From the NCBI GenBank assembly GCA_002355455.1, contig AP017375.1:5137640-5201639 (forward strand): a stretch of 64,000 nt of DNA. The letters run 5' to 3'. This document shows positions 1 to 64,000 of this stretch, piece by piece. Numbering within the stretch: position 1 is the stretch's first letter; each line of letters starts with the position of its first letter. The notes below the pieces were generated by a model. It did no database searches. It saw nothing but the letters and a program-made list of their open reading frames with translations, and was not told where the DNA came from. This stretch comes from Stanieria sp. NIES-3757 (GTDB lineage: Bacteria; Cyanobacteriota; Cyanobacteriia; Cyanobacteriales; Xenococcaceae). Position numbers and translations under genes: made by a program.

Positions 1-2
1 TG

Positions 3-299
3 ATGGAAACTTCCTATGTATCCATATTTCAAACGGCTAATCTGCGTCAAAGAAAAGTAGCTTATTCAAAATGGCATCGTTATCAATCGAAGTGCTACAT
101 TCTGAGAACTCAGATGGGATTTGAACAGGTTAACGATTCTCGCCCTCTTGTTTGTCGTGGCTGTCTGAATTATCACGGTCAAATTTATGGTAATACTCGC
201 GAAACTCGAACCCGTTTAATCTGTGGTTTTCATCCCTACGGTTGGTTAGATTCTTCTCCCTGTCCCAATTGGGAAGGAAACGAACCAGTAAATCATTAA
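3..299 (+). CDS. Small conserved hypothetical protein, possibly 5'-truncated
   Basis: Encodes up to 98 residues from the ATG at position 3. Because the window begins two bases earlier, the true start may lie upstream. The protein is basic in its first half and has three cysteines in the middle and late part (a CRGC pair near residues 51-54 and a CGFHPYGW segment near 74), followed by a CPNWE motif close to the end. The spaced Cys and His residues could bind a metal, but that is inference. I do not recognise a named family. It is followed by about 108 bases of AT-rich spacer before the next gene on the same strand. Confidence 0.6.
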   Translation: METSYVSIFQTANLRQRKVAYSKWHRYQSKCYILRTQMGFEQVNDSRPLVCRGCLNYHGQIYGNTRETRTRLICGFHPYGWLDSSPCPNWEGNEPVNH

Positions 300-407
300 A
301 ATATCACGAATTTTTGCTAAAAAAACGGTTTAAAACTAATTAATCGAGATATTCTAAAAACACATAGCCTATTTTTAACTCATTAAAAACTATTATATTA
401 ACGAACT

Positions 408-740
408 ATGAGTCAAACTAAACCACAAGAACAATCATCCGAGCTAAATCCTAAATCTTCAGGCAAAAAAGCTACACCTATTCGTTGTTTTTTTGGAACT
501 GTTGTTTCTGGAGGACTAGCCTTTGGACTGTATTCTTTAATGTCCTCAATTGTCCAAACCTATGCGACTAAGCCTGTAGTTGGTGATAATTTGCTGGTAC
601 TCAGAATTACTGTTGCTGTTAGAACTTTAGTTATTGGAGTTGCTGCTTTGGGTGCTGGGGTTTTTGCTTTTGTTGCCTTAGGTTTAATGTTGTTGGGAAT
701 TCAACTAACTATTCAAAGTCTTAAAGAAGCTAGTAGCTAA
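408..740 (+). CDS. DUF3082-like small membrane protein
   Basis: A 110-residue protein with a polar Ser/Lys-rich N-terminus (about residues 1-25) followed by two hydrophobic segments, roughly residues 28-50 and 68-102, that should form transmembrane helices. Size, topology and the RxFxGxxxSGGLAxGLYxL pattern fit the cyanobacterial DUF3082 family, whose function is unknown to me. The protein probably sits in the plasma or thylakoid membrane. It stands alone, with AT-rich spacers on both sides and no clear Shine-Dalgarno sequence. Family assignment is by pattern recall and should be confirmed by a profile search. Confidence 0.7.
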   Translation: MSQTKPQEQSSELNPKSSGKKATPIRCFFGTVVSGGLAFGLYSLMSSIVQTYATKPVVGDNLLVLRITVAVRTLVIGVAALGAGVFAFVALGLMLLGIQLTIQSLKEASS

Positions 741-1080
741 GACTGTTAACTGAAAGTAAAAAGTAAAAAATGTAAATAACTATTTAATGGAGTTTTTATT
801 GAGTTTAAATCGTAGCTTGATTAATATTTATATTTACTAAAAATATATTGATAAAAAACATAAACAAATTACTTTCAATTTTTTAGGCTCCTATATTTTT
901 AAATTTAGAATAGTAAAAGTAGCATTAAAACAATTCAAATAAATTCGCTCGATTAGGCAATTCTTACTTGGCGATCGCGTCTTGTCATTAAACCAATATA
1001 AAACATCTACTGGGAATTGGGATAAGTCACTATACAATAATTAGGCTAGTTATATATTTTGTTAGCCAGAGAACATATTT
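741..1080. other. Intergenic region before carB
   Basis: About 340 bases of AT-rich spacer. It starts with a short TAACTG-type repeat remnant directly after the preceding stop codon and contains one GGCGATCGCG (HIP1-like) site near 970. It should contain the carB promoter, but I see no convincing -35/-10 pair, no PurR/PyrR-like attenuator and no RNA gene. Confidence 0.5.
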
Positions 1081-4000
1081 ATGCCTCGCCGAGACGATCT
1101 ACACAAAATTCTACTCCTTGGTTCAGGTCCAATTGTGATTGGACAAGCTTGTGAATTTGATTATTCTGGTACGCAAGCCTGTAAAGCACTTCGAGAAGAA
1201 GGGTACGAAGTAGTTTTGGTCAATTCCAATCCCGCTTCAATTATGACCGATCCAGAAATGGCTAATCGTACCTATATCGAACCTTTAACACCTGAAATGG
1301 TTGAGAAAGTAATCGCTAAAGAAAGACCTGATGCTTTACTGCCAACTATGGGAGGACAAACGGCCCTGAATGTGGCAGTAGCTTTAGCCAAAAATGGGGT
1401 ATTAGATCGATACAAAGTAGAATTGATTGGTGCAAAGCTTCCTGCAATTGAAAAAGCAGAAGATCGTCTTTTATTTAAAGAAGCGATGGCAAAAATTGGT
1501 GTACCAGTTTGTCCTTCGGGTATTGCCAATACTATTGATGAAGCTAAACAAATTGCCCACGAAATTGGTAGTTATCCTTTAATTATTCGTCCTGCGTTTA
1601 CTTTGGGTGGAACTGGCGGTGGTATTGCCTATAATCAGGAAGAATACGAGGAAATGGCTCAATTTGGTATTGATGCTTCTCCCGTTTCCCAAATTCTAGT
1701 AGAAAAATCTCTTTTGGGTTGGAAAGAGTATGAGTTAGAAGTAATGCGCGATTTAGCAGATAACGTGGTGATTATCTGTTCAATTGAAAATATTGACCCG
1801 ATGGGGGTACATACTGGCGACTCGATTACCGTCGCACCAGCCCAAACTTTAACTGATAAAGAATATCAAAGATTAAGGGATTATTCTAAAGCAATTATTC
1901 GGGAAATTGGGGTGGAAACTGGTGGTTCTAATATTCAGTTTGCAGTCAATCCTGTAAATGGGGACGTAATTGTCATTGAAATGAATCCCCGTGTTTCTCG
2001 TTCTTCTGCCTTAGCTTCTAAAGCTACTGGATTTCCGATCGCAAAATTTGCTGCTAAGTTAGCTGTGGGTTATAGTCTCGATGAGATTCCTAACGATATT
2101 ACTCAAAAAACCCCTGCTTCTTTTGAACCAACGATTGATTATGTAGTTACCAAAATTCCTCGCTTCGCGTTTGAAAAGTTTCCTGGCACAGAACCAATTT
2201 TAACTACTCAAATGAAGTCTGTCGGTGAAGCGATGGCAATCGGAAGGACATTCTGTGAATCTTTCCAAAAAGCACTACGTTCTCTTGAAACTGGTCGTTT
2301 TGGTTTTGGTTGCGACCGGCAAGAAACTCTTCCTTCAATTCCGCAAGTTCGTTCTCATCTGCGTACTCCAAATCCAGAAAGAATCTTTAGCGTCTATCAT
2401 GCTTTGAGAATTGGCATGACTCCAGAAGAAATTCACGAATTAACCGCGATCGATCTGTGGTTCTTGGATAAAATGCAGGAATTAGTCGAGACTGAAAAGT
2501 TTCTCAAATGTATTTCCTTGGAACAAATTACCGCCCAACAAATGCGTTTAGTTAAACAACAAGGGTTTAGCGATCGCCAGATTGCTTTTGCCACTAAAAC
2601 TACTGAGGATGAAGTTAGGGATTATCGCAAGAAGTTGGGGATTATTCCTGTTTACAAGTTAGTAGATACTTGTGCAGCCGAATTTGAAGCTTTTACTCCT
2701 TATTACTACTCTACTTATGAAGAAGGCGAATCGGAAGTCCTTCCTTCGGATCGACGTAAAGTAATGATTTTAGGTGGTGGCCCTAATCGAATTGGACAGG
2801 GAATAGAATTTGACTACTGTTGTTGTCATGCTGCCTTTTCTCTCTCCAAGGCTGGATTTGAAACCATTATGGTTAATTCCAACCCCGAAACCGTCTCGAC
2901 TGACTACGACACCAGCGATCGCTTATATTTTGAACCACTAACGAAAGAAGATGTTTTAAATATCATCGAAGCGGAACATCCCGAAGGAATTATTATTCAA
3001 TTCGGTGGACAAACACCCTTAAAATTAGCAGTACCACTGAAAAACTACCTACAGTCATTAGCAGACAAACCAGGCAAAGCAACCAAAATCTGGGGTACAT
3101 CACCTGATTCAATTGATACGGCTGAAGATCGAGAAAAATTTGAAAAAATTCTTCGAGAATTGGATATCAAACAACCACCCAATGGTACAGCTAGAAGCTA
3201 TCAAGAATCACTATCAGTAGCACGTCGGATTAGTTATCCTGTTGTCGTTCGTCCTTCCTATGTATTAGGAGGTAGGGCAATGGAAATTGTTTATTCTGAT
3301 AGCGAACTAGAACGCTACATGAAATATGCTGTACAAGTAGAACCCGATCATCCGATTTTAATTGATAAATTCCTCGAAAACGCGATCGAAGTTGATGTTG
3401 ATGCCCTCTGTGATGCGACTGGTAAAGTAATTATCGGTGGGATTATGGAACATATTGAACAGGCTGGTATCCACTCAGGCGACTCTGCTTGTTCGATTCC
3501 CTATAATTCTCTTTCCTCGACTGCGGTAGAAACAATCCGTACCTGGACAATTCAGTTAGCCCAAGCTTTAAACGTAGTGGGTTTAATGAATATTCAATAT
3601 GCAGTACAAGGAGAACAAGTTTATATCATCGAAGCTAATCCTCGTGCTTCCCGTACTGTTCCCTATGTTTCCAAAGCGACAGGCGTTCCTTTAGCTAAAT
3701 TAGCCTCTTTGATTATGTCGGGAGAAACTCTAGCATCTCTGGGTGTAACTAAAGATGTTGTTCCAGAGTACGTTGCCGTTAAAGAAGCGGTTTTACCCTT
3801 TAACAAATTCCCTGGTAGTGATACCCTTTTAGGGCCAGAAATGCGTTCGACAGGGGAAGTTATGGGCATTGATAGCGATTTTGGTAAAGCCTTTGCCAAA
3901 GCAGAACTGGCAGCAGGAGTAGATTTAGCCTTACAAGGAACAGTCTTTATTTCCATGAGCGATCGCGATAAACAAGCTGCTGTTCCCGTAGTTCAAGAGT

Positions 4001-4341
4001 TCCTCGATCTAGGCTTCAAAATTGTAGCAACTTCTGGAACTCGCAAAATTCTGCAAGAAAACGGGATTAAAGATGTCGAGTTGGTTCTCAAAGTTCACGA
4101 AGGTCGTCCCCACGTGATTGACTGGATTAAAAACAAGCAAATTCAGTTAATTATTAATACTCCTACAGGGGAAGAATCTCAAACTGATGCCAGATTAATT
4201 CGTCGCCTGGCACTAGATTATAAATTGCCTATCATTACTACCATTGCTGGTGCAAAAGCTACCGTGGCTGCAATTCGTTCCTTGCGTTCTGAAACTTTGA
4301 ATGTCAAGGCTTTGCAAGATTATCTTCCGATTAGTGTCTAA
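1081..4341 (+). CDS. carB: Carbamoyl-phosphate synthase large subunit
   Basis: The 1086-residue product makes carbamoyl phosphate from bicarbonate, ATP and ammonia delivered by the glutaminase subunit CarA, feeding arginine and pyrimidine synthesis in the cytosol. Two homologous ATP-grasp halves are visible: the first starts with [20 protein letters not shown] near residue 8, and the second with [20 protein letters not shown] near 560. Between them lies the oligomerisation region, and the last 150 residues form the MGS-like allosteric domain, containing [10 protein letters not shown]. The length is normal for the family. CarA is not in the window, as is common in cyanobacteria. No strong Shine-Dalgarno precedes the ATG. 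The convergent PhoH gene follows after a REP-like hairpin. Confidence 0.97.
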
Positions 4342-4352
4342 CAATTAATGAT

Positions 4353-4379
4353 AAGGGGCAAACCAACGTTTGCCTCTAC
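4353..4379. repeat. REP-like palindrome between carB and the PhoH gene
   Basis: An imperfect inverted repeat, arms GGGGCAAAC and GTTTGCCTC around CAAC, ending in CTAC. It shares the TAGGGGC...GCCCCTAC layout of the REP family seen elsewhere in this window. It lies between two convergent genes and could act as a bidirectional stem-loop terminator, although there is no long T tract. Confidence 0.6.
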
Positions 4380-4404
4380 TCTTCTCGATCTGATTAGAGT
4401 GAAT

Positions 4405-5730
4405 TTACAATAAAATTGCTGCTCTTTCTGCTAGACTAGAACGCTCTCCTTTAGATAAAGTAATATGACCAGCTAAAGGTTCACGCTTAAATCTTTCTAC
4501 TAAGTAAATTAAGCCATTACTAGCTGCATCAATATAGGGATTATCAATTTGATCGGGGTCACCTGTTAAAACTATTTTAGTTCCTTCTCCTGCACGGGTA
4601 ATAATTGTTTTTACTTCGTGAGGAGTAAGATTTTGCGCTTCATCAATAATTAAAAACTGTTGAGGAATGGTTCGACCCCGAATATAAGTTAAGGGTTCAA
4701 TTTGCAATAATCCCAATTCAATCAAATCTTCATATCCACGTCGCCAGTGTTTTGGTTTATCAGATAAATCTTGAGTTCCAAAAATTAGGTCAAAATTATC
4801 ATAAAGAGGCTGCATCCAAGGAGTTAGTTTCTCTTTAATATCTCCAGGTAAATAACCAATATCTTTACCCATTGGTACGACAGGACGAGAAATTAACAAC
4901 CTACTATATACTTTTTCATCAGCAACTTTTTGTAATCCTGCTGCGATCGCTAGAAGAGTCTTTCCTGTCCCTGCTTTACCAACTAAAGTTACTAAAGGCA
5001 CTGAATCTCTTAACAGCAAATCAAGCGCAAATTTTTGTTCACGGTTGCGAGGATGAATTCGTGAAACTCCTGAAGTAGATAATTTAATTAAAGGTAAAAC
5101 TTCCTTTCCTGCTGCATCAATTATTCCTAAAGCTGTATGAGAAGGATTAGCAGCATCAACTAAAGTGACAGCTTCATTAGGTAATAATTCTGTTACTACA
5201 GGAAGTTTACCATTGTGAAAAAACTGATTAATTTCTTCTGAACTGACCATAAGTTCGGTAACGCCGGTATACAGTTCTTGAATATCTACTTTATCAGTTT
5301 GATAATCTTGAGCATCCAATCCCAAAGCATCTGCCTTAATCCTTAAGTTGGTATCCTTACTAATCAGTACCACAGGACATTGACATTTTTGCTTATACTG
5401 CAACGCTACTGCCAAAATTGTATTGTCTGCTAAATCTCCTTCTAATTCTGGCGGTAAAGTAGCTAAAGTTTCCCTGTTACAAAGAGCAACTAGTAAAGTT
5501 CCTCCATGATCCAACATAATAGGTTTGGTAAGATGACCTTGTTTACGCAATTGATCTAAACTACGTGAAACCTGACGTGCATTTCTTCCAGTCATTTCAG
5601 GCTGCTTTTTAAATAAGTCTAATTCTTCGATAATGGTCATCGGTAATACCACATCGTTATCCTCAAACCGAAAGATAGCATTAGGATCGTGTAACAAGAC
5701 ATTTGTATCAAGCACAAAGGTTTTTTTCAT
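4405..5730 (-). CDS. PIN-PhoH family ATPase/RNA-binding protein
   Basis: A two-domain protein of 441 residues. Counting from the upstream in-frame GTG-like extension, the N-terminal PIN nuclease domain (about 5-150) keeps acidic residues in FVLDTN, LADN and SKDT. The C-terminal PhoH P-loop domain has Walker A GKAGTGKT (about 254-261) and Walker B LIIDEAQN (about 363-370). PIN-PhoH proteins of the YlaK type are thought to be RNA-linked ATPases/helicases with an endoribonuclease domain; the physiological role is poorly defined. I chose the ATG at 5730, just before KKTFVLDTN, three codons inside the longest frame. It is convergent with carB. It is not a phosphate-starvation marker by sequence alone. 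Confidence 0.88.
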   Translation of the reverse strand: MKKTFVLDTNVLLHDPNAIFRFEDNDVVLPMTIIEELDLFKKQPEMTGRNARQVSRSLDQLRKQGHLTKPIMLDHGGTLLVALCNRETLATLPPELEGDLADNTILAVALQYKQKCQCPVVLISKDTNLRIKADALGLDAQDYQTDKVDIQELYTGVTELMVSSEEINQFFHNGKLPVVTELLPNEAVTLVDAANPSHTALGIIDAAGKEVLPLIKLSTSGVSRIHPRNREQKFALDLLLRDSVPLVTLVGKAGTGKTLLAIAAGLQKVADEKVYSRLLISRPVVPMGKDIGYLPGDIKEKLTPWMQPLYDNFDLIFGTQDLSDKPKHWRRGYEDLIELGLLQIEPLTYIRGRTIPQQFLIIDEAQNLTPHEVKTIITRAGEGTKIVLTGDPDQIDNPYIDAASNGLIYLVERFKREPLAGHITLSKGERSSLAERAAILL

Positions 5731-5965
5731 AACAGGCAAACTAGCAATCCTAGCTCGGCAAAACTGGAAGTGAACGTTCAGTATTGCTAAATTTACTTTG
5801 TTATCGTCTATTTTGGAGATTATGTTGCGAAAAAAAAACTTATTAAAAAAATCTCAGATTCTCCGACAAGTTTAGAGCGATCGCTTTTTAGCGATTAATT
5901 TTCAGTTATCAGTCATAAAGTATAGAAGCAATAGATTGTGTCTGTACAGTCATGAATAATTGAAA

Positions 5966-6451
5966 ATGCTGGAAACTTGCAATTCAACAAAATTATCGGT
6001 ATTGAAAGCCAAAAAGCCACTTTCACTGATGTTAATTATTGTTGGTTCATTCTTGATAACCCCGACAATAACAACCAATTATGTTTTTGCCCAGTGTCTT
6101 GAAACTCTTCCTAATCAAGAGAAAGAAAGCAATATTCTGATCAAAGATGAATTATATTTTGGTTTGGAAATGCCTAGAGGCGAAAGAATTTCTGAACCTG
6201 AATGGGAATTGTTTGTTAAACGGGTATTGACACCCCGTTTTAAGGAAGGATTAACCATATTAGATGCTTATGGTCAGTATCTTAATAGTTCTGGAATTTT
6301 AATTAAAGAAAAAAGCAAATTAGTTATTTTAATTTATGAAAATAATCTCATTAAAAACAAACAGGTCGAAGAAGCGATCGCCCTTTATAAAAAAACATTT
6401 CAACAAGAGTCTGTTCTGCGTGTGACGAGTTTTGTCAGAGTATCTTTTTAA
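5966..6451 (+). CDS. DUF3574-like secreted or membrane-anchored protein
   Basis: About 161 residues. A hydrophobic stretch near residues 18-43 ending in YVFAQ looks like an uncleaved anchor or a Sec signal peptide, so the rest is probably outside the cytoplasm. The mature part contains LYFGLEMPRG, EWELFVKRVLTPRF, and a late VLIYENN segment, which match the DUF3574 pattern (function unknown). The ATG at 5966 is preferred over a TTG two codons earlier. It stands alone upstream of the MDR oxidoreductase gene, with about 50 bases between them, so the two could be cotranscribed. Confidence 0.72.
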   Translation: MLETCNSTKLSVLKAKKPLSLMLIIVGSFLITPTITTNYVFAQCLETLPNQEKESNILIKDELYFGLEMPRGERISEPEWELFVKRVLTPRFKEGLTILDAYGQYLNSSGILIKEKSKLVILIYENNLIKNKQVEEAIALYKKTFQQESVLRVTSFVRVSF

Positions 6452-6502
6452 AAGCAAAATTTTCTAAGATTTATTATGAGCATTGCCAGAGGAGGGAATT
6501 AA

Positions 6503-7504
6503 ATGAAAGCAGTAGTAATGACCGCAGCAGGTGAACCAGAAGTTCTACAATGGCAAGATGTATCAGAACCAAACATCGAACAACCAAATCAAGTTTTAAT
6601 CCAACTCAAAGCAGCAGGAATTAACCCCATCGATACTAAAATTCGCAGTCGAGGCACATTTTACCCTGACCAAATGCCCGCAATTTTAGGCTGTGATGGT
6701 GCAGGAATAGTTAAAGCTGTTGGTAGTGAGGTAAAGAATTTTCAATTAGGAGATGAAGTTTATTTTTGTGCTGGCGGTTTAGGTAAACAGGGAACGGGAA
6801 ATTATGCCGAACTTGCCATAGTAGAAGAACATTTTTTAGCAACTAAACCTAAATCTCTTTCTTTTGCTGAAGCTGCTGCTGCACCTTTAGTCTTAATTAC
6901 TGCTTGGGAAGCTTTATACGATCGCGCTAGATTAGAAGCAGGACAACAAGCTTTAATTCATGCTGGTGCTGGTGGTGTTGGTCATGTTGCTATTCAATTA
7001 GCTAAACTTAAAGGTGCAGAAGTATATACAACGGTTAGTTCACCTGACAAAGCTAGACTGGTACGTCAATTGGGTGCAGATGAACCAATTTTATATAAAC
7101 AAACTGATTTTGTCGAAGCTGTCTTAAAGTTAACCAATGGCACAGGGGTAGACATCGCTTTTGATACAGTTGGTGGTCAAACTTTTTTTGATACTGTCAA
7201 GGCGGTGAAAGTTTACGGGGATTTAGTCACGATTTTAGAGCCAAATTACTCCTTAGGTACTCTGAAGATTGCCCGTAATCGTAATTTAAGAATTAGCTTA
7301 GAGTTAATGCTGACTCCAATGTTAGAAGGATTAATTGAGGCACAACAACATCAAGGAAAAATTCTGCAACAATGTGCCACTTGGATTGATGAAGGCAAAT
7401 TAACTATTCATCTCAATCAAATCTTTCCACTCGAAGAAGCAGCAAAAGCGCACAAAATCTTAGAAAATGGCTCACTAACGGGAAAAATTGCTCTAATAAT
7501 TTAA
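6503..7504 (+). CDS. Zinc-independent MDR quinone oxidoreductase-like protein
   Basis: A 333-residue medium-chain dehydrogenase/reductase. The GroES-like half carries AGINPIDTKIRSRG and the GCDGAGIV turn; the Rossmann half carries HAGAGGVGHVAIQLAKLKGA near residue 152, which should bind NAD(P)H. The cysteine and histidine zinc ligands of true alcohol dehydrogenases are missing, so it fits the quinone oxidoreductase branch that reduces quinones or enones with NADPH. The substrate cannot be told from sequence. A strong Shine-Dalgarno, AGAGGAGGG at 6488-6496, precedes the ATG. The stop codon lies four bases from the end of the convergent YdcF gene. Confidence 0.88.
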   Translation: MKAVVMTAAGEPEVLQWQDVSEPNIEQPNQVLIQLKAAGINPIDTKIRSRGTFYPDQMPAILGCDGAGIVKAVGSEVKNFQLGDEVYFCAGGLGKQGTGNYAELAIVEEHFLATKPKSLSFAEAAAAPLVLITAWEALYDRARLEAGQQALIHAGAGGVGHVAIQLAKLKGAEVYTTVSSPDKARLVRQLGADEPILYKQTDFVEAVLKLTNGTGVDIAFDTVGGQTFFDTVKAVKVYGDLVTILEPNYSLGTLKIARNRNLRISLELMLTPMLEGLIEAQQHQGKILQQCATWIDEGKLTIHLNQIFPLEEAAKAHKILENGSLTGKIALII

Positions 7505-7508
7505 ATAA

Positions 7509-8141
7509 TTAATTAATAATCAAAAATTTCGAGGTTTTTCCCAAAGAACGTACTAAAGTAGAACCAGTGTGACCAGTTGTCAACCAAAGTATCGCCCTAG
7601 CACCATCTCGTAAAGTCTTTTCAATTGGTTCTGGAGGAGACTCAGAAGGTACAGCAATGGGTTTAAACATAATGCTACGACTACCAAAAACAATTTCTCC
7701 AATAATACGAGCGCGTAGCATATGATTATCAGAAGTGATCAAATAAACACTTTTGATCCCTTGGGCTTTTAGCTCATCAACTAAAGTAGTAAAATTAGTG
7801 ACTGTATCACTAGCACGATAATCCAAGTGCAAGCGATCGCGACTAATTCCTGCTCGATCAAAAATCCTTTCTGCATAATCTTCGGGACTTCCAGAAGAAA
7901 CCCAAATTGGTATATCAGGATATTTTTGTGCTAGTTGGGCAGCATAGCGTTCTCGTTCTTCATGTCCTCCCAACACAAATAAGGCTTCTGGCGCAATAAA
8001 ATAACTTTGAACCTGCTTATAACCTAAGTATAGACAAGCTGCTATTAAAAGCCATGGAAATAGCTTAAACTTTTTTTTTCTTGAAGATTGGACATAACGA
8101 GAACGAGATTGAGTTCTAAAATGACCAATGTTTAACAACAT
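7509..8141 (-). CDS. YdcF family (DUF218) membrane-anchored protein
   Basis: About 210 residues. A basic N-terminal stretch (RSRYVQSSRKKKFK) is followed by one transmembrane helix and then the DUF218 fold: ALFVLGGHEERERYAAQL, WVSSGSPEDYAERIF and LITSDNHMLRARII. Such proteins (relatives of SanA, ElyC and YdcF) are linked to cell-envelope integrity and polysaccharide metabolism, but the activity is not established. I prefer the ATG at 8141; a TTG at 8195 would add 18 residues. A second, longer member of the family is at 56.6 kb, with different topology. Confidence 0.82.
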   Translation of the reverse strand: MLLNIGHFRTQSRSRYVQSSRKKKFKLFPWLLIAACLYLGYKQVQSYFIAPEALFVLGGHEERERYAAQLAQKYPDIPIWVSSGSPEDYAERIFDRAGISRDRLHLDYRASDTVTNFTTLVDELKAQGIKSVYLITSDNHMLRARIIGEIVFGSRSIMFKPIAVPSESPPEPIEKTLRDGARAILWLTTGHTGSTLVRSLGKTSKFLIIN

Positions 8142-8426
8142 CGCGTTATCCGATTCAGCTTGTCTATTTAAGTCAACTTTAGCCAGTATAGTCAACCAAT
8201 TGACGAAATTTAAATGAAGAGAATCAGTATTTTTACTGAAATTAAAAATACATTAAATATGTTAGCTAACATTAAAAATTCTTTAATTCAACCTAAATCA
8301 TCAAAAATAAACTTTATTTAAGACTTTATTAAGCTCTGAGCGAATTGAACGAAATCTAAGTAAAAATACTACGAAAAATTATTTACATCACTGTTGGGAT
8401 TGGTAAAAATTATCTTAAATTCTATT

Positions 8427-8699
8427 ATGCCAAGCAAAAGTCAAGTTTACTGTTTTCGTGCTAGTTATGACATTAAGTTAGACAAAAGTACTCTTCCTCC
8501 TTGGCTTTCGGTAGATGAAAATTGTCTAGGATATCGAATTCAAACTTTACCCTGGATTGTAGATGTTGCTAAGGTACTGGATTTATTAGTAATAGATGAT
8601 TCTGTAGAAGAATGGATTTTTTATTTAGAAAATTTAGGTTTAAAAGAGGTAACTCCTGTTTGTTGTGAGGAATTTTTTACCGATAGTTTATACTGTTGA
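8427..8699 (+). CDS. Hypothetical protein, 90 residues
   Basis: A small soluble protein beginning MPSKSQVYCFRASYDIKLD, with a tryptophan-rich middle (TLPPWLSVDE, LPWIVDVAKVLDLL) and an acidic C-terminus ending in FFTDSLYC. I do not recognise a family. The ATG at 8427 is preferred over an in-frame TTG 33 bases upstream. It stands alone, 118 bases before the convergent bioB gene. Confidence 0.55.
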   Translation: MPSKSQVYCFRASYDIKLDKSTLPPWLSVDENCLGYRIQTLPWIVDVAKVLDLLVIDDSVEEWIFYLENLGLKEVTPVCCEEFFTDSLYC

Positions 8700-8818
8700 A
8701 ATTTGATTTGGTTCAGCTAGTACCGTTACCCAGAAGCGAAAATTTGTGTAGAGATGTAACCTCTTACCTCTCTACCTCAGTTTGTAATTGTAAAGCTTTC
8801 AATCTCTTGGAACGTGGT

Positions 8819-9850
8819 TTATTTGATGTCCGCATTCACTAAAGAAAATTGTTCGGTTAAATTTGAACCGTTAGGAGTTTCAAGTACAAACCCAGCATCA
8901 CGAAGCATTTCAAAATCAGCTAAAGTTGCTTGTCCAGGAGTAGTTAAATAATCACCAATAAAAATAGAATTAGCAGGATAAAGTCCTAAAGGTTGTAGCG
9001 ATCGCAAATGTACTTCTCTGCCACCAGCAATTCTAATTTCTTGTGCAGGAAGGAGAAAACGGAACAAACATAGCACTCGCAAACAACGACGAGGATTTAA
9101 TTGATTTTGTTCAGCTAAAGGTGTTCCAGGGATAGGAATCAAAAAATTAATCGGAACGCTAGTAACATTTAGTTCTCGAAGCGAATAAGCTAAATCGATC
9201 ACATCATCATCTGATTCTCCCATACCAATAATACCACCAGAACAAGTAGTAATACCTGCTGCTTGAACATTTTGAATTGTCTTGACGCGATCGCCAAAAG
9301 TATGAGTAGTACAAATTTGAGGATGATATTGTTCAGACGTATTGAGATTATGATTAACTCGATCTACTCCAGCTTCTGCTAAACGAAGGGTTTGTTCTTC
9401 AGTCAATAATCCTAGACAAGCACAAACTTTCAGTTCATGTTTAGCTTTAACTTCTTTGACAGCTTCTAATACTTTACTAAAAACTAATTCCGATGGCGAT
9501 CTCCCAGAAATAACAAAACAAAAAGTTCCTGCTTTCAATTCGGCTGCTTTGGCTGCTGCATCAAGAATTTTTGCTTGTGCCATCAAAGGATATTTCTCAA
9601 TTTCTGCTGTAGAGATTTTTGATTGAGAGCAATAATTACAGTCCTCTGGACACAAACCACTTTGAGCATTAAGCAAAAAATGTAGTCTGACGCGATTACC
9701 CCAGTAGCGATGGCGAATCCGATAAGCTGCTGCTAGCTGCTCTAATAATACTTCATCAGGTGCTTCTAATACTGCCTGGGCTTCTGGGCGAGAAATCAAC
9801 TCTCCAGCCAAACTACGAGTCGCTAGTGCATTCCAATCGGGTGATTTCAT
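8819..9850 (-). CDS. bioB: Biotin synthase
   Basis: A radical-SAM enzyme that inserts sulphur into dethiobiotin in the last step of biotin synthesis. The CxxxCxxC cluster motif is visible as [11 protein letters not shown] near residues 67-77, followed by the TIM-barrel landmarks [36 protein letters not shown] and [12 protein letters not shown]. The cysteines and arginine for the auxiliary 2Fe-2S cluster ([24 protein letters not shown]) are also present. I place the start at the ATG at 9850 (343 residues); a TTG at 9877 would give 352. No other bio genes are in the window. Confidence 0.96.
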
Positions 9851-9915
9851 ATTTTCAGCTTGTATTGCAAAGGACAAATATTTATTGTTCTACTACAAGC
9901 TAACTTTGTCTAGAG

Positions 9916-10260
9916 TTATTTTGATTGAATAATTTGTTTAAGCAAAGCAATCCACATATCAGAAGGATTGGCGTAATAATCAATTTCTTGGACTCGATAT
10001 TGACAAACTCGATTATTAATTGTTAAAAGTAGATGATCTCCTGGTTTAATTCCCATTCCGTAACCAGTCATATATCCAGTATTAGTATTATTAACTAATT
10101 CAAAAATATAATCGGAACCAAAGCTATATCTTCTATAGTCATAAATTTTTACTGAAGAAGAAGCTTGTCTCAATTTTTCAAATGGCGTGAATAATTCACT
10201 TAAATTACGATTAAATAAATTACTAACGGGATTAATTAAATGCTCAAAATTAATAGTCAT
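9916..10260 (-). CDS. Hypothetical protein, 114 residues
   Basis: A soluble protein starting MTINFEHLINPVSNLFNRNL and containing a glycine/tyrosine stretch TGYMTGYGMGIKPGDHLLL that suggests a small beta-barrel or SH3-like turn, then CQYRVQEIDYY. I do not recognise a family. The ATG at 10260 is preferred over a TTG at 10293. It lies upstream of bioB on the same strand, 65 bases away, so cotranscription is possible, but nothing links it to biotin synthesis. Confidence 0.6.
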   Translation of the reverse strand: MTINFEHLINPVSNLFNRNLSELFTPFEKLRQASSSVKIYDYRRYSFGSDYIFELVNNTNTGYMTGYGMGIKPGDHLLLTINNRVCQYRVQEIDYYANPSDMWIALLKQIIQSK

Positions 10261-10293
10261 AGCTCTAGATTTTTGGTCTGTTAATAATAACAA

Positions 10294-10719
10294 ATCAATG
10301 ATCTGCTTAATTTTTTAAGTTTCAAAACTTCTAAATCACTTTTTTAAAAATAGATAAATTTAGTGCAAAATCTGGTTATTTTGAAATTTAGTTGAGATTA
10401 AAATATCTAGCAAGATAAATTTATATTACAGTTTATATAGATTTAATTCAATATTTAAATATTAATAAACATAGCCTTATTTCATGATTTTTTGTTGAAT
10501 CTAAAAAGTTTTACCATAAATAATTTATTTTTATGTATCTTGTTTCAGTCTAGAAAAACAATATGACGAAGATGTGACAACTCGATGAACTTCTTGTGAA
10601 AGATTAATGAAGAGCTTGAAAAGAGACAAAACACTATAGCAACTAGAACTAAGACAAGACCATACTAAATTCAAAATTAAAATTAGCTTAAATTTTTCTT
10701 TAATCGTCTATTTTCTTTT
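10294..10719. other. Intergenic region, AT-rich
   Basis: About 426 bases between the 114-residue protein gene and the SpoIID-like gene, both on the minus strand. Very AT-rich for most of its length, with a more mixed, purine-rich stretch at about 10555-10665. I see no open frame of note, no repeat shared with the rest of the window and no clear stem-loop. It should hold the promoter for the 114-residue protein. Confidence 0.5.
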
Positions 10720-12339
10720 TTATTGTTTTTGGAGCGTAGGTGGTCGCCAAAAAATAATTGAATTATTAAGAGGTTCTATCGTAGTTCCAGGAAAATAAAA
10801 AGCTAAAATTTGTTCTGCTGACCAACCCAATTGCGCTAAATTATAAGAGCCATATTGACTCAAACCAACTCCATGCCCAAAACCACCACCTACAAAGGCA
10901 TATCCCTGTAATTGCTGAGATTGATTGTAAATAGGTTCAAGATAAAATAAGGTACTGCGAGGAGGTTCAAAAGCACTGCGAGCTTCATTTTTATGTAACT
11001 CAACTATACCTTGGTCGGTTTGAACTGTTAAAGTCAAAATTCTGCCTGATTGCGATCGCTCAGTAATTGCCATTGACTTAATAGTTTTAAAATTGGCAAA
11101 AGGATGATTATTTTTGTGCAGATATTTGCGTAAATCTCTATTAAGATCTTCCAGTTTACTTTCTTTGCGCCAGCGAAAAATACCTCTACCAGTTTCGTTA
11201 AATCCTTGCTTCAAACTCATAAACTTCCGAAAAACCGCTTCATCTGCCAAAGAATAACGAGCAAGATCCCAAACAGTAGTAGGAGAATCTATCACTGATT
11301 TAAGATAAGGACGTTGAGAACCATTCCAAATATCGCTAAAAGAAGCAGTTACTCCCCCATTAGTAGAAGAATAAAGCGCATCTACCAATTCATTTTGGTA
11401 GGTTAAAACCAATCCTTTCGTTTTAGCGATCGCATTGTCGGTTTGAGGGGTAACCCCTGTTAATCCTTTATATACTTGACAATGAACCGTCGCACAAAGC
11501 TGATAATTATCAGCAGCAAAACGACGCAAATTTCTTAAGGCATAAGTACGGGCTAAAATAGTCTGTGCTGCGATCGCTTGAACTGGTGCGTTAGTACCAA
11601 TTTCATAGGGAACTACTCCTCGAAGATAAGTTTCTAGAGGTACTTGATTAACTAAAGTAAAATTACCATAAGCATTAGGTTGAATTCGTAAATTACCTCC
11701 ATAAAGGTAAGTAGAAGAAGATTTTGGATTGGTTTTACTAACTTGAACTAAGTTTTTTTCAGTCGTAATTTCTACTTGATTGTGATGATATTTTTTGCCG
11801 TCTATCAACACAGTAATTTGAGGTACTTGAGATAAAACTTCTGTTTTTAAATAAGGAGTTTGATAACCATTTACTTGCAAACTTTTTAATAATAACCGAC
11901 GAACCAAAGGAGTAGGATAAACTTTTCTATCTGCCCAAACTTGCCAACGTCCAGGTTGCAAAATTTCTACTTTAATTCCTAATGTTTGCCAAAATTGAGC
12001 ATCAGCTTCTGCTGTTTCAAAGGTAGCATGACTACTTAAAACTAACTGTTCGGAAATTTCTGGTTTGGCTAAAGATTGAGATTCTACTTTAACTACTGCT
12101 TGTTTTGTTTTGATAATCTGTTGTCGGTCTAGAAAATTTATGGTTAACTGATCTTCGGCCGTACTCCGAATAATCAATTCATCAATAATTTCATCTTTTT
12201 CATCAATTGATTTAGCCCCTAATCTTTGCACAATCCCAATTTCCAGATTGAGAGAATTAGCCCAAACACTAGCAGACCAAACTGCTTCTAATCCACACAA
12301 ACAACCTAAAAAAATAACAATAAAACTACGACGAATCAT
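10720..12339 (-). CDS. SpoIID/LytB domain secreted protein
   Basis: A 539-residue exported protein: an N-terminal signal peptide (about 1-27), a SPOR-like segment around 95-150 (FWQTLGIKVEI, GRWQVWADR) and a SpoIID/LytB domain from about 215 to the end. SpoIID of Bacillus is a lytic transglycosylase acting on peptidoglycan with denuded glycan; LRGVVPYEIG holds the expected catalytic glutamate, and the conserved end FVGGGFGHGVGLSQYG is intact. Cyanobacteria carry such proteins without sporulation, so a role in cell-wall turnover or division is likely. It lies 35 bases downstream of the CheA-like kinase on the same strand and may be cotranscribed with it. Confidence 0.9.
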   Translation of the reverse strand: MIRRSFIVIFLGCLCGLEAVWSASVWANSLNLEIGIVQRLGAKSIDEKDEIIDELIIRSTAEDQLTINFLDRQQIIKTKQAVVKVESQSLAKPEISEQLVLSSHATFETAEADAQFWQTLGIKVEILQPGRWQVWADRKVYPTPLVRRLLLKSLQVNGYQTPYLKTEVLSQVPQITVLIDGKKYHHNQVEITTEKNLVQVSKTNPKSSSTYLYGGNLRIQPNAYGNFTLVNQVPLETYLRGVVPYEIGTNAPVQAIAAQTILARTYALRNLRRFAADNYQLCATVHCQVYKGLTGVTPQTDNAIAKTKGLVLTYQNELVDALYSSTNGGVTASFSDIWNGSQRPYLKSVIDSPTTVWDLARYSLADEAVFRKFMSLKQGFNETGRGIFRWRKESKLEDLNRDLRKYLHKNNHPFANFKTIKSMAITERSQSGRILTLTVQTDQGIVELHKNEARSAFEPPRSTLFYLEPIYNQSQQLQGYAFVGGGFGHGVGLSQYGSYNLAQLGWSAEQILAFYFPGTTIEPLNNSIIFWRPPTLQKQ

Positions 12340-12374
12340 AATAAATTTTATAATCTCAATTACTACAGTCAGAC

Positions 12375-15300
12375 TTAATGTTCTGCGGGTTCGAGATTAT
12401 CTAAATTAATATTTTCAAGTAAAATTTCTCCGTTGATCATTTTATGTGCAGCATCCAATAAAGCATCTTCTACATAAGGTTTCACAAAATAACCTTTTGC
12501 TCCTCTCTTAGCAGCAATATTACGCATCTTTTGCGCTCCACGAGATGTCAACATAGCTACAGGTAAAGAAGAAAGTTTTTCATCTTCTTGCAAACGAGCT
12601 AATAACTCTAGACCATTGAGTCTCGGCATTTCTATGTCACAAAATGCTAAATCACAATCTAACCCAGCTTTTAATTTATCCCAAGCTTCTTGACCATCTC
12701 TAGCTTGTTCGACTTGAAAACCAGCTTTTTTGAAAGTCATTGATAATAACTCTCTAACTGTTACTGAATCATCGATAATTAAAACGATTGGTTGAGTTCT
12801 TTCATCTTTGCTTAATTGAGCTTGACCAACACCAGTAGATTTAGAGTTAACCACCATCGAATTTGCAGCTTGATTGGCTCGATTAATTTCAATTAAACGT
12901 TGAGCCACATCCATTAATTCTTTTTCGGTATAAGGCTTGGTTAAATAAGCTTTTGCTCCTAAATCTGTGGCTAATTTTCGATGCTTTTCTGCACCGCGAG
13001 AAGTCAGCATTGCTACAGGAATTAGATTAAGTTTTTCATCTTTTTGTAAATTAGAAAGCAATTCTAATCCGTTCATTCTAGGCATTTCGATGTCACAGAA
13101 AATCATGTCACAAGGTAAACCGTTGCGAAGTTTATCCCAGCCTTCTTGACCATCTCTAGCTTGTTCGACACGATAACCTAATTTATTGAAACTAAGAGTG
13201 AGCAATTCTCGGACGGTAATTGAGTCGTCAACCACCAATACCAAGGGTTCATTTTTGATTGGTTCAGTAGGTATTTGGACTCTATCTGTCTGAGATTGCC
13301 AGAGATTGAGTCCAATTTCTGTAGTTCTTTTACCTTGAGCAATCTCAATTAGTTCTAAAACATCTCCAATGGGCATAATTGTCCCATCTCCCAATACAGT
13401 TGCTCCAGCAATTCCTGCGGGTTTGGGTACTGGACCTTCAATTTGTTTAATAACTATTTCTTGTTCTCCTAGAATTTGGTCTACTTGAACCGCTAATAAA
13501 TGATCTCCACTATGTAAAATAATTACAGAAACAGTATCTTCGTCGGTTTGACTACCACCGTAAATATTTGCTCTACTGAGCTGACGATTGTAGGACAACA
13601 AGTTAGATAAAGATTGAAAAGGTAATAAAGTATTATTCCAGTTAATACATTTGACTCCGTTGCTATTAGTTTGGATTTCGCTGAGAGAATATTCTTTGGC
13701 TTCTTCTACCCCATCGATAGGAAAAGCAATTCTAGTATTGTTGTAACTACAAGTAAGGGCTTTACAAATACTGAGAACTAAGGGGAGACGAATTGTAAAA
13801 GTAGTTCCTTTGCCCACTTCTGATTCGATGTTAATCGTACCGCGAATTTTTTTGAGGTCGGTACTGACTACGTCCATACCCACACCTCGTCCTGCAAAGT
13901 CGTCAGCTTTGTCTTTGGTACTAAAACCAGCATGGAAAAGCAAATCGTATACTTCTTGTTGAGATAAGTTTTGGGCTTGCGCCCAAGTCAAAAGATTTTT
14001 TTCAACTGCTTTGGCTTTGACTCGTTCAGAATCAATTCCAGCCCCATCATCAGAAACAGAAATTACTGTTTGATTTCCTTGAATAAAAGCACGAATCTTA
14101 ATTTTCCCCGTTGCTGGTTTTCCTTGTAAAACTCTTTCTTGAGGAGATTCAATTCCGTGAGTAATGGCATTATTAACTAGGTGAGTCATCGGATTATAAA
14201 GATGCTCAACAATCATTTTGTCGATTAATACTTCCTTACCTTCAATTTCTAGTTCTACTTGTTTTTTTAACTGATGGGAAATATTTCGTACTGCTCTCGG
14301 TAAACGGTCTGCGGTTTGACCAAACGGAGTCATCCGCGAAGAATTGATTCCTTCTTGAAGTTGAATGGTAACTTGTCGCAATGATTGAGTTACTTTGTCA
14401 GTCTCGTCAACCACAAACTGAATATCAGAAGATGCTTCGCGAATTCGGACAATTAATTCAACAATGTCTTGAGAAAGGAGGTGAAACCCAGTGAAACGAT
14501 CCATTTCTAAAGCACTGAGTTCGTCGTCGCTATCCTTTTCTGGCTCGGAATTGGAATTGAAAAAACCAGATTGGGTTTTGCGAGAAGAAACTTTAGAAGA
14601 CTGATTTTGTTGACGGCTGGCAAGTAATGCACCTTCTAAGAGGGATTTTTCATATAAGTCGTGCATTCTCGCACCGACATCCCCTAGAGATTGAATATGA
14701 TTTAACAAATTATCCAGGAAAAGACGCAAACGTTCTTGGTCTTCTTCTAGGCGGTTGCGTTTAACAACTAACTCTCCAATCATATTATTAAGGCTGTCTA
14801 GTTTTCTAACTGACACCCGCATTGTTTGATCGAAAGTTTGATTATTTGGCGACTGCGCCTGGGAAGTAGACCGCACCGAACTTGCTTTTACAAAAGACTT
14901 ACTTTCAGGTTCGTAGCTTTTAACAAGAGATGGTTCGAGAAGAGATGGCTCAAGCAAATCGTCTAATTCCCCTAACGTGTCGCTAGGTAAAGATTCTTCA
15001 AAAATATTTTCTAAATCTTCAAAACTATCATCAACAATAATTTCTTGAAGATTACTATCTAATTCTAGTAGTTCTTCTAAGTCGTTAACTTGCTCTAGGT
15101 TGTCGAGATTTGGCTGGATACATAGTTGAAGTTCTAAATCATTTAATTGTTCGGTTTGTGATGCTGGTGTAATCGAAAGTTCTTGTTCTAAATCTTGCCA
15201 ATTTAACTTGTCATTTCTTGCTGACTCTCGCTCTAACAAATCATTTTCAGCTAAATCTAAATCTTCTAAATTTAAATCGATTTTATCTTGATGCTCTGTA

Positions 15301-15650
15301 GCAAATTGAAGCAAATCTTCAGGTTCATCTTGAGTTAGTGTAGACGAAGAATCCTGTTCAATTGTATTGATGATTATTTCGCTGGGGTTACCGCCAGCCT
15401 CTAAATCGCCTAGTTCTTCATCCAAATCTAAATCAAGAAAGGCTAATGGTTCTGAGCTTGATTCTAATTGGTTAGTGAAAGAAGATGCTTCTGGTAAATC
15501 TGAAGTTGCCGACCAATAATCTTCAGCTTCAGTAACATTGATTGAAGCAGATTTATGATCTTGCTTCGTATTTTCACTATCATCAAATAAATGTATTAAT
15601 TCATCGTCCCAGAGGTCATTAGGTTCTATAGGCTGGTCTTGATTATTCAT
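12375..15650 (-). CDS. CheA-like hybrid kinase lacking Hpt (PilL-C type)
   Basis: About 1091 residues. Numbered from an in-frame start 31 codons upstream, the order is: acidic Leu/Asp-rich linker (35-300), CheA dimerisation region (308-480), HATPase (505-655; N box HLVNNAITHG, G boxes DDGAGID, GRGVGMDVV, GKGTTF), CheW-like domain (656-805), and two very similar receiver domains (833-955 and 985-1105; acceptor Asp884 and Asp1036 in CDIEMP). The N-terminal histidine phosphotransfer domain of normal CheA is absent. In Synechocystis the type IV pilus/phototaxis kinase is split the same way (PilL-N/PilL-C), and an Hpt protein lies 2.3 kb away. I chose the ATG at 15650 (MNNQDQPIEPNDLWDDE). Confidence 0.9.
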   Translation of the reverse strand: MNNQDQPIEPNDLWDDELIHLFDDSENTKQDHKSASINVTEAEDYWSATSDLPEASSFTNQLESSSEPLAFLDLDLDEELGDLEAGGNPSEIIINTIEQDSSSTLTQDEPEDLLQFATEHQDKIDLNLEDLDLAENDLLERESARNDKLNWQDLEQELSITPASQTEQLNDLELQLCIQPNLDNLEQVNDLEELLELDSNLQEIIVDDSFEDLENIFEESLPSDTLGELDDLLEPSLLEPSLVKSYEPESKSFVKASSVRSTSQAQSPNNQTFDQTMRVSVRKLDSLNNMIGELVVKRNRLEEDQERLRLFLDNLLNHIQSLGDVGARMHDLYEKSLLEGALLASRQQNQSSKVSSRKTQSGFFNSNSEPEKDSDDELSALEMDRFTGFHLLSQDIVELIVRIREASSDIQFVVDETDKVTQSLRQVTIQLQEGINSSRMTPFGQTADRLPRAVRNISHQLKKQVELEIEGKEVLIDKMIVEHLYNPMTHLVNNAITHGIESPQERVLQGKPATGKIKIRAFIQGNQTVISVSDDGAGIDSERVKAKAVEKNLLTWAQAQNLSQQEVYDLLFHAGFSTKDKADDFAGRGVGMDVVSTDLKKIRGTINIESEVGKGTTFTIRLPLVLSICKALTCSYNNTRIAFPIDGVEEAKEYSLSEIQTNSNGVKCINWNNTLLPFQSLSNLLSYNRQLSRANIYGGSQTDEDTVSVIILHSGDHLLAVQVDQILGEQEIVIKQIEGPVPKPAGIAGATVLGDGTIMPIGDVLELIEIAQGKRTTEIGLNLWQSQTDRVQIPTEPIKNEPLVLVVDDSITVRELLTLSFNKLGYRVEQARDGQEGWDKLRNGLPCDMIFCDIEMPRMNGLELLSNLQKDEKLNLIPVAMLTSRGAEKHRKLATDLGAKAYLTKPYTEKELMDVAQRLIEINRANQAANSMVVNSKSTGVGQAQLSKDERTQPIVLIIDDSVTVRELLSMTFKKAGFQVEQARDGQEAWDKLKAGLDCDLAFCDIEMPRLNGLELLARLQEDEKLSSLPVAMLTSRGAQKMRNIAAKRGAKGYFVKPYVEDALLDAAHKMINGEILLENINLDNLEPAEH

Positions 15651-15857
15651 AAGTTTTCTATTTTCGATTTGCTTAAGCTTAACCGATGCTAAAGAATTCT
15701 GAAATCTAATAAAAACGTTGGTAAGATAAGCCTTACCAGTCATAATGAATTAATATAGAAATTACGTTACTTTATATGATTCTAGTTTTTCTAAAATTGG
15801 AGCGTCAAATTAATTTCCCTAAATGGACTTCTTTTCAAGGATGATTTTAATTATTAT

Positions 15858-16739
15858 ATGACATCTCCTACTGCAACCTTGCTTGTTTCTTGTCCCGATC
15901 GCCCTGGATTAGTAGCAAAAATTGCTAATTTTATCTATTCTAATGGTGGCAATATTATTCATGCCGATCAACACACAGATTTTACGGAGGGTTTATTTTT
16001 AATTAGGATTGAATGGCAGCTTGAAGGTTTTTTGTTACCCAGGGACGTAATTAATACAGCTTTTGCTGCGATCGCTGCGCGCCTCGGCGAAGCCGAGATC
16101 GCAAAACCTATTGAAGCAACCTGGCAATTACATTTTTCTGATACTGTTCCTAGGATTGCAATCTGGGTCACTAAGCAAGATCATTGTTTATTAGATTTAC
16201 TATGGCGACATCAAGCTAAAGAACTTCCTGCTCAAATTGCATTAATAATTAGCAATCATGATCATTTAAAACCTATTGCTCAACAATTTAATTTGGATTT
16301 TTATCAATTTCCAATTACTAAAGATAATAAATTAGAACAAGAAGCTAAAGAGTTAGAGTTACTCCAAAAATATCAAATAGATTTAATTGTCTTAGCGAAA
16401 TATCTGCAAATTCTCAGTGCTGATTTTGTAACGAAGTTTCCTAATATTATTAATATTCATCATTCATTCTTGCCCGCTTTTCCTGGAGCAAATCCCTATC
16501 ATCGTGCTTATGAAAGAGGAGTCAAAATTATCGGTGCGACGGCTCATTATGTAACTGCTGATCTTGATGAAGGCCCTATTATTGAACAAGAAGTAGTTCG
16601 AGTTAGTCATCGCGATACTGTGGCGGATTTGATTCGCAAAGGTAAAGATTTAGAACGATTAGTTTTGTCTCGTGCGGTTAGACTGCATTTACAAAATCGA
16701 GTTTTAGTTTATGGTAATCGTACAGTAGTTTTTAGTTAA
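15858..16739 (+). CDS. purU: Formyltetrahydrofolate deformylase
   Basis: A 293-residue enzyme that hydrolyses 10-formyl-THF to formate and THF, balancing the one-carbon pool. An N-terminal ACT domain (1-80; LVSCPDRPGLVAKIANF) is followed by the formyltransferase fold, with the catalytic set Asn199, His201 and Asp237 in NIINIHHSFLPAF and ADLDEGP. The length is about nine residues more than usual, and the DNA for residues 71-82 (16069-16102) is a GC-rich palindromic stretch next to a HIP1 site, so the excess may be a small in-frame insertion. It shares a TTAA at its stop with the convergent yraN gene. Confidence 0.95.
   Translation: MTSPTATLLVSCPDRPGLVAKIANFIYSNGGNIIHADQHTDFTEGLFLIRIEWQLEGFLLPRDVINTAFAAIAARLGEAEIAKPIEATWQLHFSDTVPRIAIWVTKQDHCLLDLLWRHQAKELPAQIALIISNHDHLKPIAQQFNLDFYQFPITKDNKLEQEAKELELLQKYQIDLIVLAKYLQILSADFVTKFPNIINIHHSFLPAFPGANPYHRAYERGVKIIGATAHYVTADLDEGPIIEQEVVRVSHRDTVADLIRKGKDLERLVLSRAVRLHLQNRVLVYGNRTVVFS
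16069..16102. repeat. GC-rich HIP1-linked palindrome inside purU
   Basis: Starts with GCGATCGC and continues with the inverted arms CTCGGC and GCCGAG, ending in ATCGC. The core GCGAAGCCGAG (16087-16097) is found again, on the other strand, at 36574-36584 in the EI24-like gene, also next to a HIP1 site. It stands out from the AT-rich purU context and keeps the frame open. Confidence 0.6.
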
Positions 16740-17125
16740 TTAAAATCAAAAGCAGCTCGGATATACTCTTTTAGAGTAAAAATAAATTCATTTTTTTGTC
16801 TTAGTTTTTGTTGATAACTGACTAAGGCGACATCAAAACGGCAGGGAAAATTAATCAATTCAGGATGTTCTGATAAAAATAATTCAGCACTCAAAAAAAG
16901 CTTGTGTTGTTTCTGATGATTAATTGCCAATAATCCATTAGCATCCCAATTTTTGTGGCTACGGGTTTTGACTTCTACAAATACTAAATTATTAATATTT
17001 TGTTCATAAAAGATTAAATCAATTTCTCCCCAACGACAACGCCAACGATGATAATACAATTGATAGCCCTGGGTTTCTAGCCATTGGGCCACAAATTTTT
17101 CTCCTAATTCACCAACTTTATTCAT
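16736..17125 (-). CDS. yraN: YraN family nuclease-like protein (UPF0102)
   Basis: A 129-residue protein with the restriction-endonuclease-like fold pattern of UPF0102: GELGEKFVAQWLETQGY at the N-terminus, WGEIDLIF holding the acidic residue, and FVEVKTRSH with the E-x-K pair. The family is predicted to bind or cut DNA, possibly branched structures; the role is not established. The gene converges on purU, and the two stop codons share the bases TTAA at 16736-16739. The upstream side is a repeat-rich 158-base gap. Confidence 0.88.
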   Translation of the reverse strand: MNKVGELGEKFVAQWLETQGYQLYYHRWRCRWGEIDLIFYEQNINNLVFVEVKTRSHKNWDANGLLAINHQKQHKLFLSAELFLSEHPELINFPCRFDVALVSYQQKLRQKNEFIFTLKEYIRAAFDFN

Positions 17126-17159
17126 AAAAAAAAATAATATTCATTGTTTTAAGCTACTA

Positions 17160-17280
17160 ACAATTGGTAGTAGTAACTAATAACTGGTGTACAGACGTAA
17201 CATGTTGCGGTGAGACCATGCGCACCTGCGGCCGCAAAGGAACGCTCACCAAGACACTCCTCTAGTGATAACTGGTAACT
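17160..17280. repeat. GC-rich palindromic element within TAACTGG repeats
   Basis: A GC-rich insert, about 17187-17262, sits between copies of TAACTGGT-type repeat on the left (17182-17189) and right (17270-17277). It has terminal inverted arms GGTGAG (17209-17214) and CTCACC (17245-17250) and a perfect 10-base inner palindrome TGCGGCCGCA. No reading frame of note. It resembles the recJ insertion in having CGGTGA/TCACC ends inside a heptamer repeat array. Confidence 0.55.
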
Positions 17281-17283
17281 GAA

Positions 17284-17979
17284 ATGACACAACCAAAAGT
17301 AATTTTTTTTGATGCAGTAGGGACATTATTTGGCGTAAGAGGCAGTGTAGGAGAAGCTTATCAACAAATAGCCCTAAAGTTCGGAGTAGAAACTAATGCT
17401 ATTGATTTAAATATCGCTTTTTTAAATAGTTTTAAAACAGCGCCTCCTCCTATTTTTCCCAATGTGCCATTAGAATATCTACCTCAACAAGAATATAATT
17501 GGTGGTTTGCGATCGCTCAGGCTACTTTTGCTCAAGTTGGGGTTTTAGATCAGTTTAATAATTTTGAAGTTTTTTTTGCTGAACTTTATCATTATTTTGC
17601 CACTGAAAAACCTTGGTATATCTATTCAGATGTATTACCAACTTTACAAAAATGGCAAAGCCGAGGTGTAGAGTTAGGAATTATTTCTAATTTTGATACT
17701 CGTTTAGAGCAGGTAATTGAATTATTAAATTTAAAATCATTTTTTAAGACAATCACAATTTCTAGTTTGGTTGGCGCAGCCAAGCCAGAGTCTAAAATTT
17801 TCTTGACTGCTTTAGCTAAACATAATTGTTCGTCTCAACAAGCTTGGCATATTGGTGATAGTTTTACCGAAGATTATCAAGGTGCTAATCAAATTGGGAT
17901 GAAAGCATTTTGGTTAAATCGATCTGAGGAATTATCCTTCAGTAAAAACCAACTACCCAATTTAAATCGTCTGGGATAA
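17284..17979 (+). CDS. HAD family hydrolase (HAD-IA)
   Basis: A 231-residue phosphatase-like protein. Motif I FFDAVGTLFG holds the nucleophile Asp10; motif II IISNFD, motif III lysine in AAKPESKIF and motif IV HIGDSFTEDYQGA are all present, with a helical cap between motifs I and II. It most resembles the HDHD3-like branch of HAD phosphatases; the substrate is unknown. ATG start at 17284, just after the repeat-rich gap. It lies 54 bases upstream of the Hpt gene on the same strand, so the two may be cotranscribed, but a functional link is not evident. Confidence 0.88.
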   Translation: MTQPKVIFFDAVGTLFGVRGSVGEAYQQIALKFGVETNAIDLNIAFLNSFKTAPPPIFPNVPLEYLPQQEYNWWFAIAQATFAQVGVLDQFNNFEVFFAELYHYFATEKPWYIYSDVLPTLQKWQSRGVELGIISNFDTRLEQVIELLNLKSFFKTITISSLVGAAKPESKIFLTALAKHNCSSQQAWHIGDSFTEDYQGANQIGMKAFWLNRSEELSFSKNQLPNLNRLG

Positions 17980-18033
17980 ACTTGTGTTTAAATAATTTGA
18001 ATTCAATTATGGTTGAATAAGGGGGCAATAACC

Positions 18034-18945
18034 TTGGATACGGCAAGTCAACAGAGGATTTTAGGCTATTTTATCGAAGAAGCAAAAGAACATCTCCAAA
18101 CTTTAGAACAGGGGATTTTACAATTATCCACTGCGGTTAAAGATACAGAAATGGTTAATGAAATGTTCCGCGCAGCTCACTCGGTTAAAGGCGGTGCAGC
18201 AATGTTGGGTTATAGCACCATTCAAAAAACTGCTCATCGTCTAGAAGATTCTTTTAAAGTATTGCGGGAACATCCTGTCAATGTCGATCAAAAGCTAGAA
18301 TCTCTTTTTTTGACAGGATATGATTATCTACAAGATTTAATTGAAAGACTAGAAAGCTCTCCTAATTTTCGTGATGAAGATGCTTTAGAAATCCTTGAAC
18401 AAGCCGAGTCTAATTTTACTTTATTGCAAAATTATTTAAAAGAATTATTAGCAGGAAATCAATCGGGAATAACCACTTCAGAAGCTTCAATTAATATTGC
18501 CGAAGAAATTAAAGAAACTCTTAAAAAAATGTTGTCGTTATTTAAGCAGCCAGATAGCCCAGCAAATCGACAACAACTTCAACAATTATGTCAAAATTTA
18601 GCAAAATTAGCTCCTGAACAACCTAATTGGCAAAATTTAATTAAGACTGCTACTTTAGCCCTGGCTAATACTAAATATCCTTATAATACTGTTGCTCAAA
18701 TTGTTATTAAAGAATTAAAACTCTGTGGCGATTTTCTTCATGGTGGACAAGGAGAGCAAATTGTCCCTAGTAATAATCTTAAACAATTAGCTGCTACTGC
18801 GACTAAAACTGTTCCCCCTGGTAAGGTTGCTCAAATAAGTATTCCTGTAGAACCTCAAGCTGCCGCGATCGCACTCCTTAAATCCTTTAATAAACAACAA
18901 ATAGCTCAAATTATTAAAATTCTTTCTAGTCAAATTCAAATTTAG
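18034..18945 (+). CDS. Stand-alone Hpt protein (PilL-N type)
   Basis: About 303 residues. The N-terminal 100 residues form a histidine phosphotransfer domain: FIEEAKEHLQTLEQGIL, then FRAAHSVKGGAAMLGY with the phospho-accepting histidine (about residue 49 from this start), then TAHRLEDSFKVL. The rest is helical and Gln/Leu-rich without a known catalytic motif. It lacks a kinase core, and the nearby CheA-like kinase lacks an Hpt, so the two most likely reconstitute one PilL-type kinase. I chose TTG at 18034 because AAGGGGG lies eight bases upstream; a TTG at 18013 would overlap that Shine-Dalgarno. Confidence 0.85.
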   Translation: MDTASQQRILGYFIEEAKEHLQTLEQGILQLSTAVKDTEMVNEMFRAAHSVKGGAAMLGYSTIQKTAHRLEDSFKVLREHPVNVDQKLESLFLTGYDYLQDLIERLESSPNFRDEDALEILEQAESNFTLLQNYLKELLAGNQSGITTSEASINIAEEIKETLKKMLSLFKQPDSPANRQQLQQLCQNLAKLAPEQPNWQNLIKTATLALANTKYPYNTVAQIVIKELKLCGDFLHGGQGEQIVPSNNLKQLAATATKTVPPGKVAQISIPVEPQAAAIALLKSFNKQQIAQIIKILSSQIQI

Positions 18946-19034
18946 AACAAAAATAACTTCAAAACAGAAGCAGATAGTTACCACAGCTAATATATGTCAT
19001 AATAAATACTTATAAATTAATTGCTAAATTAGAA

Positions 19035-19310
19035 TTGGCTGTGTTTCAACTATTAAATATCTTAGTTGAGGCGAGCGAGTCAGGGATAACTCTACTCCGC
19101 TTCTTGTTGCCTTGCGCTCTAATTAGTTTGATTGGCTTGAGTTTAATTAATTTTATTCTTGATGCTGTAGCACGAGCTAAACAGATGCATCAGATTCCAT
19201 GTACTCAATGTCGTTTCTTTACTAACGACCATCGTTTAAAATGTACAATTCAACCTCAAATTGCTAATACAGAACAAGCAATTGATTGCTCTGACTACCG
19301 TTCGGATTGA
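19035..19310 (+). CDS. Small membrane protein with four cysteines
   Basis: About 91 residues from a TTG at 19035 (a GTG at 19041 is equally plausible). One hydrophobic segment (about 20-45) is followed by a short soluble tail containing CTQCRFF, KCTI and DCSDY. Four cysteines in such a small tail suggest a zinc or iron-sulphur site, or disulphides, but this is inference. I do not recognise a named family, though the layout looks conserved. The stop codon is immediately upstream of the cupin gene, and the two are probably cotranscribed. Confidence 0.62.
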   Translation: MAVFQLLNILVEASESGITLLRFLLPCALISLIGLSLINFILDAVARAKQMHQIPCTQCRFFTNDHRLKCTIQPQIANTEQAIDCSDYRSD

Positions 19311-19315
19311 TAATT

Positions 19316-19693
19316 ATGCTGGTACAAAAACTCAATCAAATGGAAGAATTTATCGCTGGCGATGGTACTCGTCTGCGAGAGTTGTTACATCCAGATAAGC
19401 AACCGATAGAATTACGCTACAGTTTAGCTCACGCAATTGTTCCTGTGGGACAAACTTCTATTCCTCACGCTCTAACAACTTCAGAAGTATATTATCTCCT
19501 CAGTGGTAAAGGAGAGATGCACATTGAGGAAGAAACTCAACTTATAGAAGCTGGAGATGCAGTTTACATTCCTCCCAATGCCAAACAATATATTCATAAT
19601 TGCGGTGACGAACCTTTAGTTTTTATCTGTATTGTCGATCCCGCTTGGCAAAAAGAAGACGAAACGGTTTTTTCAGTTAACAGTAATCAGTAG
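19316..19693 (+). CDS. Cupin domain protein
   Basis: A 125-residue single-domain cupin. Motif 1 is seen in HALTTSEVYYLLSGKGEMHI and motif 2 in PPNAKQYIHNCGDEPLVF; the fold probably binds a metal through His and Glu, but the usual HxH is not complete, so ligand and reaction are unknown. ATG at 19316 is preferred over an in-frame TTG at 19307. The last residues, SVNSNQ and the stop, are encoded by a run of CAGTTAA/CAGTAAT heptamers (19674-19693), directly followed by a REP-like hairpin at 19691-19719 that may end transcription. Confidence 0.82.
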   Translation: MLVQKLNQMEEFIAGDGTRLRELLHPDKQPIELRYSLAHAIVPVGQTSIPHALTTSEVYYLLSGKGEMHIEEETQLIEAGDAVYIPPNAKQYIHNCGDEPLVFICIVDPAWQKEDETVFSVNSNQ

Positions 19694-19719
19694 GGGGCAA
19701 GGCAGTACCTTGCCCGTAC
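19691..19719. repeat. REP-like palindrome after the cupin gene
   Basis: Arms GGGCAAGG and CCTTGCCC with loop CAGTA, flanked by TAGG and GTAC. It overlaps the stop codon of the cupin gene. A close copy lies at 40428-40456. It sits between convergent genes and could terminate both, although no T tract follows. Confidence 0.65.
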
Positions 19720-19723
19720 ACCT

Positions 19724-20803
19724 TTAATCATCCATTTGCCAAGGTTCAGTTAGATTATTTTCATCGAAAATGTTTTTTGGACGTAGAATCAAAACTAACT
19801 GTCCGACAATTGGTAGCTCAGGTTTATGTTCAAACCATTGAATTTCTAGTTTTCCATCTTTTTCTACGACAAAATAACTTTGGTTATTCCATTCTTGCTC
19901 GGCTCGATCTACAATGACCAAAACTTCTTCTACTTTTCCTGACAAGGCTTTTGGTAAGCGATCGCTTTTAGATAAATAACCTACAGGATTTTTAGCTTTG
20001 AGTAGTGCTTGCCAACCAGGCACGGGAACAAAAGTACCAGGTTCAGAAATTTGAATACTGCGAAAAGGTTCTTGAATTTCAATCGGTTTAACTGCTTCAA
20101 GCTCTTGACGACTGAGGGGATACGAACCAGCGAGCGGAATAATACAAGGTAACTCACTGTCTGATTCCAGACGGTAAACTGGCAAAAGGGGGGCAGTTTG
20201 ACTAGGAACAACAGTAAAATCATTTAAAAGCTGTTCTATTGCTGCTCTAGCTTTTTGAGAATGGGCAAATTTTAAACCTTGAGCAATTAAACGAGATCTT
20301 TCTTGTAAATCTTTCTTTTGTCGCGCTCGTTTCCAACATAAATAAGCAACTGCATCACCAGGATGATTGGTAAAATCATTAGGTAGTTGAGCTAAACTAG
20401 AAACTTCTTTCACTGCACGAGCAACTTCATGCGCTCCATCAATATCTAAATTCTTTTCGTAAGCTAATTGGGCTGCTGCTACTCGTTGAGATTGATTGAG
20501 AACTCGAAATTCGTATAAAACATCACTTTTGGGCCCTTGATAGTATTTTAAAATAGCCTCATCTGTTTGGGCTTGAGCAATACTGTCATAGACTTGAGCA
20601 GCCACAATCACTAAATTCTGCTGACTGCCTTGAAATCCAGTCTCCTCGAAAATTGTTTGGGGACTATAACCTGCTTTTTGTAACTGCTGACAAGTTTTGC
20701 CCCAATCAACCCAGTTACCTTCCTTGTGCAAAAGCGATCGCATTAACTCCTGGGCTTGTTGTTCAGACAGTTGGACTTGGCTGTTTTGAGGTAAATTAGT
20801 CAT
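19724..20803 (-). CDS. raf1: RuBisCO accumulation factor 1
   Basis: About 359 residues, matching Raf1 in length and in three parts: an N-terminal helical domain (SEQQAQELMRSLLHKEGNW; KAGYSPQTIFEETGFQGSQQ), a linker, and a C-terminal beta-rich domain (PGWQALLKAKNPVGYLSKSD; VLVIVDRAEQEWNNQSYFVV). Raf1 is a dimeric chaperone that brings folded RbcL subunits together into the RuBisCO core after GroEL. The ATG at 20803 (MTNLPQNSQ) is preferred over an upstream start at 20821. It is divergent from the CcmO gene across a 180-base spacer, so both carboxysome-related genes could share regulatory sequence. Confidence 0.92.
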   Translation of the reverse strand: MTNLPQNSQVQLSEQQAQELMRSLLHKEGNWVDWGKTCQQLQKAGYSPQTIFEETGFQGSQQNLVIVAAQVYDSIAQAQTDEAILKYYQGPKSDVLYEFRVLNQSQRVAAAQLAYEKNLDIDGAHEVARAVKEVSSLAQLPNDFTNHPGDAVAYLCWKRARQKKDLQERSRLIAQGLKFAHSQKARAAIEQLLNDFTVVPSQTAPLLPVYRLESDSELPCIIPLAGSYPLSRQELEAVKPIEIQEPFRSIQISEPGTFVPVPGWQALLKAKNPVGYLSKSDRLPKALSGKVEEVLVIVDRAEQEWNNQSYFVVEKDGKLEIQWFEHKPELPIVGQLVLILRPKNIFDENNLTEPWQMDD

Positions 20804-20983
20804 AGTTTTACAACCTAGCAAGCAGAAATTATCCAGATATCAGTTTCTCATATCTATTATTAGTTTTATTAAATTAAATTCAGTAGATAATTTTCAGCAT
20901 TTATTTATTTTTCTGACTAAACTATTTATAAGGGAAATACTACCTAAAATTAATGGCATTGTTATAGAGGAAAGAGAAACTGA

Positions 20984-21784
20984 ATGGCTGACCTAGATTT
21001 ACGGAGGCAGAGAGTTACTACCCAAAGACGATATCAACAACAGCAACAACACCCCTTTCAAGATAGCGCGCTTGGTTTAGTCTCTACTAAAAGTTTTCCC
21101 GCCATTGTTGGCACAGCAGATATGATGCTGAAATCCGCAGAAGTCACAATGGTGGGTTATGAAAAAACAGGCAGTGGACATTGTACTGCTGTTGTGAGGG
21201 GAAATATTTCTGATGTTCGTTTAGCGGTGGAAGAAGGTGCGAAAACTGCCGAAAAATTTGGTCAATTAGTCTCTAAGTTGGTAATTGCTCGTCCTATGCC
21301 CAATTTAGAAGCAGTTTTTCCTATTGGTTCTCATTTAGTCGAATTAGTACAAAAAAGACGAGGTTACAGTCGTCTCAGCAATCGTTCAATCGGTTTAATT
21401 GAAACGAGAGGCTTTCCTGCTATGGTAGGTGCTGCGGATGCGATGTTGAAATCGGCAGATGTACAGCTAGCTTCTTACGAAAAAATTGGTGATGGTTTAT
21501 GTACCGCAATCATTCGTGGTACAGTAGCCAATGTTGCTGTTGCGATCGATGCAGGAATGGAAGCAGCCGAAAGAATTGGGGAACTACACGCTGTCATGAT
21601 TATTCCTCGATTACTAGAAGATTTAGAACATATTCTACCTGTATCTAGTTACTGGATTGATGAACCCGAACCGTTACCAGTACTTTTACCCAATACTGTT
21701 AAGGAAAAAGAGGTAGTGGAATTACCTCAAGCAGATACTAAACCCATGCCTCTGAAAAGAATTGTTGAAATTGAAGAGCTTTAA
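20984..21784 (+). CDS. ccmO: Carboxysome shell protein CcmO (double BMC domain)
   Basis: A 266-residue protein with two tandem bacterial-microcompartment domains: the first at about 28-115 (ALGLVSTKSFPAIVGTADMM) and the second at about 128-215 (SIGLIETRGFPAMVGAADAM). It ends in a short Pro/Glu/Lys-rich tail. CcmO is required for beta-carboxysome shell formation and probably forms pseudohexameric trimers that tile facets or edges. The first 25 residues are Arg/Gln-rich. Start ATG with GAGGAAAGAG upstream. ccmK/L/M/N are not in the window, so this ccmO is outside the main ccm cluster, as in Synechocystis. Confidence 0.93.
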   Translation: MADLDLRRQRVTTQRRYQQQQQHPFQDSALGLVSTKSFPAIVGTADMMLKSAEVTMVGYEKTGSGHCTAVVRGNISDVRLAVEEGAKTAEKFGQLVSKLVIARPMPNLEAVFPIGSHLVELVQKRRGYSRLSNRSIGLIETRGFPAMVGAADAMLKSADVQLASYEKIGDGLCTAIIRGTVANVAVAIDAGMEAAERIGELHAVMIIPRLLEDLEHILPVSSYWIDEPEPLPVLLPNTVKEKEVVELPQADTKPMPLKRIVEIEEL

Positions 21785-21802
21785 TTATTTGATAACTCTC
21801 TC

Positions 21803-21886
21803 TGTCATACCGAGGCAACGAAGCATCTAACAAACTGTATCAATCAGTTTTCATTGCCAAGAGATTCTTCCTACGTCAGAATGACA
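21803..21886. repeat. Degenerate hairpin element
   Basis: An 84-base element whose ends are imperfect inverted repeats: TGTCATACCGAGGCAACGAA at the left and, on the other strand, TGTCATTCTGACGTAGGAAG at the right. A related half-copy is at 27389-27417. Looks like a decayed MITE or REP-type hairpin downstream of ccmO. Confidence 0.5.
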
Positions 21887-22034
21887 TAGTTATTGCTTGT
21901 CATCGCGAAATACAAGGAATTGTTATTCTCTATTGTTCCACCACTCATCTCCACCTGGTAATTGTTTCCTTATTTTTATGCCATAAATACTTATAAATGC
22001 CATATTATAAATATAATGACATTATTATTTATTT

Positions 22035-22283
22035 ATGACTATAAATAGGATAACTACCAAAATAGCTAAAGGCGGTAGAGTAGTCATCCCTGCTGAGTAT
22101 CGTCATGCCCTAAAACTAAACGTAGGAGATGAAGTTATCTTTACTCTAGAGCAAGGAGAAATCCGTATTATTCCACTTCAAGAAGCTCTTAGTCGTGCTA
22201 GAGACATTGTTGGTCAATATGTTAAATCTCGTTCCTTAGCTGATGAATTAATTGCTCAAAGAAAAGAAGAGGATAATTCATGA
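22035..22283 (+). CDS. AbrB/MazE-fold antitoxin
   Basis: An 82-residue protein with a swapped-hairpin AbrB DNA-binding domain at the N-terminus (ITTKIAKGGRVVIPAEYRHALKLNVGDEVIF) shown here in part, and a C-terminal toxin-binding tail ending in LADELIAQRKEEDNS. It should bind its own promoter and neutralise the PIN toxin encoded next. The stop and the next start overlap as ATGA at 22280-22283, typical of such operons. A weakly AT-rich leader lies upstream. Confidence 0.88.
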   Translation: MTINRITTKIAKGGRVVIPAEYRHALKLNVGDEVIFTLEQGEIRIIPLQEALSRARDIVGQYVKSRSLADELIAQRKEEDNS

Positions 22284-22666
22284 GTCGATGGGTACTTGAT
22301 GCCAGTGCTATTCTTGCTTTTTTAAACAAAGAACCAGGTACAGAAAAAGTGGCACTAATTTTGGCAGAAGGAGCAATAGTCAGCACAGTCAACCACAGCG
22401 AAGTAATTGCTAAGTTAATAGAAGCAGGAGTACCAGAAGCAGAAGTTAGGGTAGTTTTAGGCTATCTCAACTACACAATAATTAACTTTGATGAAGAAAG
22501 TGCTTGGGCAACTGCCCGTCTTCGTACCTTAACAAAAACAGTAGGATTATCATTGGCCGATCGCGCTTGTTTGGGACTAGCACTTCAATTAAATTTACCC
22601 GTTGCTACAGCAGATCGAGTTTGGCAAAAGCTATCTCTCAAGCTTCAAATTGAAATTGTGCGTTAA
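22280..22666 (+). CDS. vapC: VapC-like PIN domain toxin
   Basis: A 128-residue PIN nuclease. The conserved acidic residues appear in VLDASAILAF (Asp7), HSEVIAKLIE, LSLADRACLGLA and ATADRVW. VapC toxins cut tRNA or rRNA and block translation until neutralised. It is translationally coupled to the AbrB-type antitoxin through an ATGA overlap. It is the first of two head-to-tail PIN modules; the two toxins belong to different PIN subfamilies and are not recent duplicates. Confidence 0.88.
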   Translation: MSRWVLDASAILAFLNKEPGTEKVALILAEGAIVSTVNHSEVIAKLIEAGVPEAEVRVVLGYLNYTIINFDEESAWATARLRTLTKTVGLSLADRACLGLALQLNLPVATADRVWQKLSLKLQIEIVR

Positions 22667-22822
22667 TTTTATTCCCGTATCTCAACTTCTACCAAAGTGA
22701 GAGAGGCTCGTAAAGCGATCGCATCTATCTATATTGATTGATCGCGCTTAAACTATGCAACAACCCTAATAATTTCACTTAGCACTTGTGTTTAAATAAA
22801 TAGTAAGTAAACTAATCTAACT

Positions 22823-23062
22823 ATGACTTCTTACAAGACTTACCTTACAGTTAATGAGTCTAATCAAATAATTGTTTCTAATCTACCATTTCAGCCTGGA
22901 CAAAAAGTTGAGGTCAGAATTGAAGTAGTAGATGAAAACAAACAAAATTTAGTTAAAGAACTGCAAGATTTATTTAAAGAAATTCAGACACTACCATCAT
23001 CTCAGCATCTTACAGAGGAAGAAATTGCAGCAGAAATAGAAGCTTATCGACAGAATCAATGA
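22823..23062 (+). CDS. Putative antitoxin of a PIN module
   Basis: A 79-residue acidic protein. The first 40 residues (SYKTYLTVNESNQIIVSNLP, then FQPGQKVEVRIEV) look like a small beta-strand DNA-binding or dimerisation unit; the C-terminal half is charged and helical (TEEEIAAEIEAYRQNQ). I call it an antitoxin because its stop overlaps the start of the next PIN toxin gene as ATGA (23059-23062) and because size and position fit. The family is not recognised with certainty. Confidence 0.75.
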   Translation: MTSYKTYLTVNESNQIIVSNLPFQPGQKVEVRIEVVDENKQNLVKELQDLFKEIQTLPSSQHLTEEEIAAEIEAYRQNQ

Positions 23063-23460
23063 AAGTAATTATCGATACAAATATTTTAGTATCTGCTGCC
23101 TTAAAAAATAGACAACCAGAACAAGTTGTTTTATTGGTCGCTTCTAATTATCAATGGCTGGTATCTACAGAGATTTTACAAGAATACGAGCAAATACTAA
23201 GTCGCAAAAAATTAAATATCGATCAAGATAAACGAAGTCGTTTTATACGATTAATTAAACAATTGACTAATTTAGTAGAGGTAAACTCAGTCATTGATTT
23301 TCCTAGGGATAGAAAAGATGCTAAATTTTTAGCCTGTGCAATGGCAGCAAAAGCAGATTTTTTGATTACAGGAGATCGAGATTTTTCTGAAGCACAGCAG
23401 TTAATAGAAACCAAAATTATTTCTGTCAGAGAATTTATAGAATTGTTTCAACCAAGGTAA
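23059..23460 (+). CDS. PIN domain toxin of the COG1569 type
   Basis: A 133-residue PIN protein with KVIIDTNILVSAALKNRQPE at the start (Asp6), STEILQEYEQIL in the middle, and DRKDAKFLACAMAAKADFLI followed by TGDRDF near the end. This pattern fits the putative toxin-antitoxin PIN family (COG1569), thought to be ribonucleases. It is coupled to the small upstream gene. Downstream begins the repeat-rich spacer before the pilin genes. Confidence 0.86.
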   Translation: MKVIIDTNILVSAALKNRQPEQVVLLVASNYQWLVSTEILQEYEQILSRKKLNIDQDKRSRFIRLIKQLTNLVEVNSVIDFPRDRKDAKFLACAMAAKADFLITGDRDFSEAQQLIETKIISVREFIELFQPR

Positions 23461-23633
23461 AAGCTGCGATCGCGCTTAAGCTATTCTACAACCCTAATAA
23501 TTTCATTTGGCACTTGCTATTAGGATTAATACTGATACTACTTGAATTGCAATTGATTTCATTATCTTAACAAAAGGCGATCGCATTACGAATTACCATC
23601 AAAACGCAATCGCCAGATCATCCATTTTCACCC

Positions 23634-23661
23634 GTAGGGGCGATTCGCGAATCGCCCCTAC
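23634..23661. repeat. Perfect 28-base REP palindrome (type A)
   Basis: Perfect inverted repeat with arms GTAGGGGCGATTCG and CGAATCGCCCCTAC. An identical copy is inside the RAYT gene at 26541-26568; a variant with CAGTTCG/CGAACTG centre is at 26160-26187 and 26816-26843. Confidence 0.92.
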
Positions 23662-23860
23662 CATTGTCACATCAAACCGATTCACCCAATTTTCGCGATC
23701 TTAACCATCGGTTTGCCCCTACCATCGTCACATCAAACCAATTTACCCAATTTTCGCGATCGTAATCACCTATTCATCCCTACAATCATCACACCAAAAT
23801 TATCGAATCGATCTATATTTCTTAACCGTAATTACCCGTTCGCATCTACAATATCCACGA
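23654..23860. repeat. Degenerate 61-base tandem repeats
   Basis: The unit beginning GCCCCTACCATTGTCACATC at 23654 recurs at 23715 (GCCCCTACCATCGTCACATC), in weaker form at 23776 and again near 23842. The first two units are nearly identical over most of their length, including CCCAATTTTCGCGATC. The array begins within the right arm of the REP palindrome, so it may have grown from it. Confidence 0.75.
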
Positions 23861-24013
23861 AAACTCATTAAACAATAGAATTAATCGCCATTACCAAACC
23901 GATTAAAAAAAATTTTTTCTGATGATGATATAAAAAATGATCAAAGTGGGTAATTTTTAAATAGGAAAGGAAAATAACAAAAACCACCCACAAAACACAA
24001 ATCACAAACCTAT

Positions 24014-24022
24014 AAGGAAGGA
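24014..24022 (+). promoter_or_regulatory. Strong Shine-Dalgarno of the pilin gene
   Basis: AAGGAAGGA lies four bases before the ATG at 24027. It is one of the best ribosome-binding sites in the window and fits a highly expressed pilin. Confidence 0.8.
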
Positions 24023-24026
24023 TAAC

Positions 24027-24542
24027 ATGAATAACCTATTTACTGCAAAATTATTACAAAATTTACGTAGCAAAAAAGGTAACAAAGGTTTCACATTAAT
24101 TGAATTATTAGTAGTAGTAATTATCATCGGTGTACTCGCTGCTGTTGCTTTACCTAACCTCTTAGGACAAGTTGGTAAAGCCAGAGAAACTGAAGGTAAA
24201 AATGGTGTTGGTACTATTAACCGCGCTCAGCAATCTTACCACTTTGAGAAACAAGCTTTTGCAAATGGTACTACTGTAACCGATGCAGACAATGAGCTTG
24301 GTGCAGTAATTGTTAGTGATTATTATACTTTTGCTATCACTGGTGCTGCTGCTGATGCTACTGTTGCTGCTGCTGCTTCAGATGGACCTAATGATGGTGT
24401 CAGAAATTATGCTGGTGCTATCAGCTATAACGCTGGTGCTTATGACTCAGCTGTATGCCAATCTGATGAAATTGATGGACCAGTAACTCCTACTGCAGCT
24501 GGTGGTGATGCTGGTTGTTCTACTGGTACCGAATTACAATAA
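24027..24542 (+). CDS. pilA: Type IV pilin (PilA-like)
   Basis: A 171-residue prepilin. The leader (1-24) ends in the PilD cleavage site KG/FTLIELL with Glu5 of the mature protein, followed by the hydrophobic alpha-1 helix LLVVVIIIGVLAAVALPNLL. The globular part is rich in Ala, Gly and Thr, contains AQQSYHFEKQAFANG, a typical cyanobacterial pilin motif, and has two cysteines (VCQSDE and GCSTG) that can form the C-terminal disulphide loop. It probably forms the main type IV pilus fibre for motility or DNA uptake. A strong terminator follows directly, so it is largely transcribed alone. Confidence 0.94.
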   Translation: MNNLFTAKLLQNLRSKKGNKGFTLIELLVVVIIIGVLAAVALPNLLGQVGKARETEGKNGVGTINRAQQSYHFEKQAFANGTTVTDADNELGAVIVSDYYTFAITGAAADATVAAAASDGPNDGVRNYAGAISYNAGAYDSAVCQSDEIDGPVTPTAAGGDAGCSTGTELQ

Positions 24543-24572
24543 AAACATACATAATTATTTAAATTAAATAGA

Positions 24573-24599
24573 ACAGGCAAAAGTTTGCCTGTTTTTTTT
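24573..24599 (+). terminator. Rho-independent terminator of pilA
   Basis: Stem ACAGGCAAA / TTTGCCTGT with a two-base centre, followed by eight Ts. Located 31 bases after the pilA stop codon. Confidence 0.92.
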
Positions 24600-24749
24600 A
24601 TTATTTATTTTATTTCATACAAAACAAATAATAGTTAAAGTTAGCATAAAGCTAAATTATTAATGATATTAATGCATTAAAACCTGGGTATTTTATTATT
24701 AAAGCTATTTGATTTTGTATAAATATAGTAAATATATTAGGCAATAAAA

Positions 24750-25259
24750 ATGAAAAAATCACTGTTTTTTTTTATAAAAAAATTAGGAAAGCACAACTAT
24801 AATGATCACGGCTTTACCATGATTGAATTATTAGTTGTTATGTTATTCATAGGCTTATTATCTGCACTTAGTTTACCTAATTTTCTCAATCAAGTAGGAA
24901 AAGCTAGAGAAACTGAAGCTAAAAATAATCTCGGAACCCTTGCTCGTTCTCAACAAGCTTATCATTTTGAAAAATTAATTTTTGCAGATAGTCTTAATAA
25001 ATTAAATTTAAATAATAACTTAACTACTCGCTACTATAATTCTCCAGTTCCAGATATAGCAAATTCGGTGTTGGTTAAACATCGAAGTGTTGCTATTAAT
25101 CCTTTCAAGGATTATGTTAAAAATTATGCTGTAGGAGTATATTACAATAGTGGATCTTACGAGTTCTATTTATGTCAAAGTTATGCAGTAAATCAACCTG
25201 TAGATGTTCCAAATAATATCTCTAATGATTGTACTAACAACGGAATTAAAATTAAGTAA
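24750..25259 (+). CDS. Second type IV pilin-like protein
   Basis: A 169-residue prepilin related to the upstream PilA: leader of about 27 residues ending HG/FTMIELLVVM, alpha-1 helix, then the shared KARETEAKNNLGTLARSQQA and YHFEKL motifs. The C-terminal half differs and is Asn-rich; two cysteines (LCQSY and DCTNN) match the PilA disulphide positions. It has no strong Shine-Dalgarno and lies after the pilA terminator, so it is probably expressed far less: a minor pilin or alternative subunit (PilA2-like). It is followed after 61 bases by the membrane-anchored accessory gene. Confidence 0.88.
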   Translation: MKKSLFFFIKKLGKHNYNDHGFTMIELLVVMLFIGLLSALSLPNFLNQVGKARETEAKNNLGTLARSQQAYHFEKLIFADSLNKLNLNNNLTTRYYNSPVPDIANSVLVKHRSVAINPFKDYVKNYAVGVYYNSGSYEFYLCQSYAVNQPVDVPNNISNDCTNNGIKIK

Positions 25260-25320
25260 TTGACCTGATGACAGTTATTAATAAAATAGCTAATTTAAAA
25301 AATGAACATAAGGCTCTAAA

Positions 25321-26115
25321 GTGTTTTCTATGTTTTTAAATTTAAAATTTTTACGTCAGTCTTTAACACATTATCTTACTGCTTTAGTTTGTTTTGCAGG
25401 AATTATTTTTTTTCAAAAACAATATTTTTTTCAAAAAATTATTTCGCAAAAAAATATAGATTATTTTCAACAAGAACAATCGTTAAAAACAGATTTAAAT
25501 TTACAAAAAAAATTACCAAACTTTGGTCTTAAAAATTTAATAGCTGATTGGAATTTATTACAATATATTCAATATTTTGGTGATGACAAAGCCAGAGAAG
25601 CCACAGGATATTCTTTAGTAACAGATTATTTTGAAATCATTGTAGAAAAAGACCCTAGATTCATTCAGGCATTGCTTTCTCTCTCTACAGCGAATTCAAT
25701 ATTTGTGGGCAGACCAGATCAAACTATTGCTTTAATGAACCAAGCATTAAACTCTCTTACCCCAGAAAAATTTCCAATGGGTTACTATGTTTGGACTTAT
25801 AAAGGCGTAGATGAAATTTTATTTCTTGGCGACTTAAAAGCTGCGGAGAATTCTTATCAGAAAGCAGCAGAATGGGCTGACTTACAAACTGAACCAACCT
25901 GGAAAGATATGGCAATTCAAGCCAATAATACTGCCCAATTTTTAGCTACCAATCCCGATAGCACCAAAGTACAAGTTTATGCGTGGTTAAATATTTTAAG
26001 CACTGCCAGAGATGAAAAAACCAAACAACACGCGCTTCAGCAAGTTAAAGCTTTGGGTGCAGACATTATCGTCACCGAAACAGGCGAATTACAAGTTAAA
26101 TTACCAACAACATAG
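25321..26115 (+). CDS. Pilin-linked membrane-anchored helical-repeat protein
   Basis: About 264 residues. One N-terminal transmembrane helix (about 15-33) is followed by a long basic/aromatic stretch and a helical, TPR-like domain: LQYIQYFGDDKAREATGYSL, LSLSTANSIFVGRPDQTIAL and KAAENSYQKAAEWADL. A clear paralogue (255 residues, same motif order) is at 53762. The function is unknown; its place directly after two pilin genes suggests a role in pilus assembly or pilin handling. In Synechocystis a hypothetical gene follows pilA1-pilA2 in the same way, but I cannot verify homology here. GTG at 25321 has AAGG seven bases upstream; ATG at 25330 is possible. Confidence 0.75.
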   Translation: MFSMFLNLKFLRQSLTHYLTALVCFAGIIFFQKQYFFQKIISQKNIDYFQQEQSLKTDLNLQKKLPNFGLKNLIADWNLLQYIQYFGDDKAREATGYSLVTDYFEIIVEKDPRFIQALLSLSTANSIFVGRPDQTIALMNQALNSLTPEKFPMGYYVWTYKGVDEILFLGDLKAAENSYQKAAEWADLQTEPTWKDMAIQANNTAQFLATNPDSTKVQVYAWLNILSTARDEKTKQHALQQVKALGADIIVTETGELQVKLPTT

Positions 26116-26159
26116 GGACAATTATTTTTATTGCGTTATGGTTATTTCCGATACATCCT

Positions 26160-26187
26160 GTAGGGGCAGTTCGCGAACTGCCCCTAC
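26160..26187. repeat. Perfect 28-base REP palindrome (type B), left of RAYT
   Basis: Arms GTAGGGGCAGTTCG and CGAACTGCCCCTAC. It lies 76 bases before the RAYT start codon. The preceding 20 bases resemble those before the copy inside the RAYT gene (CCGATACATCCT versus CCGACACACCCT). Confidence 0.92.
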
Positions 26188-26263
26188 GATAACCAATCAC
26201 ATCCACGACAATCAATTCCACAATTACCACACACAACATTTTTAAAATTTCGCAACCAATTAC

Positions 26264-26809
26264 ATGGCATACAACCCAGACAAACATCATCGTCGTTCCA
26301 TTCGATTAAAAGGATACGATTACAGCCAACCAGGGGCGTATTTCATCACCGTTTGTGCTTATCAAAGACAATGCATATTTGGGGATATTGTTGATGGGCG
26401 GATGGTATTAAATCAATACGGTTCAATTGTAGCGCAAACCTATCAATGGTTATCCCAACGTTATCATTATGTTTGTTTGGATGAATGCATTATTATGCCC
26501 AATCATTTGCATGGCATTATCGTCATCACCGACACACCCTGTAGGGGCGATTCGCGAATCGCCCCTACGACAAATAACCAAACCCACACGATTAAACCAA
26601 AATCATTGGGACGTTTAATTGGTGCATTTAAAACCGTTTCCACCAAACAAATCAATATCCTTCGTGATGCCCCAGGTCTACCCATCTGGCAACGCAATTA
26701 TTACGAACACATCATTCGCAACCAAAACGCTTTAGATCGGATTCGTGAATATATTATTAATAATCCTATTTCCTGGCAAATAGACCAATTGCATCCCAAC
26801 AATCCCTGA
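26264..26809 (+). CDS. REP-associated tyrosine transposase (RAYT, Y1_Tnp)
   Basis: A 181-residue single-strand transposase of the IS200/IS605-related TnpA-REP family. It opens with HHRRSIRLKGYDYSQPGAYF, then FITVCAYQR, and carries the HUH metal motif in MPNHLHGIIV (about 79-88). The helix expected to carry the catalytic tyrosine follows near YYEHIIRNQNALDRI. RAYTs act on REP palindromes, nicking and rejoining single strands. Here type B palindromes lie on both sides, and a perfect type A palindrome is inside the gene, encoding CRGDSRIAPT (about 94-103) right after the HUH motif, without breaking the frame. Whether the protein is active is unknown. Confidence 0.92.
   Translation: MAYNPDKHHRRSIRLKGYDYSQPGAYFITVCAYQRQCIFGDIVDGRMVLNQYGSIVAQTYQWLSQRYHYVCLDECIIMPNHLHGIIVITDTPCRGDSRIAPTTNNQTHTIKPKSLGRLIGAFKTVSTKQINILRDAPGLPIWQRNYYEHIIRNQNALDRIREYIINNPISWQIDQLHPNNP
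26541..26568. repeat. REP palindrome (type A) inside the RAYT reading frame
   Basis: A perfect 28-base palindrome identical to that at 23634-23661. It is translated in frame as part of CRGDSRIAPT. Confidence 0.92.
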
Positions 26810-26815
26810 AAATGG

Positions 26816-26843
26816 TTAGGGGCAGTTCGCGAACTGCCTCTAC
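26816..26843. repeat. REP palindrome (type B), right of RAYT
   Basis: Arms TAGGGGCAGTTCG and CGAACTGCCTCTA, one mismatch from perfect. It starts seven bases after the RAYT stop codon and ends seven bases before the DUF29 gene, so the unit REP-RAYT-REP spans about 26160-26843. Confidence 0.9.
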
Positions 26844-26849
26844 TATAAT

Positions 26850-27344
26850 ATGGCTAAAAGCTCTCAGAAGATTTCATCAATGACTGTTTCCAAATCTGAA
26901 GATATAAATTCGCTCTCTTTATACGAAGAAGATTATTATCTTTGGTTAGAAAATACGGCTCAATTATTACGTGATGGTAAGCTATCTAAGTTAGATTTAC
27001 CCAATTTGCTTGAAGAAATTGAAGATATGGGAAGGAGCGAAAAGAGAGCCGTTAAAAGTAATCTGATTAGAATCTTACAGCACCTTTTAAAATGGAAATA
27101 TCAACCAGAAAAGCGGTCAGACAGTTGGTTAAGTACAATTGTCGAACATCGTCAAAGAATTATCCTTGCTTTTGAAGATAGTCCTAGTCTAAAAGGTTAT
27201 TACTTAGAAGTATTTGATAAATGCTATCAAGACGCTAGAAAAAATACAGCTACAGAGACTAGATTACCTCTTCAAGCTTTCCCGAATCAATCACCTTTTA
27301 CTATAGAAGATACTCTTAACCCTGATTATCTTCCTGATAACTAA
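26850..27344 (+). CDS. DUF29 family protein
   Basis: A 164-residue soluble helical protein. LYEEDYYLWLENTAQLLRDG, LPNLLEEIEDMGRSEKRAVK and LIRILQHLLKWKYQPEKR are the recognisable DUF29 pattern. Family members are numerous in cyanobacteria and often occur near mobile or repeat-rich DNA; no function is known to me. ATG at 26850; a second ATG ten codons in is also possible. The gene starts directly after the right REP of the RAYT unit, which may have inserted in its upstream region. Confidence 0.85.
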   Translation: MAKSSQKISSMTVSKSEDINSLSLYEEDYYLWLENTAQLLRDGKLSKLDLPNLLEEIEDMGRSEKRAVKSNLIRILQHLLKWKYQPEKRSDSWLSTIVEHRQRIILAFEDSPSLKGYYLEVFDKCYQDARKNTATETRLPLQAFPNQSPFTIEDTLNPDYLPDN

Positions 27345-27388
27345 ATATATGTTATTTCGGAATATTTGCGCTCCGCACTTCAATCATT

Positions 27389-27417
27389 TAGAGATGCTTC
27401 GTTACCTCAGTATGACA
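27389..27417. repeat. Half-copy of the 21.8-kb hairpin element
   Basis: On the minus strand reads TGTCATACTGAGGTAACGAA and on, matching the left end of the element at 21803 with few differences. It lies between the convergent DUF29 and ubiA genes. Confidence 0.55.
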
Positions 27418-27443
27418 TTACATTGAATAGCTAGAAATTTTCT

Positions 27444-28325
27444 TTAAACTAAACAACCGAAAATCATTCCAGCTAATAAAATAAATCCAAGCCAGACATT
27501 TTGACTGAAAATTTCTCCGTAAACGGGGCGCGGTAAATCGGTTTGACGTAATCTGAGATATTGCCAAATCCAGCCAACTACAGCAACAATCCACCCTAAC
27601 CAAAAAATTGGCTGTAAATTTATTTCTAAGCCCAAATAAGCAATTAAACCAGCCGTAAGAGCAAAAAAGATGCCTACTGCTTCAGCAGCATATTTACCGA
27701 AAAAAATGGCACTGGAATTAATGCCAACTTTTAAATCATCGGGTTTATCTGACATGGCATAAACAGTGTCAAAACCTAACGTCCAAAAAATTGTTGCACC
27801 CCAAAGTAACCAAGTAGAAGTTTCCAAACTGCTAGTTACCGCAGTCCAACTAATTAACACGCCAAAACCCCAAGCGATGGAAAGAACTAATTGAGGAATG
27901 GGAAAAACTCTTTTGGCTAAAGGATAACAAATAATTACAGGTACGGCAGCCAAACAGAATAAAAAACTGAGACGATTGAGATAAAAAGCTAAAATAGCTG
28001 CACAAACTAAGGCAACTAAAAAGATCGCAATTCCGACTTTTACTGAAAGGGCGCGAGATGCTAGAGGTCGATTTTTCGTTCTTTCTACTTGCGGATCGAT
28101 ATCACGATCCCAAAGATCGTTAATGGCACAACCAGCCCCACTAGTAGCCAAAGTTCCGAGAATAATTACTCCGACTAGAGGTAAAGGTGGATTGCCTTTT
28201 GCTGCTAAAACGACTGCCCATAAAGCAGGAATCATTAAAATAAGTCTACCCGCAGGTTTATCCCAACGGAGGAGACGAATAATAGTTAGCCAAGTTGGTT
28301 CAAGAGAAGATGTAGATTGATTCAT
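27444..28325 (-). CDS. ubiA: 4-hydroxybenzoate polyprenyltransferase (plastoquinone pathway)
   Basis: A 293-residue integral membrane prenyltransferase with about eight or nine helices. The two Asp-rich motifs that bind magnesium and prenyl diphosphate are present: NDLWDRDIDPQVERTKNRPL (about 68-87) and DTVYAMSDKPDDLKVG (about 184-199). In cyanobacteria this enzyme attaches solanesyl diphosphate to 4-hydroxybenzoate at the start of plastoquinone synthesis. Homogentisate or chlorophyll prenyltransferases are alternatives but have different motif spacing. It is divergent from the response regulator gene across 56 bases. Confidence 0.93.
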   Translation of the reverse strand: MNQSTSSLEPTWLTIIRLLRWDKPAGRLILMIPALWAVVLAAKGNPPLPLVGVIILGTLATSGAGCAINDLWDRDIDPQVERTKNRPLASRALSVKVGIAIFLVALVCAAILAFYLNRLSFLFCLAAVPVIICYPLAKRVFPIPQLVLSIAWGFGVLISWTAVTSSLETSTWLLWGATIFWTLGFDTVYAMSDKPDDLKVGINSSAIFFGKYAAEAVGIFFALTAGLIAYLGLEINLQPIFWLGWIVAVVGWIWQYLRLRQTDLPRPVYGEIFSQNVWLGFILLAGMIFGCLV

Positions 28326-28381
28326 AAAAAGTTTAAAAATATTAACATAGCTTAAATAATTTCATAGCATAAAAAATTAGG

Positions 28382-29068
28382 ATGAAAATTCTTTTAGTTG
28401 ATGATGAAGCAGAATTAACAGATCCCCTCAGTCGCATTTTGTCCAGGGAAGGGTATCAAGTGGATATTGCTGACAACGGAGTAACAGGAATTAATTTAGC
28501 TCTGCAAAATAACTATGATTTATTAATCCTTGATTGGATGCTACCGCAAAGATCGGGTTTAGAAATTTGCCAAGAATTGCGATCGCGTTCTTTGACTACT
28601 CCTGTCTTGTTTCTTACTGCCAAAGATACCATTGATGATCGTGTAATTGGTTTGGATGCAGGGGCAGATGATTATTTGGTTAAACCTTTTGAATTAAGAG
28701 AATTATTAGCCAGAGTTAGAGCTTTATTACGAAGAGTTACTCTTGGAGATCCTCAATTGAATGAGAAGCTGAAAGTAGCAGATTTAGAACTAGATAGCGA
28801 AAATCAATTAGCCTATCGTCAAGGAAGAGTGATTGACTTATCAGAAAAAGAGGTTAAGCTTTTAGCGTATTTTATGAAACGTCCAGGTCAACTGCTCACT
28901 CATGAAGATATTTATAGTTATTTATGGGCAGAAGAAGAAAAACCGAGTAGTAATGTTTTAGCTGCTTTAATTCGTCTTTTAAGGCGTAAAATAGAAATAC
29001 CAGGTGAAATTCCTTTGATTCATACTGTGTACGGCAAAGGTTATCGTTTTGGCGACAACGAATTTTAA
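28382..29068 (+). CDS. OmpR/PhoB family response regulator
   Basis: A 228-residue regulator: receiver domain (1-115) with the acidic pocket DDEAE, phospho-acceptor Asp51 in LILDWMLPQ, Thr79 and Lys101 in LVKPFELRE; then a winged-helix domain (about 128-225) with LSEKEVKLLAYFMKRPGQLL and VYGKGYRF. It binds DNA as a dimer when phosphorylated. No cognate kinase gene is adjacent, so the signal is unknown; RppA-like regulators look similar. It starts four bases after a TAG and has GAAAATTAGG upstream as a weak ribosome-binding site. Confidence 0.93.
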   Translation: MKILLVDDEAELTDPLSRILSREGYQVDIADNGVTGINLALQNNYDLLILDWMLPQRSGLEICQELRSRSLTTPVLFLTAKDTIDDRVIGLDAGADDYLVKPFELRELLARVRALLRRVTLGDPQLNEKLKVADLELDSENQLAYRQGRVIDLSEKEVKLLAYFMKRPGQLLTHEDIYSYLWAEEEKPSSNVLAALIRLLRRKIEIPGEIPLIHTVYGKGYRFGDNEF

Positions 29069-29170
29069 TGTTTCTATTAATTTTTGACCAAGACATTAAC
29101 ATTTTGTAATTGAAATACTAATATATAATTAAAGGTTTATTTAACTTAATAACAAAAGGGGGTGGGGTCT

Positions 29171-29518
29171 ATGTTAAGAACCGTTAAGCATCATAACCTC
29201 ATGGTGGTCAATCTGACTGAAAATGTTTCAGTATCCACCAAAATCTCAAAGGACAACCATGCTGCTCTTCGGTCTGGTTTTGTTGGTTGTCCTCCAAATC
29301 CTCGTTGGAATGCTACTAAGTTTTGTGCTTGGAGAAAGGGTCGTCAATGGCGAACAGCTTTAGCTCAAGGCACAATGATGATTAGAGCGGAGGATTGTAT
29401 GCTAGTTCAAGCTTCAGAAAAAGAAAGTTGTTCTGATGAAGATTTGCCTGGTAGTAGCAGAATGATTAACTTTTTTCAAGCTTCAGAACAGTTATCTAGT
29501 ATTTTGCAAATAGCTTAA
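29171..29518 (+). CDS. Conserved hypothetical protein, 115 residues
   Basis: A small basic protein beginning MLRTVKHHNLMVVNLTENV. The centre contains GFVGCPPNPRWNATKFCAWRKGRQWRTAL in two parts around a Cys-Pro-Pro turn and a Trp/Arg-rich patch that could bind nucleic acid; this is inference. I do not recognise a named family. An unusually strong purine run, AAAAGGGGGTGGGG (29154-29167), lies just before the ATG at 29171, and a classic terminator follows, so this is a compact, probably well-expressed single-gene unit. Confidence 0.72.
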   Translation: MLRTVKHHNLMVVNLTENVSVSTKISKDNHAALRSGFVGCPPNPRWNATKFCAWRKGRQWRTALAQGTMMIRAEDCMLVQASEKESCSDEDLPGSSRMINFFQASEQLSSILQIA

Positions 29519-29546
29519 AAATTATGTTTAAGAATGTCTAGGTTAA

Positions 29547-29573
29547 TTCCCCAAGTTTGGGGAAATTTTTTTT
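29547..29573 (+). terminator. Rho-independent terminator
   Basis: Stem TTCCCCA / TGGGGAA with a short loop, followed after one A by a run of eight Ts. Ends the transcript of the 115-residue protein. Confidence 0.92.
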
Positions 29574-29847
29574 GTCATCTTAGTGCAGAGAAAATCTAGC
29601 AATAGGCTCAAAAGATTAATGTAGAGTAAATTTATGAATTTATCTTCCTCACATAAAAAATCTCTTTTAAACTAAATAGAAGCACTAGAGCGAACATTAA
29701 CTGTTAATAAATATTTAAATTTTAAATTTGCCTTCAACTATTTTATTTAGGATGACTATAGACGAATCATAAAATTACAACCAAATTTTTATTTGATTTG
29801 TTGTTTAGACTAATCGACCTAGTATATCAATCAATTAAATATAAATA
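29574..29847. other. AT-rich intergenic region
   Basis: Together with the terminator, about 329 bases separate the two genes. Beyond the stem-loop I see no repeat, frame or RNA feature. It should hold the promoter of the thioredoxin-like gene. Confidence 0.5.
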
Positions 29848-30435
29848 ATGGTATTAACTCCATCGACAATGTTAGCTTTGGGAACAAAAGCTCCCAACTT
29901 TTCTTTAAAGGATGTCGTTTCTGGTCAAATTATTTCTTTAGATACCTTTGCTGGAAAAAAAGCCTTGTTAGTAATGTTTATTTGTAAACATTGCCCGTTT
30001 GTGAAACACGTCCAGCAAGAATTAGCGCAAATTGGTCAAGATTATCGTGACCGCTCTTTAGGAATTGTGGCAATTAGTGCTAATGATGCAGCTAATTATC
30101 CTGATGATTCTCCTGAAAATCTGGCAGTTATGGCAAAAGAATTAGGATTTAATTTTCCCGTTTGTTACGATGAAACTCAAGAAATAGCTAAAGCTTATAC
30201 TGCTGCTTGTACGCCCGATTTTTTCTTATTTGATGGTGATTATCAACTATTTTATCGTGGACAATTAGATGATAGTCGTCCTAGTAATAATTTACCTGTA
30301 ACTGGTCAAGATTTACGTTCAGCAATTGATCTAGTTTTAGCAGATGAAGCAATTGATTTTGAGCAAAAACCAAGTATCGGTTGTAATATTAAATGGAAGT
30401 CAGGTAATGAGCCAGAATATTTTGGAGCGAAATAA
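29848..30435 (+). CDS. Thioredoxin-like/AhpC-TSA family protein
   Basis: A 195-residue thioredoxin-fold protein. APNFSLKDVVSGQIISLDTF is the AhpC/TSA-type start, and MFICKHCPFVKH carries a CxxC pair (Cys46, Cys49). The later segments AISANDAANYPDDSPENLA and CTPDFFLFD (with the cis-Pro site shifted to TP) fit the redoxin family found in cyanobacteria. It is probably a cytosolic thiol oxidoreductase or peroxidase-related protein; the partner is unknown. It lies 29 bases upstream of folK on the same strand and may be cotranscribed. Confidence 0.88.
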   Translation: MVLTPSTMLALGTKAPNFSLKDVVSGQIISLDTFAGKKALLVMFICKHCPFVKHVQQELAQIGQDYRDRSLGIVAISANDAANYPDDSPENLAVMAKELGFNFPVCYDETQEIAKAYTAACTPDFFLFDGDYQLFYRGQLDDSRPSNNLPVTGQDLRSAIDLVLADEAIDFEQKPSIGCNIKWKSGNEPEYFGAK

Positions 30436-30464
30436 AGTTTTTCTTTTAAATATTTAATAAAAAA

Positions 30465-30968
30465 ATGTCAAACTCTGCGATATTGGCGCAGCCAAAGCAA
30501 GTAGCGATCGCGCTTGGCAGTAATCTAGGAGATTCTTTGAAACTCTTACAAAATTCTTTGCAATCACTGGCTTTAATTCCAGGAATTGAGATCGAAGCTG
30601 TTTCTAGTTGGTATCAAACTAAACCAATTGGACCACCACAACCAGATTATTTAAATGGCTGTGCTTTATTATCCGTACAACAGCGTCCTGAAGAATTATT
30701 GGTGTTATTACAAGCAATTGAAATACAATTTGGCAGGGTTAGAAATGAAAAATGGGGTGCCAGAACTTTAGACTTAGATTTACTTTTATATGACGAGCTA
30801 ATTTTCAATACTCCCTCTCTTCAAATACCTCATCCAAGAATGACCCAAAGAGCTTTTGTGTTAGTTCCTTTAGCTGAAATTGCGCCTGATTGGATTGAAC
30901 CTAGATCGGGAAAAGCGATCACAAATTTAGTCACACAAGTAGACTGTTCGGGAGTGACCAAAATTTGA
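30465..30968 (+). CDS. folK: HPPK: 6-hydroxymethyl-dihydropterin pyrophosphokinase
   Basis: A 167-residue enzyme transferring diphosphate from ATP to 6-hydroxymethyl-7,8-dihydropterin in folate synthesis. The family signatures are clear: IALGSNLGDS, VSSWYQTKPIGPPQPDYLNG, FGRVRNEKWGARTLDLDLLL (with the metal-binding DxD) and IPHPRMTQRAFVLVPL. The length is normal. A HIP1 site lies within the first codons. folC is at 55 kb and purU at 16 kb; no folP is in the window. Confidence 0.95.
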   Translation: MSNSAILAQPKQVAIALGSNLGDSLKLLQNSLQSLALIPGIEIEAVSSWYQTKPIGPPQPDYLNGCALLSVQQRPEELLVLLQAIEIQFGRVRNEKWGARTLDLDLLLYDELIFNTPSLQIPHPRMTQRAFVLVPLAEIAPDWIEPRSGKAITNLVTQVDCSGVTKI

Positions 30969-31137
30969 AATTTATGTCTAAATATGAAAAAAAAATGTTA
31001 CAAATAGTTTGATTTTGTTTAAAAGTTTAGCCAACAGCCTATAGCTAATAGCTTCCAGCTAAAAAATAATTCCTAACCGTAGCAAACATTTAAGTATTTT
31101 ATATAAATATTTATCCAAACTAGATTTAGTAAAAAAA

Positions 31138-32427
31138 TTAAAGCTCGGCTTGAAAATTCCGCTTTGGATCGCCAAGATAAGAATTAACTGTATTATTAAC
31201 AATAGTTTTTTGCAGTTGCCAATGTTGAGCTAATTGCTGTATTAATCGGTCTTGTTGTTGACGATAATAATCAGTTTGATTGCCACTATTAATAATGGCA
31301 AACCAAATTTTACCTTGGTTTTGAGTAGGAATTTTTCCAGCTAAAGCACTGACTCGATCCAAAGTACCAGTTTTGACTGAGATCCCAACAGGAATTGAGC
31401 GATTTTTCATCGTTCCTACTCGATCTCTACCAGCAGTGGGTAATAAATCTGCGACTTCTAGAGGATGAGTAGCAAGTAAACTATCAATTTTCATCAGCAT
31501 CCGACAAACAGCGCGGGGAGAGAGACGATTTTCTTCTCCTAAACCAGAACCGTTACTTAATTGAATTTCAGATTGAGAAACTTCGATAGCTTTAGCAACA
31601 TTTTTCGCGACATTTTCAGCACCGCCTAAAAGATCGGCAAGCATTTGCGCCATTTTATTATTACTGTAGATATTCATTTGTTTAAGAATTTCTGACAGAG
31701 GCAAAGAACGATGAGTTAGTAATAACTGAGTTGACATAGGTAGAGTATTACTGAGTTGAACTTTACCTAAAATCGCAATTTGAGGTTTGGGTGTATTTGC
31801 AGGAAGAGTAGAATATTGTTGCTTGACTTCGTTTGACCATAAATCAGCAGTAAAAGCCTGTTTCAGTAGTTCTCCTGCTACTTGAGCATCAGATTCGTAA
31901 TTCATATAAAATTTATCAGTAACAATTAAGTTACCTTGTACTTGAGTAATACCCAATTGCTGAAGGGCATTACCTAATGCGATTGCTTCTTCCCAAACAA
32001 AAAAAGGATCGCCATTTCCTGCAACGATTAAATCTCCTGTTAAAATCTCATTGACTATTTTGCCATTGGTATAAATTGAGGTTTCAAACTGATAATCAGT
32101 ACCCCATTTAATCAAAGCAGCTAGGGTAGTAGCAATTTTGGTTAAGGAAGCTGCTGAGGTTGCTACTGTACCTTGATGATTAACTAATTCTGTCCAATCC
32201 GATTGCAGCCAAATCCCTTGTTGATTGGAGTCTATACCCGCTTGACTTAAATTTTGTAGGTAATTTTGAACTATTTTTTGGGCGACTAGATCGGGCTGTA
32301 CTGGTGGTAGAGTGAATATGGCTGCATTTTGCCAAGCTATTAATTGTAGAGGTTCTGACTTAAGTTGCGATCGCCCAAAAATCTCTAGAAATAAATTTAA
32401 CAAACTAGAGCCAATAAAATCCAGCAT
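31138..32427 (-). CDS. dacB: D-alanyl-D-alanine carboxypeptidase, class C PBP4-like
   Basis: A 429-residue S13-family penicillin-binding protein acting on peptidoglycan side chains as carboxypeptidase/endopeptidase. The three active-site motifs are present: SLTK (Ser94-Lys97), SNN in MNIYSNNKMAQML, and KTG in ISVKTGTLDR. LSNGSGLGEENRLSP is the usual following loop. The N-terminus (MLDFIGSSLLNLFLEIFG) is only mildly hydrophobic, so export may use an atypical or uncleaved signal. It is divergent from plsX across 156 bases. Confidence 0.92.
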   Translation of the reverse strand: MLDFIGSSLLNLFLEIFGRSQLKSEPLQLIAWQNAAIFTLPPVQPDLVAQKIVQNYLQNLSQAGIDSNQQGIWLQSDWTELVNHQGTVATSAASLTKIATTLAALIKWGTDYQFETSIYTNGKIVNEILTGDLIVAGNGDPFFVWEEAIALGNALQQLGITQVQGNLIVTDKFYMNYESDAQVAGELLKQAFTADLWSNEVKQQYSTLPANTPKPQIAILGKVQLSNTLPMSTQLLLTHRSLPLSEILKQMNIYSNNKMAQMLADLLGGAENVAKNVAKAIEVSQSEIQLSNGSGLGEENRLSPRAVCRMLMKIDSLLATHPLEVADLLPTAGRDRVGTMKNRSIPVGISVKTGTLDRVSALAGKIPTQNQGKIWFAIINSGNQTDYYRQQQDRLIQQLAQHWQLQKTIVNNTVNSYLGDPKRNFQAEL

Positions 32428-32449
32428 TGAGCAACCTCCTCGACTAGAA

Positions 32450-32463
32450 TGGCATTAATGCCA
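32450..32463. promoter_or_regulatory. 14-base perfect palindrome in the dacB-plsX gap
   Basis: TGGCATTAATGCCA lies between the divergent dacB and plsX genes, with an ACCCC/GGGGT hairpin a little further right (near 32476-32491). It could be an operator for either gene. No known regulator is assigned. Confidence 0.35.
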
Positions 32464-32583
32464 ACATTATTTATAACCCCACTTCAGGGGTAAACAACAG
32501 GATAATTTATTTCAACCTGTAACTTCGTTACTAGGGAAATTCAAACTCTGTTAAAATTTGTAAAGCTTCGATAGATTTACTCA

Positions 32584-33642
32584 ATGGGATTAAAGCGCGC
32601 AAGAATTGCAGTAGATGCGATGGGGGGGGACTACGCCCCTGACGAAATCGTCGCTGGAGCGATCAGAGCTTCTGCGGAATTAGATGTAGACGTACTTTTA
32701 GTAGGCGATCCGGAGGCAATTCAAACCTCCATTGATAAGCACGGTGGTACGGGTACAGCCCAACTGGAAATTATTCCAGCCGATGGGGTGGTATCAATGG
32801 AAGAAGAACCGCTAACTGCGATTCGCCGTAAACCACAAGCATCGATCAATGTGGCGATGAATTTGGTTAAACAAGAGCAAGCTCAAGCCGTTGTTTCTGC
32901 TGGACACTCAGGAGCAGCGATGGCAGCAGCTTTATTACGTTTAGGTCGGCTCAAAGGCATTGACCGCCCAGCGATTGGGGCAGTTTTCCCCACGATGATC
33001 CCTGGTAAATCAGTGATAGTTTTGGATGTGGGTGCGAATGTTGATAGTCGCCCCAAATATTTAGAACAATTTGCCTTAATGGGGACGATTTATAGTAAGT
33101 ATGTCCTAAGTATAGAAAAACCAAAAGTAGGATTACTCAATATTGGCGAAGAATCCTCGAAAGGAAATGAACTAGCCATCAAAACCCATCAACTTTTGCA
33201 AGAAAATCAACAAATTCCTTTTGCTGGTAATGCCGAAGGAAGAGATGTGCTGAAAGGTGAGTTCGATGTAATTGTGTGTGATGGTTTTGTCGGTAACATT
33301 CTTCTAAAATTTGCCGAAGCAGTGGGAGAAGTGATGCTGCAAATCATGCGCGAAGAATTACCTAAAGGATGGCGTGGTAAGTTAGGGACAGCCTTACTTA
33401 AACCGAATCTACTTAATATTAAACAAAGAATCGATCATGCCGAACACGGTGGCGCATTATTGTTTGGGGTAGCAGGGGTTTGTATTATCAGTCATGGTAG
33501 TTCACAAGCACCATCAATTTTTAATGCCATTCGTTTAGCAAAAGAAGCAATTGATAACGAAGTTTTAGAAAGAATTAAAGCCTATAACGAAAAAAGATTA
33601 GAACAACATCAACACTCAACTGAAAAAGCATCTGCTAATTAA
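32584..33642 (+). CDS. plsX: Phosphate acyltransferase
   Basis: A 352-residue soluble enzyme that converts acyl-ACP to acyl-phosphate for phospholipid and glycolipid synthesis. Start ARIAVDAMGGDYAPDEIVAG, then SAGHSGAAMAAALLRLGRL, VLDVGANVDSRPKYLEQFA and HAEHGGALLFGVAG are typical PlsX motifs. It is first in a plsX-fabH pair (66 bases apart), and fabD follows after a terminator. This co-location of plsX and fab genes is common in bacteria; the plsC gene that sometimes follows is absent here. Confidence 0.96.
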   Translation: MGLKRARIAVDAMGGDYAPDEIVAGAIRASAELDVDVLLVGDPEAIQTSIDKHGGTGTAQLEIIPADGVVSMEEEPLTAIRRKPQASINVAMNLVKQEQAQAVVSAGHSGAAMAAALLRLGRLKGIDRPAIGAVFPTMIPGKSVIVLDVGANVDSRPKYLEQFALMGTIYSKYVLSIEKPKVGLLNIGEESSKGNELAIKTHQLLQENQQIPFAGNAEGRDVLKGEFDVIVCDGFVGNILLKFAEAVGEVMLQIMREELPKGWRGKLGTALLKPNLLNIKQRIDHAEHGGALLFGVAGVCIISHGSSQAPSIFNAIRLAKEAIDNEVLERIKAYNEKRLEQHQHSTEKASAN

Positions 33643-33693
33643 GAACCGCTTATGGGTTTCAATAAGAATGGTAATTTTAGTTTCCCAATCGGT

Positions 33694-33700
33694 AAGGGAG
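33694..33700 (+). promoter_or_regulatory. Shine-Dalgarno supporting a TTG start for fabH
   Basis: AAGGGAG ends seven bases before the TTG at 33708. No in-frame ATG lies nearby before the conserved N-terminus, so the TTG is the likely initiator. Confidence 0.7.
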
Positions 33701-33707
33701 AAAAACA

Positions 33708-34706
33708 TTGAATAGAATAGGAACTGGTGTCGCTATCACTGGCTGTGGTTCTGCTGCACCAAAGGCAGTCTTTACTAATAATCATCTCAGTCAGATTGTA
33801 GAAACCTCTGATGAATGGATTAGTAGTAGAACAGGGATGAAAACCCGTCGCCTGGCATCGACTCAGGAATCTCTCAGTCAAATGTCAGCCGAAGCTGCCC
33901 AAAAAGCGATCGCAATGGCAGGACTTTCTCCAAGCGAGATCGATCTGATTATTCTAGCTACTTCCACTCCAGACGATTTATTTGGTAGTGCTAGTAAAAT
34001 TCAAGGTTTACTAGGCGCAACTAGGGCAGTAGCCTTCGATCTAACCGCTGCTTGTTCTGGTTTTGTGTTTGCTTTGATTACTGCTGCTCAGTTTATTCGG
34101 ACGGGAGTTTATCAAAATGTAGTGGTGATTGGTGCAGATGTTTTATCTCGTTGGGTAGATTGGTCAGATCGTACTACCTGTGTACTATTTGGTGATGGTG
34201 CAGGGGCAGTAGTCTGTCAAGGTGTTGATACTGGCGATCGCTTGTTAGCCTTTGAAATGTATAGTGATGGCAGTCAAAATAATTCTCTTAATCTGGCTTA
34301 TCAAGGACAGGCAAAATCCTTAGTTGAAGAACTTGAAGTTAGTTCTGGAACCTATCAAGCTATTACAATGAATGGTCGCGAAGTCTATCGATTTGCGGTA
34401 GCAAAAGTCCCAGAAGCGATTGAAAAAGCCATGTTTCGGGCAGGTATTACCTCAGAACAAATTGATTGGTTACTTCTACATCAAGCTAATCAAAGAATTA
34501 TGGATGCGGTGGCAAAAAGGCTTAAACTCCCTTCAGAAAAAGTTTTAAGTAATATCGAAAAATATGGCAATACCTCTGCTGCTTCGATTCCTCTGGCTTT
34601 AGACGAGGCAGTGAGAACGGGCAAAGTTCAAGCTGGAGATCTGATTGCTGCTTCTGGATTTGGCGCAGGATTGACTTGGGGGGCTGCTTTGTTTCATTGG
34701 GGGTAA
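33708..34706 (+). CDS. fabH: 3-oxoacyl-ACP synthase III
   Basis: A 332-residue condensing enzyme that starts fatty acid synthesis from acetyl-CoA and malonyl-ACP. The catalytic triad is visible: Cys116 in DLTAACSGFVFAL, His in LLLHQANQRIM and Asn in EKYGNTSAASIPLAL; ETSDEWISSRTGM is the typical early motif. It starts with TTG, supported by AAGGGAG. A Rho-independent terminator lies 43 bases after the stop codon, separating it from fabD. Confidence 0.96.
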   Translation: MNRIGTGVAITGCGSAAPKAVFTNNHLSQIVETSDEWISSRTGMKTRRLASTQESLSQMSAEAAQKAIAMAGLSPSEIDLIILATSTPDDLFGSASKIQGLLGATRAVAFDLTAACSGFVFALITAAQFIRTGVYQNVVVIGADVLSRWVDWSDRTTCVLFGDGAGAVVCQGVDTGDRLLAFEMYSDGSQNNSLNLAYQGQAKSLVEELEVSSGTYQAITMNGREVYRFAVAKVPEAIEKAMFRAGITSEQIDWLLLHQANQRIMDAVAKRLKLPSEKVLSNIEKYGNTSAASIPLALDEAVRTGKVQAGDLIAASGFGAGLTWGAALFHWG

Positions 34707-34748
34707 TTTCAGTTACCAGTTACCAGTCATCAATAGAAAATCGACAAG

Positions 34749-34777
34749 ATCTCACAGGAGTGAGATAATTTTTTTTT
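34749..34777 (+). terminator. Rho-independent terminator between fabH and fabD
   Basis: Stem ATCTCAC / GTGAGAT with loop AGGA, then AA and nine Ts. It lies 29 bases before the fabD ATG, so plsX-fabH and fabD are at least partly separate transcripts. Confidence 0.9.
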
Positions 34778-34805
34778 GGTCATTAATAAAAAAATAATAA
34801 AAAAA

Positions 34806-35717
34806 ATGAATAAAACAGCGTGGGTATTTCCTGGACAAGGTTCTCAAGCCGTCGGGATGGGTACTGATTTAAGCGATCTTCCTCAAGCACAGAGCAAATT
34901 TGAAATAGCTGAAAAAATCTTAAATTGGTCGGTATTAGATCTTTGTAAAGGGGATGAAGCAACCTTGGCTCAAACTCTTTATACTCAACCTTGTCTTTAT
35001 GTAGTTGAATCTATCCTCGCTGATTTATTGATTGAGCGCGTGGGCTTACCTCAATTGGTGGCAGGACATAGTTTAGGAGAATATGTTGCCCTTTACGCTG
35101 CTAGAGTTTTTGATTTTGAGTCGGGTTTGCAGTTGGTCAAAAAACGCGCTGAATTAATGGCGACTGCTGAGGGTGGTAAAATGGCAGCTTTAATGAAATT
35201 TGACCGCACCCAGTTAAATAATGCGATCGCTCAAACTTCTGATGTGGTTTTGGCTAATGATAATAGTGCAGAACAAGTAGTTATTTCTGGTACTCCAGAA
35301 GCTGTAGAGTCGATTTTGGCTCAGGTTAAATCTAAACGAGCGGTTACTTTAAATGTTTCAGGTGCGTTTCATTCTCCTTTGATGGAAGAAGCCTCTAAAA
35401 AGTTTAAAGCTGTTTTAGATTCAATTCCTTTTGCTGATGCCCAAGTTCCAGTTTTATCTAATGTTGAACCAATGGCTACTACTAAGGCAGAAGACTTAAA
35501 ACAACGCCTCATCGCACAAATGACTGGTTCAGTACGCTGGCGAGAAATTATGCTGCAACTGCCAGAAAATGAGATTACTAAGGTAATAGAAGTGGGACCG
35601 GGAAAAGTACTAACTGGTTTGATTAAAAGAACTTGTCGCGATATTGAATTGCATAATGTTAGTAGTAAAGCAGATTTAGATCAATTACCTCAGCTAGAAA
35701 TTAGTAGAATTAGTTAA
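34806..35717 (+). CDS. fabD: Malonyl-CoA:ACP transacylase
   Basis: A 303-residue enzyme loading malonate onto ACP. AWVFPGQGSQAVGMG opens the protein; the nucleophile Ser89 is in AGHSLGEYVALY; SGAFHSPLMEEA carries the catalytic histidine; EVGPGKVLTGLIKR closes the domain. The ATG at 34806 is chosen because the only upstream alternative (TTG at 34776) lies in the T tract of a terminator. The ribosome-binding site is weak, within an A-rich run. A long stem-loop (35723-35765) follows. Confidence 0.95.
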   Translation: MNKTAWVFPGQGSQAVGMGTDLSDLPQAQSKFEIAEKILNWSVLDLCKGDEATLAQTLYTQPCLYVVESILADLLIERVGLPQLVAGHSLGEYVALYAARVFDFESGLQLVKKRAELMATAEGGKMAALMKFDRTQLNNAIAQTSDVVLANDNSAEQVVISGTPEAVESILAQVKSKRAVTLNVSGAFHSPLMEEASKKFKAVLDSIPFADAQVPVLSNVEPMATTKAEDLKQRLIAQMTGSVRWREIMLQLPENEITKVIEVGPGKVLTGLIKRTCRDIELHNVSSKADLDQLPQLEISRIS

Positions 35718-35722
35718 TCAAT

Positions 35723-35772
35723 AGAAAGAGCTAAAGAATAATTATTAAAACAATTTTCTCTTTCTGATTTTT
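35723..35772 (+). terminator. Possible terminator after fabD
   Basis: Arms AGAAAGAG (35723-35730) and CTCTTTCT (35758-35765) around a long AT-rich loop, then GATTTTT. Weaker than the other terminators because of loop size. Confidence 0.5.
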
Positions 35773-35953
35773 AATGCTCGATCCTGGCTGGTTTTGGGAT
35801 AGAAAGTAGGCAAGATTTTTCTTGAGGGATAATTTATCAATTATCTCTACTTTGTTATATTTAAATTTTCAGACAATAACGTCAGAAACAATCAATCAAA
35901 AAGTTTTATATTGTAATTACTAGATCGATTATAGCAATCGCCTTAATCAAATA

Positions 35954-36532
35954 ATGTTATCTACTACCGAATCAATTCTTATCCATGCTCTTAAAGAATG
36001 GGCAGTAGCTGTACAAGCTTTAGAAGCTGGTCAAACAATTATGTTGCTGCGTAAAGGTGGGATTAAGGAAGAAAATAAGAGTTTTTCGTTACCTTATCGC
36101 CGAGTTTGGCTTTATCCTACTTACGAACATCAAAAACCCCATTTATTAAAAGCTAAATACGCTTCACAAGTGACACCTGTAGAGTCTGGTTGGCATCCAA
36201 CTGAGATTCGGATTGGGAGTTGTGCCGAAATTACTGAGATTTTTTCTGTGAGCAATCCAGATGTAGTGGCACAATTAGAACCTTATCACATCTGGAATGA
36301 ACAAATGATTAGCGATCGCTTGAAGTGGAAACCGCGTCAACCTTTATCAGTTTTGTTGCTGCGAGTTTATTGTTTGCCTGAACCGCAATTGATCCCTTAT
36401 CACCAAGCTTATAGTGGTTGTAAATCTTGGATTGATTTAGTTAAACCCCTATCTTTAAAAAATTTAATTCCTGTGCTGGATCAAGAGGTTTATAACCAGC
36501 AAGTTCGAGAAATTAGGAAGATTATTGGTTAA
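35954..36532 (+). CDS. DUF1802 family protein
   Basis: A 192-residue soluble protein with the DUF1802 pattern: ALKEWAVAVQALEAGQTIML, LRKGGIKEENKSF, and LYPTYEHQKPHLLK, followed later by LLLRVYCLPEPQLIPY. The glycine-rich start recalls NUDIX-like folds, but no NUDIX box is present. Function unknown to me. It converges on the EI24-like gene, the two stops sharing TTAA at 36529-36532. Confidence 0.85.
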   Translation: MLSTTESILIHALKEWAVAVQALEAGQTIMLLRKGGIKEENKSFSLPYRRVWLYPTYEHQKPHLLKAKYASQVTPVESGWHPTEIRIGSCAEITEIFSVSNPDVVAQLEPYHIWNEQMISDRLKWKPRQPLSVLLLRVYCLPEPQLIPYHQAYSGCKSWIDLVKPLSLKNLIPVLDQEVYNQQVREIRKIIG

Positions 36533-37380
36533 TTGTAAGGTTGAGATGGTTTAATTGGTTTAGTTCCAATGCGCTCGGCTTCGCTGGCGCATACGCGATC
36601 GCAAACAAATAAAGTTCCTGAAGCCACACAAAGCGGAATAGTAAATAAATTCAGTAAAGGAATACTAATTAATCCCAAACAAACTAATCCAAAGCTGACA
36701 CTAGCAGGGAAACTACGCCCCACAATTCCTAATTTTTGGCGAAATTTTAGTCTTCTTCTTTCTAATGGCGAATCAAAAAAATCTAGACATACTATTAAAT
36801 CAGCAAGTATAAATGAACCAATAGTAGATAAGAGTGTACCTACGCCTGGAAAGAAATTTAAAATCAATAAAGGTATACCTATTAAAGCAATCAAAACCAA
36901 TTTTTTTAACTCAAATAATCCTGCTCTTCCTAAATCTCTAAAAATATTTACTTCAATTATTTCTAACTTGCCAGTGTGAAGTTTTTCTAATTTTTCTGAA
37001 AGTTGACCATACCAGGGCGCACCTAATAACACGCCAAATTGCATCAAAACAAATCCAGTAGCTATTAATAAAATTAAACCTAATAAAAATTTAATTAGAT
37101 AAATTATACCTATTAATATATATTGAAGAAAGTTCAACCATTCAGGAAGATTGGCGATAATTTGTTGTAACCAAAGGGATAAATCAACTTGAACTTGTTC
37201 GACAACTTGCCAACCAAAAAATAATAATCCCGAATAAATAAAACCTGCCAGAACTAAATTTAAAAGAATCGGAATAGCTACATATTGCAATAGTTGAGGA
37301 TTGCGACTGAAAGTTCCTAATGCTCTTAGAGGATAAGTTGCGCCTGTAACTAATCCAAAACCGCTCAAAATACGCTTCAT
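36529..37380 (-). CDS. EI24/CysZ-like multi-TM protein
   Basis: A 283-residue membrane protein with about six hydrophobic segments. FGLVTGATYPLRALGTFSRN opens it, and FVLMQFGVLLGAPWYGQLSE and LDFFDSPLERRRLKFRQKLG are typical of the EI24 (PF07264) family, which includes the sulphate permease CysZ. Transport of sulphate is possible but not shown. The C-terminal CDRVCASEAERIGTKPIKPS is encoded by a GC-rich HIP1-linked stretch (36571-36602) unlike the AT-rich gene body, probably a late insertion. A minus-strand terminator lies upstream of its start. Confidence 0.82.
   Translation of the reverse strand: MKRILSGFGLVTGATYPLRALGTFSRNPQLLQYVAIPILLNLVLAGFIYSGLLFFGWQVVEQVQVDLSLWLQQIIANLPEWLNFLQYILIGIIYLIKFLLGLILLIATGFVLMQFGVLLGAPWYGQLSEKLEKLHTGKLEIIEVNIFRDLGRAGLFELKKLVLIALIGIPLLILNFFPGVGTLLSTIGSFILADLIVCLDFFDSPLERRRLKFRQKLGIVGRSFPASVSFGLVCLGLISIPLLNLFTIPLCVASGTLFVCDRVCASEAERIGTKPIKPSQPYN
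36571..36602. repeat. GC-rich HIP1-linked insert in the EI24-like gene
   Basis: On the minus strand: GCGATCGCGTATGCGCCAGC followed by GAAGCCGAGCGC. The core GCGAAGCCGAG also occurs in purU at 16087-16097. It encodes the protein's near-C-terminal residues. Confidence 0.6.
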
Positions 37381-37441
37381 TGTTGTTAATTAAATTTCTG
37401 CTTGGGAATTTTACCAAGTAAACAAGATTAAAAAAATCAAG

Positions 37442-37470
37442 AAAAAGCCCCAATCAAATTTGGACTGGGG
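37442..37470 (-). terminator. Minus-strand terminator upstream of the EI24-like gene
   Basis: On the minus strand: CCCCAGTC / GATTGGGG stem with loop CAAATTT, then GCTTTTTC. It lies before the start codon of the minus-strand gene, so it would end a short transcript or act as an attenuator. TATAGT at 37502-37507 (minus) could be a -10 box. Confidence 0.6.
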
Positions 37471-37970
37471 ATTGGGAAATACGAGTGTGAGAAGTACCTA
37501 TACTATAACGTTTATCAATTGATTTTTATATATTGTTGTCTTTTTATTTGTTTATGTGAATCACTAAACCATAGTTGCTTTAATTATTGATTTATAGTCG
37601 AAATTTTTAAGTATTAATACTTAATTTGGCTTCAGAACTAAATTAGATGGGAATTAATTTATTAGAAAATTGTTAAATTGAAGATTATTGATCCCGTAGA
37701 GTGAAGATTGGGTTGGCTAAAGGCTCAGAAAAGCAAGCAGAAATTTGAGTGGAGCGGAACGCGATCGCCTTTTTGTTAATTGAATTTGTTTTGACAAAAT
37801 CTATAAATCAAGTAGCTGATAATACCTTTTTGTTGCTTTTTTAGCAAGGATTTTCCTGCTTTTATTAAAAAAAATTTACATAACTTTACTAAAAAATGTT
37901 GCCGATTCCGTGAAGGAGTTGTTATCTTGTCCCTATGTTGCTTATCAAGATTTAGCTTGAGGAGACTTTA

Positions 37971-38030
37971 ATGATGGCTTATCTCAATCAGCAATTATTT
38001 TTAAATCCTCGTCATATTGTAGACCGTTGA
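37971..38030 (+). CDS. Candidate 19-residue small protein
   Basis: ATG ATG start, sequence MMAYLNQQLFLNPRHIVDR, preceded by TTGAGGAGA at a spacing of six to seven bases and by a possible promoter (TTGCCG, 18 bases, TATCTT). No family is recognised. It could be a leader peptide of the SDR gene or a free small protein, or chance. Confidence 0.35.
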   Translation: MMAYLNQQLFLNPRHIVDR

Positions 38031-38287
38031 ATGTACTCTTCGTGTAAGTTCAGGTGAGCAGGAAAGATGCTTTACGAAAAAGTTTAAACCAGACTCATTG
38101 AAAGTTTTAAAGTAACTCGTTTCTACTATTTGTCCAATTTGATTGAAATTTTTGATCGAATTGGGTTTCGGAATGACTTGTCAAATCTGGCTCGTTAGTT
38201 AATCAATGCTGATAAATTAAGTAAGAATTTGTTTGTTAGCGATTTTGCATAAAATATCGATCATTGTCGTAATATATTCAAAAATTT

Positions 38288-38293
38288 GGAGGT
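38288..38293 (+). promoter_or_regulatory. Shine-Dalgarno deciding the SDR start
   Basis: GGAGGT lies five bases before the ATG at 38299; an in-frame ATG-like start 66 bases upstream has no such signal and adds residues not expected for the family. Confidence 0.85.
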
Positions 38294-38298
38294 CTATC

Positions 38299-39084
38299 AT
38301 GAATTTAGCTGGAAAAACAGCCCTAGTTACAGGTGCTTCTCGGGGAATTGGCAAAGCGATCGCTCTAGAATTAGCCCAACAACAGATTAAACGATTAGTG
38401 TTGGTAGCCAGAGATCGACAAAAATTAGCTGAGGTAAGTGCAGAGATTGAAGCAGGGGGTGTAGAAGTAGTAACTTTAGCTTTAGATCTGACTCAAGCTG
38501 TAGCTACTAATATTGCGATCGCGCAAGCCTGGCGGAGTTATGGTCCTATCGATTTGTTAATTAACTGTGCTGGAGTAGCACATCAAGCACCTTTTCTACA
38601 GTCTCAACATCCCAAAGTAGAAGAAGAAGTTTCCTTAAATTTGATTGGAATGTTTACTATTGTGCGTTTGATTGCCAGAAGAATGGCAGCTAGACGAGAG
38701 GGAACAATTGTCAATGTTTCTAGTTTAATGGGTAAAGTAGCTGCGCCAACTATGGCGACTTATTCGGCTACTAAATTTGCAATTGTTGGTTTTACGCAAG
38801 CATTAAGAACCGAATTAGCTCCTTACAATATTAGAGTTAGTGCTTTACTACCATCTTTAACCCAAACGGATATGGTTAGAGATTTAAAATTATTTAGATG
38901 GGTGATGCCGATGACTCCTGAAGAGGTAGCGCGATCGCTGATAACGGGATTAAAGCGAGATTCTCCAGAAATATTAGTTGGATGGCAAAGTCATTTAGCT
39001 ATCTTGTGTCAGAGAATTTTTCCGAGATTATTGGACAGAATTCTATTAATGGCTGCACCTTTATCTCCATCAAAAACTTTATAA
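38299..39084 (+). CDS. Short-chain dehydrogenase/reductase
   Basis: A 261-residue classical SDR. The cofactor motif is TGASRGIGKAIALEL (about 11-25), NCAGVAH follows, and the active-site serine and YxxxK appear in NVSSLMGKVA and YSATKFAIVGF. It reduces or oxidises a carbonyl/alcohol with NAD(P)H; the substrate cannot be inferred. The C-terminal 20 residues are hydrophobic (LDRILLMAAPLS) and may touch a membrane. The start is fixed by GGAGGT five bases upstream. Confidence 0.9.
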   Translation: MNLAGKTALVTGASRGIGKAIALELAQQQIKRLVLVARDRQKLAEVSAEIEAGGVEVVTLALDLTQAVATNIAIAQAWRSYGPIDLLINCAGVAHQAPFLQSQHPKVEEEVSLNLIGMFTIVRLIARRMAARREGTIVNVSSLMGKVAAPTMATYSATKFAIVGFTQALRTELAPYNIRVSALLPSLTQTDMVRDLKLFRWVMPMTPEEVARSLITGLKRDSPEILVGWQSHLAILCQRIFPRLLDRILLMAAPLSPSKTL

Positions 39085-39194
39085 AATAGTGAATTGTTGA
39101 TTTTATAGGCGCAATTAATCACATATTCTGAATTTTGTTGGTTTATCTTATTTCCTTTTCCTCAATCTTTAATTGTCAATTAAATTTGCTCTAT

Positions 39195-40367
39195 CTAATT
39201 CATTGACAAGCGAAATAGTAGAAACTGAGTTACTTGTTCTTGATTAAAGTTATCATCGCTTACTAGTAAGAGAGTCTGACTGCCATCGGGTAAACGAGGA
39301 CCGAAAGTCATTCCCTCTAAATTATCTAAATAAATACCAAGTTGACTTAAATCTAAAAGTAATTTCTTGCTAAGGGGTCTAATTGAAGTAATTTCTTCTC
39401 CAAAAGAAGTAATACTAGAAGTATCGGTAGCGTTACCATTAACAACTTGAAAGATTTTTGCACCTGCACCAGTAAAACCAAAAGTTCTTTCTAAACTAAG
39501 TAAATAACCTTCTTTATCTAAAGCTAATAATTCTGTCAAACCATTAGAAATCGTCTCAACTGAAGCAGGATCGAGTAAATAAAGATGTTCTGCAACTATA
39601 ACAGGATTACCAATTGGATTTATTACATAATGAAGCAAACGAATTCTTGCTTTTCTTTCTGGGTTAGATAAACTATCCTGTTTCAAAGCTGACTCAGTAG
39701 CGGTAAACAGACGAAAAGGATCTTGAGATGCTAAACCAGTCTGATTTACTGTTAAAGGTTCAACAGCAAGATTGTCTTGAATTCCTTTAATTTCTTTCCC
39801 AGTAGGATCGGGCAAGAAACGTTGAGGTAAAGGAAGATTAAGGATTTTTTTTCCTGTATTTAATTCAAATTCACCAATAAAAGGATTAATTCCTCGATTT
39901 AGGTTACCTTCACTGGCAATAAATACTGTACCTCTTGGTGATAAAGCAATACCTTCTGGATCGATACTACCAGCAGGGTAAGAATTTCCTTGTTCGTCGC
40001 TTAAAAAAGTTACTTTTTCAATTTCTATTTTGTTAATCGTGGTTTTTTCTGTATTGTCTGATTGCAAGTTGAGATTTAATGTATAGAAACGAGCAGAAGC
40101 TAATTGACTGCGATCGTCAGATAAAGCATATAAGCGGTTATGTTGACGGTCATAAGTAATAGCAGATAAACCCCCCACCTCAGTATCTTGAAAAGTCTGC
40201 TTTGGTAATTGGTATTCTCCCAAAAATTCAAGAGAAAGAGGAAGAAACATCCTCTCTTGTGCCGATACACGAGGAATCGTAATCGTACTACAGGCGGGAA
40301 CTAAGATTAGTAAAATAAAACTCGTAGCTAATTTAATTACTGATTGATAAAATTTGCGATCGCTCAC
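39195..40367 (-). CDS. Phytase-like esterase domain lipoprotein
   Basis: A 390-residue protein from a GTG start. An N-terminal signal ends in the lipobox LVPAC (Cys26), so it is probably a lipid-anchored extracytoplasmic protein. The rest is a beta-propeller of the 'esterase-like activity of phytase' type (PF13449): GLSAITYDRQHNRLYALSDD, GSIDPEGIALSPRGTVFIAS, EGYLLSLERTFGFTG and NLEGMTFGPRLPDGSQTLLL. Substrate unknown. It lies 110 bases from the convergent SDR gene. Confidence 0.86.
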   Translation of the reverse strand: MSDRKFYQSVIKLATSFILLILVPACSTITIPRVSAQERMFLPLSLEFLGEYQLPKQTFQDTEVGGLSAITYDRQHNRLYALSDDRSQLASARFYTLNLNLQSDNTEKTTINKIEIEKVTFLSDEQGNSYPAGSIDPEGIALSPRGTVFIASEGNLNRGINPFIGEFELNTGKKILNLPLPQRFLPDPTGKEIKGIQDNLAVEPLTVNQTGLASQDPFRLFTATESALKQDSLSNPERKARIRLLHYVINPIGNPVIVAEHLYLLDPASVETISNGLTELLALDKEGYLLSLERTFGFTGAGAKIFQVVNGNATDTSSITSFGEEITSIRPLSKKLLLDLSQLGIYLDNLEGMTFGPRLPDGSQTLLLVSDDNFNQEQVTQFLLFRLSMN

Positions 40368-40427
40368 AATTACTTCTCTTCTCGCTGAAACTCTTAATTT
40401 AATGTAGCAGTCTTATTCAGTTACCAG

Positions 40428-40552
40428 TAGGGGACAAGGCAGTGTCTTGCCCGTACACCAGTTACCAATTAGCTTTTGGCTTTTGAATTTTAGCTAAAGG
40501 CTAATAGCTTTTTTAGTTATCCAGTAGAGGCGAACGGTGGTTCACCCGTACA
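40428..40552. repeat. Two REP-like hairpins in the spacer before the TPR gene
   Basis: First: TAGGGGACAAGG / TCTTGCCCGTAC (40428-40456), close to the copy at 19691. Second: TAGAGGCGAACGG and TTCACCCGTAC (about 40525-40552). Between them is an AGCTAAAGGC repeat remnant. All keep the REP-like TAGNGGC...GCCCGTAC frame. Confidence 0.55.
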
Positions 40553-40607
40553 ATGAATGATCAGCAATAAAATCTAAAAAGTTGGTGGGGTGAGTTTTTG
40601 AGAGAGG

Positions 40608-41852
40608 ATGATGATGAAATTTACGATAGCATTGACAAAATTATCAATTTTTGGGCTTTTTTTCTCAATTATGTTATGGGCAGATTTGGGATCTCAATCA
40701 ATTCAATTATTAGTAATAGCAGCACCAACTACTAATCCTTTAACCACTCCTCAATCAGATCCTCTTTTCCCTCAAACTTCAATTAAACGCCCTTTAAGCC
40801 CTTTAGAAATTAAACGAATTCAAACAGAAATTATAAAATTAGATCGACAAGCTCAAGCTCAATTGGAAGAAGGAAAAAAAACAGAAGCTTTTCGTCTTTG
40901 GTATCGAGAATTAAAATTACAAAGAGCGATCGGAAAATTAGCAGAAATTGAAGCTTTAGGTAGAATTGGAGCAATTGCTTGGTCAAATAATCTTTCGTCA
41001 GATTTACAGAATATTTCTGAACGTTTGGTTATACTTCAACAGGAAATTTTTGAGGCAAAAGAAAATAATTTACAATTATTAAATAGTTTAGGTAACGCTT
41101 ATCAACAAATAAGAGATATTGATAAAGCGATCGTGGTTTATCAGCAGTTATTAACTAAATCACAAAACGACCTAAACAATCAACAAAATATTTTAGAAAC
41201 TTTAGGCCAATTATATTTAGCTAAATTTGATTATCAGCAAGCAGCAAATATTTATAATAAATTATTGAATTTATTAGCCAATAATAATCTTAACCAATCT
41301 CAATCGTTAATAACAGCTAAAAAGCAAGATTATTTAGAACAGTTGGCTACAATTTACGATTTTTACACTCAACCAAATCAAGCTATTCTTGTTAAAGAAC
41401 AATTAGCAGAGCATTATTTAAAAAATCAAGCTCAACTTGAGCAATTAGCTAAATTAAAAATTTCTTTGGCACAAGATTATCAGAGTTTAAATAAATTAAA
41501 ATTAGCTAGTCAAAATTATCAAGAAGCTGCTAGTTTAGCTTTATCTTTACAACAGTTTGCCTTGGCGAGTGAAGCTCTACAAAAACTAGGAGAACTCTAT
41601 CAAAATGCTAATCAATCAGAACAAGCTTTAGCAATTTATCAACAATTAATTAAAATTGAGCAACAAGCTTATAATTCTTATGGACTAATTAATACTTATG
41701 ATCGTCTCGGACAAATTTATTGGCAATCTCGTAATTATACTCAAGCTTTAACTGCTTTTCAAAAGGGGTTGGATTTGGCTAAAGCTCTCAATTATCAAGT
41801 TGATTATTTTAATAATAAAATTAAACAAGTAGAACAGCAAATTAATCAATAA
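40608..41852 (+). CDS. TPR-repeat protein, probably exported
   Basis: A 414-residue protein with an N-terminal hydrophobic segment (about 8-38; signal peptide or anchor) and a proline/threonine-rich linker, then a helical solenoid of TPR type: ALEINLRQ-like helices such as DKAIVVYQQLLTKSQNDLNN, FDYQQAANIYNKLLNLL, KLASQNYQEAASLALSLQQF and NQSEQALAIYQQLIKIEQQA. It is rich in Gln, Asn and Leu. TPR proteins hold other proteins together; the partner is unknown. Three consecutive ATG codons begin the frame after GAGAGAGG. Confidence 0.83.
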   Translation: MMMKFTIALTKLSIFGLFFSIMLWADLGSQSIQLLVIAAPTTNPLTTPQSDPLFPQTSIKRPLSPLEIKRIQTEIIKLDRQAQAQLEEGKKTEAFRLWYRELKLQRAIGKLAEIEALGRIGAIAWSNNLSSDLQNISERLVILQQEIFEAKENNLQLLNSLGNAYQQIRDIDKAIVVYQQLLTKSQNDLNNQQNILETLGQLYLAKFDYQQAANIYNKLLNLLANNNLNQSQSLITAKKQDYLEQLATIYDFYTQPNQAILVKEQLAEHYLKNQAQLEQLAKLKISLAQDYQSLNKLKLASQNYQEAASLALSLQQFALASEALQKLGELYQNANQSEQALAIYQQLIKIEQQAYNSYGLINTYDRLGQIYWQSRNYTQALTAFQKGLDLAKALNYQVDYFNNKIKQVEQQINQ

Positions 41853-41912
41853 TAACTTAGTAATTAAATAATTATAAATTTTTGTTATTTTTTAAGTATG
41901 TTATCTTATAAC

Positions 41913-42986
41913 TTATTGTATATTTATTAGTGCCGAAGAAACTTCTAAAAGACCTTTTTGGCAAGTATTATAATCAGTAATCAATAATAAAATTATTGGT
42001 TCTTGGCATACTTGAGAATCTATTTTAAAAAGAGTATATTGAATGCTAACTTTTGGGTTATAATTTAATTCTTGAAAATAAGTATATTCTGTATAAGAAT
42101 TTAGAGAAATTGGTAATCTATCTAATTCTATTAGCGGTAACTCTTGAGAAATTCTTTGATAACCAATACCTTGAATTAATGCTTTTCTTACTTGATAATT
42201 AGTTTCGGTTAATAACCATGCTGGTTGCCATTGTGACGGATGAACTTTACCATATTTCTCAGGAAGAATTATTTGATGATAAGCATAAATGCTAAAACCA
42301 TCAGAGAATTCAATTGCAGGTTTTCCTTCTCCATGCAGTAAACGTCGCTCATCCCAAGTAATGATTTGTGGTTTTTCACAAATTAAACAATATTTTTTAC
42401 CTAATAAACTCCATCCGCAAGATAAAATTAAATTATGATAAATTTGCCATATTTGTGGCTTGCTTCTCTGACAATTTAAAACAGAAAAATAAAAATCAAG
42501 CAAACTAGCATAACTAGCATCAATTTCAGTTATGTCAGTCCAATCATTGACTAAACTATTCCAAAGTAAGCGATTTTTTTGATTAAAAGTTGTTGCAATA
42601 CCTCGCCAAATTTCTGTCCCATGAAATTCAATTGGTCTAACTAATTTGGCTATAATGTCTTCATAAATATCTTCCCCTAGTTGTTCAATTAAAGCGTCTT
42701 CCGTTTCTTGATAAAGTTCGTTAAATAAATCACCTAATTTTGTTTCGGCTTCAAAAATCAAGTCATTTTCTAACCAATTATTCACTTGTTGGATCATTGC
42801 TAGAGGACTTGAAAAAAAAATAATTTCTGGTTGTTGTGTTGAAATAAGTTGGTAGGCAGATTGAATAGTTTGGGTAATGTCTTGACGATCAATTGATTTA
42901 GTCGAAATTGCCACTTTTTCCCATTTTTCTCGACATTGAGAAATATACAGTTGTTGCTCAAGACTTAACCTTTTTCGTTGAGCCAT
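41913..42986 (-). CDS. Hypothetical protein, 357 residues (DUF6745-like?)
   Basis: A soluble protein starting MAQRKRLSLEQQLYISQCRE, with KWEKVAISTKSIDRQDITQT, PEIIFFSSPLAMIQQVNNW and, later, CEKPQIITWDERRLLHGEGK followed by PAIEFSDGFSIYAYH. The pattern 'helix, SPLA, then a W-rich region with HGEGKPAIEF' reminds me of the DUF6745 family; I am not certain. The function is unknown. It stands alone with long AT-rich spacers and no adjacent partner. Confidence 0.62.
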   Translation of the reverse strand: MAQRKRLSLEQQLYISQCREKWEKVAISTKSIDRQDITQTIQSAYQLISTQQPEIIFFSSPLAMIQQVNNWLENDLIFEAETKLGDLFNELYQETEDALIEQLGEDIYEDIIAKLVRPIEFHGTEIWRGIATTFNQKNRLLWNSLVNDWTDITEIDASYASLLDFYFSVLNCQRSKPQIWQIYHNLILSCGWSLLGKKYCLICEKPQIITWDERRLLHGEGKPAIEFSDGFSIYAYHQIILPEKYGKVHPSQWQPAWLLTETNYQVRKALIQGIGYQRISQELPLIELDRLPISLNSYTEYTYFQELNYNPKVSIQYTLFKIDSQVCQEPIILLLITDYNTCQKGLLEVSSALINIQ

Positions 42987-43461
42987 AAATTAAAATAAAT
43001 ATTTTTTAGTTAGTTCTGTACATCGAGGTTTTAACTGGTCGAATCCTAACAAAGGTATTTAATTTGAGCTATAAAAATTTACATTATCAATAATATGTAA
43101 ATTTATTTAATAGTTAGAGCTATGAAAACATAGCCAACTAATTTTTTAAAGCTACATATGACTACAAGTTATGAATTTATACTAAAATCTTATCTTAAAC
43201 TTTTGTAATAATCTTTACTATTAGTAAAAATAAATTAACATTAAATTACTAATTAGTTTAACGTAAAAAATAAAAATTTATTGCTTTTTTAATTTATAGG
43301 CTACTTTTAGCCTCTTCATTATATCCCAATTTAAAACAATATGTATCTAACTATCTATATATAACTAAAGGAAGAAAAACAACTATAAAACAACGGGTTT
43401 AGGAATTTATTCTTATGATTAAATAATATTAATGGTGGGTTTTACCCACCATTTTTAGAGT
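42987..43461. other. AT-rich intergenic region with a terminal hairpin
   Basis: About 475 bases with very low GC. Apart from the hairpin at 43432-43453 I see no repeat, frame or RNA gene. Confidence 0.5.
43432..43453 (-). terminator. Stem-loop after aspS
   Basis: ATGGTGGGT / ACCCACCAT with a TTT centre, nine bases after the aspS stop (minus strand). The T-rich side is better on the plus strand (TTTTTA), so it may be a bidirectional terminator. Confidence 0.65.
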
Positions 43462-45258
43462 TTAAGCTTCTTTTTGTTTTCGTTTGTAAGTAGAAGCAAT
43501 ATACAACTCTTGGAGTTGTTTTTGATCTACACTTGCTGGTGCATCGGTTAACAAACAACTAGCTTGTTGAGTTTTCGGAAAAGCAATTACATCGCGAATT
43601 GATTCTTCTCCTGCGAGTAACATTACCAAACGATCTAAACCATAAGCAATGCCACCGTGGGGAGGAGTACCATATTCAAAAGCTTCGAGGAGAAAACCAA
43701 ATTTGTTATAGGCTTCTTCGGTTGATAAACCAATTGTGGCAAAGACTTTTTCTTGAATATCTTTTTGATAAATCCGCAGACTTCCGCCACCAATTTCAAT
43801 CCCGTTGTAAACTAAATCGTAAGCTTGCGCTCTAGCTGTTTTTAAATCATTGATATCTTCTGGATAAGGTGCAGTAAAGGGATGATGAATTGCTTCTAGT
43901 CTTTTTTCATCGGCATTCCATTCAAACATGGGGAATTCTGTAATCCAAACTAAATTGATTTTGGTTTCATCGATTAAACCTAATTCTCTCCCCACTACCT
44001 GACGCAAACGATCTAGTGATTTGTTAATGGTAGCAGTATCACCAGCCCCAAATAGTAATAAATGTCCTGGTTTTGCCCCAGTTTTAGCTAGTAATTCTTC
44101 TTTTTGCGCTTCGGTGAAATTGTCTTTGATTGCGCCAATGGTATCGATCTGATTGTCTTCTCTAACACGAATATAAGCAATTCCTTTTGCCCCAGCAGCA
44201 GCAGCTTCTTCAAATAAATCGCCTTTGGGCTTGATTCTAACATTAGAAATTGTCTCGTTACCGTTGGGGATGGGTAAAACCTTAACTTTTCCACCACTAG
44301 CAACTGCACCAGAAAAGACTTTAAAGCCAGAATCTTGAACAATTTCCGATACATCAACTAATTCTAAATCGAAACGAGTATCAGGGCGATCGCTTCCGTA
44401 ACGAGTCATTGCTTCAGCATAGGTGAGACGCGGAAATGGACGAGGTAAATCGATATTTTTAACTATTTTAAAGATGTGACAGATTAAGGCTTCATTGAGT
44501 TCGATAATCTCATCTTGAGACATAAAACTCATTTCCATATCTAACTGAGTAAATTCTGGTTGTCTGTCAGCACGTAAATCTTCATCGCGGAAACAGCGAG
44601 CGATTTGATAATAGCGATCGCATCCTGAAACCATTAATAATTGTTTAAATAGTTGAGGCGATTGAGGTAAGGCGTACCATTCTCCAGGGTTGACACGGGA
44701 GGGAACTAGATAATCTCTGGCACCTTCAGGAGTAGAACGAGTTAAAATTGGAGTTTCGATTTCCATGAAGTTTTGTTCGTCTTCAAGGAAACGGCGAATA
44801 GCTTTAACTACCTGATGACGTAGTTGGAGATTGGCAGCCATTCTTTCTTTTCTTAAATCCAAATAACGATATTTCAGGCGCAAATCTTCCCTAACGTTTT
44901 CTGCCTCAGTAGTAGAAACTTGAAAAGGTAATTGTTTTTTAACGCTATTGAGAACTTCAATGGCATCAGCGTAAATTTCGATTTCCCCTGTAGGTAATTT
45001 AGCATTAAGAGATTCTGGAGGACGTTGACTGACTTTGCCGACAACTTTTACTACATATTCACTACGCAGAGAGTGAGCATTTTGAGCAGAAGCAGGAGTA
45101 CGTTGCGGATCGCTGACAATTTGTACCGTTCCAGTGCGATCGCGTAAGTCGATAAAAATGACACCACCATGATCGCGACGACGATCTACCCACCCATACA
45201 GAGCAACAGTTTGACCGATATGTTGTCCTCGTAAGTCTCCGCAATAATTAGTTCTCAT
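43462..45258 (-). CDS. aspS: Aspartyl-tRNA synthetase
   Basis: A 598-residue class II synthetase of the bacterial type: N-terminal OB-fold ([20 protein letters not shown]), the catalytic core with motif 2 ([20 protein letters not shown]), a large inserted GAD domain (about 280-420), and motif 3 ([13 protein letters not shown]). The [18 protein letters not shown]-like loop appears as [18 protein letters not shown]. The length is normal. In cyanobacteria the enzyme may be nondiscriminating (Asp and Asn) with GatCAB; this cannot be judged here. Start [11 protein letters not shown]. Confidence 0.96.
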
Positions 45259-45416
45259 AATTATTTAATTACAAATATCAATACAGAAGAGAGCGTTTTT
45301 TAGATTATCATTCTCTAGCCATCATTAATGGTTTTTTAGCAAGAGTCGAGATCGTTAATGGTTGATTGGCAGAAGGCAGAATATCAAAAAACTATTACCT
45401 ATTACTTGTTACTTAA

Positions 45417-45437
45417 TAACTGTTAACTGCTAACTGA
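45417..45437. repeat. Three TAACTGN heptamers overlapping the ycf51 stop
   Basis: TAACTGT TAACTGC TAACTGA in tandem. On the minus strand these bases encode the last residues (SVSS) and the stop of the Ycf51 gene. Confidence 0.8.
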
Positions 45438-45959
45438 TTTAGCTTGTGCTTCTTTTAATTGAGCTACATTTTGAGTAAAAATTTCTATCTGCATATTGTC
45501 ATCTTGTCTCGAAGAAAGCGATCGCTTAACTTGTCCTAAGTAAAGAGGTACAGATATTCCTGGTTCAGGATGGATTAAGGTTCTTAATTTAATCGTGAAT
45601 TTATTTTCGCCACCTCTACCATTTCTACCGAATGAATAAAGATTATCAGCAGCTTGTCGCAAAGTGGGTTCGATTTGAGACTCTTCAATTTGAGGAGAAA
45701 CAGCAACTACAGCTTGATTTGCTCCATTATCATAAACCAACGAATAACGAACTGCTCCAGGTATTTCTGTGTGGACAAACAAACCTAAACTCAAAGCAAA
45801 AATACTAGCAGTTACTACTGCCATGAAGCTAGTAGCCCCAAACAGGCGAAAGCGCAAACCCCAACCCAAAATAAACGATAAAACAGTGATTAATAATAAA
45901 ATAATGGTGAGAATACCTGCCCATTGGGTATAAGTAGTCAGATCTGTTGGGATTGTCAT
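45423..45959 (-). CDS. ycf51: Ycf51 family protein (DUF2518)
   Basis: A 178-residue protein with two N-terminal transmembrane helices (about 13-35 and 42-62: LTIILLLITVLSFILGWGL, TSFMAVVTASIFALSLGLF) and a soluble beta-rich domain. FRLFGATSFMAVVTAS and the later IKLRTLIHPEPGISVPLYL are typical of Ycf51, conserved in cyanobacteria and some plastids; the role is not known to me. The C-terminal residues KSVSS are encoded by heptamer repeats. It is on the same strand as, and 165 bases from, aspS. Confidence 0.85.
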   Translation of the reverse strand: MTIPTDLTTYTQWAGILTIILLLITVLSFILGWGLRFRLFGATSFMAVVTASIFALSLGLFVHTEIPGAVRYSLVYDNGANQAVVAVSPQIEESQIEPTLRQAADNLYSFGRNGRGGENKFTIKLRTLIHPEPGISVPLYLGQVKRSLSSRQDDNMQIEIFTQNVAQLKEAQAKSVSS

Positions 45960-46075
45960 GATTAATCAGGATATTGATAATTTTTGCTGAGTAAGAAAAT
46001 AGACTTAAGTATTATCTAACAAAGAAATTACCTAAGTCCCTTGAAAATTCAAAGTTTAAAGTTCACAGTTCAAAA

Positions 46076-46093
46076 AAAGTCAAGCTTGACTTT
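46076..46093 (-). terminator. Palindromic terminator after the repeat lipoprotein
   Basis: Perfect 18-base palindrome AAAGTCAAGCTTGACTTT, followed on the minus strand by further Ts. Located 52 bases after the lipoprotein stop codon. Confidence 0.65.
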
Positions 46094-46144
46094 AACAAAG
46101 TGGGAATTGTGACGATTTTCAAGCCAATTTTTAGCTTGAACTAA

Positions 46145-46402
46145 TTAATTATTTTTAATTTCATCACCCGCGTCTTCTATTCCTTCTTCTACATTCTCGG
46201 CACCTTCTTCGATATCTTCGCCGACATCTTCAGCCCCTTTTTCAACACCCTCGCCGACATCCTCAGCACCTTCTTCAATTTGTTCTCCTGCTTCAGGTTC
46301 GCCAGTTGTACCAGGAGTTTCGGTTTCGCTACAAGCCCCAGCAAAGAGAGATAGAGCAATAATTAAGGGTAACCCTAGAATTTTAATCGTTTTTAAGCTC
46401 AT
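46145..46402 (-). CDS. Small lipoprotein with 11-residue acidic repeats
   Basis: An 85-residue protein. The signal peptide ends in the lipobox FAGAC, so Cys24 should be lipidated. The mature part, after a TETPGTTGEPEAGEQ linker, is four 11-residue units: IEEGAEDVGEG, VEKGAEDVGED, IEEGAENVEEG and IEDAGDEIKNN. Such hendecads form amphipathic helices, as in LEA-like or coiled-coil proteins, and the repeat is also visible at DNA level (33-base units). The protein is very acidic. The function is unknown; envelope stress or membrane association is a guess. It lies 68 bases upstream of hemC's stop, on the same strand. Confidence 0.8.
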   Translation of the reverse strand: MSLKTIKILGLPLIIALSLFAGACSETETPGTTGEPEAGEQIEEGAEDVGEGVEKGAEDVGEDIEEGAENVEEGIEDAGDEIKNN

Positions 46403-46470
46403 AATGTCCCAGAATACTTAGTTTTTCGATAAATATCCTTATTGTAGTTGTTTGGCTCTGATTGTCTATT

Positions 46471-47436
46471 CTACTTACGTTCGATTTGGGCAAAAATTTC
46501 TGCCAAGATTTCTCCTGCGCCTTCTCCTCGTAAACGATTGGCTAAATCTATGCCAATTTGTTCGGCGTTACTTCGATTGCCACTGATACTATCTTTGATT
46601 AATCTAAGACCATCTAAACTAGCAACCATTCCTGTTAAAGTTAGAGTGTCGCCTTCAATACTAGTATTAACACCAATCGGAACTTGACAACCGCCTTCCA
46701 AATTTCTCAAGAAGGAACGTTCCGCCCAAGCGCGATCGCGACTATCGACATCTTCTAAGGCTTTTAAGACTTCTAAAACATCGGTATCACCTTCACGACA
46801 TTCAATTCCTAAAGCACCTTGTCCAACAGCATGAAGGGAAATCTCAGGAGAAATAATTTGATGAATGCGATCGCTCATGCCTAATCTCTGTAATCCAGCA
46901 ACGGCTAAAATAATGGCATCGTATTCCCCTGCATCTAATTTGGCGAGACGAGTATTGACATTGCCTCTAACGTCTTTAAAAGTTAAATGGGGAAAATGAT
47001 GACGCAATTGAGCAAGTCTACGTAGGGAAGATGTTCCGATCACTGCACCTTCGGGTAAAGTATCTAATTGTTTATCCTTATTTTTTTCATTGACAACCAA
47101 CGCATCAGCAGGATCGACTCTTTTGGTGACGCATCCCAACATTAAACCTTCTGGTAAATTAGTTGGTAAGTCTTTGAGAGAATGAACGGCAAAATCAATC
47201 TCTTTACTGAGCATTCCTACTTCTAATTCTTTAGTAAATAAACCTTTGTCGCCAATTTTTGCCAAAGCTACATCGAGAATTTTATCTCCCTGAGTACTCA
47301 TAGTTTCCACTTCAAAATCAATCTCAGGAAAATGTTTTTCTAATTCTGCTTTTACCCAATAAGTTTGCACTAAAGCTAATTGACTTTTTCTCGAACCAAT
47401 GCGAATAGTACGCTCAAGAGTATCAACGGATGTCAT
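46471..47436 (-). CDS. hemC: Porphobilinogen deaminase
   Basis: A 321-residue enzyme polymerising four porphobilinogens to hydroxymethylbilane for chlorophyll, haem and bilin synthesis. [17 protein letters not shown] opens the fold; [29 protein letters not shown] and [10 protein letters not shown] (with the cofactor-binding cysteine) are present. The ATG at 47436 ([16 protein letters not shown]) is chosen because an extra 42 residues from 47562 have no family counterpart. It follows the MazEF-like pair, on the same strand. Confidence 0.95.
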
Positions 47437-47576
47437 AGAAGTTATATTAAAACAAGCTAATGGGACTCGATCTAGAGTATCGTATGTTTTCACCTGATGT
47501 TGATTAATTTTTGTGAGTCCGTAATTTAATCTGGAGACAGGTTGAATATATTTAATTCGCAAGGAGCGTAAATTTG

Positions 47577-47924
47577 CTAGAAAAATCCGAATTGAATATC
47601 TAAGGCTCTTTTAATTTGACTGAAATAATCTGATTCTAAAGTGCCAAGCTTCGATTTAAGGCGAGAAGAATCAATTGACCTAATTTGATTAAAATGCAGT
47701 CCTCTTTCTTTATCCAACTGATTTGACTCGCTTGGTTTTACGTTGACAACAAAAGGATAGTGTTTCGGACTCAGAAAAGGAACTACCGTAGTCAGATCGC
47801 TTTCTTCATTACCAATATCATTTTGAATAATCAAACAAGCTCTTATTTTCTTCGCTTCTTTTCCCTTTGTCGGATCGAGATCTACCCACCAAATTTCGCC
47901 TCGTCTACATTTCATCCAAACCAT
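47577..47924 (-). CDS. MazF/PemK-type toxin
   Basis: A 115-residue protein with the MazF-like start [33 protein letters not shown] and TTVVPFL, then the RxxHFNQIR and [12 protein letters not shown] segment of the family. MazF is a sequence-specific mRNA interferase. The Arg/Thr catalytic pair is plausibly conserved (CLIIQND, TVVPF). Its gene overlaps the end of the upstream antitoxin by 20 bases. Two starts are possible (47924 or 47915). Confidence 0.85.
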
Positions 47925-48132
47925 CCCCTACCGTAACATCCCAATCTTTGATTGACTGCTGAAACTCAGTATCTTGGTTTTGTTCTCGATATGCTTCTCT
48001 TAACTTGTCTTCTAACTGTTCTCGCTCTTTCTCTAACAGCAAGTTATTGATATATGCACTGCGGTTATTAGTAACTTGCTTTAAAAACTCAAATGCGCGA
48101 TCGTCTATATTAATGGTAATCTTGGCTGTCAT
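47905..48132 (-). CDS. Cognate antitoxin, ribbon-helix-helix type
   Basis: A 75-residue protein starting TAKITINIDDRAFEFLKQVT, then NRSAYINNLLLEKEREQLED, which fits a ribbon-helix-helix (CopG/MazE-like) DNA-binding dimer. The acidic C-terminus ([13 protein letters not shown]) should occupy the toxin active site. The overlap with the MazF-like gene supports a coupled module. Confidence 0.82.
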   Translation of the reverse strand: MTAKITINIDDRAFEFLKQVTNNRSAYINNLLLEKEREQLEDKLREAYREQNQDTEFQQSIKDWDVTVGDGLDEM

Positions 48133-48283
48133 TTATCTTACATTTTAGTATTATTTATTTTCTTACTCTATTGTAAGCCAAAAGAAAGCGATCGCGTTCT
48201 TTGTTGTATACGATCTAGAATAAATTGGTAAATTGTGCAGATAAAGACGAATGTATCTACTCGTATAACCAAGTTAGAAAAAC

Positions 48284-50761
48284 ATGGAGACTCCTCAAAC
48301 TCAATGGCAAATCTTGTCTTCTTTAGAACTACCCCAATGGTTTAGCGAGGCAGTCAAACGCTATTGCCACAATTCTGATGGACGCTATGCAGCACAATTA
48401 TTGTGGCAAAGAGGAATACAAGACCCTTTACAACTGCCTGGTTATCTCGATCCCGATGCCTATCAACCTAGTAGTCCCTTTGAATTTGGGGCAGAAATGT
48501 ATAGCGCGATCGCTCGTCTGAAACAAGCTAGAGAAAATGGCGAAAAAGTTACAATTTGGGGCGATTTTGATGCTGATGGGGTTACTTCGACAAGTTTATT
48601 GTGGGAAGGTTTAGGAGAGTTTTTTGGGCAACATCTTTTGTTAGATTATTACATCCCTAATCGTCTAACGGAGTCTCATGGTTTAAATCTAGCAGGAATC
48701 GAACGTTTGGCTACGACAGGTACAAAATTGATTGTTACTTGTGACACGGGTAGCACTAACCTGGAAGAAATTGAGTACGCGCAGCAACTAGGTATCGATT
48801 TGATTGTTACCGATCATCATACTTTACCAGAACAACGTCCTCCAGTTGTAGCAATTATTAATCCTCGTTATTTGCCCCAAGATCATCCCCTTTATCATCT
48901 TTCTGGGGTAGCAGTTGCTTATAAATTAATTGAAGCAATATACCAATCTTTACCCGATGTTCCCCAACAACCGTTAGAGAATTTATTAGATCTGGTGGCA
49001 ATTGGTTTAATTGCTGATTTAGTCCAGTTGCAAGGAGACTGTCGTTATCTTGCCCAACAAGGAATCAAACAGTTACAAAAACAAGCCAGAACCCATACCG
49101 CAACTCGCCCTGGCATTAGTTGTCTGTTAGAATTATGTAAACGCAGTGGCGATCGCCCTACGGATATTTCTTTTGGTTTAGGACCGAGAATTAATGCTGT
49201 CAGTCGCATTCACGGCGATGCTAGTTTCTGCGTGGAGTTATTAACTAGTCGCGATCGCAAAAGATGTCAGCATTTAGCTTTTGAGGCAGAATTAGCCAAT
49301 AGTCGGCGCAAATCGCTCCAAAATGACATTATCAAACAAGTAAAGCAGAAATTAACCCGAATCGATTTATCTACTACTTTTGTCATTGTGTTAGACGATC
49401 CTCAATGGCAAGGTGGTGTTTTGGGTTTAGTTGCTGGACAAATTGCCCAAGAATATGGTCGTCCGACAATTTTATTAAGTAGGAGTGAAACAGAAAAGGA
49501 TTCAGGTGACAGTTATTCTTTGGAAAATAACACTGAAGAGAATGTATCGATTGCCAGAGGTTCAGCCCGTTCGGTTAATCAAATTGATTTATATCAATTA
49601 GTTAAATCTCAAGCAAGTTTATTAGACCGTTTTGGTGGTCATCCTTTCGCAGCAGGTTTGAGTTTACCTGTAGAAAATATTCCCTTGTTTCGCGAAGGAA
49701 TTAATCAAAAGTTACGACAACAACTTGATACTCAATTATTAATTCCGAAACTCGAAGTAGATTTAACGGTTACTGTAGCTCAATTGGGTAAAGACTTATT
49801 TGAAGAATTAAACTTACTTGAACCTTGCGGAATGGGTAATCCAATTCCTAAATTATTGATTAAAAATTGTTGGTTTAAGAACGTTAGAAATAAAAATATT
49901 CAAGACCAAAAAGGACAAAAAATTCAATATATTAGAACAACTTTTGACTTGTGGGATAGCTCAGTTAAACATGGTTGTGCTGGAGTCTGGTGGGGGCATT
50001 ATCAACACGAAATACCCCAAGAAATGACTTGTGATGCAGTAGTCGAATTGTATTTTAATATTAATGCTTATCAACAAAAACAACGTTCCCAAGGTTATGA
50101 AATTCGTTTAGTAGCAGTCCGTCCCAGTCAAGAAAATATTTTATTTAATCACTCAGCAGTTGAAGCAGATGTTTTGATTGACCAACGTAATACATCAGAA
50201 TCCAGAATTCAACACGGTGATTGCACAATCGGACGGGGCTTACAAGCTGCCGACGCAGGTTCGGCAGACAGCCCCTCAGGAAACCTCCGAGTCCCTCACC
50301 GTCAGAATTCAGAATTTAGAATTTTAGAACAATGTCCTCAAAGTTGGCAGGAAATTTATCAACCTTATCGTCAAGCGATCGCTAATAATCAAAAATTGGT
50401 GTTAGCTTATTCACTTCCCGAACATCCCGATCCTCAAACAACTTGGCAACAATTAGTTGGCATAGTTAAGTATTTAATTCGGACTGATAAAACTGCTACT
50501 AAAACTCAAATTCAAACCAAATTAAATTTAAGCGATCGCTGCTGGTTATTAGGCTTAAAAGCTTTAGAAGCTAGTGGAATTGATTATCAAGTTACTGAAC
50601 AAAATTATTCTTTTAATTGGATAACTGAGAATTTTTCTGCACAAGCTGAAGCTGAAATCGCTAATTTTATCTTGGCAGTTGAAGAAGAACAATTTCAAAG
50701 ACAATATTTTACTCAAGTTCCGTTGTCAGTAATTACTCATCAGTTATCCGTTAATTATTAA
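48284..50761 (+). CDS. recJ: Single-stranded-DNA-specific exonuclease RecJ
   Basis: An 825-residue DHH-family 5'-3' exonuclease acting in recombination and mismatch repair. DHH motifs: WGDFDADGVTSTSLL (about 88-102), TCDTGSTN, VTDHHTLPE; the DHHA1 domain has FGGHPFAAGLSLP; an OB-like region follows. The frame carries an in-frame GC-rich palindromic insertion (residues about 640-676), flanked by 8-base direct repeats, and the last eleven residues come from heptamer repeats. The C-terminal extension after the insert (about 690-825) is typical of the longer cyanobacterial RecJ. Activity is probably retained because the core is intact. Confidence 0.93.
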   Translation: METPQTQWQILSSLELPQWFSEAVKRYCHNSDGRYAAQLLWQRGIQDPLQLPGYLDPDAYQPSSPFEFGAEMYSAIARLKQARENGEKVTIWGDFDADGVTSTSLLWEGLGEFFGQHLLLDYYIPNRLTESHGLNLAGIERLATTGTKLIVTCDTGSTNLEEIEYAQQLGIDLIVTDHHTLPEQRPPVVAIINPRYLPQDHPLYHLSGVAVAYKLIEAIYQSLPDVPQQPLENLLDLVAIGLIADLVQLQGDCRYLAQQGIKQLQKQARTHTATRPGISCLLELCKRSGDRPTDISFGLGPRINAVSRIHGDASFCVELLTSRDRKRCQHLAFEAELANSRRKSLQNDIIKQVKQKLTRIDLSTTFVIVLDDPQWQGGVLGLVAGQIAQEYGRPTILLSRSETEKDSGDSYSLENNTEENVSIARGSARSVNQIDLYQLVKSQASLLDRFGGHPFAAGLSLPVENIPLFREGINQKLRQQLDTQLLIPKLEVDLTVTVAQLGKDLFEELNLLEPCGMGNPIPKLLIKNCWFKNVRNKNIQDQKGQKIQYIRTTFDLWDSSVKHGCAGVWWGHYQHEIPQEMTCDAVVELYFNINAYQQKQRSQGYEIRLVAVRPSQENILFNHSAVEADVLIDQRNTSESRIQHGDCTIGRGLQAADAGSADSPSGNLRVPHRQNSEFRILEQCPQSWQEIYQPYRQAIANNQKLVLAYSLPEHPDPQTTWQQLVGIVKYLIRTDKTATKTQIQTKLNLSDRCWLLGLKALEASGIDYQVTEQNYSFNWITENFSAQAEAEIANFILAVEEEQFQRQYFTQVPLSVITHQLSVNY
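50203..50310. mobile_element. Palindromic insertion inside recJ with 8-base direct repeats
   Basis: CAGAATTC occurs at both ends (50203-50210 and 50303-50310). Between them lie nested inverted arms: ACGGTGA/TCACCGT (50214-50220, 50296-50302), GGGGCT/AGCCCC (50235-50240, 50270-50275), and CTGCCGA/TCGGCAG (50247-50253, 50261-50267). It is open in frame. The flanks are heptamer repeats of the CAGAATT type. Confidence 0.75.
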
Positions 50762-50791
50762 CTTCTGCCTTTTGCCTTCTGCATCCAAAAT

Positions 50792-50888
50792 AATATAGTC
50801 ATTTCAATTTAGAGTGAGACAATCGCTTCTTGCCATGAAAGGCTTTCAGCCAAAAAATGTTTCATTCTTATTTGAAACAAATATAACT
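50792..50888 (+). repeat. 97-base dispersed repeat, copy 1
   Basis: Begins AATATAGTCATTTCAATTT and ends AAACAAATATAACT; it contains the hairpin GTTTCA/TGAAAC. An inverted copy at 58640-58737 differs at roughly nine positions. Lies after recJ. Confidence 0.85.
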
Positions 50889-50893
50889 GTACA

Positions 50894-50913
50894 GACGTTC
50901 CATGGAACGTCTC
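50894..50913. terminator. 20-base palindrome between recJ and the SRPBCC gene
   Basis: AGACGTTCCA / TGGAACGTCT, a perfect inverted repeat, followed by CTAATATTTTATTG. It lies between convergent genes and may terminate either strand. Similar ACAGACGT starts occur at 17191. Confidence 0.55.
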
Positions 50914-50920
50914 TAATATT

Positions 50921-51382
50921 TTATTGATCGCTATCGCGATAAACTTGTTCTGCTACTCGTTTTAGCCTTCGTAGTTGAGCTTGCATATCATTTTTAGTCC
51001 AAGTTGCTGCAAACTGATTAAAACCCCAACTGACAACAGCATTAGGAATTTCAAACTCAAAACGATTAATTAATAAAGTTCCCTCTGACAAAGGGTGGCA
51101 TTCCCAGCGATCGCGTCCTTGAAAAAAACCATCAAACTGCCAGACAATTAAACCAGGTTCTCTTTCCACCACCACACTTTTAAGAGAAGGTTCTAGCAAA
51201 GGAATCTTAATGGTAAAACGGCTCAAACTACCAATAGCTGTATTCCATTTGCCAATTGGTTCGCATTTTAAAACAGGATTAAGCCAACGGTGCATTAACT
51301 CCAAATCAGTAAAACAACTTTCTACCACTGTCGCACTAGCTTTAATCGCGATCGATTGTTCAAAAATTTGAGGTGAGGACAT
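50921..51382 (-). CDS. SRPBCC superfamily protein
   Basis: A 153-residue protein of the START/polyketide-cyclase-like fold: QSIAIKASATVVESCFTDLE, LMHRWLNPVLKC, and a C-terminal helix beginning FAATWTKNDMQAQLRRLKR. Such proteins bind hydrophobic ligands in a deep cavity; cyanobacterial members are often annotated as 'cyclase/dehydrase' with no proven reaction. The start ATG at 51382 is followed by SSPQIFEQ. It is convergent with recJ. Confidence 0.82.
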   Translation of the reverse strand: MSSPQIFEQSIAIKASATVVESCFTDLELMHRWLNPVLKCEPIGKWNTAIGSLSRFTIKIPLLEPSLKSVVVEREPGLIVWQFDGFFQGRDRWECHPLSEGTLLINRFEFEIPNAVVSWGFNQFAATWTKNDMQAQLRRLKRVAEQVYRDSDQ

Positions 51383-51780
51383 ATTATCTCAAACAAAAAT
51401 GTACAAATTAAATTAGCAAAATGTAAATTGTAAAGTTAGTTTTTTTGAATTAATTGTAGTTATTCATTCAAGAAAAGATTGCTGACAGCCGAACGCTACA
51501 GCTTAATAAGAGCTTAATAGTTAAATCTTAACTAAGCAATTATGCTGAAATTATGATTAAATCTTAACTTTTTAGGTATTATTTCGTTAATTTGGCATAA
51601 TTAACCCAGAAAATATATTGACTTTAATTTAAAAATCGATCTTATATTCTCGTAGATAGTACGGAAATGATGGGGCGTATTAAGTCAAGGAAAGGTTAAT
51701 CAAGCTTTCTAGTCGACAACAGGAAAAACCTCCAATTCTCTGAAGGTAGCCCCTCACGATGTAAATTCACACTAAAGAAC
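51383..51780. other. Long leader of the MscS-like gene
   Basis: About 398 bases. A direct repeat CTTAATAA-GAG-CTTAATAG (51502-51520, period 11) resembles half of a Pho box; further TTAAATCTTAACT copies follow at about 51521 and 51558. Closer to the gene, GGGGC (about 51673) and GCCCC (about 51751) could close a structured 5' leader with inner hairpins (GAAAG/CTTTC; AGG/CCT). No known riboswitch is identified. Confidence 0.45.
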
Positions 51781-53409
51781 ATGACAAACATGATGATTTC
51801 GATCTTGCCTAACCTATCTTTTTACATAGCACAGGCGTTAGATCAGCAAGTATATTCTGCCCTAGGAAGAGATTTTGGCTTTTCTTTGCTCAATTTGCTT
51901 AAAGCAATTGCTATCTTTATCCTGGGTTTGATTGTTGCCTCAGTTATCAAAGCTGTTATTAAAGGGTTACTCAATAAAACTAGTGTTGATAACCGTATTG
52001 CTGCCTGGTTAACTGGACAAAGGGGAGGAGAACCTTTACCAATAGAAGATTGGATTGCTAATTTAGTTTATTGGTTAATTATTCTCTTTGCCGTAGTTGG
52101 TTTTCTCAATGCACTGCAATTACAAACAGTTTCTCAACCGCTCAATTCTTTATTAAATCAGATAACTAGTTTTTTACCGAAAATTCTTGGAGCTGGCTTT
52201 TTGCTTGGTATTGCCTGGATAGTTGCTACTGTAGTCAAATTAGTGGTAACTAGAGGCTTAAGTGCATTAAGGATTGATGAACGATTAGGACAGTCAGCCA
52301 GAGATAGTTCTGATTTTGCTTTAAGCGATACGATTGGGAATGCCCTCTATTGGTTCATTTTTCTGCTGTTTCTACCTTCTATTTTGAGTACTTTACAACT
52401 GCAAGGTACTCTTGAACCAGTCCAAAACCTGCTCGATCAAATTTTAGGTATTCTGCCTAATATTCTAGCTGCTATCCTGATCGGTGCAGTTGGTTGGTTT
52501 ATCGCTCAGATTGTACGTCGTTTGGTTACGAATCTGTTATCAGCAACAGGAATAGACAGAGTAGGAGAAAGATTTGGGCTATCTAATCTTGGTGGAAGGC
52601 AATCTTTATCTTGGATAATTGGAACAATTGTCTATGTTCTAATTTTAATCCCTACTGCGATCGCAGCTTTAGAAGCTCTCAATATTGCAGCAATTTCTCA
52701 ACCAGCAATCAATATGCTTAATCAGGTGTTAAACCTGTTGCCCAAACTGTTTGCTGCTGTAGTTGTTTTAGTAGGGTTCTATATCGTAGGCAAGTTTGTT
52801 TCTAACTTAGTCACTAACATTTTGACTAGCATTGGTTTTAACAACTTCTTCCAATGGTTAGGTATTACTACTCCACCCCCTCGAACTACTTCACCTTTTC
52901 CCCCTAGTCCAATGGTGGGAGGGACTGAACAACCAACGGTAATTCAAACCGAAACAAAAGTTACTTCTAAAACTCCTTCTGAGCTAGTCGGAATTATTGT
53001 CCTCGTGGCAATTATGTTAGTCGCTGCTTTAACTGCTGTAGATATTCTTCAAATTCAGGCTCTTACATCAGTATTCGGCGTAATTCTCGTTATTGCTGGT
53101 CAAATATTCTTAGGATTAGTAGTTTTTGCCATTGGTTTGTATCTGGCTAATCTTGCTTATAATTTGATTCTGGGTTCTGGAACTCGTCAGGCAAGAATTT
53201 TGGCACAAACTGCCCGTATCTCTATTATTACCTTAATTTCTGCTATGGCATTGCAGCAAATGGGTGTTGCGCCTAACATTGTCAATCTTGCTTTTGGTTT
53301 ATTAGTAGGTGGCATTGCTGTAGCTATTGCCTTAGCTTTTGGTTTAGGTGGTCGAGAAGTTGCAGCAGAACAGTTACGTTCTTGGATTAATTCGTTTAAA
53401 AATCAATAA
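51781..53409 (+). CDS. Mechanosensitive channel-like protein with repeated TM-helix domains
   Basis: A 542-residue membrane protein with about eleven hydrophobic segments. The unit 'AIFILGLIVASVIKAVIKGL - LLNKTSVDNRIAAWL' recurs four times (near 43, 137, 223, 317), which is the conserved TM-helix (PF05552) found in MscS-related channels. The linker at about 360-400 is Pro/Thr-rich. It most likely responds to membrane tension or ions; a true MscS beta domain is not evident, so it may be an accessory channel. A long structured leader precedes it and a strong terminator follows. Confidence 0.82.
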   Translation: MTNMMISILPNLSFYIAQALDQQVYSALGRDFGFSLLNLLKAIAIFILGLIVASVIKAVIKGLLNKTSVDNRIAAWLTGQRGGEPLPIEDWIANLVYWLIILFAVVGFLNALQLQTVSQPLNSLLNQITSFLPKILGAGFLLGIAWIVATVVKLVVTRGLSALRIDERLGQSARDSSDFALSDTIGNALYWFIFLLFLPSILSTLQLQGTLEPVQNLLDQILGILPNILAAILIGAVGWFIAQIVRRLVTNLLSATGIDRVGERFGLSNLGGRQSLSWIIGTIVYVLILIPTAIAALEALNIAAISQPAINMLNQVLNLLPKLFAAVVVLVGFYIVGKFVSNLVTNILTSIGFNNFFQWLGITTPPPRTTSPFPPSPMVGGTEQPTVIQTETKVTSKTPSELVGIIVLVAIMLVAALTAVDILQIQALTSVFGVILVIAGQIFLGLVVFAIGLYLANLAYNLILGSGTRQARILAQTARISIITLISAMALQQMGVAPNIVNLAFGLLVGGIAVAIALAFGLGGREVAAEQLRSWINSFKNQ

Positions 53410-53473
53410 CTCTTTGTCGCTATTTTCAATCAAACTTCTACTCGTTAATTTATCTTTGACAATTTATTTTTAC

Positions 53474-53500
53474 TCCTAGAGATTTTCTAGGATTTTTTTT
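53474..53500 (+). terminator. Rho-independent terminator of the MscS-like gene
   Basis: Stem TCCTAGA / TCTAGGA with loop GATTT, then eight Ts. Lies 65 bases after the stop codon. Confidence 0.92.
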
Positions 53501-53761
53501 GTTTAAAATGCTAATATTAGTAAACTTACTTAAGTATAATTAGCAAAAAGAATTTTATAAACAGGTAAATTCCTTTAAATATATTTTACATTTATAAAAT
53601 TATTATGAAGTTAAAAAATGAAAAATATGAAATGCAATTTATAGCATTTATTTATTTTTACTTTTAGCGAAACCTAAACTACAATTTATTTTTTTTTTAA
53701 AACCCTAGCTTTAATAAAATAATTTATCTAGCAATTCTTTTAAACAAAATATTATTTTTTT
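53501..53761. other. AT-rich intergenic region
   Basis: Beyond the terminator, about 260 bases of AT-rich DNA with long A and T runs. No repeat or frame is seen. It should contain the promoter of the pilin-accessory paralogue. Confidence 0.5.
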
Positions 53762-54529
53762 ATGTTCTTGAATCAACTAAGATTTAATAATCTTTTGCGA
53801 TATCTATTTTTTTTCTTGGTTTGCTTGACAGGCGTAATTACTTTACAAAGTCATCAATTTAAAACAAATCAAACTCAAACCCGTGATTACTTACAAGAAG
53901 AACAAAATCATCAAATATTACTAACATTTCAGAAATTTTTTCCTGCTGTTGGTTTTGATAATTTAAAAGCAGACTGGATTTTTTTACATTTTGTACAATA
54001 CTTTGGCGACAATCCAGCTAGGGACAAAATTGGATATAGTTTAGTACCAGATTATTTTGAAACTATTGTTAAATACGATCCAAATTTTACACAAGCTTAT
54101 TTAACTCTATCAACCGCCAATACAATATATGCTGGAAAACCCCAACAAACTATAACTTTAATAGAGCAGGTGTTAAATTCAATTTATCCTACAACTTCTT
54201 CTAATAATTTTTTACTTTGGAATGTCAAAGGCTTAGACGAATTATTATTTATTGGCGATAATCAAGCAGCTAGATATTCTTATCAAATGGCAGCACAATG
54301 GGCTAATTTACAAGATAGTAAACACGAAAAAAATCTTGCAGATCGCTATCTTCAAACAGCAAATTTTTTAGCTACTAATCCTGATAATACGGAAGCTCAA
54401 ATTGCTGCTTGGAACATAGTTCTACCTAATCTAAGAGACGCGCAAAACAAACAAGAAGTAATTGATAAAATTAAAGTATTAGAAACCAGATTAAAATCTC
54501 AACAACTAACCACATTTCCAAGTTATTAG
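53762..54529 (+). CDS. Paralogue of the pilin-linked accessory protein
   Basis: A 255-residue protein with one N-terminal transmembrane helix (about 15-31) and a soluble helical domain. It aligns throughout with the protein at 25321: LHFVQYFGDNPARDKIGYSL, LTLSTANTIYAGKPQQTITL, LDELLFIGDNQAARYSYQMA and ATNPDNTEAQIAAWNIV. Identity is moderate, so the duplication is old. It is not next to pilin genes. The function is unknown; helical repeats suggest a scaffold. Translation starts at an ATG with no obvious Shine-Dalgarno. Confidence 0.8.
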   Translation: MFLNQLRFNNLLRYLFFFLVCLTGVITLQSHQFKTNQTQTRDYLQEEQNHQILLTFQKFFPAVGFDNLKADWIFLHFVQYFGDNPARDKIGYSLVPDYFETIVKYDPNFTQAYLTLSTANTIYAGKPQQTITLIEQVLNSIYPTTSSNNFLLWNVKGLDELLFIGDNQAARYSYQMAAQWANLQDSKHEKNLADRYLQTANFLATNPDNTEAQIAAWNIVLPNLRDAQNKQEVIDKIKVLETRLKSQQLTTFPSY

Positions 54530-54583
54530 TTAGACAAAAACAATTAATGGAACTGTTACTTTAAATTATCAATAATTAAACTT

Positions 54584-55030
54584 ATGAATAATATCTTAAT
54601 AGCAATAGATTTTTCTGATCTTACTCCCAAAGTGATCGAGACAGGAGCAAAAATAGCAGCTAGTTTTGGCAGTAAAATTTGGTTAATTCACGTTGCTGCA
54701 CCCGATCCCGATTTTGTAGGATTTGAAACAGGACCCCAAAGTAAAAGAGATTGGCGAGCAAAAACTTTTCGAGAAGAACATCGTCTAATTCAAGCTGAAG
54801 CAGCTACCTTGAGCGATCGCGGTTTGGATGTTACTCCACTTTTGATTCAAGGTGTAACGGTAGAAACTCTCGTTCAAGAAGCAGAAAAATTACAAGCAGA
54901 TTTGATTGTACTCGGTTCTCACGGTCACAACGTTCTTTATAAAACCTTTATGGGTAGTGTTAGTGAAGGTGTACTTACTCAAGCTTCCTGTCCCGTATTA
55001 CTTGTACCAACAAAAATGCTAAATACTTAA
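54584..55030 (+). CDS. Universal stress protein (UspA family)
   Basis: A 148-residue single-domain Usp: ILIAIDFSDLTPKVIETGAK opens the Rossmann-like fold, WLIHVAAPDPDFVGFETGPQ follows, and the nucleotide-binding G-2xG-9xG(S/T) motif appears as GSHGHNVLYKTFMGSVSEGV. So it probably binds ATP. Role in stress survival is inferred from family only. It lies 54 bases after the accessory-protein paralogue on the same strand. Confidence 0.9.
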   Translation: MNNILIAIDFSDLTPKVIETGAKIAASFGSKIWLIHVAAPDPDFVGFETGPQSKRDWRAKTFREEHRLIQAEAATLSDRGLDVTPLLIQGVTVETLVQEAEKLQADLIVLGSHGHNVLYKTFMGSVSEGVLTQASCPVLLVPTKMLNT

Positions 55031-55132
55031 GAGACAGGAATTAAGCACCAGAGAGAAAAAAATTTAAGCTAAATGACTTTTAGTTGTGATAATGGGTTTA
55101 TCTGGAAGAGAATGGGTAAGCTTTCCTAAATT

Positions 55133-56386
55133 ATGACAATTAACAATTCAATTGACTCTCTACTTGAACCTTTTCAGCACTTTGGTGTTAATCTTGGTTT
55201 AACCAGAATCAAAAAATTATTAGCCGATTTAGGTAATCCTCAGCAACAAGTACCGATTATTCATGTAGCAGGAACTAATGGCAAAGGTTCAGTATGTGCT
55301 TATCTTTCTTCGATCTTGACAGCAGCAGGTTATCGAGTAGGACGTTATATTTCTCCCCATTTAATAGATTGGACAGAAAGAATTTGTCTCAACGAACAAC
55401 CAATTTCTTCTGAAGCTTTAATTTCTGTATTACAGGAAATTAAGGCAAAAATTGACCCTAATAGTGAAAGTCCGACTCAGTTTGAAGTAATTACGGCTGC
55501 TGCTTGGTTATATTTTGCTCAATCTCAAGTAGATGTTGCTGTCATGGAGGTAGGTTTAGGAGGAAGATTAGATGCAACCAATGTTTGCGATCGCCCTTTA
55601 GTGAGTGTTATTACTTCAATTAGTAAAGAACATTGGCAACGTTTAGGGCCTACTGTAGCTGATATTGCTAGTGAAAAAGCAGGTATCCTCAAACAAGATT
55701 GTCCTGCGGTGATCGGAATTTTACCACCAGAAGCCCAAACTGTAGTTCAACAAAAAATTAAAACTTTAAATTGTCCTGCGGTTTGGATCGAACCTGCCAC
55801 AGAAATTAAACCAGGATGGGCAAAGTATCAAGACATCGAATATCCTTTACCTTTACTCGGACAGGTACAACTAATTAATTCAGCAATTGCGATCGCTACT
55901 TGTCAAATTCTACAACAACAAGGCTGGCAAATTACCAAAACTGCCATAGTCGAAGGAATGAAAAAGACTCAGTGGTTAGGAAGATTACAATGGACTACTT
56001 GGCAAAATCGTCCTTTATTAATTGATGGCGCGCATAACCCTGCTGCTGCATTGGTTTTAAGGCAATACGTGGATACTTTAAATAAACCTGTAATCTGGAT
56101 CATGGGAATCCTTTCGACTAAAGATCATGAGGATATTTTACAAGCATTACTTAGACCCCAAGACGAACTTCATTTAGTACCCGTTCCCGATCATAGTACC
56201 GCCGAACCACAAGAATTAGCTGCTTTAGCTCAGAAAATTTGTCCTCAATTAAAGCATTGTCACACTTATTCCGATCTCTTTATTGCTTTACAAACTGTTT
56301 GGGATAACACTTCCGACTCTAAACCTTTAGTAATTTTATGCGGTTCTTTATATTTACTAGGATACTTTCTAAAACATTCTCGGTAA
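55133..56386 (+). CDS. folC: Folylpolyglutamate synthase/dihydrofolate synthase
   Basis: A 417-residue Mur-ligase-like enzyme adding glutamates to dihydropteroate and folates. The P-loop is HVAGTNGKGSVCAYLSSIL (about 45-63); GRYISPHLIDWTERI, VAVMEVGLGGRLDATNV and LIDGAHNPAAALVL are the family signatures. The length is normal. It stands alone between the stress protein and a YdcF protein, with heptamer repeats TAACTGA TAACTGA in the 208-base gap after it (about 56551-56568) and a REP-like remnant near 56400. Confidence 0.95.
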   Translation: MTINNSIDSLLEPFQHFGVNLGLTRIKKLLADLGNPQQQVPIIHVAGTNGKGSVCAYLSSILTAAGYRVGRYISPHLIDWTERICLNEQPISSEALISVLQEIKAKIDPNSESPTQFEVITAAAWLYFAQSQVDVAVMEVGLGGRLDATNVCDRPLVSVITSISKEHWQRLGPTVADIASEKAGILKQDCPAVIGILPPEAQTVVQQKIKTLNCPAVWIEPATEIKPGWAKYQDIEYPLPLLGQVQLINSAIAIATCQILQQQGWQITKTAIVEGMKKTQWLGRLQWTTWQNRPLLIDGAHNPAAALVLRQYVDTLNKPVIWIMGILSTKDHEDILQALLRPQDELHLVPVPDHSTAEPQELAALAQKICPQLKHCHTYSDLFIALQTVWDNTSDSKPLVILCGSLYLLGYFLKHSR

Positions 56387-56600
56387 AACTTATCAGTCTA
56401 TAGAGGCGAATAATGGTGTGTTCGTATATCACTTTTCAGTTAGTAGGTAATAAGTCAAAAGTGGAGGAAAAGATCAATGGTGATTATCTTCTACTATACT
56501 GCACTCAACTTGAGCGGGATTTTGCAAAGATATAAACATTACAAAGTAATTGATAACTGATAACTGATCTGATCACTATTCACTGAAATGCCTTTTGCCT

Positions 56601-57392
56601 ATGTTTCTTTTCCTTTCAAAATTATTGCCACTATTTATTTATCCGTTGGGATTGACTTCTATCTTGTTGATAGTAGCTTTAGTGTGTTGGTTTAATCGTT
56701 CTCGTTGGACTCCATTACCAATTTTTTTAGCTTTAATTATCCTTCTTATTGGAAGTAACGCCAGAGTTGCCACTTACTTAGTCAAATCCCTTGAATGGCA
56801 GTATCTTCCCCAACCTCAATTACCTAATGCTGAAGCCATTGTGGTTTTAGGAGGCGCAACTAAAAATCCTGCCAAACCTCGACCAATGGCAGATTTAAAC
56901 GAGCAGGGCGATCGCTTGATTTATGCAGCCAAACTCTATCAAGATGGGTTAGCACCTTTAATGATTCTTTCAGGAGGAAGAATTGAATGGACAGGTAATG
57001 GCAACTCAGAAGCAGCAGATATGGCAGATATTTTAAAAATCGCTGGAATTCCACCTGAAGCCATGATTCTTGAGCCAAATTCTCTCAATACCTATCAAAA
57101 CGCTAGTAATGTTAAACAAATTTTACTCACCAGAGGTATTAAAAAAGTTCTTTTAGTTACCTCAGCAATGCACATGCCACGATCGCTTGCAATTTTCCAA
57201 CATCTTGGGATTGATGCGATCGCAGCACCAACTGATTTTTTGGTGAGCGAACAAGAGGTCAAAAAATCCAACTATACTTTAGAAGCACAAATTCTAAATT
57301 TGCTCCCAGATACTCGATATCTCGATCAGACTACTAAAGCAATTAAGGAATATCTTGGTATCTGGATCTATGGTTTACGGGGTTGGCTATGA
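56601..57392 (+). CDS. YdcF family (ElyC-like) membrane protein
   Basis: A 263-residue protein. Two hydrophobic helices (about 5-28 and 35-55) are followed by the DUF218 fold: AEAIVVLGGATKNPAKPRPM, LMILSGGRIEWTGNG, LEPNSLNTYQNASNV and LLVTSAMHMPRSLAIF. It is longer than the YdcF protein at 7.5 kb and resembles ElyC, linked in Escherichia coli to peptidoglycan and envelope stability; equivalence is not shown. The ATG at 56601 is preferred over a TTG six bases upstream. Its stop lies five bases from the convergent cphB. Confidence 0.86.
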   Translation: MFLFLSKLLPLFIYPLGLTSILLIVALVCWFNRSRWTPLPIFLALIILLIGSNARVATYLVKSLEWQYLPQPQLPNAEAIVVLGGATKNPAKPRPMADLNEQGDRLIYAAKLYQDGLAPLMILSGGRIEWTGNGNSEAADMADILKIAGIPPEAMILEPNSLNTYQNASNVKQILLTRGIKKVLLVTSAMHMPRSLAIFQHLGIDAIAAPTDFLVSEQEVKKSNYTLEAQILNLLPDTRYLDQTTKAIKEYLGIWIYGLRGWL

Positions 57393-57397
57393 TTTTG

Positions 57398-58252
57398 TTA
57401 ACACTTACATTCTCGCTTGCGAAGATCGAAACGATAACCATGAGGTATCACGTGTAGCTTCGCGCCACAAAGTGCTAGAGACTCATCATGTAAAGTTTCA
57501 TCGACATTAGTATGAGTAATGCTAGCAACATCAATAATAGTAATAGCACCTTCGCCAATTACCTCAATCTCATCGCCCTTAACCGCGATCGCGGTATTTT
57601 CATCAATGCCAAATCCTAATACTGCTGGTTGTTGAATTAAAGCTGAGATTAATCTTCCCAATCTTCCCCGTTGAGCAAAGTGTTGATCGATCGCTACTCC
57701 TGGTAAAAAACCCATTCCTGGTTCTAAGGTTACAGTTTCCAGGCGAGGATTAGTTTCTGCTTCTCCTTCTACAATCATGATATCTGGCATCATGGCTGCG
57801 CCTGCACTTGTTCCTGCAACTATTAATCCTTGCTTAAATTTTTCGTGTAGAAGTCGATCCATCTCGGTATCTTTAAGAACATTAGTTACACGAGCTTGAT
57901 CTCCACCAGTAAAAAATACTCCTGTGGTTTCTTTGATCATTTCAAGAAACCGAGGTTCACTAGCATCTTCCCTTCTTTCTGTATCGACAATATCTACTCT
58001 TTCTACACCCAATCTTTCAAAAATATCTCTGTAGTCTGCGCCGACTTCTCCTGGTAAACTTGTCGCCACCGTCATCACGGCTATTTTTGCTCCTCTTCCA
58101 CCAGCGCGACGCACAAACTCTCGCAAAATAGTGCAATCTCCTTCTTTATCTTCTGCACCACCAATAATGATCAGTTGTCCTTGAGAGTTTAATACAGGCG
58201 ATTGTTGTTTAGATTCTTCGTCAGATTGTTCTCTAGCTTTAGCGTTTACCAT
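57398..58252 (-). CDS. cphB: Cyanophycinase
   Basis: A 284-residue serine peptidase of the S51 family that cuts the storage polymer cyanophycin into Arg-Asp dipeptides inside the cell. The nucleophile is in VAGTSAGAAMM; FTGGDQARV and AIDQHFAQRGRLGRL are typical flanking motifs, and LIIGGAEDKEGD starts the fold. The length is normal. cphA, often next to cphB, is not in the window, so the pair is split here or cphA is elsewhere. The C-terminus ends in KRECKC. Confidence 0.95.
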   Translation of the reverse strand: MVNAKAREQSDEESKQQSPVLNSQGQLIIIGGAEDKEGDCTILREFVRRAGGRGAKIAVMTVATSLPGEVGADYRDIFERLGVERVDIVDTERREDASEPRFLEMIKETTGVFFTGGDQARVTNVLKDTEMDRLLHEKFKQGLIVAGTSAGAAMMPDIMIVEGEAETNPRLETVTLEPGMGFLPGVAIDQHFAQRGRLGRLISALIQQPAVLGFGIDENTAIAVKGDEIEVIGEGAITIIDVASITHTNVDETLHDESLALCGAKLHVIPHGYRFDLRKRECKC

Positions 58253-58952
58253 ATACCCTTCCGATATTTTTTATTTATTAATCTAAATAAAACATAATTA
58301 CTTAGAAGGTAATATATTTCTTTAGATGTATTTTTGACTAAAAAATAAAATCCACTAAACGATAGTAGTAATAATTAAAGTATTAGAAATTGATTATAAT
58401 TGCTTTAAAAACGATCCCTTTTTTTTTAAGATTTTTTTTTATTCTATAATTTCTTTAATAAAAACCAAATAATATATAAATTTTATTAATCAAACTCTCA
58501 ATATTGTTCGAGCAATCTTTGCAAATATTTTAAATAACCAGACCAAAACTCAGCTTATAGCGATCGCTATAATACTAGTAGATGCCAACAATCTGAGACG
58601 GATGTTGTTTTAACTTTTCAACTAATCACGTAAGTTGCTAGTTATAGTTGTTTTAAATAAGAATGAAACATTTTTTGGGTGGAAAGCCTTTTATAGCAAG
58701 AAGAGATTGTCTCAATTTAAATTGAAATGACTATATTAAGTGAAGCTCGATTAGGGAGTAAAATTCCCTTCAATAGCATATCAATTGCTGTTATTGAACT
58801 AAAGCTATTTTATTTAATTTGCGATCGCCGAAAGCAATTGGTGACAGTTGTTTATAATTTTTGTAACCGCCTGCTTAACCCGAACTCAGATTAAAAAAGT
58901 TATAGCTGCGTTATGGTTAATTCAGATGTCCTGAAGCAATCGTATCGACCAA
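58253..58952. other. Long intergenic region
   Basis: About 700 bases, AT-rich with long T runs near 58420-58440, a GCGATCGC site at 58561, and the inverted copy of the 97-base repeat at 58640-58737. No convincing frame or RNA gene. The cphB promoter should be at its left end. Confidence 0.6.
58640..58737 (-). repeat. 97-base dispersed repeat, copy 2 (inverted)
   Basis: Reads as the reverse complement of 50792-50888 with about nine differences plus one inserted base by eye. The pair bounds a 7.8-kb segment with seven genes and could support inversion. Confidence 0.85.
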
Positions 58953-59171
58953 ATGATGATGAACAGTAAAGATTTAGCAAAATATATTGAAGATAACGAT
59001 GGTTTGTCCAAACCTTGGTTGTTAGTGCAGTTAAGATTAACCAAATTACAAGAACGAAAACACACTCTTCCACCAGAAGAATATCTCCAACAAATACAAG
59101 ATATCCACGAAGATATGATGAAATTGGGAGAATGGTGGATCGGAATTGAAGATCAAGTCTTTTTCCCTTAA
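58953..59171 (+). CDS. Hypothetical protein, 72 residues
   Basis: A small acidic helical protein: KDLAKYIEDNDGLSKPWLLV, then QLRLTKLQERKHTLPPEEYL and MKLGEWWIGIEDQVFFP at the end. Looks like a conserved cyanobacterial small protein, but I cannot name a family. Three nearby ATG codons (58953, 58956, 58959) make the exact start uncertain. It converges on the VOC gene, both stops sharing TTAA at 59168-59171. Confidence 0.65.
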   Translation: MMMNSKDLAKYIEDNDGLSKPWLLVQLRLTKLQERKHTLPPEEYLQQIQDIHEDMMKLGEWWIGIEDQVFFP

Positions 59172-59539
59172 TTGGCTTGATGCAAAATTAGACGATTCCC
59201 TGCGGGATCGTAAGCATATATTTCTTTGCCATGAGAAGCCGTAATTATTTCTCCTGGTGGAGGATAACCAATCTGATTTAGATGCGCGATCGCATTTTCT
59301 AAATTTTCTACTTCTAAACAAATACTAATACCACTATGAGCAGAGTTATTAAACTCGGACTGATGACTTATTTTTGGGTAAAAAATGCCTAAACGCAATC
59401 CTGGTAATTGAAATTCTCCATAAACATCAGAAATATAAGGCTTAGGTTCTTGAGATAATAATTTTCGATAAAAATCGATTACTTTTTGATATTCTATTGC
59501 TGCTATGGTCACCAAAGCATCGTGACATAAAAAACTCAT
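59168..59539 (-). CDS. VOC (glyoxalase/dioxygenase-like) protein
   Basis: A 123-residue single-chain VOC protein with two beta-alpha-beta-beta-beta halves: IEYQKVIDFYRKLLSQEPKP in the first and SICLEVENLENAIAHLNQIG in the second; it ends with the typical AYDPAGNRLILHQ. A metal site (His/Glu) is possible; the substrate is unknown. The protein probably dimerises. It is convergent with the 72-residue gene. Confidence 0.85.
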   Translation of the reverse strand: MSFLCHDALVTIAAIEYQKVIDFYRKLLSQEPKPYISDVYGEFQLPGLRLGIFYPKISHQSEFNNSAHSGISICLEVENLENAIAHLNQIGYPPPGEIITASHGKEIYAYDPAGNRLILHQAN

Positions 59540-59828
59540 TGTGTCTGTTGCTTCCTAGTTGAATTGTCTTTACTATAATTCTGGTTACATAGCTGAATTA
59601 ATTGAAATTTTCTAAATCCATTTCTCGGTTAATAATTCAACTTTGTTGGTGAGATGCTGTAGCTTTACACATCAATTAAATATATAGATTATTGATTGCT
59701 TTGCTGCTGCTACGCAGTCGCATTTTTTTCTGTTACTTTGGGAGATGTAAAAATGATGAAGCTTTAAAGCGATTGAGACAAACTAGTATGTCCCTATCGT
59801 TTTATTTCCCTTATCTTCCTGATTGCCA

Positions 59829-61010
59829 ATGAACGATTCTCTGCTCAATAATTCTTTGTTTTCTTCTGATTCTGCAATATTTTTGGAAATGTTGAATATT
59901 CCCATTTATTGCAATTTACTGTGGTCAGAACGAGATGCAGCTAAAAATTGCCCTAAAGGAGATCTTAAACTAACCTATAATGCCAAAACGGGATTAATTA
60001 GTAATGCTGCTTACGATCCCAATAAACTAGATTATGACCAAGATTACGAAAATTCTTTACATTATTCGCCTCGTTTTCAACAATATGCTGAATCTTTAGC
60101 ACAAGAATTAGTAGAACGCCATCAACTTCAGCAGAAAGATATTATTGAGATTGGTTGCGGTAAAGGAGATTTTTTGATTTCTCTAGCACAATTGGGTGAT
60201 AATCGTTGTGTTGGCTTCGATCCTACTTATGTTCCAAGAGTAGAACATCAATCTTTTGCTTCACAAGTTCAGTTTATTCAAGATTTTTACTCAGAACGTT
60301 ATCAAGATTATCAAGCAGATTTAATTTGTTGTCGTCATACTCTTGAACACGTCATCGATCCTACTCAAATACTACAACCGTTAAGAAAAGCTATTGGCAA
60401 TCGTACAGATACCATTATTTTTTTTGAAGTTCCTAATGCACTCTACACTTTTCGTCATTTAGCGATTTGGGATTTGATTTACGAGCATTGTTGTTATTAC
60501 GCACCTGCTGCATTTGTTAATGCTTTTATCAATCATGGTTTTGATGTTAAAAACGTTCGCGAAGTTTTTGATGGTCAATTTATTTGTTTAGAAGCAGTAC
60601 CAATTACAGCAGCTATTGGTACTAATCACGGAGAAGTTGAACCTCTTACAGCTTTAGAAGCTGATTTAAATGATTTTACTGACAAATTTGCCGAAAAAAT
60701 AGCATTTTGGACGAAAAAATTGCAAGAATTTGCTGCCAAACAACAAAAAGTAGTGGCTTGGGGTGCAGGTTCTAAAGGTGTTACTTTTCTCAATCTACTC
60801 CAAGACCACAATCAAATTGATTATATTGTTGATCTTAATCCTCGTAAACAAGGCAAATTTGTTGCTGGTAGTGGACAAGAAATCATTGCGCCCGAATTTT
60901 TAAGGGAGTATCAACCCGATGTCATCTTAGTGATGAATGCGATTTACGAAGCGGAAATTAGGCAATTAGTAAGTAACTTGGGTATAGAACCAGAATATAT
61001 CTGTGTTTAA
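59829..61010 (+). CDS. SAM-dependent C-methyltransferase-like protein
   Basis: A 393-residue protein. An N-terminal part (about 20-75; PIYCNLLWSERDAAKNCPKG) recalls the zinc-binding domain of sugar C-methyltransferases but has few cysteines. The class I methyltransferase core follows with SAM motif IIEIGCGKGDFLISLAQLG (about 103-121) and CCRHTLEHVIDP. The C-terminal 130 residues (VVAWGAGSKGVTFLNLL; YIVDLNPRKQGKFVAGSGQE) match the C-methyltransferase tail domain (PF08484). A nucleotide-sugar substrate is likely but unproven, and no sugar genes are nearby. ATG at 59829. Confidence 0.84.
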   Translation: MNDSLLNNSLFSSDSAIFLEMLNIPIYCNLLWSERDAAKNCPKGDLKLTYNAKTGLISNAAYDPNKLDYDQDYENSLHYSPRFQQYAESLAQELVERHQLQQKDIIEIGCGKGDFLISLAQLGDNRCVGFDPTYVPRVEHQSFASQVQFIQDFYSERYQDYQADLICCRHTLEHVIDPTQILQPLRKAIGNRTDTIIFFEVPNALYTFRHLAIWDLIYEHCCYYAPAAFVNAFINHGFDVKNVREVFDGQFICLEAVPITAAIGTNHGEVEPLTALEADLNDFTDKFAEKIAFWTKKLQEFAAKQQKVVAWGAGSKGVTFLNLLQDHNQIDYIVDLNPRKQGKFVAGSGQEIIAPEFLREYQPDVILVMNAIYEAEIRQLVSNLGIEPEYICV

Positions 61011-61058
61011 CTCGGAGAGTCTGAAGATTGGCGAACTCTTTACCAGTGAGTTTCGTCT

Positions 61059-62819
61059 TTACTCAGATACTTCAGATGTAGGAAGTGCCACGGAAAAAGC
61101 AATTACTTTTTCTTCGATTCCTTTTAATTGCAGAGAACTAACTTGTTTGATTTCATGAACTTCTAAACAAACAGCAACTGTGGCAGAGACTAAAATCGTA
61201 TCTGCTGCTGCTGCTTCTTGTAATCGAGAAGCAATATTCACCGCAGTACCGATGGCTGTGTAATCTTTTCTTTGTTTGCCACCAAACATTCCAACTACTG
61301 CGTTACCTTGATGAATACCACAGCGTAGTTGTAGGATGGGAAGATTATCTTTGAGCAAAAGTTTTTTTAATTGCCACTGATGATTAAGCTCTTTAAGGTA
61401 GTGATGCATCTTTTTAGCTGCTGCGATCGCTTTTTGAGCTTGTTCACGAGGAGTTAAACTTTCGGGCGCACCAAATAAAGCCATAATACCATCCCCTAAA
61501 AACTTATCTACTGTACCTCCTTGTTCAAAAACTGCTTTAGCCATTGCTTCGAGATATTCGTTGAGAAATTCAGCCAAACGACGACTACCTAATTGACTCG
61601 ATAACGGAGTAAAACCGACTAAATCAGCAAATAATATAGTTACTCGATGGGGTTCGGGGTTTAAATCTAAAACTAATTCTCCTACCGCAGCTTTATTGAC
61701 AATAGACTCTGGTAAAAAACGTTTTAAAACTGATTCAGTTAGATAGTTATTTAACTCTTTGACTTTTTTTTCTCGTTCGATCAAAAGTTCAGCTTGATGT
61801 TTAGTGGTTTCATAGAGTCGTGCCTGTTGAACTGCGATCGCAGCTTGAGAAGCTACCGCTTCTGCTAGAACTAAATCAGATTTGTGCCACGAACGAGATT
61901 GACTCGATTGTCTTAAAGTAATACTGCCAATAATTTCCCCATCCACTATCAAAGGCACAATTAACAAAGCTTTATTACAAAAATGCCAAGGAAGATCGTA
62001 TCTTGCCATCTCTGGGTGTTTTTGCAAGTCAGCTATGACTACTGGTTTTTGGGTGGCTAAAAGTTTTTGTAAAATGGGGTTATCTGCGATCGCGACAGAA
62101 GATTTGGGTAAGTCTTGTTTAGCTAAAGGATTTGGTTCGTTAGGATTGTATAAACCAACACACTGAACATAGCGATCATCTTTTGTCCATAAAGACAGAG
62201 TGCAACCATCAACTTTTAAAGCTTGTCCTAATTCAGTAGTAATAGCAGTAAAAATTGATTGAGGTTCTAAACTAGAACGAATTGCTGCTGTAATTCGATT
62301 AATTGTTCCTTCTCGCTTTGCCAATGCTTGCATTGCTTCATAGGCAAAAACTTGATAAATCACCAATGCACCTTGACTTGCCATCATTAAGGCTATCTGC
62401 ACTTCTTCTTCTTGCCAAATATGAACTTCTTGACAATGATGTAATGTCAAAACCGCTGTTAAATCTGGCTGATTAATCAGTGGTACAGACATAGTAGAAT
62501 GAATTTTTGCTTCTAGATAAGCTTGCTGTTGTGGAGATAAGTTTTCGACTTTTGATAAAGTTTGAGGAATATCCTCAACTAAGATCATCTCCTCAGTGAT
62601 TTTAACGGTTAATTTTAAAGTTTCTCGTTTGAGCTGTCGATTCGCTTTTTGAAATTGTGCTTGTCGATAAATAAAGTGTTGTTCTAGAGAGTCTTGGGAT
62701 TCACAAATTAATAAAATTGCTAGATCTACTTTAAGAACAATTCCAATAGTATTAACTAAGTTTTGCCCTATTTGTTTGAGATGCAAACGTTGATATTGAT
62801 CGGTTAAAGATTCCAGCAT
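61059..62819 (-). CDS. GAF-GAF class III nucleotide cyclase
   Basis: A 586-residue signalling enzyme. Two GAF domains (about 18-155 and 180-335) precede a short coiled coil and a class III cyclase domain (about 390-575). The metal-binding aspartates are in TILFADLVGFTPL and FLGDGIMALFGAP; KDYTAIGTAVNIASRLQEA holds the purine-reading Lys and Thr typical of bacterial adenylate cyclases. No transmembrane segment, so a soluble sensor of ligand or redox state through GAF. cAMP rather than cGMP is favoured by the KDYT pattern, not proven. Confidence 0.92.
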   Translation of the reverse strand: MLESLTDQYQRLHLKQIGQNLVNTIGIVLKVDLAILLICESQDSLEQHFIYRQAQFQKANRQLKRETLKLTVKITEEMILVEDIPQTLSKVENLSPQQQAYLEAKIHSTMSVPLINQPDLTAVLTLHHCQEVHIWQEEEVQIALMMASQGALVIYQVFAYEAMQALAKREGTINRITAAIRSSLEPQSIFTAITTELGQALKVDGCTLSLWTKDDRYVQCVGLYNPNEPNPLAKQDLPKSSVAIADNPILQKLLATQKPVVIADLQKHPEMARYDLPWHFCNKALLIVPLIVDGEIIGSITLRQSSQSRSWHKSDLVLAEAVASQAAIAVQQARLYETTKHQAELLIEREKKVKELNNYLTESVLKRFLPESIVNKAAVGELVLDLNPEPHRVTILFADLVGFTPLSSQLGSRRLAEFLNEYLEAMAKAVFEQGGTVDKFLGDGIMALFGAPESLTPREQAQKAIAAAKKMHHYLKELNHQWQLKKLLLKDNLPILQLRCGIHQGNAVVGMFGGKQRKDYTAIGTAVNIASRLQEAAAADTILVSATVAVCLEVHEIKQVSSLQLKGIEEKVIAFSVALPTSEVSE

Positions 62820-63141
62820 AAATTTAAGTTTAAGTGTGGGAGTAAATTTACAGTAACGACAGGAGATGCCGAGAAAATCTCGACAGAGGAAGGGCGATGA
62901 CGCTGGGCAAATTCATACCCTTGTACATCCCTGCCGACTACCGTGGTGATTGGGTAGTGTTTTCGCCGAGAAAATGATAGAATTTAACTCCTTTAAATCC
63001 GAATTTTCAGCAAAATTGGAGTTTTTCTATTTCCTAACGAAATCACAGACAATATTGCTTATTGTTCCCACTCTCGACTAGAAACAATTACAATAGTTTG
63101 GAAACAAATTTAAATTGCTTTTTTGATAAATACTTGTTCAA
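62820..63141. other. Intergenic region with a GC-rich structured element
   Basis: About 322 bases. The block 62861-62980 is clearly GC-richer than its surroundings. It is bounded by near-direct repeats GCCGAGAAAAT (62868-62878 and 62965-62975), with a stem ACTACC/GGTAGT and an outer GGCGA/TCGCC pair. No coding frame with a start is convincing on either strand. The rest is AT-rich. Confidence 0.6.
62861..62980. ncRNA. Possible structured RNA or small mobile element
   Basis: GC-rich, with several inverted arms, located between a divergent cyclase gene and a GNAT gene. It could be a leader RNA for either gene, a free small RNA or an inserted palindromic element. No match to a known riboswitch class is recognised. 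Confidence 0.3.
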
Positions 63142-63798
63142 TTGAATCAACTTTTAAATCAAGTGAAGGCTACGTTTCCTTGTTGGCGTTTATTTTGCCA
63201 CCCTCAATCTTGCTCCGTTTCCCTTAAACCAGAAACTAGTAACCCACAGAAGCCAAATCTGCAACAATTCACTATTCGTAACGCCGAACAAAAGGATATA
63301 TCTGATGTAACGGATGTTCTTACTTATGGTTTTTATCAGTTTCCTGAATTTTTTAGTTGGCTTTATTCACCTCTTAAACTCAGCATTTATGAAGATTTAC
63401 GCAATCGTTTTCGGACTTGTCCGCCTAACTACTCTTGTTTAGTTGCTAGTTTAGTCGAGCCTACTGGGCAATCTATTATTGTTGGTACAGTAGAAATTAG
63501 TCTGCGCTACCCTTCTTTTTGGTCAAGCGATTCTCAGTATCCCTATATTTCTAATTTAGCGGTAGCTCGTTTGTATCGTCGTCGAGGAGTTGCTCAAAAG
63601 TTATTAGCAAGTTGCGAGCAAATTGCCTTAGAGTGGGGATATCAAGAAACTCGTCTTCATGTATTAGAAGATAATCAACCAGCTAAACAACTCTATTTTC
63701 AAAGAGGTTATCAAATTTATCAGCAAGAAAGTTCTTGGCGCAAATTATTGTTTAATAGTTCTCAAAGATTATTATTAAGTAAACAATTATCTAATTAA
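63142..63798 (+). CDS. GNAT family N-acetyltransferase
   Basis: A 218-residue protein. The GNAT fold starts near residue 42 (FTIRNAEQKDISDVTDVLTY), and the acetyl-CoA binding region is ISNLAVARLYRRRGVAQKLL, with the R/Q-x-x-G-x-G/A pattern as RRRGVA; the C-terminal strand-helix is LHVLEDNQPAKQLYFQRGY. The substrate is unknown. The start is uncertain: TTG at 63142 gives an extra 40 residues before the domain, and no ATG is close. Similar cyanobacterial proteins do carry an N-terminal extension. Confidence 0.85.
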   Translation: MNQLLNQVKATFPCWRLFCHPQSCSVSLKPETSNPQKPNLQQFTIRNAEQKDISDVTDVLTYGFYQFPEFFSWLYSPLKLSIYEDLRNRFRTCPPNYSCLVASLVEPTGQSIIVGTVEISLRYPSFWSSDSQYPYISNLAVARLYRRRGVAQKLLASCEQIALEWGYQETRLHVLEDNQPAKQLYFQRGYQIYQQESSWRKLLFNSSQRLLLSKQLSN

Positions 63799-63876
63799 TT
63801 TTTTTGACTCAAAATAATTGTTAATTCTTTAAATATAAATGATTCCTCCTCGTCTGCTTAATCATTAATCAAACGA

Positions 63877-64000
63877 ATGACCAGCGAAATATTAGCTCAA
63901 TTACAAGCACAAAAACTATTCATAGTTAATCCTCGACGCAAAAATGGTCTAATTATTTATAAAAAATATTATGCTGAGTTTGCTGGACCTGGAGCAATTG
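63877..64000 (+). CDS. Partial protein, truncated by the window end
   Basis: An open frame from ATG at 63877 to the last base, encoding MTSEILAQLQAQKLFIVNPR and then RKNGLIIYKKYYAEFAGPGA. Too little is present to name a family. It is probably real because the frame is open, starts with ATG and lies 79 bases after the GNAT gene on the same strand. Confidence 0.5.
   Translation, partial: MTSEILAQLQAQKLFIVNPRRKNGLIIYKKYYAEFAGPGAI

Follow-up and report, generated by a model that had tools for sequence, protein, structure and literature searches.

The block that interrupts the recJ gene of Stanieria sp. NIES-3757 probably consists of two minute, mobile palindromic modules, one nested in the other, a reading to which, together with the mechanism proposed below, we assign a probability of about 0.6. 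It measures 90 nt in total, with a 45-nt module sitting inside a second 45-nt palindrome. The host gene lies in a window of 64,000 nucleotides (contig AP017375.1, positions 5,137,640 to 5,201,639), the whole stretch of DNA that was analysed, and the features that concern us here are as follows.

48284 to 50761, plus strand: recJ host gene, an open reading frame of 825 aa with the Pfam domains DHH, DHHA1 and RecJ_OB and with NCBIfam TIGR00644 above cut-off
50196 to 50209, plus strand: two heptamer units 5′ of the insertion (CAGAATC, CAGAATT)
50214 to 50303, minus strand: outer palindrome, 45 nt without the inner module, with GA...GT ends, read from its letters and arms
50233 to 50277, minus strand: inner 45-nt module, canonical (GA GGGGCT GT CTGCCGA ACCTGCG TCGGCAG CTTGTA AGCCCC GT), model match G000:C1:5187872-5187916 at 68.6 bits
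50235 to 50240, minus strand: basal stem arm of the inner module, pairing with 50270-50275
50241 to 50246, minus strand: internal-loop motif CTTGTA as read on that strand, the commonest form among distinct modules
50247 to 50267, minus strand: variable apical hairpin of the inner module, an inverted repeat whose identical stem occurs with an inverted loop in loci L052 and L063
50270 to 50275, minus strand: basal stem arm of the inner module, pairing with 50235-50240
50303 to 50323, plus strand: three heptamer units 3′ of the insertion (CAGAATT, CAGAATT, TAGAATT), the first base being common to the end of the outer palindrome

The first-pass annotation of this DNA had described a translated palindromic block with 8-base direct repeats at both ends, three nested inverted repeats and CAGAATT heptamers around it, and all of these components were recovered. 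The sequence CAGAATTC occurs exactly at 50203-50210 and 50303-50310, with a spacing of 92 bases. The inverted repeats ACGGTGA/TCACCGT (50214-50220/50296-50302), GGGGCT/AGCCCC (50235-50240/50270-50275) and CTGCCGA/TCGGCAG (50247-50253/50261-50267) all lie within 50214-50302, and the frame remains open without a stop across the block, at about residues 640-676 of the 825. The block folds at -41 kcal/mol against a shuffle mean of -27.4 kcal/mol (z = -3.87), beating 200/200 dinucleotide shuffles. The direct repeats are a different matter: both terminal CAGAATTC copies are units of the heptamer array, and with empty sites elsewhere showing no duplication, the pair is ruled out as a target duplication. 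The double heptamer CAGAATTCAGAATT has only two exact copies in the genome, so the array is local; the second copy lies at about 1001-1030 of locus L005, shortly 5′ of an ATG.

Where the annotation saw one small palindromic element, the letters resolve into two nested palindromes. The apical hairpin of the outer one carries the loop GGTTTCC, also known from canonical modules, and its geometry is one base off the canonical form; strict scans missed it. Given that one-base shift, we infer rather than demonstrate that it is a module; it is probably a degraded one of the same kind as the inner. An Rfam search over 49500-51200 gave no match at the gathering score and five sub-threshold ones (12.8-22.1 bits against cut-offs of 37-59). 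Beside recJ, at 47577-47924 on the minus strand, stands a PemK/MazF-like toxin gene (PF02452), and the short open reading frame adjoining it had no Pfam match.

RecJ was matched in 40/40 genomes and 30 loci were read, following the comparison with relatives that the annotation had proposed as a check. In the congener (G001), whose RecJ is 91% identical, the same block is present, with 21/281 compared bases differing and none of these in the inner 45. Outside the genus the segment has no counterpart in 28/28 loci read, and the recJ block is therefore an insertion, as had been supposed. The RecJ of locus L017 has a longer, unrelated insertion at the same linker. In the AlphaFold model, residues 639-674 have pLDDT < 50 and are flanked by better modelled parts, a prediction that fits a tolerated linker insertion.

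The inner module is far from unique, and the further genomic copies that the annotation had thought worth seeking are many. From end to end it consists of GA, the first arm of a basal stem of 6 bp, GT, a stem of 7 bp that closes a 7-nt loop, then CTTGTA (or one of its variants), the second basal arm and GT. With the gap length left free to vary, 70/77 pattern matches are exactly 45 nt long, a set that includes one match of 55 nt with its ends on a viral contig, which we rejected as a copy for want of the module geometry. A model (R1) gave at least 45 matches at E ≤ 0.05 in the Stanieria genome itself, a lower bound, as 150 of 1454 candidates were scored. Within the family, matches at E ≤ 0.01 were present in 23/27 genomes, the richest having 112, and absent from the other four. 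In a survey of the phylum under stricter filters (E ≤ 1e-4, 16 candidates scored per genome), at least 14/386 genomes had matches. An exact-pattern search of a collection of named sequences returned 73 stretches, every one with a cyanobacterial title, among them Xenococcaceae/Pleurocapsales, Moorena, Aphanothece and others. Across 101 distinct modules the internal loop is CTTGTA in 50, TTTATA in 14 and CTTGAA in 11, and the common basal stem GGGGCT is accompanied by 13 others, from which the superfamily seems wider than our first pattern. A strict scan for geometry over 864 kb of the own genome is weak by itself: it gave 41 matches, and five Markov-type shuffles already gave 15-37. Eight of the 41 end in GA...GT and have a basal stem that begins with GG.

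Insertion of the module can be followed where filled and empty sites are available for comparison. The gene for a CobW-type GTPase is 90 nt longer in Stanieria sp. NIES-3757 than in its congener (374 vs 344 aa, at 98% amino-acid identity), the addition being two nested 45-nt palindromes, and none of the 24 relatives that have a complete orthologue, of which the congener is one, contains the segment. Here 26 genomes were searched, our own among them; G016 has a paralogue only, and the pattern reading missed 5/25 loci, which were covered by split matches. The structure model of this protein is poor (mean pLDDT 67, residues 41-90 < 50) and was left out of the evidence. An S9 peptidase gene is likewise longer by 45 nt, or 15 residues, at a site that is empty in 14/14 relatives read, again including the congener; the pattern reading missed 1/16 loci (L336). 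Judged from these alignments, both genes have received clean in-frame insertions without target duplication, the unit of 15 codons keeping the reading frame, and the tolerance inside proteins that the annotation had suggested is upheld. An IS right end in genome G002 provides another such pair, L288 being filled and L319 empty with a difference of 45 nt. The same difference separates L173 from L053 and L064 from L091, and, less sharply, L149 from L222. Counting against a fixed unit, L067 and L084 appear to differ from L101, all repeated contexts, by 46 nt and not 45. No target duplication was seen at any of the empty-site pairs (CobW, S9 peptidase, the IS end, L173/L053 and others).

Modules also enter one another. 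Six of the 45 model matches in the own genome span exactly 90 nt, and 5/5 of those read proved to be a module within a module. When modules were removed from 122 insertion sites, a second one lay across the junction at 12, against 65/3660 random sites. Nine of these 12 self-nested copies sit at position 29|30 of the host module and on its opposite strand, two of the nine lying in copies of one repeat. The 122 sites were taken from the loci collected, wherever the flanks were distinct and criteria of geometry and motif were passed, and they are partly non-independent (recJ is represented from two species and some contexts are repeats); a reduced set comprises 99. In the own genome, loci L195, L196 and L197 (around 1440-1640) hold a repeat of ~200 nt, present three times, with a 90-nt nested pair in it and with ends resembling ATAGCA...TGCTATA. 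The module flanks of L060 and L142, read from their letters, resemble another 45-nt palindrome that is differently partitioned.

Insertion sites are enriched in palindromes. A hairpin stem of ≥ 7 bp crosses the joined site in 23/122 cases, as compared with 2.2% of random sites. A period of seven is present by a weak criterion in 14/122 (1.1% of random sites) and by a stricter one, a run of 9, in 6/122 (0.7%), again with sites that are partly non-independent. On inspection, the heptamer arrays among them are recJ, in the own genome and the congener, and three of CCTTCTG type (L141, L100, L187); three other sites share a single repeated context, and the remainder give no clear picture. The insertion into heptamer repeats envisaged by the annotation thus stands, weakly supported, for a minority of sites, and palindromes are the commoner target. 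In the reduced set of 99, the flanks prefer A/T at -4 (90 sites), G/C at -3 (75) and C at both +1 (56) and +2 (51), and they disfavour A at -1 (another base in 96), each with p < 1e-10 against rounded base frequencies.

Long open reading frames (≥ 200 codons) contain 36/107 insertions, whereas 66% of random windows fall in them. Insertions thus either avoid genes or are purged from them, yet a third are intragenic. Of the 27 host frames examined, seven encode TnpB; an RRXRR protein and an IS110-type transposase occur once each, and the others included CobW, S9 peptidase, GuaA, TamB, TPR, DnaG primase, AcrB-type, Omp85, NRPS and P-type ATPase. Some of these are stop-to-stop frames with the module near the start (L072, L077, L198) or near the end (L090, L110, L117), where it may fall outside the true gene.

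The stems of the module vary strongly and remain paired. In 50 distinct copies selected by a pattern of which the inner stem was not part, 334 of 350 inner-stem pairs are Watson-Crick, 3 are G-U and 13 other; a second selection that ignored the inner stem gave 468, 6 and 16 of 490. Relative to one another, inner-stem cells changed on both sides in 132 cases and on one side in 2, with 13 unpaired, and their covariation of 0.508 compares with 0.105 in shuffles, none of 500 reaching it. A further set of counts (692, 4 and 11) came from copies selected for pairing, and so we left it out of the evidence. Loops change in a particular manner: 22/45 are found also as their reverse complement, and none as its reverse or its complement. 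Loci L195 and L196 have 195 nt in common and over that stretch differ in only three bases, all in the loop of the host module of the nested pair, which turn this loop into its reverse complement. In two further pairs, L117/L268 and L113/L116, near-identical flanks enclose different stems, either because the stem was replaced in place or because independent insertions struck one target.

Paired but variable stems with inverted loops fit a DNA hairpin that would have been rewritten through template switching, which PMC8794818 describes as acting on stems. The rarity of mismatches could alternatively come from strong selection for a perfect stem. Selection acting on RNA alone is disfavoured by the few G-U pairs, of which an RNA should admit more.

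The same observations bear on whether the modules spread by reverse transcription of an RNA intermediate, a route reportedly proposed for the cyanobacterial SDR elements by Elhai in 2008. The hairpin would be strong as RNA and the nesting is SDR-like. The near absence of G-U pairs (3/350 and 6/490) and the inversion of a loop between otherwise identical copies, which resembles an event of DNA replication, speak against this route, and we hold it to be unlikely.

We return to the nested mobile modules and to how they might travel. The module would move as a folded single-stranded DNA hairpin, recognised through its shape, its GA/GT ends and its GT/CTTGTA internal loop rather than through its stem sequence. 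It would land where single strands or hairpins are exposed, namely in palindromes, IS200-like right ends and some heptamer arrays, and be joined about two bases past a W-W-S motif. A Y1/HUH-type enzyme of the IS200/IS605-like kind might act in trans, and template switching at replication would rewrite the arms and flip the loop. At recJ the module would have been placed in a flexible linker, where the protein could tolerate it.

Single-strand transposition of the IS200/IS605 type is our best guess for the putative mover, by analogy. Y1/HUH single-strand transposition (PMC6006769) would be expected to give clean insertion of a hairpin whose internal loop is conserved, with a short motif ahead of the cut and a preference for palindromic targets. 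The association with the enzyme itself is loose. Four tnpA-adjacent copies, which came from comparing two match lists, were behind the idea; against it, only 1/27 new loci picked by tnpA similarity has a module just downstream. Also against it, the own genome has at least 45 modules and 3 Y1 domains, and in G008 a single weak Y1 match contrasts with 10 modules. Over 27 genomes, the counts of modules and of Y1 domains correlate (Spearman 0.56), hardly above the correlation of modules with genome size (0.53), so that the two effects are not separable.

Movement by a REP-associated tyrosine transposase (RAYT), with the module as a REP sequence, would be a related solution. The length of the module falls within the 21-65 nt given for REP sequences in PMC6006769, Y1 domains of whatever kind occur in 27/27 genomes, and the CGTC of one REP family can be read at the end of 59/122 modules, only if the first flanking base is counted. 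The GTAG/GTGG of the other family, expected 0-2 nt 5′ of the foot, is found at 0/122 sites on one strand and 1/122 on the other, hence at a single site with both strands taken. The CGTC families have stems of 8-9 bp and loops of 4-5 nt (PMC3733652), as against the 6-bp and 7-bp stems, internal loop and 7-nt loop of the module. On balance this solution appears rather improbable.

The four tnpA-adjacent copies had also suggested that the module is simply the right-end hairpin of an IS200/IS605 element, left behind or carried along. It lies 11-61 nt past the tnpA stop in 7/47 distinct tnpA loci, some of them picked for a nearby module, and the TnpB and RRXRR host frames (7/27 and one) point the same way. 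For the cases read, the empty relatives contradict it: L319, in the same genome as L288, and L296, whose TnpA proteins share 79% and 77% identity with the one encoded in L288, are uninterrupted at the site and end in a different right-end hairpin. The module is therefore no part of the end proper of that IS. In L298 and L300, which are less close, the motif is likewise uninterrupted, and in L277 a module occupies almost the same position in the opposite orientation. We rejected this candidate as very unlikely. As an observation in its own right, several different IS200-like elements (L288, L277, L281, L275) have a module, in either orientation, where the right-end hairpin starts on its 5′ side.

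That no mobile element is involved, the RecJ linker having grown by heptamer slippage and chance palindromes, agrees with the heptamers on both sides of the block and with the variation of RecJ linkers among relatives (the long one of L017 included), and possibly holds for part of the outer palindrome, but is contradicted for the inner module, whose 45 nt belong to a dispersed family with precise ends and clean insertions elsewhere, and is most improbable as a whole.

A wider proposition goes beyond recJ, and we offer it tentatively, as a possibility that falls short of an expectation: that there exist 45-nt, self-nesting, single-hairpin mobile elements which are recognised by DNA shape, whose free stems are rewritten by template switching while the elements remain mobile, which target exposed hairpins and, within their own kind, a single constant position, and which, consisting of whole codons, may serve as a natural generator of 15-residue insertions in essential proteins. 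If true, a mobile unit of 45 nt may be among the smallest mobile DNA elements known, and its copies would offer examples from nature of template switching that rewrites stems and inverts loops. The pairs of filled and empty sites are clean material on how such elements move, and RecJ, the CobW GTPase and the S9 peptidase illustrate a route by which a protein may gain 15 or 30 residues in one stroke.

The titles and the starts of abstracts that we searched held no description of a 45-nt family, a coverage outside which most subscription papers fall and which is not proof of novelty. Among known systems, target duplication sets the MITEs apart, none being seen at the empty-site pairs of the module. 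The ends of IS200/IS605 elements have in common with it the lack of target duplication, an internally bulged hairpin and a short motif before the cut; here one hairpin alone is the unit, and in the case read it inserts next to the hairpin of the IS without being the end of that element. REP and REPIN sequences are also short multicopy hairpins that sometimes lie in repair or replication genes or in other palindromes, according to PMC3733652, PMC6006769 and PMC3116915, and the module differs from REP sequences by its fixed 45-nt unit.

The Rickettsia palindromic elements (RPE), to which the first-pass annotation had likened the block, do resemble the module in behaviour. PMC10969869 and PMC3733652 describe them as dispersed palindromes that sit in frame within numerous unrelated genes, as does the module, whose in-frame copies are established by comparison in CobW and the S9 peptidase and extend to recJ and further open reading frames with Pfam domains. 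RPE are given as about 150 bp long with a conserved peptide in PMC10969869; the module has 45 nt, variable stems, several reading frames and a cyanobacterial host. RPE families vary in size, and two of them are equated with CGTC REPs in PMC3733652. SDR elements are cited in PMC4390886, PMC3116915, PMC2884548 and PMC3733652.

Unit length differs, 45 nt here against the 21-27 nt reportedly given by Elhai et al. in 2008 (said to be in Genome Res 18:1484) for SDR elements of Nostoc punctiforme and relatives. SDR elements are said there to be very small, dispersed and mutually nested, to have a common secondary structure with compensatory changes, and to occur in heptamer arrays and mini-transposons. 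Compensatory stem changes (the covariation of 0.508 vs 0.105), self-nesting (12/122 insertions vs 65/3660 random, with six 90-nt matches) and heptamer arrays (recJ, L141, L100, L187) are shared, and the hosts differ, the module being found in Xenococcaceae/Pleurocapsales, Moorena, Aphanothece and others. Set against this description of SDR elements, the 45-nt module is nearest to these elements and looks like a larger variant of them.
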